This document shows, one piece after another, positions 1-44,758 of a stretch of DNA of 44,758 nucleotides; within the stretch, counting starts at the first letter, position 1, and each line of letters starts with the position of its first letter. The stretch spans positions 1-44,758 of the forward strand of contig JAGWBB010000032.1 of NCBI GenBank assembly GCA_021296095.1. The letters are read 5' to 3'. The translations under genes and the position numbers were made by a program. The stretch comes from Desulfurellaceae bacterium. Its GTDB lineage: Bacteria > Desulfobacterota > Binatia > Bin18. The notes beneath the pieces are model-generated. The model was given only the letters and a program-made list of their open reading frames with translations. It searched no databases and was not told where the DNA came from.

Positions 1-889
1 CGATGGTCGAACGCTGCGTAAGCCCCTCGGTCACCTGCCGTTTGATATTCTCGGCGCTGCGGTAACGGACGGGTCGATACATATAGCCGGCCGCACAAAA
101 ACGGCAGCCCCACTCGCAGCCCCGGCTGGTTTCGACCAGATACATGTCGCCAAAGACCGCTTCCGTATTCAGGAGCTGCGAGCGGGTCGGATAGGCGTCT
201 AAGTCCCGGACCAGGCGCCGTTGCACGACAGGCTTTCCGGGGCCGCTGTAGTCGAGCCGGGTCAAACGTCCGGCGTCGTCATAGGAGGGCCTGAACTGGG
301 TCGGCAGGTAGGCGCCGTCCAGGGCGCTCAGGCGCTCGAGCCGCTCGGCCCGGCTCAGACCTGCCGTCCGGAGTTGGTCGTAGCGCTCCAGGAACTCCGG
401 AATCATTTCCTCGCCCTCGCCGATCAAAAACAGGTCGATAAAATCGGCGACCGGTTCGGGGTTGAGAAAGGTGGCCGGCCCACCGGCAATGACCAGCGGA
501 TGCCGGTCCTGGCGCTCGGCGGCCAAGAGCGGCAGATGGGCGGCGGCCAGGATATCGAGAATATGGAGATAATCGGTTTCAAAAGACACGGAGAAGGCCA
601 GCAACTCGAAGTCGGCCAGGGGCCGCTGGTTCTCCAGGGAGGCGAGCGGGGTGCGGGTGCGGTTCAGCGCAACGGCTTCGTCCGGGTCGGGCAGAAAAGC
701 CCGCTCGCAGCGGCAATGGGAATCCTGAGAGAAAATTCGGTAGGCAGCCTGAAAACCGAGGTTGGCCATCCCAACCGCGTAGCGGTTGGGATAAATCAGA
801 CACACGGGCGACTCACCGTCCGGGCCGGCCGAAAACAGCCGTGTTTCGGCCGCCAGGCGGAGACGGGCGCGCTGTGTCGTCAACCACAT
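1..889 (-). CDS. B12-binding-like radical SAM protein (3' end missing)
   Basis: The minus strand reads as one open frame from an ATG at 889 to the window edge, giving 296 residues without a stop. The first ~200 residues look like the cobalamin-binding-type domain found before radical SAM barrels, with a glycine-rich turn (IAGGPATFLNPEP) and LIGEGEEMIPE. The motif CEWGCRFC follows (C258, C262, C265), the CxxxCxxC that holds the 4Fe-4S cluster and starts the radical SAM domain, most of which lies outside the window. It begins 55 bases after ftsZ on the same strand, so it may be the last gene of the dcw transcript. The substrate cannot be told. The start is moderately certain because no strong ribosome binding site precedes it. 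Confidence 0.85.
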   Translation of the reverse strand, partial: MWLTTQRARLRLAAETRLFSAGPDGESPVCLIYPNRYAVGMANLGFQAAYRIFSQDSHCRCERAFLPDPDEAVALNRTRTPLASLENQRPLADFELLAFSVSFETDYLHILDILAAAHLPLLAAERQDRHPLVIAGGPATFLNPEPVADFIDLFLIGEGEEMIPEFLERYDQLRTAGLSRAERLERLSALDGAYLPTQFRPSYDDAGRLTRLDYSGPGKPVVQRRLVRDLDAYPTRSQLLNTEAVFGDMYLVETSRGCEWGCRFCAAGYMYRPVRYRSAENIKRQVTEGLTQRSTI

Positions 890-944
890 GGCACGACACT
901 ATCCGCCCGCTGGTGTCGGCGCAAGCCGCGCCCGGCGCAGCGTC

Positions 945-2147
945 TCACTTCGCCTGCTTGCGTAAAAATGCCGGGATATCGTAGCTATCGTTGGCCTCGG
1001 CGGCAGGCGGAGTCTCGGCGGTTTCCTCGGCTGTCTTACCGGTCTGCCGCTTCCGCTGCCAGGTCGGCGTATCGAGATCGTCATCAACGAGCGTGCCGAG
1101 GTGGACGACCTTGCGCTGACCGGCCGGCGTCCGCAGCCCGCCCTTCACCGAGCTGAGCGCCGGCGGGCGAGTGTCCTGAACCGCAGACTCGGCCTCGTCG
1201 AAGCCGGTGGCGATGACGGTAATCGACAGATCCTCTCCCATTGACTCATCAATCACCGCGCCGAAGATGATGTTGGCCTCTTCGTCCGCCTCGTCCTGGA
1301 TGAGCGTGGCCGCCTCATTGACCTCGTGCAGGGTCATGCTCGGTCCGCCGGTCACATTGATGAGAATGCCTCTCGCCCCACTGATGGAAATATCTTCCAG
1401 CAGCGGGCTGGCAATCGCCCGGCGCGAGGCTTCCTCGGCCCGCCCCTCGCCGTTGGCCGTTGCCGCGCCCATGATCGCCATGCCCATCTCGGCCATGATC
1501 GTCCGCACATCGGCAAAGTCGAGGTTGATCAGGCCGCCGACCGTAATCAGGTCGGAAATGCCGCGCACCGCCTGAAGCAACACCTCGTCGGCCTTGTGGA
1601 AGGCTTCGAGCAGCGGCTGGCTGCGGCTGGCCACGGCCAGCAGCCGCTGATTCGGAATCGAGATCAGGGTATCGACGTTGTCCTTGAGCTCGCGAATCCC
1701 CTCTTCGGCCTGGCGCATGCGCCGACGCCCCTCAAACAGGAAGGGTTTGGTCACCACACCAACAGTCAGCGCACCGGTCTCCTTGGCAATACGGGCCGCA
1801 ACCGGAGCCCCTCCGGTGCCCGTGCCCCCGCCCATACCGGCGGTGATGAAGACCATATCGGCCCCCTGCAGGTATCCGCCGATCTCCTCCTCGCTCTCAA
1901 TCGTGGAGCGGCGTCCGATCTCGGGATTGGAGCCGGCTCCCAGTCCTTTGGTCAAATCGGTGCCGAGCTGAATCTTGGTCGGCGCCAGATTCATCTGCAG
2001 GGCCTGGGCATCGGTGTTGGCAACAATGAAGTCGACGCCGACCAGCCCGGCACTAATCATGGTATTGATGGCATTGCCTCCCGCGCCCCCAATGCCGACG
2101 ATACGGATCTGCGCCCCATCTCTATCATTCTCCACAAACTCAAGCAT
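945..2147 (-). CDS. ftsZ: Cell division tubulin FtsZ
   Basis: FtsZ is the GTPase that polymerises into the cytoplasmic division ring. The 400-residue product is of normal length. It has the N-terminal nucleotide-binding glycine loop (IVGIGGAGGNAINTMI), the tubulin signature GGGTGTGGAPV with the preceding FITAGM, and the NLDFADVRTIM segment of the GTPase domain. A variable linker follows, ending in the conserved tail DIPAFLRKQ that docks onto FtsA. The ATG at 2147 follows a near-perfect Shine-Dalgarno (AAGGAGGTG). It sits 46 bases after ftsA, the widest gap between dcw genes downstream of rsmH, so ftsZ is translated from its own strong site. Confidence 0.98.
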   Translation of the reverse strand: MLEFVENDRDGAQIRIVGIGGAGGNAINTMISAGLVGVDFIVANTDAQALQMNLAPTKIQLGTDLTKGLGAGSNPEIGRRSTIESEEEIGGYLQGADMVFITAGMGGGTGTGGAPVAARIAKETGALTVGVVTKPFLFEGRRRMRQAEEGIRELKDNVDTLISIPNQRLLAVASRSQPLLEAFHKADEVLLQAVRGISDLITVGGLINLDFADVRTIMAEMGMAIMGAATANGEGRAEEASRRAIASPLLEDISISGARGILINVTGGPSMTLHEVNEAATLIQDEADEEANIIFGAVIDESMGEDLSITVIATGFDEAESAVQDTRPPALSSVKGGLRTPAGQRKVVHLGTLVDDDLDTPTWQRKRQTGKTAEETAETPPAAEANDSYDIPAFLRKQAK

Positions 2148-2193
2148 CTCACACCTCCTTGCTCAGTTCCTCCCTCGGCGGGAAGTCCATACG

Positions 2194-3423
2194 CTAAAAA
2201 AAATCGCGAATCCACTCCACCACACGTTCCCGGACGCTTTGCCATCCGCGATCCTGACGGAGGGGCCCAATACCGTTCTGATGTCTTTCCTGTACGCTGG
2301 CTAAGAGAATCCCCAGACCAGTCGCGTACATGGGACTGGTCTGCGCGTCAATGAGGCCGTCCAGATGGTGCGGCGTCCCGCGTCGGGTCGGCAGTTGAAA
2401 AACCCGCTCGGCCAGCTCGGGCATGCCCGCCAAAATGGCTCCGCCGCCGGTCAGCACCAAGCCCGAACCGAGTTTGTCAAGCAGTCCCGTCAGCTCGAGC
2501 TGGGCTTTGGTCAGACTGAAGATTTCTTCGGCCCGCGGTTCGATGATTTCCCCCAGCCGGCGCCGCAGCAACTGGACCGGCTCGCGCCCGCCGAGGCGCG
2601 CCATCTCAATCGTTTCGCCGGGCAGGATCAGGTCCATCAGCGCACAGCCGTACTGTTGTTTGATCTTTTCCGCCTCGGCCAGCGGCGTACGCAAGCCGAC
2701 CACCAAATCGTTGGTGATATTATGTCCGCCGACCCGGAGCACCGCCGTATGCTGGGGCACGCCACGGGCAAAGACAATCACGCTCGTTGCCCCGCCGCCG
2801 ATATCGAGCAGCGCTACCCCCATTTCTTTCTCCTCCGGGGTCAGCACGGCCTCGGCTGCGGCCAGGGCGGTAAAATACAGCCGGCGCACAGACAGACCGG
2901 CCCGCTCACAGCACTTGGTGATGGTCTGAACGGCGCTGCTGGACACCGCCACCAGATGGACCGCTGCCTCGAGACGCACGCCGGAGCTGCCAACCGGATT
3001 CGTGCCCCTATCCTGGCCGTCGACCAGGAATTCCTGCGGCATGACGTGCAGGATCTCACAGTCGGCGGACAGGGCCCGGGTACGACCCACCTCAATAACC
3101 CGACGCAGGTCTTCGTCCTGCACCTCCTGGTTCTCAATAATGACCAAGCCCTGGCTGGTGATCCCCTCGACATAGCCGCCGACAATGCCGCTACTCACTT
3201 CATAGATGTCGCAGTTGGCACCGGTCTGGGCTTCCTCGACGGCTTTGCGGATGGTTTGGGCGGTCGTTTCGACATTGAGAATCAGGCCCTTGCGCAAGCC
3301 CTGGGACAGGGCGCTGCCGACCCCCAGGATTTCCAACCCTTCGAGGCTCTGGCGGGCCACAATCACCGCGGTTTTGTAGCTCCCAATATCGAGACTCACC
3401 AGGAGAGCGGCATCCTTATGCAT
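2194..3423 (-). CDS. ftsA: Cell division protein FtsA (actin-like membrane anchor)
   Basis: FtsA is the actin-fold ATPase that tethers FtsZ to the inner membrane. From the ATG at 3423 it is 409 residues, the usual size. Visible are the first phosphate loop (LDIGSYKTAVIVA), the second phosphate region (LLDIGGGATSVIVF), and the GSGLVLTGGGAILAGMPEL adenosine region. The C-terminus SVRERVVEWIRDFF is an amphipathic helix of the kind that inserts into the membrane. The frame is open further upstream to 3567, but that part lies inside ftsQ and resembles nothing, so the start overlapping the ftsQ end by 8 bases is preferred. The preceding CGAGGGAG-like sequence inside ftsQ could serve as ribosome binding site. 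Confidence 0.97.
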   Translation of the reverse strand: MHKDAALLVSLDIGSYKTAVIVARQSLEGLEILGVGSALSQGLRKGLILNVETTAQTIRKAVEEAQTGANCDIYEVSSGIVGGYVEGITSQGLVIIENQEVQDEDLRRVIEVGRTRALSADCEILHVMPQEFLVDGQDRGTNPVGSSGVRLEAAVHLVAVSSSAVQTITKCCERAGLSVRRLYFTALAAAEAVLTPEEKEMGVALLDIGGGATSVIVFARGVPQHTAVLRVGGHNITNDLVVGLRTPLAEAEKIKQQYGCALMDLILPGETIEMARLGGREPVQLLRRRLGEIIEPRAEEIFSLTKAQLELTGLLDKLGSGLVLTGGGAILAGMPELAERVFQLPTRRGTPHHLDGLIDAQTSPMYATGLGILLASVQERHQNGIGPLRQDRGWQSVRERVVEWIRDFF

Positions 3424-4237
3424 CGTCTTCTTCTCCCTCGGCAGCTCCCCCGCGGGCCAGCGCTTGGGTGGCAGCCGGAACCGGACGGACCACCACCTGA
3501 TTACGAAAGCGGGCGTCAAACACGGCCGCTGGCCCATCGACCGGCCAGGTTTCAAGCACCCGCCCAACGCGGGCCAAGTTTTCGGGCCGCGTTTCCCGGC
3601 CGACCCGAATCGTTATCTGTCGCCGGGCCAGGAACAGGGTATAGCCCGCGTCCCGCTCCCAGCGAATTTCAGACAACTGTTCCCGCCACAGCCGACTCGC
3701 CGCCAACAGCCGCAGGACGCCTCCCAGTGCACGGCGGGCGGTGGGCGCGTCCAGCCACAGGTCGGCCACACCACTGACATAGGGCAGATCGAGTCGGACG
3801 GTCGAAAGCTCGGGGTCAAAAAAGTAGCCGCCGTGCCGATCAAGATAGACGAGTTGCGCCCCTTGGACAACGGCGACGGGACGACGCGCCTCGACCCGGA
3901 TGTGAACGGCGTCGGGCAGTCGGCGTTCGACCCGGGCCTGACGGATCCGGGCCTGGTCGAGAAGCCGGGTTTCGACCTGGCGGCGGTCGACCTCGAAGAC
4001 CGACATACCGGCGTGGAGACCGCTCCAGCGCCGAATATCGGCCTGTGACAGCCGTCCATCGGTGTGGACGACGATGTGCTGGAGGGCGAAATAGGGCTGG
4101 GCGGCGACGAAACGGATCAGCTTTCCCCCCACGATCCACAGGCAGCCCAGCAGGAGGGTGAAGACGAGCAGCCTCCTGCCCCACGGTCGAGCCGAACGCG
4201 TTCTTGTTGATGGCGTGGGCGGCGTCGCGCGTTTCAC
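3416..4237 (-). CDS. ftsQ: Cell division protein FtsQ
   Basis: FtsQ is a bitopic inner-membrane protein that links the cytoplasmic ring to the FtsLB-FtsWI synthase. The 273-residue product has a basic cytoplasmic tail, one membrane segment at about residues 24-42 (LLVFTLLLGCLWIVGG), and then a POTRA domain beginning YFALQHIVVHTDGRLSQADI. The pattern RLPDAVHIRVEARRPVAVV is typical of the FtsQ beta domain. The start is a GTG inside GTGA, overlapping the ddl stop by 4 bases, which points to coupled translation. The position between ddl and ftsA is the standard dcw order. Confidence 0.93.
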   Translation of the reverse strand: MKRATPPTPSTRTRSARPWGRRLLVFTLLLGCLWIVGGKLIRFVAAQPYFALQHIVVHTDGRLSQADIRRWSGLHAGMSVFEVDRRQVETRLLDQARIRQARVERRLPDAVHIRVEARRPVAVVQGAQLVYLDRHGGYFFDPELSTVRLDLPYVSGVADLWLDAPTARRALGGVLRLLAASRLWREQLSEIRWERDAGYTLFLARRQITIRVGRETRPENLARVGRVLETWPVDGPAAVFDARFRNQVVVRPVPAATQALARGGAAEGEEDDA

Positions 4238-5178
4238 CCCGCCCTCCCCTGGCCGTGGAGACCGGCGCGCTGCAAAATCGCCTCGACCAGCGCTGCGTAG
4301 TCCAGCCCAGCGTGGGCGGCAATGCGCGGCAGATAGCTGAGTTCGTGCAGCCCGGGCAAGGAATTGACCTCCAGCACAAAAATCTGTCCGTCTTCGGTCA
4401 CCCGCGTATCGACCCGGCTATAGCCACCGCAGCCCAGCGCCCGGTGGGCCTCAAGGGCAATCCCAAGCACTTGGTCATACACCGCAGGCGCAAGCGGGGC
4501 GGGCATCAGGAACTCCTCTCGGCCGGCCGTGTACTTGACCTCGTAGGAGTGGAATTCTCCCTTGGCAATGACCTCCATCGCTCCCAGCGTGTGCTCGCCC
4601 AGAATCCCGACCGTAACTTCGTGGCCGCCGATATACGCCTCGACCAGGCTGGCCGCGTCAAACCGGGACGCCTCGGCCAGGGCCGCCGGCAGATCGGGGC
4701 TGGAGCGCACGATACTCACCCCCACACTCGAGCCCTCGGCGCTCGGCTTAACCACAACCGGAAACGACAGCGTGGCGAGCTTCCACTTCGCCGCCCGGGT
4801 ATCGATCACCTCCCAGGCCGGAGTTGGAATCCCGTGGGTGTGCCATATCCGTTTAGCCATGGGTTTGTTCATGGCCAGCGCGCTGGCCAGGACGCCCGAG
4901 CCGGTATATGGGATCCCCAATACCTCCAGGACAGCCTGGACCGTGCCGTCCTCGCCAAACTTTCCGTGCAGGGCGATGAACACCACATCGACCCGGCGCG
5001 CCTGGCTCAGCCACCCGCCGTCAGCCTGCACCTCAATGGCGGTCACATCGTAGCCCAGGCCGCGCAGCGCCTCACACACCGCACTACCGGTTCGCAGCGA
5101 AATCTCGCGCTCGGCCGACACACCGCCCAGCAGCACGCCGACCGTTTTTCCGCGCCAGCGCGGGCCCTCGGTACTCAT
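4234..5178 (-). CDS. ddl: D-alanine--D-alanine ligase
   Basis: This ligase joins two D-alanines using ATP to make the terminal dipeptide of the peptidoglycan stem. The 314-residue product has the N-terminal loop VGVLLGGVSAEREISLRTG and the ATP-grasp segments FPVVVKPSAEGSSVGV and GYSRVDTRVTEDGQIFVLEVNSLPGL. The latter ends in the acidic and Asn metal and substrate ligands (EVNSLPG). It starts at an ATG with GAGGAGGGA just upstream and shares ATGA with the end of murB. The usual partner MurF, which adds this dipeptide to the UDP-linked precursor, is not in the cluster. Confidence 0.97.
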   Translation of the reverse strand: MSTEGPRWRGKTVGVLLGGVSAEREISLRTGSAVCEALRGLGYDVTAIEVQADGGWLSQARRVDVVFIALHGKFGEDGTVQAVLEVLGIPYTGSGVLASALAMNKPMAKRIWHTHGIPTPAWEVIDTRAAKWKLATLSFPVVVKPSAEGSSVGVSIVRSSPDLPAALAEASRFDAASLVEAYIGGHEVTVGILGEHTLGAMEVIAKGEFHSYEVKYTAGREEFLMPAPLAPAVYDQVLGIALEAHRALGCGGYSRVDTRVTEDGQIFVLEVNSLPGLHELSYLPRIAAHAGLDYAALVEAILQRAGLHGQGRAG

Positions 5179-6164
5179 GGTCCCTCCTCAGATGCGTGGG
5201 CAGCCAGACCCGGTCCTCCCCGGCCCTGCTCCCAGTCTCCGACCAGACGCAGCTCCGGCTCAAGCCACACCTGGTGGGCAGCCCACACTGTGCGCTGTAC
5301 GTGTTCCATCAGCCGCTTCACCTCGGCCGCCCGCGCGCCACCGGTATTCAGGATGAAATTGGCGTGCTGCTCGGACACCCGCGCCTTCCCGCAGCGGGCG
5401 CCTTTCAGTCCGGCCAGCTCGATCAGACGACCGGCATAGGCGCCGGGCGGATTTTTGAACACCGAGCCCGCGTTGGGAGAGCCGTGCGGCTGGCTGGTAT
5501 GGCGTCGTGTCTGCGCCCGGCGCATTGCCGAGCCGAGCCGGGCCGGCTCCTGAGGGTACAGGCGAAAACCGATCTCGGCCACAATGAAGTCGGATGGCAG
5601 CGCGGTGCGACGATAGCCAAAGCCGAGTTGCTCTGCCGACAGACACACCACCCGAGCGGCACGATCAACACCCCGAATCATTTCCACAACCTGACTCAAC
5701 TCCCCACCAAAAGCGCCGGCATTCATCAGCAGCCCGCCGCCCACACTGCCGGGAATGCCCTCGGCGAACGTCACCCCGGCATAGCCCTTGGCCACGGCTT
5801 CGCGGACAAAGCGACCCAGCGAACGTCCAGCGCCAACCCGCACCCGCCGCTCGGTCCGGTCGGCCCCGGACTCGCTCCACCGGCTATAATTAAACCCCTT
5901 GCCGAGCTTGACTACAACACCGCGGATACCCGCATCGCTGACCAGGAGATTGCTGCCTCCGCCCAGGATGAACAGCGGCAGCCCTTCGGTTCTGACCAGC
6001 CCGACTACGGCTTGGAGTTCGGCCAGGCTGTGGGGTTCGACAAAGATGTCGGCCGGACCGCCAATCCGAAAAGACGTATAGCGGGCCAGTATGACATCGC
6101 GACGGACCTGGCAGACCTGGTCGCTCAGCAGCCGCAGCAGCCGGTTTTTCCGTTCAGCCTGCAC
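5175..6164 (-). CDS. murB: UDP-N-acetylenolpyruvoylglucosamine reductase MurB
   Basis: MurB reduces UDP-GlcNAc-enolpyruvate to UDP-MurNAc with NADPH and FAD in the cytoplasm. The 329-residue product has the FAD-binding motifs [36 protein letters not shown] and [21 protein letters not shown]. The active-site segment [23 protein letters not shown] contains the catalytic serine of the family. The short loop between these motifs fits the type II (Gram-positive-like) MurB form rather than the E. coli form; this is family knowledge applied by eye. It overlaps murC by 11 bases and ddl by 4. Confidence 0.96.
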
Positions 6165-7641
6165 CCGTCCCCCTCTTTTGCAGCAGCGCCAGCAGCTCGT
6201 CCCCGGTCCGGTGGATATCCCCGGCGCCCAGGGTCATGACCATGTCACCCGGCCGGACGCAGTCGAGAGCCGCCCGGGCCAGCCCCTCCCGGTCGGCAAC
6301 AAAACGGACCTCGGTATGACCGCGCTGGTGCAGCGCCCGATACAGCCGATGGCCCGACACGTCGGCCCGCGGCTCCTCACCGGCCGGGTAGATCTCGGTC
6401 AGCAAGACCGTGTCGGCATCATCAAAAGCGGACAGAAACTCGTCAAACAGAGCCTGGGTGCGCGAATAGCGGTGGGGCTGAAACACTGCCACCAGGCGCC
6501 GCGCCGGGTCGGCCTGGCAGCTGCCCTCACGGGCCGCCCGCAGAGTCGCCCGCAGCTCCTCGGGGTGGTGCGCATAGTCGTCAACAACCAGCACCCCAGC
6601 GGCCTCGCCCTTGACCTCAAAACGGCGCTGAATGCCGTCAAAGCCGGTCAGGGCGTGCTGCACGCAGGCAAACGGGATCCCCAACTCCCGCGCCACCGCT
6701 ACCGCGGCCAGGGCGTTGAGCGCAGAGTGGCGGCCCGGCAGCTTGAGGTGTAGAGGTCCCAATCGCTCGTCGCCGGCCCAGACCTCACAACGGGTGGTCA
6801 TGCCCGACACGCGAACATCGCGGGCCATCAGGTCGGCCTCCGGACTCAGGCCATAGGTGACAAAGCGCTTGTGGACGTGGGGCAGCAGCGCCCGGACATT
6901 GACACTGTCCAGGCACAAGACGGCCCGGCCATAAAACGGGACCCGGTTGACAAAGCGCAGATAGGCGTCTCTGACCCGGTCCATATCGCCGTAAAAATCG
7001 AGATGCTCGGGATCGATATTGGTGACCACGACAATCGTCGGGCTCAGCAGCAGAAAGGTCCCGTCGCTCTCGTCAGCCTCGGCCACCAGAAAGCGGCCCT
7101 GCCCCAAGCGCGCGTTCGAGCCGACAACGTTCAGCCGGCCGCCGATCACACACGTCGGATCCAGGTCGGCCTGGGCCAGAACGCTGGCCACGAGCGAGGT
7201 GGTGGTGGTTTTGCCGTGGGTGCCGGCAATCGCAATCCCGTATTTGAGACGCATGAGCTCGGCCAGCATCTCTGCCCGCGGGATGACCGGAATGCGCAGC
7301 TCCCGAGCCCGGCTGACCTCTGGATTGGCGTATTTCACGGCCGACGAGATGACCACCACGTCGGTCCGCAGGTCAATGTGCTCAGCCCGATGTCCATAGG
7401 CGATCTGAGCCCCGAGGCGGGTCAGGCGACGGGTCGCGTCCGACTCGACCTGGTCCGAACCGCTGACCTGATAGCCCAGATTCAGCAGCAGCTCGGCAAT
7501 GCCGCTCATGCCGATCCCCCCGATGCCGACAAAATGAATATGGCGGTTGGTGTCAAACAACACCTGCCCCTGGGGACCGAGCGTCCCAGCCGGCCCATTT
7601 CCGGACCGTCCGAGACCCGTGGTCGGTGTTCTTTCGGCCAT
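6154..7641 (-). CDS. murC: UDP-N-acetylmuramate--L-alanine ligase MurC
   Basis: MurC adds the first amino acid, L-alanine, to UDP-MurNAc. The 495-residue product has the N-terminal loop [22 protein letters not shown], the ATP loop [15 protein letters not shown], and the Mur-ligase motifs [12 protein letters not shown] and [16 protein letters not shown]. The ATG at 7641 overlaps the murG stop as TAATG. The open frame runs on upstream to 7737, but that stretch is murG sequence in another frame. A 25-residue low-complexity Gly/Pro lead precedes the first conserved motif. It is the only ATP-dependent Mur ligase besides MurE in this cluster; MurD and MurF are missing. Confidence 0.96.
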
Positions 7642-8792
7642 TACCGTCCCGCTTCTCCGGCCGCGAGCTGGGCTGCGGCCGGGACACAGGCCAGACACTC
7701 GCGCAAGACACGTGTCGTCGCATCGGCTTGGCCGCAAGCCGCCGCAGCCCGGGCCATGGCGTGCAGGCGGGCAGGCTCACGCATCAGGCCGCCGAGAGCC
7801 TGCGCAACCCGCTCCGCACTCAGCTCGGCGTCCAGAATCATCAGCGCCGCTCCGGCTCGGACCAGCTGCTCGGCGTTGACGCGCTGGTGATCGTCCGCCG
7901 CATACGGGTAGGGCACAAAGATCGCCGGTTTACCCAGGGCTGTCAGCTCGGCCAGGGTCATGGCGCCGGCCCGGCAGATGACCAGATCGGCCGCCGCATA
8001 GGCCGCGTCCATGGCCTCGATGAAAGGCACAACCTCGGCCTCAACGCCAAGCCGAGTATAAGCATCGCGGACCTCGGCGTGCTCGGCCTGGCCGGTCTGA
8101 TGCACGATGCGGAGTTGGCCGGACGGCACGCCGAGGGCGGCAAAGGCCGACGGCAGGGTTTGGTTAAGCCGCCGGGCGCCGGCACTCCCGCCGAGGACTA
8201 AGACGCCGAACGGTCTGGTCCGCCCGGCGCCGTTCGGCTCCGCAGGTCTGGGCGACAGCTCGGCGCTTCGCCAGCGCACCGGAGTCCCGGTATAGACCGC
8301 TTTTCCGGCCGGAAAGCGGGCCACGGTAGCGGGAAAGCCAACACACACGCGGCTCGCAAAACGCCCCAACAACCGATTGGTGAGGCCCGGAATCGCGTTC
8401 GGCTCAAGCAGCACGCACGGAATACGTCGCAGCCAGGCTGCCACGACCGTCGGCCCGGACGCATAGCCGCCCAGGCTGAAAATCAGATCGGGTCTGAACT
8501 CGCCCAGGATGCGCCACGCCGAGCCAACCCCGCGCAGGGCTGCCCAGCCGGCCTGGAGCCCGCCCCACCAGCCTCTGCCCCGCAGCTGTTGGGCGGAAAT
8601 GAGTCGCAGCGGAAACCCCAGGCGCGGAACCAGCCGCCCCTCCAGGCCGTACGGGGTGCCGACGAACAACACCTCGGCCGCCACTTCTCGCTGGGCGTCT
8701 TGGGCGAGCGCGACTCCCGGAAACAGGTGGCCCCCCGTTCCCCCGGCGGCCAACAGCAGCCGCAGCCGTCCGGGTGTGGGCGTCCTAGGCAT
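7641..8792 (-). CDS. murG: Lipid II synthase MurG (GlcNAc transferase)
   Basis: MurG transfers GlcNAc from UDP-GlcNAc to lipid I on the inner face of the membrane, giving lipid II. The 383-residue product shows the first glycine loop [19 protein letters not shown], the second [20 protein letters not shown], and the donor-binding segment [33 protein letters not shown] near the C-terminus. These are the hallmark G-loops of the GT28 family. The start at 8792 (MPRTPTPG) overlaps the end of ftsW by 8 bases. An open extension to 8879 is ftsW in another frame. Confidence 0.96.
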
Positions 8793-9978
8793 GAATCCGG
8801 TTCTCCGGTCGAATCTCGCGCGACAGGCCCAACAGGATACCCACATAGACCAGCGCCATGCACAGCGACGACCCACCATAACTGATAAACGGCAGGGGCA
8901 GACCTTTTGTCGGGAGCAGGCCCAGCACCACCGCCATATTCAGGCCGGCCTGACCGACCAGCAGAAAGCTACAGCCAAAAGCCAGCAGCTGACCAAAGCG
9001 ATGGGGATGGCGCAGCGCGATCCGTATGCCGCGGGCACCGACGACGACAAACAGGCCGAGGATCAGTCCCGTCCCCCACAGCCCGGTTTCTTCACCCACC
9101 ACCGCGAAGACAAAGTCGGTGTGCGCCTCGGGCAGGTAGAACATCTTCTGGCTGCTCTGGCCCAGGCCGACACCGTGGGCCCCGCCCGCCCCAAAGGCCA
9201 GCAAGGACTGGTGCAGCTGGTAGCCGCCGGCCTGGCGGTGGGCGGCCGGGTCGAGAAAAGACAGCAGTCGGGCGCTGCGGTATTCGGCCGCCATGATCCC
9301 ATACGTCACCACGACCAGCCCGGCTCCGACCAGCAGAGCCATGTGCCGTTTGCGCGCTCCGGCGACAAACAGCAGGACGAGTAGCGTCATGCCCACAAAG
9401 ACCGCCCCGCCCAGGTCGGGTTCTATCACAATCAGGAAGGCGACCAGCCCAACGACCAGGACATGGGGCAACACGCCAGACACAAAATCGTGCAGACGCC
9501 GGACCTTTTTGACCAGGGAGAAGGCCAGGTACAGCACGACCGCGCCTTTGGCGAACTCGGACGGCTGGACATTGATCGGACCGAGATGGATCCAGCGCTG
9601 GACTTTTCCCTCGGACAGCAGGACGACCAGCAGCCCCACAACTGCCAGCAACAGGGCCGGATAGGCACAGCGCCAATAGCTGGCCGATGACAGCCGAGCG
9701 GTCAGCCCCATCGCCATCAGGCCCAAGGCCAGCGCCAGGGCCTGTTTCCAGACAAAGCGATAGGGCTGATCGCCATGCTCGGCGGCATAAAAATAGGTGG
9801 TGTTCAAGACCATGAGCTGACCGATCAGCAGCAGCAGCAGCACGCTGGCCAGCAGCCAGCCATCCATCGCTCCGGGGCTGATAGGGGCCGGTGGCTGGCC
9901 TTCGAGCCGGGCCGTGTCTGCCTGCGTCCTGCTCTCCATCTTTATCCCGTTTGTCGCGGTTCGACCATCCGCCCGCAC
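8785..9978 (-). CDS. ftsW: Peptidoglycan glycosyltransferase FtsW (SEDS family)
   Basis: FtsW is the septal SEDS-family polymerase that links lipid II into glycan chains together with FtsI. The 397-residue product has about ten hydrophobic segments. It carries the SEDS motifs GPINVQPSEFAKGAVVLYLA, IVIEPDLGGAVFVG, the extracellular LPEAHTDFVFAVVGEETGLWG, and the C-terminal LLPTKGLPLPFISYGGSS. The chosen start is a GTG at 9978, one base after the mraY stop and preceded by GAGGTGA. An ATG at 9939 is possible but has no ribosome binding site. In most bacteria murD lies between mraY and ftsW; here there is no room for it. Confidence 0.95.
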   Translation of the reverse strand: MRADGRTATNGIKMESRTQADTARLEGQPPAPISPGAMDGWLLASVLLLLLIGQLMVLNTTYFYAAEHGDQPYRFVWKQALALALGLMAMGLTARLSSASYWRCAYPALLLAVVGLLVVLLSEGKVQRWIHLGPINVQPSEFAKGAVVLYLAFSLVKKVRRLHDFVSGVLPHVLVVGLVAFLIVIEPDLGGAVFVGMTLLVLLFVAGARKRHMALLVGAGLVVVTYGIMAAEYRSARLLSFLDPAAHRQAGGYQLHQSLLAFGAGGAHGVGLGQSSQKMFYLPEAHTDFVFAVVGEETGLWGTGLILGLFVVVGARGIRIALRHPHRFGQLLAFGCSFLLVGQAGLNMAVVLGLLPTKGLPLPFISYGGSSLCMALVYVGILLGLSREIRPENRIHA

Positions 9979-9979
9979 C

Positions 9980-11056
9980 TCACCTCAACTTCAGCGTACA
10001 CAGCGCCAGCAGCGCGCAAATAATCGACACAATCCAGAACCGGACAATAATCAGGGGTTCCGGCCAGCCCAGCAACTCGAAATGGTGGTGGAGCGGCGCC
10101 ATACGAAAAATCCGCTTGTGGCGCAGCTTGTACGAGGCAACCTGGACAATGACCGAAGCAGCCTCGGCCACAAACACTCCCCCGGCCAGGATCAGGACGA
10201 TCTCCTGCTTGCAGATCAGAGCCACAATACCCAGCGCAGCCCCCAGCGACAGCGCTCCGGTGTCGCCCATAATCATTTGGGCCGGATAGGCGTTGAACCA
10301 CAGAAATCCGAGTCCGGCGGCGGCCAGCGCCCCGCAGAAGATGGCCGCCTCACCCGCACCGGGGACATTCGGCACCTGTAAATACTCGGCTATCTTGGCA
10401 TGGCCGCTGACATAGGAAAACAGGGCGTAGGTCATCCCGGTAATCATCACCGGCCCAATCGCCAAGCCGTCCAGCCCGTCGGTCAGGTTGACCGCATTGG
10501 AGGCGCAGACAATCACCAGGGCGGCGAACGGAACATACCACCAACCCAGATCGGGTCGCAGGTCTTTGAAAAACGGAATCGTCAGGCTGGTGTCGAAGCC
10601 CGGCAGGCAGATCAGACATACGGCCGCCCCCAGGGCCAGAACCAGCTGGCACAGCAGCTTATATTTGCCTCTGAGGCCAATAGAATTTTTGTGCGACACC
10701 TTGCGGTAGTCATCGGCAAAACCGATCGCCCCAAAGCCGACTGTCACTCCCAGTGCCAGCCACACATAGAGATTGCTCAGATCGGCCAGGAGCAGGGTGG
10801 CGATCGCCAGGGAGAACAGAATCAGCGTCCCGCCCATGGTCGGCGTTCCGGCTTTGCTCAGGTGCGCCTGCGGACCGTCGGGCCGGATCGGCTGTCCGAC
10901 CTGCAGGGCGGTCAGCCACGCGATCAGCCGCGGACCGAGGAAAAAGGACACCGTCAGTGCCATGATGGCGGCCAGCAGCGTCCGAAAGGTGATATAGCGG
11001 AAAACGTTGAGCACCGAGTAGCTGGTATGGAGCGGATACAGCAGCAGGTAGAGCAT
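9980..11056 (-). CDS. mraY: Phospho-MurNAc-pentapeptide translocase MraY
   Basis: MraY moves phospho-MurNAc-pentapeptide onto undecaprenyl phosphate to make lipid I in the inner membrane. The 358-residue multispanning product has the diagnostic segments [44 protein letters not shown], and [19 protein letters not shown], which carry the catalytic aspartates. Later motifs are [13 protein letters not shown] and [15 protein letters not shown]. It starts at an ATG that overlaps the murE stop as TGATG. In the common dcw order murF precedes mraY, so the tight overlap with murE shows that no murF fits here. Confidence 0.97.
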
Positions 11057-12606
11057 CAGCCGGCCTCCTGTGCGGAGAAATAGTGGCGGACCTCCTCCCG
11101 ATCATCAAAGTGATGCTTGCGGGTTCCGATAATCTGGTAGTCCTCGTGACCCTTGCCGGCAATCACCACCACGTCTCCAGGCCGAGCCCCGGCCAGAGCG
11201 GCCTGAATCGCGGCCCGACGGTCGGTCAGGAGCACATAGCCGTGCCGGGCGGCGGCCAGGGCCGACGGTTCGGCCAGCCGTCGCATCCCGGCCTCGACCA
11301 GACCGCGTTCGGCGTCGGCCAAAATACGCTGCGGCTCCTCGCTGCGCGGATTGTCCGAGGTTAACACAACCAGGTCACTCAGCCGGCCGGCAGCCTGACC
11401 CATGAGCGGCCGCTTGCCCCGGTCCCGGTCGCCACCACAGCCAAAGACCGTTACCAGACGTTCTGGGGTCAGCGAACGCACCGAGCGCAGGGTCTTGTCG
11501 AGCGCGTCGGGTTTATGGGCATAGTCGACAATCACCTCAAACGCCTGGCCGACATTGAGCCGTTCCAAACGCCCGGGTACCCTGGGACAGGCGGCGATGC
11601 CGGTCGCAATCGTCTCTGCCGGTACGCCCAGGGCGTGGGCCGTGGCCGCCGCAGCGACAATATTGTACAGGTGTGGCTCCCCAATCAAGGCCGACGAAAA
11701 CGCGACCGGCCGGCCTTCCAGCCGCAACACCCCGCGCAGGCCGCCCAAGCTCTGTTCACGCGCCGCAATCGAGACCATCGCGTCGGCACGGCAGCCGTAG
11801 GTGATCAGCCGGCCGGGCAGCTGATAGCCGGCCAACTTCCGACCCCACGGGTCATCCACATTGACTGCGGCAAAGCGTCCGGCCTTGGGCGAGTCGGCCA
11901 GACCGGAGCGAAACAGTCTGACCTTGGCGGCAAAATAGTCGTCCAGGTCGGCGTGAAAATCGAGGTGATCTCGGCCCAGATTGGTAAACACCGCGCCATT
12001 CCACTGGCAGCCGCGGACCCGTTCCTGGACCAGGGCGTGGGACGAGACTTCCATGACCGCGTGATCCACGCTCGCGTCGGCCATGGTGGCCAGCAGGGAC
12101 TGGAGTTCGACCGCTTCGGGTGTGGTAAAGGGTGCCGGCTGTTGGCGTCCCTGGTAGCGATAATTGACCGTACCGATCACGCCGGGCGACCAGCCCATGG
12201 CCAGCCAGATGGCCTCCAGCAGGTAGGTCGTGGTGGTTTTCCCACTCGTGCCGGTCACGCCGACCAGCGACAGCCGAGCGCTCGGCTGTCCGTAAAACCG
12301 GTCGGCCATCAGCCCCAGCAGACGCCGTGGCGCCGCGCAGCCAATCAGGCCGAGCGGCCGCGCATAGCCCGACAGCCGCCGTTGGACGGCGGGGTAGTTG
12401 TCGTGGGCCACGACGAGGGCGGCAGCTCCCCCCCGCAGGGCGTGGTCTATGAACGCCGCGCCGTCGGTCTTCGTCCCCGGCAGGGCAAAAAACACGGCTC
12501 CGGGCCGCACCTGCCGTGAATCGTAGGCCAGCTGCTCAATGGGGATGTCCAGGCAGCCCGCGGTCCGCACCTCCAGGCCCGGGGGCAATAGCTCGGCCAG
12601 CCTCAC
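11056..12606 (-). CDS. murE: UDP-MurNAc-tripeptide synthetase MurE (meso-DAP type)
   Basis: MurE adds the third residue to UDP-MurNAc-L-Ala-D-Glu. The 516-residue product has [18 protein letters not shown] as its ATP loop, the [31 protein letters not shown] segment, and the C-terminal [16 protein letters not shown]. The substrate-selecting motif is [15 protein letters not shown] is the meso-diaminopimelate form, whereas lysine enzymes carry other residues there. This supports a Gram-negative-type wall. It starts with GTG in a GTGA overlap with the ftsI stop. Confidence 0.97.
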
Positions 12607-14531
12607 AGCACACCCTCCTCAACACCGGCCGGCCGGGTCGGAGCCAGGCTCAGACGGTAGAACGGCTGGGCGGTGTGTGGGTCGTGCTGCACGGCCTGAG
12701 CGACGACATAGCCGCTCCCGGTCGTGCTGACCCGCCAGCCGTGTCGGTCGGCCATACGCAGGGCTTCACGCAGGCTGAGACCCAGAAAATTCGGCCGCCC
12801 GAGCTCATCCGGGCTGGGAGACGGGTCGGACCGGGTCGGGCCGGCAACCTGGACCGGAACGGGTACGGCCTCGACGCCCAGCCAAGCCAGAGCCTGGCTG
12901 GCAATAGCCCGGAAAACCGGTGCGGCAACCTGACCGCCATAGTATCCACCCCGACGCGGTTCATCGACAGTAATCGCGATCACCAGCTGTGGCGCATCGG
13001 CCGGTACGATCCCGACAAAAGAGGCAATATGTGTCCGAGCCGAGTAGGCGCCCTCGTCGTCGAGCTTCTGGCTCGTTCCAGTCTTGCCGGCAACCCGAAA
13101 GCCCTTGAGCCGGGCTCGCCAACCGGTTCCGCCGGGTTCAACCACCTGTTCGAGCAGTCCGACCACCTGTTTTGCTGTCTCAGGCCGGACCGTCTGCCAG
13201 ACGTACTGCGGACGGTTGGCCTTGAGCACCGTCCCCTCGCTATCCCGGATGTCCTGGACGACATACGGCCGCATCAACACTCCCTCGTTGGCCAGAGTAG
13301 CAAACGCGGCGGCCAACTGCAGGGGAGTGACCGCCACCCCATAGCCAAAACTCATCGTGGCCAGCTTGATATCCGACCAGTGCCGATCCGCGGACAGCAG
13401 GCCCGAACTCTCGGCCGGCAGATCAATCCCACTGGTCTGGCCCAGACCAAACGCGCGCAGATACCGGAAGTAGGTTTGCTGACCCAGCCGCTCGACGACT
13501 TTGGCCGCCCCGATATTACTCGAGTGCTTGATGATCTCGGCAAAGCTCAGCCAGCCGTGCGGTCGATGGTCGTGGACCGTCCGCCGACCGATCCGATAGC
13601 GACCCTGTTCACAAAAGATTTGCTCCTCGGCGTGTACCAGCCGACTGTCCAGCGCGGCTGCGGCCAGCAGAGACTTGAGGGTCGAGCCGGGCTCGTAGAC
13701 CTCGCTGACCAGCCGATTACGACGGTCTGCGGCCGGTGTGGCCGCCGGGTTGTGGGGATCGAAACTCGGCACCTGGGCCATGGCCAGGACGGCAAAGCTG
13801 CGGGGATCGAGAATGACGACCGTACCGGCCTTGGCCGCATGCGCTTCAACCGCCCGGGCCAATTCGTGCTCGGCGATGTATTGCAGTCTGGCATCGAGGC
13901 TGAGGCGAACCTCGAAGGTCCGGCTGAGTGCCGTGTCCACACCCTGGGCAAAAATCACCCGGCCAAAGGCGTCGCGCAGTCCGGTCAGTTCGGCCGGTCG
14001 TCCGCGCAAATAGTGGTCATAGGACTGCTCGACGCCGGCCAGCCCCTTGGCATCAATATCGGTGAAGCCGAGCAGTGGTGCAGCCAGACTGCCCTGAGGA
14101 TAGACCCGCCGTTCACTCGGCCGACTGCCAACCCCGTCAATACCCAGGCTGCGAACCTGGGCCGCCAGCCGGGGCGAGACCCGGCGTTGTAACCAGACAA
14201 ACGAGGCCGATTTTTTCAGCCGCTGGGCGACCTGTGGAGCCGGCAGGCCCAGGGCGGCGGCCAGAGCCGGCAGCCGCTCATCAATCCCGTCCGACAGCTG
14301 AGCAGGGTGGGCAAAAAGGGACTCGGCCGCCACGCTCAGGACCAGCGGCGTCCCGTTCCGATCAACAATCGTCCCCCGCTGCGAAGTCCAGCGAATCCGC
14401 TTGTGGTGTTGATTGGCCGCCTGGTCGGCCAGCTCCCGGTGTTGGAGAACCGTCAGCTGGACCAGCCGAGCGGCGACCAGCACGAGGCCCAAGCCCATAC
14501 ACAACGCGGCGACCCACAACCGTTTTTTCAT
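12603..14531 (-). CDS. ftsI: Division transpeptidase FtsI (PBP3) with PASTA domain
   Basis: FtsI is the septal penicillin-binding protein that cross-links new peptidoglycan. The 642-residue product has an N-terminal membrane anchor (about residues 5-25) and the dimerisation region RGTIVDRNGTPL. The transpeptidase motifs are SxxK at S283-K286 (STLK), SxN at S337-N339 (SSN) and KTG at 483-485. A C-terminal domain at about 579-631 reads as a PASTA domain (NFLGLSLREALRMADRHGW), absent from the E. coli protein but common in Gram-positive and deltaproteobacteria-type homologues. The ATG is preceded by GAGGAGGGGGG. It lies 9 bases downstream of ftsL. Confidence 0.97.
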   Translation of the reverse strand: MKKRLWVAALCMGLGLVLVAARLVQLTVLQHRELADQAANQHHKRIRWTSQRGTIVDRNGTPLVLSVAAESLFAHPAQLSDGIDERLPALAAALGLPAPQVAQRLKKSASFVWLQRRVSPRLAAQVRSLGIDGVGSRPSERRVYPQGSLAAPLLGFTDIDAKGLAGVEQSYDHYLRGRPAELTGLRDAFGRVIFAQGVDTALSRTFEVRLSLDARLQYIAEHELARAVEAHAAKAGTVVILDPRSFAVLAMAQVPSFDPHNPAATPAADRRNRLVSEVYEPGSTLKSLLAAAALDSRLVHAEEQIFCEQGRYRIGRRTVHDHRPHGWLSFAEIIKHSSNIGAAKVVERLGQQTYFRYLRAFGLGQTSGIDLPAESSGLLSADRHWSDIKLATMSFGYGVAVTPLQLAAAFATLANEGVLMRPYVVQDIRDSEGTVLKANRPQYVWQTVRPETAKQVVGLLEQVVEPGGTGWRARLKGFRVAGKTGTSQKLDDEGAYSARTHIASFVGIVPADAPQLVIAITVDEPRRGGYYGGQVAAPVFRAIASQALAWLGVEAVPVPVQVAGPTRSDPSPSPDELGRPNFLGLSLREALRMADRHGWRVSTTGSGYVVAQAVQHDPHTAQPFYRLSLAPTRPAGVEEGVL

Positions 14532-14540
14532 CCCCCCTCC

Positions 14541-14849
14541 TCATCGTCCTTGCCGGACCGTCTTGACCTGTTTGACCTGCTTGACCTGACCGGCCCGGGG
14601 CAGGCCGAGTCCCAAACGCTGGTGTGCCAGCTGGGCAAGACGACCCGATGCCGTCAGCCGGCTCCACTCGGCTTCGAGGCGGCGCTGCTCGGCCTCAAGC
14701 GTTTGCAGCAGGTGGCGCGTGTCCGACAGCGCATAGCCCGTTGCCACGACCTGGAGCCGGGTCCAAATCTGGGCACAGACCAGACCTAGGCCGAGCAGGG
14801 CAACCAAGCCATGACCCAGCCACCGACGCGCAGGACTCGAGTGCGGCAT
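14541..14849 (-). CDS. ftsL: FtsL-like division protein
   Basis: FtsL proteins are short bitopic membrane proteins that activate the FtsWI synthase through a periplasmic coiled coil. This 102-residue product has one membrane segment at about residues 12-31 (GHGLVALLGLGLVCAQIW). A heptad-like stretch follows (LLQTLEAEQRRLEAEWSRLTASGRLAQLAHQRLGL), as expected for FtsL. Sequence conservation in this family is low, so the call rests on size, topology and position between rsmH and ftsI. The C-terminus contains a QVKQVKQVK repeat encoded by a tandem 9-base DNA repeat (14562-14588), which suggests recent slippage. Confidence 0.85.
   Translation of the reverse strand: MPHSSPARRWLGHGLVALLGLGLVCAQIWTRLQVVATGYALSDTRHLLQTLEAEQRRLEAEWSRLTASGRLAQLAHQRLGLGLPRAGQVKQVKQVKTVRQGR
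14562..14588. repeat. Three-copy 9-base tandem repeat in ftsL
   Basis: The plus strand has three near-identical copies of TTGACCTG plus one base in a row. On the coding (minus) strand they encode the repeated Gln-Val-Lys tail of FtsL. The copies stay in frame because the unit is 9 bases. It looks like replication slippage. Confidence 0.75.
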
Positions 14850-14879
14850 GCTGTTCTTCCTCTCTCCACCAATCTTCCT

Positions 14880-15835
14880 CTAGCCATAGCGCTCTACCGC
14901 CCGCAGCCGCGCGCTGCGGGCACGCGGGTTAGTGGCCACCTCTGATCGGGTCGGGGTCAACGGTTTTGGGGTCAGGATCTTCACCTTTGGAGACCATCCA
15001 CAGGCACACAGCTGGAGCCGGGGCGGACACACACACGAGGCTGCCCAGCGCCGGAAGGCGGTCTTGACCAGGCGGTCTTCCAAAGAATGATAGGCCAGGA
15101 TGACCAGCCGGCCACCCGGCTTGAGCAGACGATAGCCGTCAGCCAGGAAGGTGGACAAATGGTGGAGTTCCCGATTGACCGCAATGCGGAGGGCCTGAAA
15201 CGCCCGGGTAGCCGGATGGACGGGCGAACGGGTCGAGCGGGACGGCCGCTTGATGACCTGCTCGATAGTCCGGACCAGGGCGACGGTGGTGGTCAAGGGA
15301 GACTTTTTACGCGCCTCAACCACGGCTCGGGCCAGCGCACCAGCGGCCGGCTCCTCGCCCCACTCGCGGAAGATCTGACGCAACTCGGCCTGGCTGGCGT
15401 GATTCACCACATCAGCCGCGCAGCCGGGCTCGGTCCGATCCATCCGCATATCGAGCGGACCGGCACGCAGAAAGCTGAAGCCCCGTTCGGCATCCTCAAT
15501 TTGCAGCGAGGAAAAGCCCAGGTCGAGCACCGCAGCGTCAACGCCCGACCAGCCCAGCCGGGCCAGGGTCGCCAGCGAGCGGCTGAAATTTTCCTGGACC
15601 AGGGTGATGCGGGCGCCCCAATCGGCCAGACGCTGTCGGGTCACGGCCAGCGCGTCAGCATCGCGGTCAAGTCCCAGCAGCCTGCCCTTCGGCCCTGTGC
15701 CAGCCAGCACCGCGGCGGCGGTGTCCCCGCCGCCCACGTGGGCCGCAGCCGCAGCTGGGCGAGCGTCTCCTCAAGCATCACCGGCAGGTGGCCTGAAACA
15801 GGGGCACGGGACGGACTGGCCAAGGCCGTCTCCAT
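14880..15835 (-). CDS. rsmH: 16S rRNA m4C1402 methyltransferase RsmH, split by a frameshift
   Basis: RsmH (MraW) methylates N4 of C1402 in 16S rRNA and usually heads the dcw cluster. An N-terminal piece from the ATG at 15835 contains the family signature HLPVMLEETL (residues 16-25). The rest, from about 15737 to 14880, lies in another frame and carries GGGDTAAAVLAGTGPKGRLLGLDRD (SAM-binding motif I), DLGFSSLQIEDAERGFSF, LDMRMD, and the C-terminal AYHSLEDRLVK. The junction is near 15737. By comparison with the family, about 8 residues before motif I are also missing, so the event is a deletion not divisible by three. It could be a real mutation or an assembly error. A GTG at 15737 would give only a truncated 285-residue protein. 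Confidence 0.85.
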
Positions 15836-15863
15836 TAGGCCTGTATGCTGGCACGGATACATA

Positions 15864-15956
15864 TCAGTCTGTGACAGGCACGAAGGGAAAAGGGGTGAAC
15901 CGGAACACGATTTCGTAGAGAACTCGTGGCGCCCGCCAGACACTGCCGCTCCTCAT
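15864..15956 (-). CDS. Possible 30-residue leader ORF upstream of rsmH
   Basis: Between the dcw promoter and rsmH an ATG at 15956 directly follows GGAGGTGGAGG, which resembles a strong ribosome binding site. It opens a 30-codon frame (begins MRSGSVWRAPRVLYE, ends PFPFVPVTD). It would start about 30 bases after the predicted transcription start. mraZ normally occupies this position, but the peptide shows no MraZ-like features. It may be a leader peptide, or an accidental frame in a G-rich leader. No function is assigned. Confidence 0.25.
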   Translation of the reverse strand: MRSGSVWRAPRVLYEIVFRFTPFPFVPVTD

Positions 15957-15992
15957 CCTCCACCTCCCAGTCCTCTGCGACACATCCCCTCG

Positions 15993-16021
15993 ACTATAAT
16001 CGTCAGCATTTTGCCTGTCAA
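15993..16021 (-). promoter_or_regulatory. Sigma70-type promoter of the dcw cluster
   Basis: On the minus strand TTGACA (16016-16021) is followed after exactly 17 bases by TATAGT (15993-15998), nearly consensus for housekeeping sigma70. Transcription would start near 15986, leaving a leader of about 150 bases before the rsmH ATG. This is the only strong promoter I see for the cluster. Confidence 0.75.
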
Positions 16022-16068
16022 GCAAAAATCCTAGGAAACTCAAGCAGTTTGCCGTCACATGACCTGCA

Positions 16069-16095
16069 TTGACTCAGCCCTGCGGCTCCGATACA
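16069..16095 (+). promoter_or_regulatory. Possible promoter of the aminotransferase-serA-purA transcript
   Basis: TTGACT at 16069-16074 is a good -35 element. The -10 is weak: GATACA at 16090-16095 (15-base spacing), or TACACC at 16092-16097 (17-base spacing). A start near 16103 would place the terminator hairpin at 16137-16175 inside the 5' leader. The minus-strand dcw promoter lies back to back about 50 bases away. Confidence 0.4.
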
Positions 16096-16136
16096 CCTTT
16101 TTGCGAACAGCAAGGATGTGTCGAAAGAAAGCTTTT

Positions 16137-16175
16137 GCCTGGACCGTGCCGATCACACGGTCCGGGCGTTTTTTT
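16137..16175 (+). terminator. Strong intrinsic terminator in the 5' leader (likely attenuator)
   Basis: Bases 16137-16148 pair with 16156-16167 in a 12-base-pair, GC-rich stem with one G-T wobble. The loop is 7 bases (CCGATCA), and G plus seven T residues (16169-16175) follow. This is a textbook rho-independent terminator on the plus strand. No plus-strand gene lies upstream for it to end. It lies only about 27 bases before the start of the aminotransferase gene, so conditional read-through of that leader is the simplest explanation. The sensing element is not recognised. Confidence 0.8.
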
Positions 16176-16201
16176 GGTGTGGTTGTGCGCTGGAGCACCA
16201 T

Positions 16202-17392
16202 ATGCAGAAACGGTATTTGTTAACCCCCGGACCGACCCAGGTTCCGCCCGAGGTTCTGCTGCGCATGTCGCAGCCGATGGTCCACCACCGCAGCCCGGAA
16301 TTCAGCCGGCTGTTCGCCGAGGTCCAAGCCGGTTTACAGCGGCTGTTTCAAACCGACCAGGACGTGCTCATCCTGGCCGCCTCAGGCACCGGCGCGATGG
16401 AGGCGGCGGTCTTCAACACCTGCTCGGCCGGGGAGAGTGTGCTGGTCGTCAACGGCGGCAAATTCGGCCAGCGCTGGCTCGAGATCTGTCGGGCGGCGGG
16501 CCTGACCGCAGTCGAAATCCGGGTCGAGTGGGGCCAGGCGGTGGCCGTTGAGACGGTCGCCCGGGCGCTTGAGCAGCACCCTGAAGTACGGGCCGTTCTG
16601 GTCCAGGCCAGCGAGACCTCAACCACGGTTCTGCATCCCGTCCAGGACTTGGCGCGCCTGACCCGCCACACTGATCGCCTGCTGATCGTCGACGCCATTA
16701 CCGCCCTGGGCGCAACCGCAGTCCCAATGGACAGCTGGGGGATTGACATTCTGGTCACCGGTTCACAAAAAGCCCTGATGCTGCCACCGGGTCTGGCCTT
16801 TGTGGCCCTCAGCGCTAAGGCCTGGCAGCGGACCGCAGCGGCCAGCCTGCCGCGCTTCTATTTTGATCTGCGCCGGGAGCGTCAGGCCCAGCACAAGCAT
16901 ACGACCGCCTACACCCCGGCCGTCTCGCTGGTTACTGGCCTGCACGAGGTCCTGCGTCTGCTGGAGGACGAAGGCCTGCCCCAGGTATACGCCCGCCACG
17001 CGCATCTGGCCCGGGCGACCCGGACCGCAGCCCAGGCCCTGGGCCTGCGCTTGCTGGCTCCCGAGCACCCCAGCCCGGCGGCCACCGGGGTGTGGCTGCC
17101 ACCCGAGATAGACGGCGGACAGCTGCTGAACGCCATGCGCACTCACATGGGGGTAGACATTGCCGGCGGCCAGGACCAGCTAAACGGAAAGATCGTGCGC
17201 ATCTCCCATATCGGCTATGCTGGCCCCTTTGACGTGATGATCGCCATCGGCGCCCTGGAGATGGCTCTAGTCTCGTTTGGCTGTGATATCGAACTCGGCC
17301 GTGGCGTTCGGGCGGCCCAGGAAGTCCTGCTGACGGGCTGGTCCGAGTTGAACCCTGTCTCGGAGACGGGTTCGGCAGGCAAAGGCCGTTGA
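16202..17392 (+). CDS. Class V aminotransferase (serine/phosphoserine or alanine-glyoxylate type)
   Basis: This PLP enzyme belongs to the class V group of alanine-glyoxylate, serine-pyruvate and SerC-replacing phosphoserine aminotransferases. From the ATG at 16202 it has 396 residues. Visible features are the substrate loop LLTPGPTQVPPEVL, the cofactor-phosphate region SGTGAMEAAVFN, the Asp of IVDAITALGA, and the PLP lysine K190 in TGSQKALMLPPG. The start follows GGAG at 6 bases; an open extension upstream runs through the terminator hairpin and is not coding. It is immediately followed by serA. This suggests it makes phosphoserine from SerA's product, 3-phosphohydroxypyruvate, but a photorespiratory-type glyoxylate role cannot be excluded. 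Confidence 0.9.
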   Translation: MQKRYLLTPGPTQVPPEVLLRMSQPMVHHRSPEFSRLFAEVQAGLQRLFQTDQDVLILAASGTGAMEAAVFNTCSAGESVLVVNGGKFGQRWLEICRAAGLTAVEIRVEWGQAVAVETVARALEQHPEVRAVLVQASETSTTVLHPVQDLARLTRHTDRLLIVDAITALGATAVPMDSWGIDILVTGSQKALMLPPGLAFVALSAKAWQRTAAASLPRFYFDLRRERQAQHKHTTAYTPAVSLVTGLHEVLRLLEDEGLPQVYARHAHLARATRTAAQALGLRLLAPEHPSPAATGVWLPPEIDGGQLLNAMRTHMGVDIAGGQDQLNGKIVRISHIGYAGPFDVMIAIGALEMALVSFGCDIELGRGVRAAQEVLLTGWSELNPVSETGSAGKGR

Positions 17393-17406
17393 CACAGAGC
17401 ACGACC

Positions 17407-18996
17407 ATGAGCCCCAAGGTCCTCATCACCGATTCCCTGGCTCCGCAAGGACTGGAGCGCCTCCAGTCCTACCCCGGCATCGAAGTCGAAGTGCGGCCCG
17501 GGCTGTCCACGGCTGAGCTGATCCAGCACATCCCGGCCTACCAGGCCCTGATCATCCGCAGCGGCACAAAAGTCACCCCTCCGGTGATTGCCGCCGCAAC
17601 CCAGCTCCAGGTTATCGGGCGGGCCGGGATCGGGGTCGATAATATCGCGGTCGAAGCGGCGACCAAGCGCGGCATTGTGGTCATGAATACGCCGGGCGGG
17701 AATAATGTCACCACCGCCGAGCACGCCCTCTCGATGATGCTGGCCCTGGCCCGGAATATCCCCCAGGCCAACGCCTCGATTCGAGCCGGGCGCTGGGAGC
17801 GGGGCAAATTTACCGGCAGCGAGGTGTGCAATAAGGTCCTGGGCATTATCGGCCTGGGCAACATCGGAGCGATTGTGGCCGAACGGGCGCTGGGACTGCG
17901 CATGCGGGTCATCGCCTTTGATCCGTTCATCACCCCGGAAGCCGCAGCCAAGCTGCGGATCGAGCCGGTGAGCCTGGACGAGTTGTACGCTCAGGCCGAC
18001 TTTATCACCGTCCATACTCCGCTGACCGAAGACACCCGGGGGCTGATTGATCGGGCCGCTTTTGGCCGGATGAAAACCGGGGTGCGGCTGATCAACTGTG
18101 CGCGGGGCGGGATCATTGACGAACAGGCGCTGCTGCACGCCCTCCAGACCGGTTGCGTTGCCGGCGCCGCCCTCGATGTCTTTGTTGAAGAGCCGCCCCC
18201 GGCCTCGCACCCCCTGCTGCAGCTCGACAACGTCATCTGCACCCCGCACCTGGGCGCGGCCACCGACGAAGCCCAGATCAATGTCGCGGTGGCAATCGCC
18301 GACCAGGTCGCCAACTATCTGACCCGGGGCGTGATTCAGCACGCGGTCAATTTTCCGTCGCTGACCCCAAAACTGATCGCCTTCCTCCAGCCCTACCTGC
18401 TGCTGGGTGAAAAACTGGGCAGCTTCTTAGCCCAGCTGATCGGCGAAGCGCCGCGCGAAGTCCACGTCGAATACACCGGCGATATTACCGACTACGACCT
18501 TGCCCCGGCCACCGCTGCGGTTCTGCGCGGGCTGTTGAGCTCTATTCTGGAATCGGACATCAACTACGTGAACGCCCCCCACATCGCCCGCGAACGGGGT
18601 GTGCGGGTGGTCGAGTCGCGCAGCAATCGGCCCAGCGATTTTCTCAACTCGGTCACCGTCAGCATTGTCAGCACGAGTGGCACCAACACGGTCGAGGGAG
18701 CGGTCTTCACCAACAATGTGGTCCGGCTCGTGCGGGTCAACACGTCGTATCTTGAAGCCGTGCCCGAAGGCCATATCATTGTCCTGCACAACCACGACGT
18801 GCCAGGCGTGGTCGGCAGTGTCGGGACGGTGCTGGGACAGCGCGGGATCAATATCGCGGGGCTCGAACTCGGGCGCGAACGGGCCGGCGGGCAAGCCCTG
18901 GCCCTGGTCCATGTCGACGCCCATGTGTCGGCCGAGGTCTTGGACGAACTGCGCGGTCTGGAGTCGGTCATTTCGGCGCAGCAGATTCACCTGTAA
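17407..18996 (+). CDS. serA: D-3-phosphoglycerate dehydrogenase SerA (long form)
   Basis: SerA oxidises 3-phosphoglycerate to 3-phosphohydroxypyruvate with NAD, the first step of serine synthesis. The 529-residue product is the long form. It has a substrate domain and an NAD domain with IIGLGNIGAIVAERA, with catalytic Arg (NCARGGIID), Glu (DVFVEEPPP) and His (ICTPHLGAAT). A 'regulatory' ASB domain follows from about residue 320, and a C-terminal ACT domain (HIIVLHNHDVPGVVGSVGTVLGQRGINIAGLELGR). The ACT domain suggests serine feedback. An in-frame TTG at 17389 overlaps the previous stop, but the ATG at 17407 gives the normal N-terminus. Confidence 0.97.
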   Translation: MSPKVLITDSLAPQGLERLQSYPGIEVEVRPGLSTAELIQHIPAYQALIIRSGTKVTPPVIAAATQLQVIGRAGIGVDNIAVEAATKRGIVVMNTPGGNNVTTAEHALSMMLALARNIPQANASIRAGRWERGKFTGSEVCNKVLGIIGLGNIGAIVAERALGLRMRVIAFDPFITPEAAAKLRIEPVSLDELYAQADFITVHTPLTEDTRGLIDRAAFGRMKTGVRLINCARGGIIDEQALLHALQTGCVAGAALDVFVEEPPPASHPLLQLDNVICTPHLGAATDEAQINVAVAIADQVANYLTRGVIQHAVNFPSLTPKLIAFLQPYLLLGEKLGSFLAQLIGEAPREVHVEYTGDITDYDLAPATAAVLRGLLSSILESDINYVNAPHIARERGVRVVESRSNRPSDFLNSVTVSIVSTSGTNTVEGAVFTNNVVRLVRVNTSYLEAVPEGHIIVLHNHDVPGVVGSVGTVLGQRGINIAGLELGRERAGGQALALVHVDAHVSAEVLDELRGLESVISAQQIHL

Positions 18997-19006
18997 GGAG
19001 AAAGGC

Positions 19007-20299
19007 ATGAGTACTCTGGTGGTCGTCGGCGTGCAGTGGGGAGACGAGGGCAAGGGCAAGGTGGTTGACCTGCTGGCACGCCAGGCCGATGTCATCGTCC
19101 GTTTCCAGGGCGGCAGCAATGCCGGCCATACCCTGGTTGTTGGCGGCAAAAAAACGATTGTGCGGCTCATTCCGTCGGGCGTCCTGCACGCCGGCAAAGT
19201 GTGTGTGATCGGCAACGGCATGGTCATTGACCCCGCTACCCTGGTGCAAGAAATCGACGCCTTACAGCAGCAGGGTTGTCTGACCGATCTGGAGCTGCTC
19301 AGGATCAGTGAAACCGCCCATCTCATCATGCCCTACCACAAGGCGATTGACCTGGCCCGCGAAAAGCGACGCGGTGAGGCCAAAATCGGTACGACCGGCC
19401 GGGGCATCGGGCCCAGCTATGAGGACAAGATGGCCCGGGTCGGTATTCGGTTTGTCGACCTGCTCGACGAGACCCTGTTTGAGGCCAAGCTGGCCCGCAA
19501 TGTGGAGGAAAAAAACACCTATCTGCGCACCATGCTGGACGAGCCGGAGCTTGATTTCAGGGCCATGTTTGACACCTACTGCCAACTCCGCGAGCGGCTG
19601 CGGGCGTGTATCGGCAACACCTCCCGCTATTTGCACGACGCGATCAGGAGCGGCAAGAAAGTCTTGTTTGAGGGCGCCCAGGGCACCCAACTCGACGTGG
19701 ACCACGGCACCTACCCGTACGTCACCTCTTCGAATACCGTTTCCGGAGCCGTGTGCACCGGGGCCGGTATTGCGCCGCAGCACATCCACAGCGTCATCGG
19801 CATCTCCAAAGCCTACGCTACCCGGGTCGGCGGAGGCCCCTTCCCCACCGAACTGTTTGACGCCGAGGGGGATCAGCTGCGTCAGGCCGGGGGCGAGTTC
19901 GGGACAGTCACCGGACGGCCGCGACGGTGCGGCTGGCTGGATACCGTAGTAGTCCGCACCGCAGCCCGGCTGAACGGGGTCGAGAGCCTGGCTCTGACCA
20001 AGATTGATGTCTTGAGCGGCCTCGACACCCTGCGGGTATGCACCGGCTACCGCTACAAGGGCCAGGACTATGACGAGGTTCCGGCCAGCGCCCACATGCT
20101 CGAACACCTCACCCCAGTCTATGAAGAGCTGCCCGGCTGGACCGAACCGCTGACCGATATTCGCAGCCTGGACGCCCTGCCGACGAACGCCCGGCGCTAT
20201 GTTGAGCGCATCGAGAGCCTGCTGGAGATCCCGATCAAAATGATTTCGGTCGGCGCCGGCCGGGAAGAGACGATCCTGATCCGGCCCTCGTTTTTCTAG
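19007..20299 (+). CDS. purA: Adenylosuccinate synthetase PurA
   Basis: PurA condenses IMP and aspartate with GTP to adenylosuccinate, the first committed step to AMP. The 430-residue product begins with the GTP loop and catalytic Asp (GVQWGDEGKGKVVDLLA). It contains RFQGGSNAGHTLVV with the catalytic histidine, TTGRGIGPSYEDKMAR, FEGAQGTQLDVDHGTYPYVTSSN, and the aspartate-binding VTGRPRRCGWLD. The ATG at 19007 lies 10 bases after serA with AAGGAG in front. It shares its stop region with the convergent membrane-protein gene (CTAG, 20296-20299). Confidence 0.98.
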   Translation: MSTLVVVGVQWGDEGKGKVVDLLARQADVIVRFQGGSNAGHTLVVGGKKTIVRLIPSGVLHAGKVCVIGNGMVIDPATLVQEIDALQQQGCLTDLELLRISETAHLIMPYHKAIDLAREKRRGEAKIGTTGRGIGPSYEDKMARVGIRFVDLLDETLFEAKLARNVEEKNTYLRTMLDEPELDFRAMFDTYCQLRERLRACIGNTSRYLHDAIRSGKKVLFEGAQGTQLDVDHGTYPYVTSSNTVSGAVCTGAGIAPQHIHSVIGISKAYATRVGGGPFPTELFDAEGDQLRQAGGEFGTVTGRPRRCGWLDTVVVRTAARLNGVESLALTKIDVLSGLDTLRVCTGYRYKGQDYDEVPASAHMLEHLTPVYEELPGWTEPLTDIRSLDALPTNARRYVERIESLLEIPIKMISVGAGREETILIRPSFF

Positions 20300-21237
20300 G
20301 TCGGTCGGCTCAGCCCCTGCAAGCGCGCCCGCGTGTCCGGCGAGACGGCCAGCACCAGCCCGCCGACCAGACCGGCGCCGAAAATGAGCCCCGTCCAGGT
20401 CAGGCTCAGGGCCAGGGCCTCGTTGTGGACGACCCCGACGAGCGACAGAAAGAAGACAAAGCTGCCCTCGCGGACCCCCAGTCCGCCAAAACTCAGCGGC
20501 AGGCCACTCAGCAGCGTGATCAGCGGCACGCACATCAGGAGGTACCACAAGGGGACGCTGATACTGAGCGCATGGGCCAGGAGTAGCAGCAGACCAATCT
20601 GTAAGAGATGGAAGCCAAAGGCCAAGCCACACACCCCGAGGACAAGCCTCGGCCGGCTATGGTAGGGCGCAAACAGCTTTTCGCTGCTCCGCCGGATGAG
20701 GTGACCGGGCTCGAACAGCAGCCGCGCCAGACGCGGCAGCAGCCACCACACCGGCACGCAGCCGACCGCCACCGCAATCGTTCCGTAACACACCGCGGCC
20801 GGCAGGACGGTCGGTCCCAGCACGAGAAAGCTGAGGGCGCTGACCCATATCAGCATGACCACACCGCTCGCCCGGTCGGCCAGCACCGACTGCAGGGCGC
20901 GACCGACCCCCTGACGTCCACCGGCCAGCAAGACGCTGCGTCCCACGTCCCCGGCGATCGTACTCGGCGCGAACAGGTTGAGGTACATGCCGCCAAAGTA
21001 ATAGCTGATACACGCCCGGAGCGGCTGATCAAAGCCCACAGCCCGGGCCAGCCAGCGCCACTTATACGCGCACAGCACCTGTCCCAGCACATAGCCGACA
21101 AAGGCCACCAGCACATAGCCGGGCTGAGCGGTTCGCAGCTGGCTGACAAACGTCCGCCAATCGGCCGACACAAACAGCACGCCGAGGAGCAGGAGGCTCA
21201 CGCCGAGCTGAAACCAACGGGAAGAGAAGACAGACAA
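20296..21237 (-). CDS. Lysylphosphatidylglycerol synthase TM-region (UPF0104) family membrane protein
   Basis: The 313-residue product is almost entirely hydrophobic, with about eight membrane segments. It has the layout of the UPF0104/AglD/MprF flippase-domain family: an early ALCAYKWRWLARAVG-like turn, the FGGMYLNLFAPSTIAGDVGRSVLLAG segment, and the C-terminal LPLSFGGLGVREGSFVFFLSLVGV. Relatives move or modify lipid-linked molecules, but without the C-terminal MprF synthase domain the substrate is unknown. The gene is convergent with purA and overlaps it by four bases, the palindrome CTAG serving as stop on both strands. Confidence 0.85.
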   Translation of the reverse strand: MSVFSSRWFQLGVSLLLLGVLFVSADWRTFVSQLRTAQPGYVLVAFVGYVLGQVLCAYKWRWLARAVGFDQPLRACISYYFGGMYLNLFAPSTIAGDVGRSVLLAGGRQGVGRALQSVLADRASGVVMLIWVSALSFLVLGPTVLPAAVCYGTIAVAVGCVPVWWLLPRLARLLFEPGHLIRRSSEKLFAPYHSRPRLVLGVCGLAFGFHLLQIGLLLLLAHALSISVPLWYLLMCVPLITLLSGLPLSFGGLGVREGSFVFFLSLVGVVHNEALALSLTWTGLIFGAGLVGGLVLAVSPDTRARLQGLSRPT

Positions 21238-21352
21238 GAGAGGGGGGCCTTCGTAGAAACGAGGCTTGGATTTTCGCTATCCGGCCAGCTCCACGGGGCC
21301 TCGTGCAGGCTGGCAAGGAGCCACGGCCGCGTGGCTGATGAGTAAGGACCGC

Positions 21353-21772
21353 TCATTTGAGTTTCAACAGCGGATAGTCCGGAGACTCCGGGCGCGGCGT
21401 CAGGGTCCGATTGGTGCAATCGGCGATGAGATCCAAGGCTTCGAGAACGATCTGGCCGATCAGCGGCTCGCTCAAGGGAGGGCCGACAACACAGTCGGTG
21501 CTCATGAAACGGTTGCCAATGCGGATGGTCAACGGACCCGCCACCGGGCGCTCTTCCTTCCGCTCATCCGCATAGGAGACGATCACAGTTCGGCGTATCT
21601 CCAGGCCCAGCCGCTCAACCACGTTCTGCGGCAGGACCAGCATGACGGCGCCGGTATCGACAATCGCCTCAAGACTGGAACGACGAATAGCAGACTCCTC
21701 GCCATAGCCCCGTTCAAAGACAGCACGGTCGTTGGGATTTTCAAGCGTGACATTGACGCTAATCTCTCCCAT
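21353..21772 (-). CDS. Retropepsin-like clan AA aspartic protease
   Basis: The 139-residue product has the single active-site motif of the retropepsin fold, IVDTGAVMLVLPQNVVERLGL (D39-T40-G41-A42). A second hydrophobic-hydrophobic-Gly motif follows near the C-terminus (PLIGQIVLEALDLIADCTNRTL). One domain of this size would have to dimerise to be active, as retroviral proteases do. Homologues are widespread small bacterial proteins of unknown role. It stands alone between a membrane protein and a phosphatase; no partner gene is evident. The start at 21772 follows an AGGAGGA-like sequence. Confidence 0.8.
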   Translation of the reverse strand: MGEISVNVTLENPNDRAVFERGYGEESAIRRSSLEAIVDTGAVMLVLPQNVVERLGLEIRRTVIVSYADERKEERPVAGPLTIRIGNRFMSTDCVVGPPLSEPLIGQIVLEALDLIADCTNRTLTPRPESPDYPLLKLK

Positions 21773-21830
21773 GTCGTCCTCCTGCTGAGGCCCGTATAAG
21801 ACAGCCTATCTTTCTTGACGCCAGATGTCC

Positions 21831-22484
21831 TCAGGCGTCAACCGTCTCGCCCGACAGCGCCACCCCATCCAGATGGCTGGTATCGTTCACATAATGGATC
21901 AGCGCGCCGCCGTCCGCGCTCAGGGTCACCTTGCTCAGGCCGGTGTTGCCGATTTTGTCGATCTTGCGGAACTCGCTCATGGCCAAACCGCGACAGTGCA
22001 GCAAGAATGCCCGAACCGCACCGCCGTGAGTCACCACCGCCACCTGCTGACCGGGGTGCCGGTTGATCAGTGACCGGGCGGCATCAATCAGGCGGCCCTG
22101 AAAATGGGCGAAGGTCTCGCCGCCGCCCCGGGGCAGATCCTCACCCGCCCGCAGGCGTTCCCACTCCTCGGGGTGACGGGCAATCACCTCACCGGTCCGC
22201 AGCCCGCTCCAGGTGCCGATGTTCATCTCCCGCCAGCCGGTCTCAATGGTCGGCTCGACCCCCAGGGTCTGGCCCAGAATCATCGCCGTATCCACCGCGC
22301 GCATCAGGTCGCTGGTATAGATCGCCTGGACCGACTGCTTTTCCGCGTCCAGCCGCCGCGCCAGCCGCCACGACTGGTCCCGCCCATTGTCGCTCAGCGG
22401 CACATCGGCCTGGCCCTGCCAGCGGTTTTCCTGATTCCACACCGTCTCTCCGTGTCGGACCAAGAGTATATGGACCCCCTGCAT
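21831..22484 (-). CDS. Histidine phosphatase family protein (phosphoglycerate mutase-like)
   Basis: The 217-residue product carries the family signature LLVRHGETVWNQENRWQGQADVPLSDNG, in which the RHG histidine takes the phosphate. The acid/base Glu lies in ETGWREMNIGTWSGL, and the second histidine in VAVVTHGGAVRAFL. Members include cofactor-dependent phosphoglycerate mutases, alpha-ribazole phosphatases and broad phosphatases; the substrate cannot be assigned. The ATG at 22484 is chosen because GAGGAAAG precedes it; an upstream ATG at 22496 adds four residues. Confidence 0.9.
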   Translation of the reverse strand: MQGVHILLVRHGETVWNQENRWQGQADVPLSDNGRDQSWRLARRLDAEKQSVQAIYTSDLMRAVDTAMILGQTLGVEPTIETGWREMNIGTWSGLRTGEVIARHPEEWERLRAGEDLPRGGGETFAHFQGRLIDAARSLINRHPGQQVAVVTHGGAVRAFLLHCRGLAMSEFRKIDKIGNTGLSKVTLSADGGALIHYVNDTSHLDGVALSGETVDA

Positions 22485-22614
22485 GGCTTTCCTCATGAAT
22501 CTCGATTCGTCAAATCCGTGTGTTTCGGGCGCGCTGCGGTTCAGGTGGTGTTAGCACGTCCGGCCCCGGATTGCCAGATTGCGAACCGCGCCCGACCTGT
22601 CCGGCGGCCTTGTC

Positions 22615-22668
22615 TTGACCGCAAAGGGGAACGATGATCTCTTCTCGCTGAGGCAGTCCTCATCGTTC
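22615..22668 (+). promoter_or_regulatory. Promoter-like site with inverted repeat ahead of the LLM gene
   Basis: TTGACC at 22615-22620 could be a -35 box. Just after it, GAACGATGA (22629-22637) is perfectly repeated in inverse orientation at 22660-22668, with 22 bases between. Within that interval TGAGG-CAGT-CCTCA (22649-22662) forms a competing small hairpin. The arrangement could be a protein operator or an RNA switch for the gene starting at 22707. No clear -10 is present. Confidence 0.35.
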
Positions 22669-22706
22669 AGCCGGGCGAGTCGAGAGCCCCAGAGGAGAGA
22701 CGCAGC

Positions 22707-23594
22707 ATGCAATACGGTGCCTTTTTACCCCATATCGGTCCGCTGGCCAGAGGCGACGTGCTGAACAATATTCGGACCACCGCCCAAACGGCCGAAGCCC
22801 TGGGCTACGATTCGGTGTGGGTGGGCGATCACATCGTCACCCCGCTGGAGATCGCCTCACCATACCCGTATACCGCCACCGGGGCGTTTCCGCTCGACCC
22901 GCACGCGCCTATCCTCGAACCGCTGACGGTCTTGAGCTTTGCCGCAGCCTGCACCACCACCATCCGTCTCGGCACAGCCGTCCTGGTCCTGCCCCATCGA
23001 AATGCGGTGGTGACCGCCAAGACGGTCGCCACCCTTGATGTCTTGTCCGCCGGCCGGGTCATCCTGGGGGTCGGCGTGGGCTGGATGGAGGAGGAGTTTA
23101 GTGCCCTCAACGCTCCGTTTGCCGACCGCGGCCCGCTGAGCGATGAGAGCGTGGCGGTCATGAAAGCCCTGTGGACCGCGGACAGCGCCAGCTTCTCAGG
23201 CCGCTTTCACCAGTTCCCCGAGCTGTGCTGCGAGCCCCGACCGGTCCAACGTCCCCACCCGCCGATCTGGCTGGGCGGGCATACCGGACCGGCCCTGCGC
23301 CGGATCGTCGAATACGGCGACGGCTGGGCGGCCGTGGTGTTCAGTCCTGAAGAATTTGCCGAACGGGTGGACAAACTCAGGGACAGGGCGGCCAAGGCCG
23401 GGCGGGACATGTCAACGATTACCCTGTGTGTGTCGCCCCGCGGCAAACGGCCCGAGGCCATCGTCGATGACATTCCTCGCTACCAGGAGCTGGGAGCGAG
23501 CTATCTGTACCTGGCTTTTTTCAACTTTGCCCGTAGCTATGAAGAAATGGCCGGCATGATGGAGCGCTTCGCGCGGGACGTCAAGCTGATTTAG
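22707..23594 (+). CDS. LLM-class flavin/F420-dependent oxidoreductase
   Basis: The 295-residue product is a luciferase-like monooxygenase fold protein. Features are the N-terminal strand with FGAFLPHIGPLAR-type turn, EALGYDSVWVGDHIVTP, TTTIRLGTAVLVLPHRNAVVTAKTVATLDVLSAGRVILGVGVGWMEEEF, and the late HPPIWLGGHTGPALRRIVEYGDGW. These are typical of the TIGR03619-like F420-dependent subfamily, but FMN use cannot be ruled out. Start ATG follows AGAGGAGAGA. The reaction and substrate are unknown; neighbouring amidohydrolase and acyl-CoA dehydrogenase genes suggest catabolism of an organic compound. Confidence 0.9.
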   Translation: MQYGAFLPHIGPLARGDVLNNIRTTAQTAEALGYDSVWVGDHIVTPLEIASPYPYTATGAFPLDPHAPILEPLTVLSFAAACTTTIRLGTAVLVLPHRNAVVTAKTVATLDVLSAGRVILGVGVGWMEEEFSALNAPFADRGPLSDESVAVMKALWTADSASFSGRFHQFPELCCEPRPVQRPHPPIWLGGHTGPALRRIVEYGDGWAAVVFSPEEFAERVDKLRDRAAKAGRDMSTITLCVSPRGKRPEAIVDDIPRYQELGASYLYLAFFNFARSYEEMAGMMERFARDVKLI

Positions 23595-23655
23595 CCCGGT
23601 CCAGGTCTGAAATCGCTTCGGCGCCAGGCGGTCTTCGCACGGCGAGGGATGGAAC

Positions 23656-24126
23656 ATGAGCGGACAACAGGCACCCACCTCTCAGCAAAAAAGCGGATTC
23701 AGGTATCTGCCTGGCGTTCTTCTTGTGGCCGGATTGCTGCTCTCGGGCTGCTCGGGTCCAGAGCCCAGCAAGGCTCTGGTCGACATTTCACAGGTTGAGC
23801 TGCACCGCTTCAACGCCGAGTCGCTGACCGTCCGGCTCGAATATGACCTGGCCGAGGACATCGAGCTGCCCCTGCCCTACCTCGAAGTGCTGGTCTTTCC
23901 GCTCGAACCCGAGGTCAGGCTGGCCGGGACGCTCAAGCCCTTCAAGCGCTACGCCGGCGCGCTCTCGGTCAGCTTTCCCATCCCGGCCGAGGCCGACATT
24001 GACTGGGACGATCTCAGCGACCCCGAGACGTGTTGTACGGTTTCCCTCAAGGGCCTGCGGGCCGACGGTGAGGTGGAGCGGATCAGCAATCAGGTCGTCG
24101 TCGGCCTGCCCGGGGTGTCAGGTTGA
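23656..24126 (+). CDS. Predicted lipoprotein, LEA14-like fold possible
   Basis: The 156-residue product has a basic N-terminus, a hydrophobic segment at about residues 18-31, and the lipobox LLSGC (Cys about residue 33). The mature part (ISQVELHRFNAESLTVRLEYDLAEDIELPLPYLEVLVFPLEPE) has alternating beta strands. It resembles the LEA14/WHy-type fold found in many bacterial lipoproteins; this is a weak structural impression. It would be anchored on the periplasmic face of a membrane. It lies between the LLM and amidohydrolase genes on the same strand. Confidence 0.75.
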   Translation: MSGQQAPTSQQKSGFRYLPGVLLVAGLLLSGCSGPEPSKALVDISQVELHRFNAESLTVRLEYDLAEDIELPLPYLEVLVFPLEPEVRLAGTLKPFKRYAGALSVSFPIPAEADIDWDDLSDPETCCTVSLKGLRADGEVERISNQVVVGLPGVSG

Positions 24127-24196
24127 CAGGGCGCGCCGCCTGCGCGTAGTGAACAGTGAAGATGGGCGCCCAGGAGCGCCGCAAAGGAGAGCAGCC

Positions 24197-25309
24197 ATGG
24201 CCCAGATTATTGACGCGGATGGACATATTCTTGAGCCGCCGAGCGTCTGGCAGGAGTATACCGAGCCGGCCTATCGCGACGGGGTGATTCAGATTTTTCG
24301 TGACCGCGACGGCATTGACAAGCTCAGGATTAACGGCCAAGTCCGCCATGACCGCAACATGGCGATTGCCGCAGCGTGTACGCCGGGCGGGCTGTCCGAC
24401 CCGCATAAAGCCCGGACCATGGGCTGGGACGAGATCGTTGTGGGCGGCTATGACCCCCACGCCCGGGTCAAGGACATGGACCTCGAAGGGATTGAGCAAG
24501 CCTTTTTCTATCCCAGCCTGTGGCTGATCTACGGCGACCTGGAAGACCCGCAGCTGGCCGCCGCGGCGTGCCGGGCCTATAACAACTGGATTGCCGACTT
24601 CTGCAAGCCCTACCCCGAGCGCTTCTTTGCCGTTGCCCCGCTGCCCCTGCAGGATGTCAACGAAGCGGTCACCGAGATGCGCCGAGTCGTGAAAGAGCTG
24701 GGCATGCGGGCCGTGTTCATCCGCCCCAACCCGTTTAATGGTCGCCGGCTGAACGATCCGGCCTATGACGTGCTGTGGCGCGAGGCCGAAGCACTGAACA
24801 TCCCGGTCGCCATTCACGGCAGCTTTGGCACCAAAATGCCGACCCTGGGACAGGAGCGCTACAAAGACCCGTTTTTCTTCCACATGGTCTGCCATCCCTG
24901 GGAGCAGCAGGGCGCGTGCATGGATATCATCTGCGGCGGGGTGCTGAGCAAGTTTCCCGGGCTAAGGGTCGCCTTTCTGGAATCGGGCATGGGCTGGATC
25001 GGCTACTGGCTCGACCGCATGGACGGTCATTTTGAGAAAATGGGCCACTACGTACCGTGGCTGAAACAAAAACCGAGCGAGCACTTCAAGCAGCAGTGCT
25101 TTATCGCCCTCGACCCCGACGAACGCACCCTGCAGGGCATGGTCGCCATGGGCCTGGAAGACTGCGTGATCTGGGGCTCGGACTATCCGCACTTCGACTG
25201 CACCTTTCCGGGCGTGGTCGAGGAGGTCCGGGAAGCCTGTGCGCCGTTGTCGGAAGCAGCCCGGACCAAGATCATCGGCGAGAACGCCAGACGGCTGTAC
25301 GACCTGTAA
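24197..25309 (+). CDS. Amidohydrolase-family (Amidohydro_2) metal-dependent hydrolase or decarboxylase
   Basis: The 370-residue product begins MAQIIDADGHILEP, with the D-x-D-x-H metal motif of the amidohydrolase_2 family. Further candidate ligands are His in IPVAIHGSFG, His in FFHMVCHPWEQQG, and the Asp of VIWGSDYPHFDCTFPG. This family includes ACMSD-like decarboxylases and hydrolases of ring-cleavage products. The frame is open upstream to 23843 through the lipoprotein gene, but the ATG at 24197 follows AAAGGAGA and starts the conserved domain. It is followed 17 bases later by the acyl-CoA dehydrogenase pair, probably in one operon. Confidence 0.9.
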   Translation: MAQIIDADGHILEPPSVWQEYTEPAYRDGVIQIFRDRDGIDKLRINGQVRHDRNMAIAAACTPGGLSDPHKARTMGWDEIVVGGYDPHARVKDMDLEGIEQAFFYPSLWLIYGDLEDPQLAAAACRAYNNWIADFCKPYPERFFAVAPLPLQDVNEAVTEMRRVVKELGMRAVFIRPNPFNGRRLNDPAYDVLWREAEALNIPVAIHGSFGTKMPTLGQERYKDPFFFHMVCHPWEQQGACMDIICGGVLSKFPGLRVAFLESGMGWIGYWLDRMDGHFEKMGHYVPWLKQKPSEHFKQQCFIALDPDERTLQGMVAMGLEDCVIWGSDYPHFDCTFPGVVEEVREACAPLSEAARTKIIGENARRLYDL

Positions 25310-25326
25310 GCACGCCGGAGAGTGGT

Positions 25327-26517
25327 ATGGATCTCAGCTATTCCAAACAGGACAAGGCCTTTCGCAAACAGGTCCGGGCGTGGATGAAAAAAAACGTCCC
25401 CAAAAAGGACAAATCGCTCAGCACGCTGGCGCCTGACGATCCACGCCGCATCGAGCGCGCAAAAGCCTGGCAGCGCAGCCTGCATCGGACCGGCTATGTG
25501 GCCAGGGGCTGGCCCAAGGAGTACGGCGGCCAGGGCGACAGCGATGTCATGCGTCAGACCATCGTCAACGAAGAACTCATCCTGGCCCGGGCGCCGGGCC
25601 TGATCGGCGCCTCTGGCCTGACCATGCTCGGCCCGACCCTGCTGCAGTGCGGTACCGAGCAGCAGAAACAGCGCTATCTGCCCACGGTGCTGACCGCCGA
25701 AGAGATCTGGTGTCAGGGCTATTCCGAACCCGGCTCGGGCTCGGATCTGGCCTCCCTGCGGACGCGGGCTGAACTGGTCGGCGACGAGTTCATCATCAAC
25801 GGCCAGAAGGTCTGGACCTCGGGCGCCCAGTTTTCGGACTGGATGTTCTGTCTGGTCCGGACCGATCCGGACGCGCCCAAGCACCGCGGCATCTCCTACG
25901 TCCTGATCGACATGAAAACGCCCGGGATTACGGTCCGCCCCCTGGTCCAGATGACGGGCGACGCCGGCTTCAACGAGGTGTTTTTCGAGGACGTGCGCGT
26001 CCCCCGGGACAACCTGGTCGGCGACCTGCACCAGGGTTGGATGGTGGCCAATGCAACCCTGTTTCACGAGCGCAACATGCTGGGCTCGACCACCCGCACC
26101 CAGATGATGATGCACAACCTGCTGCGGCTGGCCCGCAGCCATCGGCGCTACGGTAAGCCTGCGGCCGAGGACCCGGTCATCCGCCAGAAGCTGGCCGAGC
26201 TGCTCGGTCGGGTCGAGGCTATGAAGTACCACTCGCTGCGCCAGCTGACCGATGTCATCAAAGGCCGCCGGGCCGGGCTCGGAGCCATGGTCAACAAGCT
26301 GGTCGGCACCGAGCTGAACCACGACATCTGCGCCCTGGCGCTCGAGATCATGAACTCCTACGCCCCGCTCAAGCGCGGGGCAGACCGGGTCATCGATAAC
26401 GGCGTGTGGCAGTATGAGTTCATGTTTACCCTGGGTCTGATTATCGGCGGCGGCACCTCACAGATCCAGAAGAACATCATCAGCGAGCGAGGCTTGGGCA
26501 TGCCCAAGTCGGGCTGA
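25327..26517 (+). CDS. Acyl-CoA dehydrogenase, likely catalytic subunit of a heteromeric enzyme
   Basis: The 396-residue product is an FAD acyl-CoA dehydrogenase: an N-terminal helical domain, the flavin-binding QGYSEPGSGSDLASLRTRAEL and VWTSGAQFSDWMFCLVRTD, and C-terminal helices ending GGGTSQIQKNIISERGLG. The medium-chain-type catalytic Glu site near the C-terminus reads Gly here. However, E248 in LFHERNMLG matches the isovaleryl-CoA/FadE26-type position for the catalytic base. The next gene encodes a second acyl-CoA dehydrogenase lacking both positions. Paired subunits of this kind form alpha2beta2 enzymes acting on steroid side chains in actinobacteria; the substrate here is unknown. Confidence 0.88.
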   Translation: MDLSYSKQDKAFRKQVRAWMKKNVPKKDKSLSTLAPDDPRRIERAKAWQRSLHRTGYVARGWPKEYGGQGDSDVMRQTIVNEELILARAPGLIGASGLTMLGPTLLQCGTEQQKQRYLPTVLTAEEIWCQGYSEPGSGSDLASLRTRAELVGDEFIINGQKVWTSGAQFSDWMFCLVRTDPDAPKHRGISYVLIDMKTPGITVRPLVQMTGDAGFNEVFFEDVRVPRDNLVGDLHQGWMVANATLFHERNMLGSTTRTQMMMHNLLRLARSHRRYGKPAAEDPVIRQKLAELLGRVEAMKYHSLRQLTDVIKGRRAGLGAMVNKLVGTELNHDICALALEIMNSYAPLKRGADRVIDNGVWQYEFMFTLGLIIGGGTSQIQKNIISERGLGMPKSG

Positions 26518-26537
26518 ACCGCAGTCGAGAGAGCGCT

Positions 26538-27671
26538 ATGGATTTTAGCCTGTCAGCTGAACAGGAGCTGCTGCAAAACACGGCCCGGGAATTTCTGAGC
26601 CAGGAGTGCCCGCCCGGCCTGGTCCGAGAGCTGTACGACGATCCCAAGGGGTTTTCGCCCGAACTCCACCGCAAGACGGCCGAACTGGGCTGGACTGGTC
26701 TGCTGATCCCCGAAGCCCACGGCGGCCTGGGACTCGGCATGCTGGATATGGCGGTTCTGCTCGAAGAGATCGGACGGGCGGTCGTGCCCGGCCCGTTTGT
26801 GTTCTCGTCGGTGCTGACCACGCTGGGCTTGGTCCAGGCCGGGAGTCCGGCCCAGCGGGAGACCTGGCTGCCGCGTCTGGCTGCGGGCCAGGCGATTGGC
26901 ACGCTGGCCTTTCTTGAGGCGGACGACCGGCTCGACGCCCGGGGCGTACGGCTGAAGGCCAAAAAAACCAAACACGGCTATGTGCTGTCCGGGACCAAGA
27001 TGTTTGTCCCGTTTGCGGAGGTCGCCGACGTGCTGCTGGTAGTAGCGCGGACCTCGGGCAAGGCCGAACAGGGGGTCAGCCTGTTCCTGGTCGAGCGTCA
27101 GGCTCCGGGCCTCAGCCTCACGCCGCTCGATATCGTTGACCAGACCCGACGGGTGTATCGGGCCGAGTTCCAGCAGGTTGCCGTACCCAAAACCGCCCTG
27201 GTCGGCAAAAAGGACAAGGGCTGGAAAATCGTGGCCAGGCTGCTTGACGCGGCGTGTGTAGCCCTGGCTGCCGACAGCCTGGGCGGGGCGCAGAAAGCCC
27301 TGGATCTGGCCGTCGAGTACACCAAAACCCGCACCCAGTTCAACCGCCCCATCGCCTCATTCCAGGCGCTCAAGCATATGGCGGCCGAGATGGCCAGCGA
27401 CATCGAGCCCGCCCGGTCGCTGGTATGGTACGCCGCCTACGCCTTTGACGCCCTGCCGGCCGAGGCATCCCGGGCCGCAGCCCTGGCCAAGGCCCGGCTG
27501 TCGGATGTGTATGCCCGCACGACCAACCGGGCGGTCCAGATGCACGGCGGCATCGGCTTCACCTGGGAGCACGACATGCACTTCTGGTTCAAGCGCGCCA
27601 AGTGGAACGAGTTCGCCTTTGGGGATGCCACCTACCACCGCGAGCGGCTGGCCCAACTCGAAGGGTTTTAG
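26538..27671 (+). CDS. Acyl-CoA dehydrogenase homologue without catalytic Glu (partner subunit)
   Basis: The 377-residue product has the acyl-CoA dehydrogenase layout: helical N-terminal domain, LAFLEADDRLDARG beta domain start, and the C-terminal TRTQFNRPIASFQALKHMAAEMA and VQMHGGIGFTWEHDMHFWFKR. At the helix-G position where the upstream protein has E248 this one has Ala238 (LLDAAC). Near the C-terminus the medium-chain Glu position is also changed (EFAFGDATYHRE). Both usual catalytic bases are thus missing. It starts 20 bases after the upstream gene, with GAGAG before the ATG, which fits a non-catalytic partner subunit. Substrate unknown. Confidence 0.85.
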   Translation: MDFSLSAEQELLQNTAREFLSQECPPGLVRELYDDPKGFSPELHRKTAELGWTGLLIPEAHGGLGLGMLDMAVLLEEIGRAVVPGPFVFSSVLTTLGLVQAGSPAQRETWLPRLAAGQAIGTLAFLEADDRLDARGVRLKAKKTKHGYVLSGTKMFVPFAEVADVLLVVARTSGKAEQGVSLFLVERQAPGLSLTPLDIVDQTRRVYRAEFQQVAVPKTALVGKKDKGWKIVARLLDAACVALAADSLGGAQKALDLAVEYTKTRTQFNRPIASFQALKHMAAEMASDIEPARSLVWYAAYAFDALPAEASRAAALAKARLSDVYARTTNRAVQMHGGIGFTWEHDMHFWFKRAKWNEFAFGDATYHRERLAQLEGF

Positions 27672-27800
27672 GCGTAGATCAGGCTAGACTCTCGGGTGGG
27701 AAATCGCTAGTAAAGAGGAAAGGCGAACGAGGCCGGCCGCCACATCGGGAAGCGAGCCTCGCTCACCCTCAGCTCACATCATTCTCAGGGGAGGACAAGC

Positions 27801-28457
27801 ATGGCGCTCCATATTGGTGAAGAAGCTCCGAATTTTACCGCCGACACAACGGAGGGCACAATCAACTTTCATGACTGGATTGGGGACAGCTGGGCGATCC
27901 TGTTCTCCCACCCCAAGGATTTCACCCCGGTGTGCACGACCGAACTGGGCTATATGGCCGGCCTCAAACCCGAGTTTGACAAGCGCAACTGCAAGGTCAT
28001 CGGCCTCAGCACCGACCCGGTCAGCGATCATACCAGCTGGGTCAAAGACATCGCAGAAACCCAGGGGCATGCGGTCAACTATCCGCTGATCGGCGATGCC
28101 GACCTGGCCGTCTCCAAACTGTACGACATGATCCACCCCGAGGCCAGCGGCAGCGCCCCGCGCACCGCAGCCGACAACGCCACCATTCGTTCGGTCTTTG
28201 TGATCGGGCCGGACAAGAAGATCAAGCTGATGCTGACCTACCCGATGACCACCGGTCGCAACTTCGACGAGGTCTTGCGGGTGCTGGACTCCATGCAGCT
28301 GACCGCCCAGCACAAGGTCGCGACCCCGGTCAACTGGCGCCAGGGCGAAGACGTGATCATCGTGCCGGCGGTGTCTGACGCCGAGGCCAAGGAAAAATAC
28401 CCCGAGGGCTGGAAAACCCTCAAACCCTACCTGCGCCTCGTCTCCCAGCCGCAATAA
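27801..28457 (+). CDS. 1-Cys peroxiredoxin (Prx6 type)
   Basis: Peroxiredoxins reduce hydrogen peroxide and lipid peroxides with a cysteine. The 218-residue product has the peroxidatic motif HPKDFTPVCTTELG with C45. The extended C-terminal domain (GEDVIIVPAVSDAEAKEKYPEGWKTLKPYLR) marks the Prx6/1-Cys class rather than the 2-Cys class. A second Cys (C64) is not at a resolving position. The ATG follows GGGGAGGACA. The ~130 bases upstream contain a short inverted repeat (CGAGGC/GCCTCG) but no clear promoter. Confidence 0.95.
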   Translation: MALHIGEEAPNFTADTTEGTINFHDWIGDSWAILFSHPKDFTPVCTTELGYMAGLKPEFDKRNCKVIGLSTDPVSDHTSWVKDIAETQGHAVNYPLIGDADLAVSKLYDMIHPEASGSAPRTAADNATIRSVFVIGPDKKIKLMLTYPMTTGRNFDEVLRVLDSMQLTAQHKVATPVNWRQGEDVIIVPAVSDAEAKEKYPEGWKTLKPYLRLVSQPQ

Positions 28458-28490
28458 GCCCGACCGCCACGACCACACAGGTGAACACGG

Positions 28491-28543
28491 AGTCCTTCTG
28501 AAGAAGGTCATCCGCATTCGCCTTGGAGATGCATGAGCATCTC
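28491..28543. other. Two small hairpins between convergent genes
   Basis: CCTTC-TGAA-GAAGG (28494-28507) and GAGATGC-ATGA-GCATCTC (28526-28543) are perfect short stems between the peroxiredoxin gene and the convergent DUF1990 gene. Neither is followed by a T-run on either strand, so they are not classic terminators. They may act as bidirectional RNA ends. Confidence 0.3.
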
Positions 28544-28574
28544 TTCTGGAAAAGGAGGGTATTCTCATTCAGCT

Positions 28575-29345
28575 TTACCCCGGCCAGACGAGCGCTCCGC
28601 CCAGCAGCCCGGCAATCCCCACCCAATAGCCGAGCCAGCGGGTCAGCTCGGCCCGGGGGGTGTGCCGACGCACGATCTGGACCTCGCCAACCCCGGCCGG
28701 CCCTGTCCCGGCCACGGCGCGGGTCATGGCTGCGGCACAGTCACGGGCAAAACGGTGCTGGAGCCACCGTCCCAGCGGATAGCCGAGACGAAACAACACG
28801 TGCCGTGGCCGGGAAAACGCCAGCAGGTCATACCACACCGAATCGTCGGCGTGGTGCCACTCGACGCTGAAGCGCTCCTCGCCGCGCGCCATATGAGCCT
28901 CAAGCGTGCCATAGGCAAAGCCACAGCGGTCGATCACTCCGGCGTCCTGCCACACGTAGACAACCCGGCAGGCGTTCAGAAACCACACCCCGGCCAGCCG
29001 AGCGATGACGGCGACCACCTGCCCTTCGGCTACAGACCGCTCAGCGGACGAAAAGGCTGATATCTGCTCGCTCGATTGGCCGCCGGCATTCACCGCTGGC
29101 TGCAGCCTGACCCAGCCGAGCCGGAACATCCGCCAGCCGTCCAGCGCCGCACAGGCGGCTCGAAAGGTCGCCCGACCGTATCCCAGCAAGACCCGATGAT
29201 GATCGACCGCACAGCCCGGAGGCGGGCCAGTGCGCGACGCGCCGGTCTCGGCATAGCTGCAGGGACGACCGGCCTGGGCGGCCAGAAAGGCGGCCGTCCA
29301 CGCCGCATCCGGCTGGCGAAACAACACCATGGGCTGACGGCTCAA
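28575..29345 (-). CDS. DUF1990 family protein
   Basis: The 256-residue product matches the DUF1990 pattern: an N-terminal RPCSYAETGASRTGPPPGCAVDHHRVLLGYG, then WRMFRLGWVRL, VVAVIARLAGVWFLNACRVVYVWQD, FAYGTLEAHMARGEERFSVEW, DDSVWYDLLAFSRP, and a helical RLGYPLGRWLQHRFARDCAAAM. The family has no established enzymatic role. A C-terminal extra stretch ends in a hydrophobic segment (GYWVGIAGLLGGALVWPG), suggesting membrane association. It overlaps the preceding lipoprotein gene by four bases (ATGA) and is probably the last gene of that operon. Confidence 0.85.
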   Translation of the reverse strand: MSRQPMVLFRQPDAAWTAAFLAAQAGRPCSYAETGASRTGPPPGCAVDHHRVLLGYGRATFRAACAALDGWRMFRLGWVRLQPAVNAGGQSSEQISAFSSAERSVAEGQVVAVIARLAGVWFLNACRVVYVWQDAGVIDRCGFAYGTLEAHMARGEERFSVEWHHADDSVWYDLLAFSRPRHVLFRLGYPLGRWLQHRFARDCAAAMTRAVAGTGPAGVGEVQIVRRHTPRAELTRWLGYWVGIAGLLGGALVWPG

Positions 29346-29749
29346 TCAAACTCGCTGTAATTCATCACCCGCCAGCCGTCCTGCCCCTTGCGCAGGCTGA
29401 GCAGCAATTCTTTCTGAAACTCTCCGCCCCCGGCCACCGTAATCCTGGCCTGATACTGGAAGGAGACGCTGGTGTCGCCGCGCGGCGTTTCTTTCACCAG
29501 GCTGTAATACACCCGCGGCAGCCGGGTATTGGCGTCAATCGCCTGGCCCTCGGTTAGGCGGATCTCGTCCTCGACACGTTTGAGCGCCAGACCTGTGCAG
29601 TAATCCTTAGCCGCCTGCAGGTCCATGCGCACATAGTGCGCGTCCAGAAAGCGTTCGGCCACGCCGCGCGGGCTGTTCGGGTCGGGCTGACAGGCGCTCA
29701 GGGCGACGATGAGCGCGGGCATGGACAAGCAGAGCAGCAAGCGGTTCAT
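29342..29749 (-). CDS. Predicted lipoprotein
   Basis: The 135-residue product has a signal peptide with lipobox (MNRLLLCLSMPALIVALSAC, Cys20). The mature part, from SPRGVAERFLDAHYVRMDLQAAKDYCTGLALKRVEDEIRL to LSLRKGQDGWRVMNYSEFD, has the alternating helix and beta pattern of NTF2/DUF4878-like secreted proteins. That fold call is a guess. It is in a three-gene minus-strand group with the zinc-ribbon protein upstream and DUF1990 downstream. Confidence 0.75.
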   Translation of the reverse strand: MNRLLLCLSMPALIVALSACQPDPNSPRGVAERFLDAHYVRMDLQAAKDYCTGLALKRVEDEIRLTEGQAIDANTRLPRVYYSLVKETPRGDTSVSFQYQARITVAGGGEFQKELLLSLRKGQDGWRVMNYSEFD

Positions 29750-29764
29750 TCGACTGTCCTTCGC

Positions 29765-30073
29765 CTAGTTTTTCTTCTTGGCAAACAGCGCCTCGAGATG
29801 CGCCCGGGCGTCAGCCGCTTGGCTCGGCTCGGCCGCAGGCCGGGCGGCCGGATTGCCCAGCGAAAAATAGTCGCAGAAATTGGCCACGTCTTTGTCCCGA
29901 ACCGGCTCGACGTTTGGTTCGCGGCAGGCATTTGAGACGTGGGGGTCGTAGAACACACAATTCAGACAGCAGCGCAGGTCTGCCTCACAGCCCGGACAGC
30001 TGTCCCGACGGCCGACCCGTTCAACAACATGAATTTCGACCCCGCACTGGTGACAGGTCGGCGACTGTGGCAT
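29765..30073 (-). CDS. Small cysteine-rich zinc-ribbon protein
   Basis: The 102-residue product starts MPQSPTCHQCGVEIHVVERVGRRDSCPGCEADLRCCLNC. It has two CxxC pairs (CHQC, CPGC), a zinc ribbon or rubredoxin-like knuckle, and further cysteines (RCCLNCVFYDP, NACREP, NFCDYF). The C-terminal half is Ala-rich and ends AHLEALFAKKKN. The ATG at 30073 is preferred because GGAGG lies 7 bases upstream. It may bind metal or nucleic acid. It reads divergently from xerC. Confidence 0.75.
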   Translation of the reverse strand: MPQSPTCHQCGVEIHVVERVGRRDSCPGCEADLRCCLNCVFYDPHVSNACREPNVEPVRDKDVANFCDYFSLGNPAARPAAEPSQAADARAHLEALFAKKKN

Positions 30074-30152
30074 GGCCCATCCTCCATTTCTCGACACCGC
30101 TCTTTATTCGGCACAGACTTATTGATACCATTGTCCTGTTCTTGTCCAGACT

Positions 30153-31094
30153 ATGAAGACACCGACTATTGCCAGCCTGTTGGCCCGCTACGAGGTTTTC
30201 CTGCGGGTGGAGCAAAACCTTTCCACCCACACCCAGCGGAACTACCTGAGTGACGTGAGTCAATTTTTTGCCTTTGTGGAAAGGCCCACCCCACGGGCCA
30301 ACCCGCGCCCGCTCGGTATCCAGCAGATTGATCACCACCTGATCCAGGCTTTTCTGTCGAGCCTGTACCGCGATCACACCAAGAGCTCAATCGGCCGCAA
30401 ACTCTCGGCCCTGAAGAGCTTTTTCCGTTTTCTGGTCCGCGAGAGCGAGCTACAGCGCGACCCCAGCCTGCAGCTCGCGTCTCCCAAAAAAGACCATCCA
30501 CTGCCGAGCTATCTACCGGTCGATGAGATGTTTCGTCTCTTGGACGCCCCGCCGCCCGACTCGGCCGCCGGCCTGCGGGCGCGCGCCATGCTCGAAGTCC
30601 TGTACTCGTGCGGCCTGCGGGTCAGCGAACTCGTCAGCCTCGACTGGGACGATGTCGATGACAACCTGGAGGTCATCCGGGTGCAGGGCAAGGGCAATAC
30701 CGAACGGGTGGTGCCGATCGGGCGCCGTGCACTCGACAGCCTGACCCGCTACCGGGCTCAGATTCCAAGCCTGCTGACACCCAAGAAACGCGCCGCCAGC
30801 CCCCGGCCGCCCAGCTGTCCGGCCGTCTTTCTCAACCGTCGTGGCGGACGTCTGACCACCCGCAGCGTGGCCCGCAGCGTGGCGGACTACACCCGCACCT
30901 GTGGCATCAGCCTGAAAACCAGCCCCCACGCGCTGCGCCACAGCTTTGCTACCCATCTGCTTGAGGCCGGGGCCGACCTGCGCGCCATCCAGGAACTCCT
31001 CGGTCACGCCAGTCTATCCACGACCCAAAAATACACCCATGTGAACCTCGACCGCCTCATGGAAGTGTACGATAAGGCGCACCCGCGCGCCTAG
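30153..31094 (+). CDS. xerC: Tyrosine recombinase XerC
   Basis: XerC-type recombinases resolve chromosome dimers at dif sites with FtsK. The 313-residue product has the N-terminal SAM-like domain ([29 protein letters not shown]). The catalytic domain holds R156 (CGLRVSEL), K180 ([12 protein letters not shown]), H259-R262 ([12 protein letters not shown]), H285 ([14 protein letters not shown]) and nucleophile Y294. All six expected residues are present. No Shine-Dalgarno is visible before the ATG, so the start may be leaderless or weak. It precedes hslV-hslU, an order seen in other bacteria. XerD paralogues cannot be told apart strictly from this sequence. Confidence 0.93.
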
Positions 31095-31231
31095 CGCGGC
31101 GGTGCTCCAATGACGAACGAGGACAGAGGGAAGCCTATGGGGGGAAGACCGACCTTCTTGACCGCACTGTGTTTTCCGTCCTGCATTCTGCATTCTCCGT
31201 TCTCCATTCCGCAACAGGAGGTGGTCGGCTC

Positions 31232-31789
31232 ATGAAGGGCTACAGCATGCACGGCACGACCATCGTGTCGGTCCGCCATCAGGGTCGGGTTGTCATGGCC
31301 GGGGATGGTCAGGTCAGTCTGGGTGACGCGGTCATGAAACACACGGCACGCAAGATTCGCCAACTGTCCCAGGGCAAAATCCTGGCCGGCTTTGCCGGCA
31401 GCACCGCCGACGCCCTGACCCTGTGCGACATGTTCGAAAAAAAACTCGAAGAGTACAATAACAACCTGCGCCGGGCTGCGGTCGAGCTGGCCCGTGACTG
31501 GCGTTCAGACCGGGTGCTGCGGCGGCTGGAAGCCCTGATGGCGGTCGTCGACCAGGATTCGTCGCTGCTGATCTCGGGTTTGGGCGACGTGCTCGAACCC
31601 GACGACGGCATTCTGGCTATCGGCTCGGGCGGCAACTACGCTCTGGCCGCAGCCCGGGCCTTACGCAAGCACACGGAGCTGGACGCCCGGACGATTGCCG
31701 AAGAAGCCATGCGTACGGCCGCAGAGATCTGCGTGTACACCAACGGCCACATCACGCTCGAGGAGCTGTCCTATGGCGAACGCCGCTAA
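31232..31789 (+). CDS. hslV: ATP-dependent protease peptidase subunit HslV
   Basis: HslV forms the two-ring threonine peptidase core of the HslUV protease. The product reads [31 protein letters not shown]. The catalytic residue should be the Thr of the TTIVSV motif, exposed after removal of the MKGYSMHG propeptide. Typical later segments are [54 protein letters not shown]. The 185-residue length is normal. The ATG at 31232 is chosen because ACAGGAGGT lies just upstream; a second ATG at 31247 is also possible. Its end overlaps hslU by 17 bases. Confidence 0.96.
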
Positions 31790-33191
31790 TGCTGTCCCCC
31801 CTGTCGATCCCGATCCCCAAGAAGCCGTGCTGCCGGTTATGACTCCACGCGAGATCGTGTCTGAACTCGACCGCTATATCATCGGTCAGGCCAAGGCCAA
31901 GCGGGCCATGGCCATTGCTCTCCGCAACCGTTGGCGTCGCCAGCAGGTTCCGCCGGAGCTGCGGGATGAGATCGCGCCCAAAAATATTCTGATGATCGGC
32001 CCGACCGGGGTCGGCAAGACCGAGATCGCCCGCCGCCTGGCCCGGCTGGCGCAGGCGCCGTTCGTCAAGGTCGAGGCCTCCAAATTCACCGAGGTCGGCT
32101 ATGTCGGCCGCGATGTCGAGTCCATGGTCCGCGACGTGACCGAACTGTCTGTGAATATGGTTAAGCAGGAGGCCAAGGAACGGATTCAGGTCAAGGCCCA
32201 GGCTCAGGCCGAAGAACGGATTCTCGATCTGCTGCTGCCCCCTCCGCCCTCGCGGGCCGGCTTCAGTCAGACCGACGGCCACGACACCAACGACCCGACC
32301 CAGCAGCCGGGACAGGCCACCCGCGAGAAGATGCGTCGCATGCTGCGCCGGAGAAAACTCGACGAACGCGAGGTCGAAATCGAGCTGACGCGGCCCGCCG
32401 CACCCTTTATCGAGGTCATGGCTCCCCAGGGCATGGAAGACATGGAAAACCAGCTCAAAGAAATGTTCTCGAATATCATGCCCCAGAAGACCAAAAAACG
32501 GCGCCTCAAGGTACCCGAAGCGGTCGAGCTGCTGACCCAGGAAGAGGCCGACAAGCTGGTCGATATGGACGCGGTGGTCCGCGAGGCGATCCGCCGGGTC
32601 GAGCAAACCGGCATTATTTTCATCGACGAGATTGACAAAATTGCCGGCCGCGACCACGCCCAGGGTCCGGACGTCTCGCGCCAAGGCGTGCAGCGCGACC
32701 TCCTGCCCCTGGTCGAGGGCTGCACGGTCAACACCAAATACGGCATGGTCCACACTGACCACGTGTTGTTTGTCGCCTCAGGCGCCTTCCACACCACCAA
32801 GCCGTCCGACCTGATTCCCGAGTTCCAGGGCCGCTTTCCGATCCGGGTCGAGCTGGACGCCCTCAACCAACACGACTTCATCCGCATCCTGACCGAGCCC
32901 AAGAACGCCCTGCTGACCCAGTACAGCGCCCTGCTGGCGACCGAGAACGTGACGCTCGCCTTTGTGGCCGATGCGGTCGAAGAGATTGCCCGGATCGCCG
33001 CCATCGTCAACGAGCGAACCGAAAACATCGGCGCCCGGCGCCTGCATACCGTGGTCGAACGTCTGGTTGAGGATCTGTCCTTCGACGCCCCCGAGCTCGA
33101 CGGCCAGGAAGTCACCATCAACGCCCAGGTCGTCAGAGACAAGCTCGAAGAGATTGTCAAAGATGAGGATCTGTCGCGGTATATTTTGTGA
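31773..33191 (+). CDS. hslU: HslU ATPase (protease unfoldase)
   Basis: HslU is the AAA+ unfoldase that feeds proteins to HslV. The 472-residue product has the N-terminal [18 protein letters not shown], Walker A GPTGVGKT (76-83), the pore loop motif GYVGRDVES, a long intermediate domain with [11 protein letters not shown], Walker [12 protein letters not shown], and the sensor-2/C-terminal [21 protein letters not shown]. The C-terminal tail DEDLSRYIL fits the docking peptide that activates HslV. It starts inside hslV, with GAGGAG upstream, so translation is coupled. Confidence 0.97.
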
Positions 33192-33192
33192 A

Positions 33193-33546
33193 TTATTTCC
33201 GAACTGTGGTGCCCGACTTGTTACGCATCAGGTCGGACACCCGCTGCGCCTCGCCATCGTGTCCACTGAGCAGGGCCTGACGAAACTGCTCGGTCAGCAT
33301 CCGCATCATCATCGCCTCCTGCGGTCCCAACCCGTCAGCCAACTGGGACAAGCGATCCATGGCCGCCGCAATGTGGGACACGGCGCGTGGCACGTCGCCG
33401 TCGGCCCGCAGGGCAATCGCCTGGTGCAGCGAGCGCTGGACCGACTCCAGGCCCCCCTTGGCCTGGGGCCCCAGCACCAGCTCAAGTTCGGGCAGGCGGT
33501 TCAGCAGGGTCTCCAGGGCTTCCGGATAGGTGTGCTTGTGTTCCAT
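33193..33546 (-). CDS. Hypothetical helical protein
   Basis: From the ATG at 33546 the product has 117 residues and is strongly helical by eye (YPEALETLLNRLPELELVLGPQAKGGLESVQRSLHQAIAL, then MDRLSQLADGLGPQEAMMMRMLTEQFRQALLSGHDGEAQRVSDLMRNKSG). No known family is recognised. It is soluble, with no signal or membrane segment. Its end abuts the hslU end on the opposite strand. The start is tentative, since an in-frame extension to 33684 reaches into the neighbouring gene region. Confidence 0.6.
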   Translation of the reverse strand: MEHKHTYPEALETLLNRLPELELVLGPQAKGGLESVQRSLHQAIALRADGDVPRAVSHIAAAMDRLSQLADGLGPQEAMMMRMLTEQFRQALLSGHDGEAQRVSDLMRNKSGTTVRK

Positions 33547-33567
33547 ATGTGCTAGACAGTCTGCTGT

Positions 33568-33579
33568 TTGCGTACGCAA
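33568..33579. promoter_or_regulatory. 12-base perfect palindrome in a divergent intergenic region
   Basis: TTGCGTACGCAA lies between the divergent hypothetical gene (start 33546, minus) and lipoprotein gene (start 33622, plus). Position and symmetry suit a dimer-binding operator, but 12 bases could be chance. Confidence 0.25.
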
Positions 33580-33621
33580 GTCAAGGTCAGCGGGTCCGGT
33601 CCAGCCCGAGGGAGCACCACT

Positions 33622-34071
33622 ATGCGATACATATGCCTGTGGCTCGGCAGCCTGTTCCTCCTCACCAGCTGTACGGTTCAGCAACAGCGCGACGTACTCG
33701 GAGCGATTGGCACGGTCATCCCGGGCAGCTCGACCTCGCGCCTGCCGTCGTTCTCCTCTTCCGCTTCCTCAGACAGTCCAGAGCCAAGCGCGGCCCGTCC
33801 ACCGAGTCCGACCCCACCACCACCCTCGGTCGCGGTGGCTCCACCACCCAGCCCGCCTATGCCGCCGGTCGCAAAAACCGAGGCCGCCTGGGTCTTGCAA
33901 ACCCTCCAGCGGGCCATGACCGCCGCGCCCGCCCCGTTCCAGGACTGCCTGGCCGACAGCCCGTGTCAGAAGGCGCTGAGCGCCCATCTACGCCAACTGC
34001 AAGATCGGGCCAAGGCCACCCTGGAGCTGCCGGCGGTGTACGATCAGTACAATTTGCAGCGCAACCCGTAG
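33622..34071 (+). CDS. Proline-rich predicted lipoprotein
   Basis: The 149-residue product has a signal peptide with lipobox (LFLLTSC, about residue 16). A Ser/Pro-rich linker follows (about residues 45-85: SPTPPPPSVAVAPPPSPPMPP), then a helical C-terminal domain with two cysteines (FQDCLADSPCQKALSAHLRQL). The ATG at 33622 follows GAGGGAG. The stop codon TAG at 34069-34071 lies inside a palindromic repeat element, so the natural C-terminus may have been altered. The linker would let the C-terminal domain reach through the periplasm. No family is recognised. Confidence 0.7.
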   Translation: MRYICLWLGSLFLLTSCTVQQQRDVLGAIGTVIPGSSTSRLPSFSSSASSDSPEPSAARPPSPTPPPPSVAVAPPPSPPMPPVAKTEAAWVLQTLQRAMTAAPAPFQDCLADSPCQKALSAHLRQLQDRAKATLELPAVYDQYNLQRNP

Positions 34072-34138
34072 GGGCAGGCCCCCGTGCCTGCCCGGCTCCA
34101 CGGTCCGTGCCCGCCCAGTCCCGCGCCATGACCCCTAC
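34068..34138. repeat. Small palindromic (MITE/REP-like) element
   Basis: The ends are inverted copies GTAGGGG (34068-34074) and CCCCTAC (34132-34138). Next to the left end GGGCAGGC (34072-34079) pairs with GCCTGCCC (34086-34093) in a perfect 8-base stem with loop CCCCGT. The left end supplies the TAG stop of the plus-strand lipoprotein, and the right end supplies the TAG stop of the minus-strand cytochrome gene. Similar GTAGGGGCAGGCCCCCGTGC motifs recur in several environmental genomes, which is recall, not a search result. No transposase is present. Confidence 0.65.
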
Positions 34139-34413
34139 CCGCCGCTGTGCTTGTGGAGATAGGCGCGCACGGTCTGCCGCTCGTGTCCCTGGAGCGGCGG
34201 TCGGCCCAGCCGGCGCAGCTCAGCATCCATTCGGGTCAACATAGAGTCCCACATGTGAGCCGTCAGCAACCCCGGGTGATACACGCGGTGACAGCCCGAA
34301 CAGCGCCGGACATAGACCTGGGCGGCCGCGGATCCCGCCTCGGGCAGTTCGGGACCACAGCCCAGCCCGGCCGACAGCACCAGACCCAGCCCAGCCCACC
34401 GGACCCGGCTCAT
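34135..34413 (-). CDS. Small c-type cytochrome lipoprotein
   Basis: The 92-residue product has a lipobox-like signal (LSAGLGC, Cys19) and a single heme motif C38-S-G-C41-H42. Met residues at 54, 58 and 62 are candidates for the sixth heme ligand. The size fits a single-domain class I or short cytochrome carried on the periplasmic membrane face. The ATG overlaps the pterin-enzyme stop (ATGA). It is the last gene of a minus-strand cluster starting with the metallo-beta-lactamase-fold lipoprotein; its redox partner is unknown. Confidence 0.85.
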   Translation of the reverse strand: MSRVRWAGLGLVLSAGLGCGPELPEAGSAAAQVYVRRCSGCHRVYHPGLLTAHMWDSMLTRMDAELRRLGRPPLQGHERQTVRAYLHKHSGG

Positions 34414-34922
34414 CCGGTCTTCTCAGCCGCCGGGTCAGCGCCGAAGGCTTCGCGGCACACCGCCAGCTGGCCGGGGATGTCCTCTATGCTGACCTCAATG
34501 GTTTCGATGCTGTTGCGCTCGCTACGCAGCCGCTGCCGCAACCGCCCGACCAGGTGCTGGGCGAGTTCTTCTGAAGACGAGTGGACAATCGGCAACAGAC
34601 ACACGTCCTGGCGCGGCAACACAAAACAACTGCCGTCCTCGCAGCCCACCTCGACCTGCCCGTCACGCTCGGCAATGTCCAGGCAGTCGCTGCGCTCGGG
34701 CAGCAGGGTCCGAAAATGGAGCCGGGCGCATTCTTCCTCGGCAATTTTCTTGAGGACCAGAAAATCGACCACATAGCCGTCCGGCCCGACCGGTCCGCTG
34801 ACCGTGACCTGGGCCTGATAGGTATGACCGTGCAGCGGCTCCCGGAAGCCCGGAAAGGCGATAAAGTGGGCGGCCGTGAAACGCAACTGGTCTTTTCCGA
34901 TAGCGACTGAAAAGAAAGACAT
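34410..34922 (-). CDS. 6-pyruvoyltetrahydropterin synthase homologue, PTPS-III type
   Basis: The family acts on 7,8-dihydroneopterin triphosphate and uses three His zinc ligands, here H19 (TAAHFIAF), H31 and H33 (LHGHTY). The catalytic cysteine usual in QueD and PTPS is replaced; E28 stands near that place (FREPLHGHTY). This is the pattern of PTPS-III, which makes the folate intermediate 6-hydroxymethyl-dihydropterin and replaces FolB. The later HSSSEELAQHLV and IETIEVSIED segments fit the fold. The 170-residue length is longer than QueD. Start at 34922 is preferred over the open upstream extension, which lies in the preceding gene. Confidence 0.8.
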   Translation of the reverse strand: MSFFSVAIGKDQLRFTAAHFIAFPGFREPLHGHTYQAQVTVSGPVGPDGYVVDFLVLKKIAEEECARLHFRTLLPERSDCLDIAERDGQVEVGCEDGSCFVLPRQDVCLLPIVHSSSEELAQHLVGRLRQRLRSERNSIETIEVSIEDIPGQLAVCREAFGADPAAEKTG

Positions 34923-34939
34923 CGTGCCATCTCCACACG

Positions 34940-35821
34940 TCAGGCAGGCGGGCTGAGATTGCCCGCCACAAAGTCGTATAAACCGCTTCGTCTGAGCAAC
35001 GTCTCGGGCTCGCCAAAAGCGCGGCCATACTGCTCGGCCGACAGACCGACGGTCTCCCTGAAACGGCTCAGCTCGACCGTGATTTCCGGCCGCAAGCGCT
35101 CGCACAGAGCCGTGATCAGGCGCGCGTCATCTCCGGGCCGGGGCAGCAGGTCGTCAATCCTGAGTCCGTGCACACCGCCCAGCAGGCACGACACCATATA
35201 GCTCAGCTGCTCGTCGTTGGGTTTGCGCTGCCAGGTCTGTCCGGCGGACATCAGCCCCCGCACACCGGTTTGCTGGCGGACCGAGATGACCGCCTCGGAG
35301 CCCGTAGCGTCAAAACCCGGCGCCACAAAGATCAGGGCGGTCTCGTCTCCGTCAATCCGCACCGGATGCGGAATATAGTGGGGCGAGGTATAGCCCGTCA
35401 GCTCAAACAGCCGCCGCCGATAGCCGACCACATCGTGCCCGGCCTCGGTCTGCACCCGCCACAGGAAATCGGCCAGCCCCAGGTCCTGCCGCTGACCGAG
35501 ACGGGCCAGCTGCCGGGCTGCATCGGGCTGATAGCCCTCCCGTTTCATCAGCCGGTAGCCGTCGTCAAGGGACACGCTCAGGGCCAGGGTCTCGGTCCCG
35601 TCGGCCTGGTCGGTGTGGGGTGAAACCCGCCGGCCCTGCAAGGGCAGCCGCGCCAGCTCGACATCGGTGGCAAACCGGTTGCCGTACATCGACAGCTTGG
35701 CAAACCCCCGCCGACAGTCGGCCAGCGCCACAATGCCGGCCCGGCGAACAGCAAACGTCCCCGAGAAGGCTAAACCTCGCCCGCTCATCAGCGAGCCGTG
35801 GCCAAGAATCGTGACCTCCAT
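34940..35821 (-). CDS. Gamma-glutamylcyclotransferase-like hypothetical protein
   Basis: The 293-residue product starts MEVTILGHGSLMSGRGLAFSG, which resembles the GGCT/AIG2 fold signature (YGSLM-type). NRFATDVELARLPLQG follows. The C-terminal half is mostly helical and not recognised. A folded enzyme with a gamma-glutamyl-type substrate is possible, but the usual catalytic Glu is not clearly placed. It lies 17 bases upstream of the PTPS-III-like gene on the same strand, suggesting one transcript. Confidence 0.6.
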   Translation of the reverse strand: MEVTILGHGSLMSGRGLAFSGTFAVRRAGIVALADCRRGFAKLSMYGNRFATDVELARLPLQGRRVSPHTDQADGTETLALSVSLDDGYRLMKREGYQPDAARQLARLGQRQDLGLADFLWRVQTEAGHDVVGYRRRLFELTGYTSPHYIPHPVRIDGDETALIFVAPGFDATGSEAVISVRQQTGVRGLMSAGQTWQRKPNDEQLSYMVSCLLGGVHGLRIDDLLPRPGDDARLITALCERLRPEITVELSRFRETVGLSAEQYGRAFGEPETLLRRSGLYDFVAGNLSPPA

Positions 35822-35868
35822 CGTCCATCACCAGCCGTCAGGACGGCGTCCCGCCCGCGTATCGGTCG

Positions 35869-36837
35869 TCATTCCTCAAACACGTGGAGCTGCATATCGG
35901 CCGTTGCCCGCTCCTCAACCGTCCGCCAGTCATGGTCGGGCAACACCGTCAGTTCGGGTGCGAGCTGGCTCCACTTCTTCACCCGCCAGATCTTATCCCA
36001 CCAGGCGCTCCGATCAAAGGCCAGCCCGGGCAGACGGGTATACACATACTGCTGCCTGGTCCAGGCCAGGTTGCCGCATAACAGTACCGGTCCCGAGGGA
36101 AGCCGGACGAGTACTGCCAGACCGCCCGCAGTCATGCCGCTGGCGTCGAGCACCACCAGGCTGCCGTCGCCGAACACGTCCTGGGCCGCAGCCAGCAGGC
36201 CGAGCGGTTCGGCCTGGCCAAAATCTATGAACCGCCACCGGGTGACCTGGTCATACTCTTTGGGCAGGTACGCCCCCAGCCCGGTCTGCCCCAGCGCGGC
36301 GGCGTGTTCAGCGCGGCTCACCACCGCCACCGCCTCGGAAAAATGCTCCAACTCTCCAGCATGGTCGGGTCGCAGGTCGGGCAGAATGACGTGCGTCGGC
36401 CCGTCGGCCGACAGCCGGGCGTCTTCGAGCTGGGCGACAATGTCCTGGCCGCTGTCCAACCGGGCTCGTCCGATGACGGACAGCGGTATTTCCAGGTAGG
36501 TCTGGGGACCATCGGCCGAGGAGTCGGCCAGCGCCCGGTTGAGCCCGGCGCCAACCAGGACCAGCCCCTGGTCGGGGTGCTGGATGGCAAACACCAGCAC
36601 GTCGAGCTGTGTCCGGCCAAAGACGCTGCCGCCCTCATACACCAGCCGGCTCGGCAGGGTCAGCCAGCCGGTCTGAAAAACGTGCAGCCGCAGACCTGGG
36701 GTGCCGCGATACGTCTCGGGCCAGTTGTGCAGCTCGGGCACGATATATGGCGGCCGCAGGGGTTCGTGGCAGGCACCCGCCAGCACCGCCAGCAGGCCGA
36801 CCAGGCTGAGGACCGATAAGCGGACATGGGCGGTCAT
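35869..36837 (-). CDS. Metallo-beta-lactamase-fold lipoprotein lacking most metal ligands
   Basis: The 322-residue product has a lipobox (LAVLAGAC, Cys23) and aligns with AiiA-like lactonases: HVILPDLRPDHAGELEHF, SRAEHAA, DASGMTAGGLAVLVRLPSGPVLLCGNLAWT, and VLPDHDW. The ligand motif HxHxDH reads D154-x-R156-x-D158-H159. The next ligand His is G239, the bridging Asp is N256, and H302 remains. Four of seven expected ligands are lost, so hydrolase activity is doubtful and a binding or scaffold role is plausible. The start ATG lies only 7 bases after a TATACA box, suggesting a leaderless message. It heads the minus-strand cluster. Confidence 0.85.
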   Translation of the reverse strand: MTAHVRLSVLSLVGLLAVLAGACHEPLRPPYIVPELHNWPETYRGTPGLRLHVFQTGWLTLPSRLVYEGGSVFGRTQLDVLVFAIQHPDQGLVLVGAGLNRALADSSADGPQTYLEIPLSVIGRARLDSGQDIVAQLEDARLSADGPTHVILPDLRPDHAGELEHFSEAVAVVSRAEHAAALGQTGLGAYLPKEYDQVTRWRFIDFGQAEPLGLLAAAQDVFGDGSLVVLDASGMTAGGLAVLVRLPSGPVLLCGNLAWTRQQYVYTRLPGLAFDRSAWWDKIWRVKKWSQLAPELTVLPDHDWRTVEERATADMQLHVFEE

Positions 36838-36844
36838 GGATGTG

Positions 36845-36874
36845 TGTATAGACGATGAGCCGCGGCACAGCCAA
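36845..36874 (-). promoter_or_regulatory. Promoter for the lipoprotein gene, leaderless arrangement
   Basis: On the minus strand TTGGCT (36869-36874) and TATACA (36845-36850) are separated by 18 bases. The ATG at 36837 begins 7 bases after the -10 box, so transcription would start at or near the initiator codon. No ribosome binding site is present. Confidence 0.4.
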
Positions 36875-36917
36875 GAGCCGCCCGTGCCGAGGGGCGGCCG
36901 GCAGCAGTTTTCCCGAG

Positions 36918-36946
36918 TTGACCTGTGTCATGCTCTCGACTATTGT
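36918..36946 (+). promoter_or_regulatory. Promoter for the MoxR operon
   Basis: TTGACC (36918-36923) and TATTGT (36941-36946) are spaced by 17 bases on the plus strand. The predicted start near 36953 leaves a 160-base leader before the gene at 37116. The leader shows no clear structure. It lies back to back with the lipoprotein promoter. Confidence 0.55.
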
Positions 36947-37115
36947 TGGGAGCGCTTTGCGTGAGATGCTAGTACGGCCAGGAACATCAAGCACTTAGGG
37001 CGAGTAGAACCCTGAGTCAGGCCCAACACGAGCCGAACGGCGGTCCGTATACAGCTCGCAGAAGCGGGAACTGGAACGTGGACATGCTTGCGCACCAGAA
37101 AGGGAGCAGTCAGCA

Positions 37116-38536
37116 ATGGTAGGTGTCCCGGGAACACAGGAGCGGCTGGCCCTGGCAGACATAGAAGACCGGCTGCGACGGCTGCGGGGACGGCTGAATC
37201 GCTACACCTTCCAGCACCGCGTGTATATTTTCGGCACGGCCCTGGCCCTGGTCAGCTGCGTTCTGATCGTGTGCGCCTATAAGCTCGAGCTGGCCTCCCC
37301 TCTTTTTGCCTGGGTCAGCTGGCCGCTCGGCCTCGGTCTGCTCGTCCTGCTGTTTGTCAGCCTGCGGCGCGGCGTGCGGGAGTGGGCGGATGTGGTCCGG
37401 GCCGCCCGCCGGGCCGATCAGCGCGCCGGCCTGCAAGAGCGCGTCTCGACCCTGGCCGCCCAGCTCCAGGATGGCGTGGTCGGCACAGCCCCGCCCTCGC
37501 GCCTGTGGCCGCACCTGCTGGCCGATAACACCGCCCGGCTGGCCGACTGGGACCTCCCCAAGGTCGCTCCGCGCCGGATTCCGTGGACCAGCCTGCCCTT
37601 TTTGGCCGCGCTCGGCCTGTTGAGCCTGACCAGCCTGATTCCATCCCTCTCCTCCCAGCAGCAGGACGACCCGTTCAGCCTGGTCAATATGCAGCAGCTG
37701 GCCCAAAACCTGCCTGAACGGATGGAAAAGCTGATTGACGAACAAATGTCGCTCATCCCTCCGGCCTCGGAAAACTGGGGCGAGAGCAGCATGTTCCCCC
37801 AGAACGAGACGCCGGCGGCCGAGGGCCAGGACCAGCCCATGGCCATGGACGGCGACACGACTAACCCGGCCCTGCAAACCCTGGCCTCACTGTCCGACGA
37901 ACTCCAGCAGTCGATCCGTGATACCCTGCACGGCTTGTCGATTCCGCCCACCCCAGACCCGTCAGCCCAGCCCGAGGCGCCCACCGCCCCACCCCTGCCC
38001 GATCATTTGGATCTCGACGCCCTGCAAGCTGCCATCACACCCAAGGACCAGGCCGATTATTCGATCCAGGGCACGGACAGACCGCAGGGCGGACGCACAC
38101 GGGAGGCGACCGACGCCGCCGGCCCGGCCGGCATGCCGACCCAGGGCAGCGGCCTGCAACAGCTCAGCCAAGCTCGCCTGGGCCGCAAAAACGCCCGCGG
38201 CAGCTTTCAACCCCAGACCCCGCAGATGCCGGGCAGCGGCGGCAGTGCGGGCGGAGCGGGGATGGGAGCCGGCAGCGGCACCGACCCGAACCTGTTCGGC
38301 AACCGGGCCAGTCTGGGCGACAGCCCGCAGACCTTCCAGCTGTCGCTGGACAGCACCTATGAACTCACCCGGGGCGGGGACGGCGAGCCGGTCAAGTACG
38401 AGGGCGAGCTGCCGCCCAGCAAATCGCGCCGCCGGTTGAGTCAGGAGCAGTCTTTGGACGACGCCATCCGCAAGGCCAAGATCCCGCCCGAATACGAGGC
38501 TATTGTCAAACGTCTGTTTTCCCGAGGAGGGTCGAG

Positions 38537-38540
<4 letters not shown>
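37116..38540 (+). CDS. MoxR-operon membrane protein (DUF4175-like)
   Basis: The 474-residue product begins with a basic helix (LADIEDRLRRLRGRLNRYTFQHRVYIFG). Two membrane segments follow at about 39-57 and 68-83, then a cytoplasmic linker with RADQRAGLQERVSTLAAQL. A third hydrophobic segment is at about 152-170. The rest is long and soluble, with Pro/Gly-rich linkers and a C-terminal domain ending AKIPPEYEAIVKRLFSRGG. The N-terminal region resembles DUF4175-type proteins that precede MoxR/DUF58/VWA operons. It overlaps moxR by four bases (ATGA), so it is probably a partner of the ATPase. Confidence 0.75.
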
Positions 38541-39619
<1,079 letters not shown>

Positions 39620-39631
39620 GGCGATCCGACC

Positions 39632-40540
39632 GTGGCCAGCCTTGATTCCGCCTTTTTCAAGACCCTGAACCGGTTTCATATTCGCGTCCGCACGGCGCGC
39701 GGCCACCGTCCGGGTGAAACCCCGATTCCGCGCACCAGCCAGGCCTCGGGCATCGAGTTTGAATCCTTCAAGGAGTACTCGCCCGGCGACGATTTCCGGT
39801 ATCTGGACTGGAACGCCGTGGGTCGGCTCGGTCAGCTCATGGTTCGGACCTTCACCGCCGAACGCGAGATTCCGTTCCACCTCTTCCTCGACACCAGCGC
39901 CTCAATGGGCGTGCCGACCGTGGACGACAAGTTCAGCTTTGCCCTGGATGTCATGTCGGCCCTTAGCTATGTCGTGCTGGCCAACAACAACACCCTGCGG
40001 CTGATTGCCCTGTCCGCCCCCGACACCCGAACGCCGGCCTTTCGGGCGACTCCGTTTCTGCGCCACCGCAGCCGATTTTTTCGGCTCCGGCCGTTTCTTG
40101 ACAGCCTGTCGGCGAGCGGCAAGACCACGCTGCAAGAATCGGTCCGGGCCTATATCGGACAAACCCTGGAGCCCGGGGTGGCGATCATCATCTCGGACTT
40201 CATGACCCCGGCCGAACAGTACACAGAGTCGCTGGCCTTTCTCAAAACGCGCGGCTATGAGGTCAAGGCGGTCCACGTCCTGGGCGCCGCCGAGCTGGAC
40301 CCCAGGCGTCTCTTCCGCCGCGGCAAGCTGCACGACGTTGAGGACGGCGCCGAGCGCTGGATCACTCTCAGCGAGGCCAACCTGGGCCGCTATCAGGAGC
40401 TGTTGCAGGCCCACCTCGACGCCGTGCGTGACTTCTGTCACCAACACCAGATTCTGTACAGCCGGGTCTCGACCCGTCAGACGGTCAGCCAGGTGGTCAG
40501 CCACGAACTAACCCGAACCGGGCTGCTGGCCCTGCGTTAG
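39632..40540 (+). CDS. DUF58 domain protein
   Basis: The 302-residue product has the family hallmark SPGDDFRYLDWNAVGRLGQLMVRTF. A VWA-like Rossmann half begins FHLFLDTSASMGV, and VAIIISDFMTPAEQ follows. DUF58 proteins usually pair with MoxR and VWA proteins in the membrane and may recognise its client. The start is GTG at 39632 with AGGG in front; no other initiator is nearby. It is translationally close to moxR and to the BatA-like gene. Confidence 0.93.
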   Translation: MASLDSAFFKTLNRFHIRVRTARGHRPGETPIPRTSQASGIEFESFKEYSPGDDFRYLDWNAVGRLGQLMVRTFTAEREIPFHLFLDTSASMGVPTVDDKFSFALDVMSALSYVVLANNNTLRLIALSAPDTRTPAFRATPFLRHRSRFFRLRPFLDSLSASGKTTLQESVRAYIGQTLEPGVAIIISDFMTPAEQYTESLAFLKTRGYEVKAVHVLGAAELDPRRLFRRGKLHDVEDGAERWITLSEANLGRYQELLQAHLDAVRDFCHQHQILYSRVSTRQTVSQVVSHELTRTGLLALR

Positions 40541-40552
40541 GACACGCGTGTC

Positions 40553-42424
40553 ATGGGCATTCTGAATCCCGCCGCCCTGCCGCTCTTTGCCCTGCTGGGC
40601 ATTCTGATCCTGGTCTACCTGCGGGAGCGCTGGCGGAAACGGGTTGAGGTGTCCAGCCTGATGTTCTGGAACGAAATCAGGGAGGACAGCGTCCGCGTCC
40701 GGCGGTTCATGCCGAGTCTGCTGTTCCTGCTGCAAGCCCTGCTGCTGAGCCTGCTGCTGAGCGGGCTGCTGCACCCCTACCGCCCCCATACGGTCACCGA
40801 GGTTCAGGGCAGCCGCCACATTCTGGTCTTTGACGTGTCGGCCAGCATGCAGGTCCGTGAGGGCACCACCCAGCGCTTCAGCCTGGCCCGCGACCAGGCC
40901 GTCCAGGTCGTGCGATCCCTCGGACCGCTCGACGAGGTGATGCTGATCAGCGTGGCGGCCCGCCCCCGGGTGGTCAGCGGCTTTACCACCGACCACCGCG
41001 TCTTTCTGCACCTGCTCGAATCGCTGCGGCCCGAGGACAGCCCAACCAACCTCGACCTCGAGCGCGACCGGGCCGGACAGCGGGCCAGCGTCCACGTTTT
41101 CACCGACGTGCCCCAGACCCAGCTCAGCCTGGCCCATGATCAGCTGGCGCAGCTGGTCTATCACCGGGTTGGTCGCAACGACGACAATATCGCCCTGGCC
41201 GCCCTCAACCTGCACCAGAACCCGTTCCAGCACTACTCGCAGGCGCGCGCCTATATTCTGGTCCGCAACTACGCCGCGCGTACCAAGCGGGGCATCCTGA
41301 CGGTCCGCCTGAACGAGCGCCAGATCTTCCGCCGGGCGTTCAGCCTGCCGGCCCGCGAGAGCGCCTCCTTTTCGATCGGCAACTTCAGCGAGGCCGGCCA
41401 GCTGGTCGCCCGGATCAGTCCCGACGACGGGCTGTCGGTCGACAACCAGGCCCTGGCCTGGGTGGCTCAGGGCCATGAGCGCCGCCTCGTCCTGGTCTCG
41501 GCCAGCACCAGCCTGCACAGCGAGCTGCAACGGGTCAGCCGTTCGATTCCCAACCTCAGCCTGACTGCGGTCAGTCCGGACGACTTTTCCACGCTCAGCC
41601 TTGAGCCCCAGGACATCGTCCTGTTCCACCAGTTCGTCCCCGACACGGCGGTCGCCGCCAACAGTTTGTACATCTTCCCGCCCCTGGACAATCCGCTCTT
41701 TCCGGTCGTGGCCGAAGCGAAAGATCTCAGCATTCTGGACTGGCGTGAGAGCCACGAGATTCTGCATAACCTGCAGTATGTTGACGCCCTGCCGCTCAAG
41801 AAGGCCCGGGTGCTGGCCCTGCCCTCGTGGGCCCAAGTCCTGATTTCGTCACGCACAGCCGGCGGCGAGGTACCGCTGGCACTGACCGGCGAAAAGGACG
41901 GCCACCGGGTGGTGTGCCTGGCCTTTGACCTGGGCCGGGGCAACCTGACCGACTCCGACAATCTGAGCCTGCTGCTGCTGTTTCTGAACGCGGTGCGCTG
42001 GCTGCTGCCGCCAGACCCCGACGTACCGGCCCTGACCACGCCCGGCGAAACCTTCTTTGTGCCAACCTCGGTTGCGCTTGAGACGCTCGAGCTGACCCTG
42101 CCCAGCGGCGAAACGCGCTCACTCGAAGCCGCAGCGGTGGATGTTCCACACGTGGGCGCCTATCGGCTGCAAAACGGCGACTACCGGACCATGTGGTACG
42201 CGAATTTGTTTGATGAACTCGAGTCGGACATCGGACGCCGGCCTCAGGCCGAGCCCGCTCCAGAGACGACGCCGGTCGTTCTGGACACCTCCCAGGCTCC
42301 CCACCAGGTCAGCCGCACCGTGCCGGTCGAGTTTGGCCAGCTGTTGTACTACGGCGCCGCAGGCCTGCTGTTTCTGGAATGGCTGTACGCGCTGTGGCGG
42401 TATACCCGAGCGAGGGCGGAATGA
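40553..42424 (+). CDS. BatA-like VWA membrane protein
   Basis: The 623-residue product starts with a BatA/aerotolerance-type N-terminal domain: a membrane segment at 8-22, then RVEVSSLMFWNEI and a second at about 55-72. The VWA MIDAS motif follows at D94-V-S96-A-S98, with a CARDB-like central part. Another membrane segment lies at about 593-612 near the C-terminus. A GATase1-like region with a predicted Asp/Glu binding pocket was not detected with confidence. The protein would expose its large domains to the periplasm. It overlaps the final operon gene by four bases. Confidence 0.85.
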   Translation: MGILNPAALPLFALLGILILVYLRERWRKRVEVSSLMFWNEIREDSVRVRRFMPSLLFLLQALLLSLLLSGLLHPYRPHTVTEVQGSRHILVFDVSASMQVREGTTQRFSLARDQAVQVVRSLGPLDEVMLISVAARPRVVSGFTTDHRVFLHLLESLRPEDSPTNLDLERDRAGQRASVHVFTDVPQTQLSLAHDQLAQLVYHRVGRNDDNIALAALNLHQNPFQHYSQARAYILVRNYAARTKRGILTVRLNERQIFRRAFSLPARESASFSIGNFSEAGQLVARISPDDGLSVDNQALAWVAQGHERRLVLVSASTSLHSELQRVSRSIPNLSLTAVSPDDFSTLSLEPQDIVLFHQFVPDTAVAANSLYIFPPLDNPLFPVVAEAKDLSILDWRESHEILHNLQYVDALPLKKARVLALPSWAQVLISSRTAGGEVPLALTGEKDGHRVVCLAFDLGRGNLTDSDNLSLLLLFLNAVRWLLPPDPDVPALTTPGETFFVPTSVALETLELTLPSGETRSLEAAAVDVPHVGAYRLQNGDYRTMWYANLFDELESDIGRRPQAEPAPETTPVVLDTSQAPHQVSRTVPVEFGQLLYYGAAGLLFLEWLYALWRYTRARAE

Positions 42425-44758
42425 GCTACGACATTTTCGGACGCAGCTATGTTTTTCTTGAGCCGGACTGGTTCTGGCTGCTGGCCCTGGTCCCGCTGTT
42501 GTGGCTGCCGCTGGTGTGGCAGCGCGGACGGGGGGTGTTGTTCAGCGCCGTCGTGCTGCGCAGCCTGGCCGCAGTCGCCCTGGTCGCCGCCCTGGCCGGC
42601 CTCAACCTGCAAACCACCCTGTCGGAGCATAAGCTGGCCCTGGTTGCGGCGCTGGATACCTCGGACAGCATCTCGCGTGAGGGCCGCCAGTGGATGAACG
42701 ACTATCTGGCCCAGCTGCGCGGCCATCTGAGCGCCGAAGAGGAGTTTTCCGCCCTGTCGTTTGCCACCGATACCAGCCTGCTTGTCCCGCCCGGCCCGCC
42801 GACTTCGGTCAGCGTGGCGGTTGATCCGGACGAGGCTCACACCGGCGGCGGAACCAATATCGCCGAAGCCCTGGAGCGGGTGTTTGCCCTCTACCCCGAA
42901 CAGGCCCAGAAGCGCCTGCTGCTCATGACTGACGGCAACGAGACGAGCGGCTCGGCGCGCCAGCATCTGGCCCTGGCGCGGCAGATGGGCATCAGTATTT
43001 TTCCGGTCATTCCACCCTCGGGCCAACAGCCCGAGATCTCCCTGGAGAAATTCGTCATCCCGCCCCTGGTGCGGGAGGGCAGCGTCTTTACCCTGCGTCT
43101 GGTGGTCCGCAACGGGAATGAGCAGGCGGTCGAGGGCCGGGTGACCATCCACGCTAACCGGGATCGGCTGACCAACCAGTCGGTTCAACTCGGGCCCGGT
43201 CTGTCGGTTTTCGAGGTGCCGGCCCAGATCATGCAGCCCGGCAACTATCTGCTGCGGGCCGAAATCAGGGCCGAGCCGGATACCGTGGCCGGTAATAACC
43301 GCCAACACGCCACCCTGGCCGTCTCGGGCAAGGTCCGCTCGCTGGTCATTACCGACAACCCGCGCACCCACCTGGCCCGTGCGCTTCAGCTCAAGGAAGT
43401 CGATATCGAGTTTCGCAGTCCCGAGGGGATCCCGACCAGGCTGTCGGATCTGCTCGATTATCACTGTCTAGTGTTTGACGATATCGGCCGGGGCGGCATC
43501 ACCGACCGCCAGATGCGGGTCATCGAGCGCTATGTACGCGATTTTGGCGGCGGCTTTCTGATGGCCGGGGGCACCCGGTCTTTCGGCGATCTGGCCTTTC
43601 GAGAGACGCCGGTCGAGCGGGTCTTACCCATCACCTTTCAGGAGCAACCCCCGCCCGCGCCCAAAACGCTCAAAAAGAAACGTATCCCGATCGCCCTGTT
43701 TCTGATCATCGACCGCTCCAACAGCATGGGCTACAACAGCAAGGTCCGGGGGCTGCACGACGGCCAGAAAATGCACTACGCCCAGCAGGCGGCCCTGGCC
43801 GTGCTAGGCCAGCTCAGGGACACCGACATGGCCGGGGCGGTCGCCTTTGACTCGGAAGCCTATGTGCTGTCTGCGCTGAGACCCCTGTCCCAGAACCGGG
43901 ACGAGTTGCGCGATAAAATAGAACGTCTGCAGTACGGCGGCGGCACCGATTTTTTCAGGGCCCTGGAAACCGCGGCCGACCAGCTGGGACAGACCCGTCG
44001 GGCCATCCGCCACATCATCCTGCTGACCGACGGCGACACCAACCGCAGCCCGGCCGACCACTACCCCCTGGTCCATTTGGTTAGCCAGCGCCAGATTTCG
44101 ATTACCACGATCCGGATCGGGGCCGACACCGTCAACCTGCGGCTGCTGTCCTACATGTCCGAAAAAACCAAGGGCCGGTTTTACCACGTCTCTGACGCGG
44201 CACGGCTGCCCCAGCTGCTGGTCAAAGACACCCGGCAGACCCTGGGTGAGGACGACGAGGAAGACGAGGACGAGGAGGATCAGGAGCCCAAACAGATCCA
44301 GCCCCTGGTCGGGGTGCGCGGCCAGATCCTGAGCGGCCTGCACGACTTCCCCGACCTCGACGAATACATGTTGACCAACCCCAAGAAGGGCGCCAAAGTC
44401 CAGCTGTACACCGACGCCAAGGAGGAACGCGACCCGATTCTGGCCACCTGGCAGTACGGGCTGGGCAAGGTCGTGGCCGTGACCTTCGATCCCAGCGGTA
44501 GCGGGTCGGGCAACTGGATCCGCTGGCCGGGTTTCGGCAAGTTCTGGTCGCAGGCCGTGCGCTGGTCAATGCGCGACGAGACGGCCTGGGAATACCGGAT
44601 CAGCATGCCCCAGCGGCGCAACCGGACCGTGCTGCGGGTGGAGTCGTACGACAGCGACCAGGACGGCATTTTGCAGGCCCGCCTGCCCCGCGGCGCAACG
44701 AGCGACCTGATCACCCTGATGCCGGTCGCCCCACGGGTGTACGAGGCGGTCATGGCCC
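42421..44758 (+). CDS. Large VWA/GATase1-like membrane protein (3' end missing)
   Basis: The frame is open from the ATG at 42421 (in ATGA) to the window edge, 779 codons without a stop. Two hydrophobic segments lie near the N-terminus (about 18-35 and 45-60). A first VWA-like domain has D79-T-S81-D-S83 and the RLLLMTDGNE segment. A GATase1-like region (VRDFGGGFLMAGGTRSFGD) follows at about 375-395. A second VWA domain has an intact MIDAS, D431-R-S433-N-S435, and IILLTDGDTN. An acidic run near 610-620 (EDDEEDEDEEDQEP) splits the C-terminal part. Such proteins end MoxR/DUF58 operons in many phyla. Confidence 0.88.
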   Translation, partial: MSYDIFGRSYVFLEPDWFWLLALVPLLWLPLVWQRGRGVLFSAVVLRSLAAVALVAALAGLNLQTTLSEHKLALVAALDTSDSISREGRQWMNDYLAQLRGHLSAEEEFSALSFATDTSLLVPPGPPTSVSVAVDPDEAHTGGGTNIAEALERVFALYPEQAQKRLLLMTDGNETSGSARQHLALARQMGISIFPVIPPSGQQPEISLEKFVIPPLVREGSVFTLRLVVRNGNEQAVEGRVTIHANRDRLTNQSVQLGPGLSVFEVPAQIMQPGNYLLRAEIRAEPDTVAGNNRQHATLAVSGKVRSLVITDNPRTHLARALQLKEVDIEFRSPEGIPTRLSDLLDYHCLVFDDIGRGGITDRQMRVIERYVRDFGGGFLMAGGTRSFGDLAFRETPVERVLPITFQEQPPPAPKTLKKKRIPIALFLIIDRSNSMGYNSKVRGLHDGQKMHYAQQAALAVLGQLRDTDMAGAVAFDSEAYVLSALRPLSQNRDELRDKIERLQYGGGTDFFRALETAADQLGQTRRAIRHIILLTDGDTNRSPADHYPLVHLVSQRQISITTIRIGADTVNLRLLSYMSEKTKGRFYHVSDAARLPQLLVKDTRQTLGEDDEEDEDEEDQEPKQIQPLVGVRGQILSGLHDFPDLDEYMLTNPKKGAKVQLYTDAKEERDPILATWQYGLGKVVAVTFDPSGSGSGNWIRWPGFGKFWSQAVRWSMRDETAWEYRISMPQRRNRTVLRVESYDSDQDGILQARLPRGATSDLITLMPVAPRVYEAVMA

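Follow-up and report, generated by a model that had tools for sequence, protein, structure and literature searches.

The leader of the aminotransferase-serA-purA operon described here is probably the remnant of a transcriptional ZTP/ZMP riboswitch from which the aptamer has disappeared, the terminator staying on as an attenuator without a sensor. It lies on a contig of genome G000, the whole 44,758 nucleotides of which were analysed and are referred to as the window; the family of this genome, comprising 16 genomes, is labelled f1. By membership the leader is not a ZTP riboswitch, because the window does not contain the RF01750 aptamer (P1-J1/2-P2, P3 and pseudoknot over the gathering score). 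By descent, as comparison of the sequences suggests, it is most likely a ZTP riboswitch without its sensor. The leader precedes purine / one-carbon genes, and purine or one-carbon genes are among the targets of this riboswitch described in PMC2864571. The features of the region are as follows.

15993..16021, minus strand: divergent sigma-70-type promoter TTGACA-17-TATAGT directed toward rsmH, with 11 of 12 consensus bases
16069..16097, plus strand: predicted operon promoter, TTGACT (16069-16074), 17 nt, TACACC (16092-16097), a layout found throughout f1
16098..16136, plus strand: short stretch (39 nt) from the -10 box to the terminator, the place of the ZTP aptamer in related families
16136..16168, plus strand: terminator hairpin of 13 pairs, 9 of them G-C, with a loop of 7; arms GCCTGGACCGTG and CACGGTCCGGGC
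16169..16175, plus strand: T-run of the terminator (TTTTTTT), directly after the stem
16202..17392, plus strand: class-V aminotransferase (AGXT/SerC-like), first gene of the operon; Pfam Aminotran_5, best NCBIfam matches below their cut-offs
17407..18996, plus strand: serA, phosphoglycerate dehydrogenase; TIGR01327 above cut-off, ATG at 17407, frame open from TTG 17389
19007..20299, plus strand: purA, adenylosuccinate synthetase; NF002223 and TIGR00184 above cut-off

The element has the form of an intrinsic terminator or attenuator, a G+C-rich hairpin with a T-run attached, situated after a promoter and before a gene; 26 bases separate the end of the T-run (16175) from the aminotransferase ATG (16202), and inspection by eye of 16176 to 16201 revealed no evident promoter. 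With our own terminator scanner it was the sole terminator in the 44.8-kb window (score 31.0). An 800-kb sample of G000 and G007 yielded 22 others, the highest score among them being 26, and strong terminators of such kind are therefore sparse here. It is remarkable for its strength and not for the number of sites, since 1.2 kb contained 2 terminator-like sites against 0.9 +/- 1.0 in shuffled sequence. For the 142-base leader the computed folding energy is -58.2 kcal/mol, not equalled by any of 200 shuffles (z = -3.35); this z-score is probably carried largely by the terminator itself. The hairpin alone (12-pair core) gives -23.2 kcal/mol. The preliminary description, made from the sequence alone, had reported a strong intrinsic terminator ahead of a serine-pathway operon with no plus-strand gene upstream to end, and in each of these respects it was correct: the operon is identified by the profile matches listed above, and each of the upstream genes (rsmH, a PBP/ftsI-like gene and murE) is encoded by the minus strand. 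The terminator thus cannot serve as the end of an upstream plus-strand gene, and a role in ending divergent transcription was rejected since by eye the minus strand carries no T-run.

The promoter layout TTGACT-N17-TACA(T/C/G)C occurs in all 16 f1 genomes. The -10 hexamer in the window is weak, and the initial promoter scan did not list this promoter; on the grounds of the sequence layout TTGACT-N17-TACACC at 16069-16097 is nevertheless likely to be that of the operon, with a start near 16104, which would leave only about 33 transcribed nucleotides ahead of the terminator. The leader of about 100 bases first proposed is consequently upheld with regard to its terminator and probably not with regard to its transcribed length. 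Given that start, an upper hairpin CGATACACC...GGATGTGTCG is probably absent from the RNA. The leaders of G000 and the other genome of its genus are 97% identical.

Several further observations concern the neighbourhood. A frame beginning at GTG 16118 runs open through the terminator (16118-16201) into the aminotransferase, giving a protein of 424 rather than 396 amino acids; this extension was judged not to be coding, the codon being TTG in the sister genome and other genera lacking it. In the rsmH gene of the window the N-terminal SAM-binding motif appears to have a small deletion and a shifted frame (15690-15790, minus strand), and sister genome G001 is intact in this region; either the assembly is at fault here or the gene is broken. 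By eye, G000 and G001 have no mraZ in the interval from rsmH to the divergent promoter (15737-16000 in the window), and a MraZ-like frame is found there in G009 and G011, also of f1.

The origin of the leader is suggested by what stands at the same place in sister families. The aminotransferase was found (E<=1e-110) in 135 of the 148 genomes of the class that were analysed, all of which were searched with RF01750. In 58 of these 135, and in 12 of the 14 non-f1 loci first scanned, the riboswitch stands on the strand of the aminotransferase, 29-196 nt ahead of the gene. The larger families concerned are f2 (22/22), f12 (8/9), f15 (7/7), f6 (6/6), f8 (6/6) and f11 (5/5), and the small ones f13 (2/2), f3 (1/1) and f17 (1/1). 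No RF01750 match was found before the aminotransferase in f1 (16 genomes), f9 (39), f4 (7), f5 (7), f10 (3), f14 (2), f7 (1) or f16 (1); G122, whose contig begins at GCCTGGG and in which the presence of the riboswitch cannot be judged, is counted as a miss among the 135. Within f1 the search was negative genome-wide (0/16 at E<=0.01), and loci L014-L029 of that family gave no Rfam match at E<=5. A covariance search of the leader against Rfam, which had been suggested as a check, likewise returned no family at gathering score in the window. The gene order aminotransferase-serA-purA is kept across families in nearly all loci examined which have enough contig. With the order kept and RF01750 upstream of the orthologous aminotransferase, the window leader occupies the position that a ZTP riboswitch has in other families.

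In f8 (L124, L131, L138, L144) the ZTP aptamers before the aminotransferase have no T-run terminator and lie near the start codon; from this arrangement they possibly act by translational control. Ten further RF01750 matches were not assigned to the aminotransferase (G021:C2, G104:C11, G105:C10, G022:C4, G138:C610, G027:C271, G034:C217, G099:C330, G040:C28 and G020:C199). Among them, that in G022:C4 precedes serA-purA and that in G020:C199 is below cut-off.

The terminators themselves provide the second line of evidence. A terminator was detected in 12 of the 16 f1 genomes, and the conservation in relatives on which the first proposal had been made to depend is therefore present. All 12 open with GCCTGG and close with CCAGGC or CCGGGC (CCRGGC) before the T-run, as do those of the ZTP loci with a T-run, in which the terminator is mostly GCCTGGG...(T/C)CAGGC with a run of six to eight T behind it. 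In the latter the 3' end of the aptamer, CGCCUGGGC, overlaps the 5' arm of the terminator; in f1 the GCCTGG is kept in 12/12 and the full CGCCTGGGC is not. The distance from the -10 box to GCCTGG is 28-39 nt in these 12 genomes as against 71-97 nt in ZTP loci, and there is therefore no room for the aptamer in them. None of the 22 other terminators in the 800 kb from two f1 genomes has CCTGG within its first 8 bases. A covariance model (R1) was made with 17 terminators linked to ZTP riboswitches; f1 contributed none of them, and the f8 loci were omitted because they lack the T-run. With R1 the leader terminators of the 12 f1 genomes reach 17.4-24.1 bits (20.4 bits for that of the window) against a best background of 14.8 bits in 800 kb, besides one match of 19.7 bits (L186) which was rejected as it appears by eye to lie in coding sequence; the E-values of the f1 matches are individually weak (0.023-0.73 in 0.98 Mb). 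The f1 genomes in which no terminator was detected are G004, G005, G008 and G011 (genera g4, g5 and g7). In the g7 pair (G008, G011) the CCTGG stem persists and the T-run is gone, in line with the expectation for stepwise decay.

In ZTP RNAs one and the same segment serves as the 3' strand of aptamer helix P3 and as the 5' arm of the terminator (PMC10085676; PMC13273304). As described in PMC10085676, in the absence of a Z nucleotide the invading 3' arm displaces P3 and the terminator forms, and with ligand the aptamer resists invasion and transcription continues. Removal of the aptamer should thus leave termination as the default. We infer an aptamer deletion, the start site given above and a fixed read-through: in an ancestor of f1 the aptamer between promoter and terminator would have been deleted. 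Its last bases GCCTGG, which serve as the terminator's 5' arm, would have stayed, as would the T-run and the 3' arm that does the invading. The 5' arm would no longer be held, and the hairpin would form in every transcript. A constant share of the polymerases would then stop near 16175 and the others read into aminotransferase-serA-purA, the outcome being a ligand-independent attenuator, a fixed brake giving low basal expression. Against this reading, the terminator of the window is strong and not decayed, which would be odd for a mere relic.

That the hairpin is more than debris is indicated by its conservation. In the seven genomes of genus g2 none of 33 terminator sites is variable, against 42 of 218 elsewhere in the 250-base leader, including 8 of the 33 sites between the -10 box and the terminator; by our own arithmetic 0/33 would arise in g2 with a chance of about 0.001 if sites varied alike. 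The hairpin is thus kept by selection and the RNA preceding it is not. The two g1 genomes show 1 difference in 39 across the terminator. The attenuator-like terminator reported in the preliminary description is, accordingly, real, conserved and under selection. Covariation was set aside as proof of the f1 stem, there being too few changes: compensatory change was seen in 1 of 8 pairs in f1, no better than in shuffles, and in none in the combined set.

Purifying selection on a hairpin whose aptamer is gone also speaks for a regulated attenuator, with a trans-acting or ribosome-based sensor, at which a protein, the translation rate or the nucleotide pool alters read-through. To have a strong terminator ahead of three biosynthetic genes would make more sense if something could relieve it, and most g2 leaders (not that of G007) hold CCAAGG, which is able to pair with CCTGG and in some computed folds replaces the terminator. 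However, this pairing was not found in other genera, and the stretch before the hairpin is unconserved both between genera and within g2. Nor was a conserved leader peptide, a short open reading frame with start and SD before the terminator, found in f1: candidate starts differ or are missing between genera (none in 6 of 7 g2 genomes), and only one has an SD-like sequence. On balance we think regulation of this kind rather unlikely, though it deserves to be taken seriously.

Family f9 shows that a terminator can stand before this operon in other company. In 31 of its 39 genomes a terminator with the base GTCTGG/CCAGGC is found at the same place, and six f9 loci score 12.8-19.3 bits with R1. 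These leaders form a candidate structured RNA, RGGAC...GCAT..GGGGTCTGGCG-stem-CACCAGGC-T8 (L114:1409-1501, L208:1296-1388 and 29 other f9 leaders), which is about 90 nt long and conserved, and has one strong copy per genome; of its 12 pairs, 5 show changes on both sides. No Rfam match was obtained in the six f9 loci scanned, and a model of the f9 leader (R2) matched the window (15.8 bits) and ZTP terminators only weakly. The family was at first favoured as a second clear case of aptamer loss, a view weakened by the rooted tree, in which the deepest f9 lineages are (with low support) without the terminator; it may therefore be a separate gain within f9. We consider it improbable, if worth stating, that the ZTP riboswitch has been replaced more than once in the class by attenuators keeping or recreating GYCTGG/CCAGGC, the f1 form being a hairpin alone, to which a trans-acting factor responds, and the 90-nt f9 leader RNA possibly a new sensor for the same pathway.

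If GTCTGG/CCAGGC did originate within f9, such a sequence could arise without a ZTP ancestor, and if f9 converged upon it f1 could have done so too. This bears on the proposal that the terminator came first or separately, the ZTP aptamer being added in other families and f1 having an ordinary attenuator which never bore one; the f9 terminator, at the same place and with no sign of ZTP, is in its favour. Trees were constructed with FastTree and the topology test was carried out with IQ-TREE. In the tree built from the three operon proteins together, f1 stands beside f3 among the ZTP families, with weak support, and a position of f1 outside the ZTP-bearing families is 12.9 log units worse and not rejected (AU p = 0.10). 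In the rooted aminotransferase tree f1 and f3 are paired (0.59) and then joined to families without ZTP (0.69). A late gain of ZTP is thus compatible with the tree, which is one of the two main weaknesses of the case for aptamer loss, the other being the similar and possibly unrelated terminator of f9. Against the terminator having come first, however, GCCTGG is the fixed 3' end of the ZTP aptamer in the 17 non-f1 loci behind R1, so that its predating the aptamer would be a coincidence, and f3 (G017), to which f1 is closest in either tree, albeit with low support, carries the full riboswitch. We regard this order of events as quite improbable.

A new and very small RNA sensor, in accord with the read-through by an unknown RNA sensor first proposed, has in its favour the fold of the leader and the hairpin in 12/16 f1 genomes, but is highly improbable given about 33 transcribed nucleotides before the terminator with no conserved element and no Rfam match, the 28-39 nt pre-terminator stretch being unalignable between genera and varying freely within one genus.

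On the reading preferred here, that of a terminator which has outlived its aptamer, a single operon in a single class presents full riboswitches, an aptamer-less terminator under selection and leaders with neither. It can be tested in this class whether an expression platform still has a function, as a fixed brake, once its sensor is lost. Riboswitch death is little documented, and our literature search, which covered lost, degenerate and vestigial riboswitches as well as orphan expression platforms, found nothing on loss of an aptamer with a kept terminator. The work also adds the aminotransferase-serA-purA operon to the ZTP targets in this class, for which no paper was found in a search of the literature.

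Among known systems, the serC RNA motif lies before serine genes in the alphaproteobacteria. It had been put forward as the nearest analogue, and a covariance-model test gave no match to it in the window or the f1 loci; the relevant relative is the ZTP/ZMP riboswitch. The f9 leader resembles that of f1 in its operon and place, in having a terminator without a ZTP aptamer and in the similar base of the stem, but differs in its leader and stem, with the conserved GGGGTCTGGCG...CACCAGGC-T8, and is possibly of separate origin. From the ZTP/ZMP riboswitch (pfl motif, RF01750), a transcriptional ON switch, f1 differs in being without the aptamer, and with it shares the operon and the place before it, the promoter layout and the GCCTGG/CCRGGC terminator.
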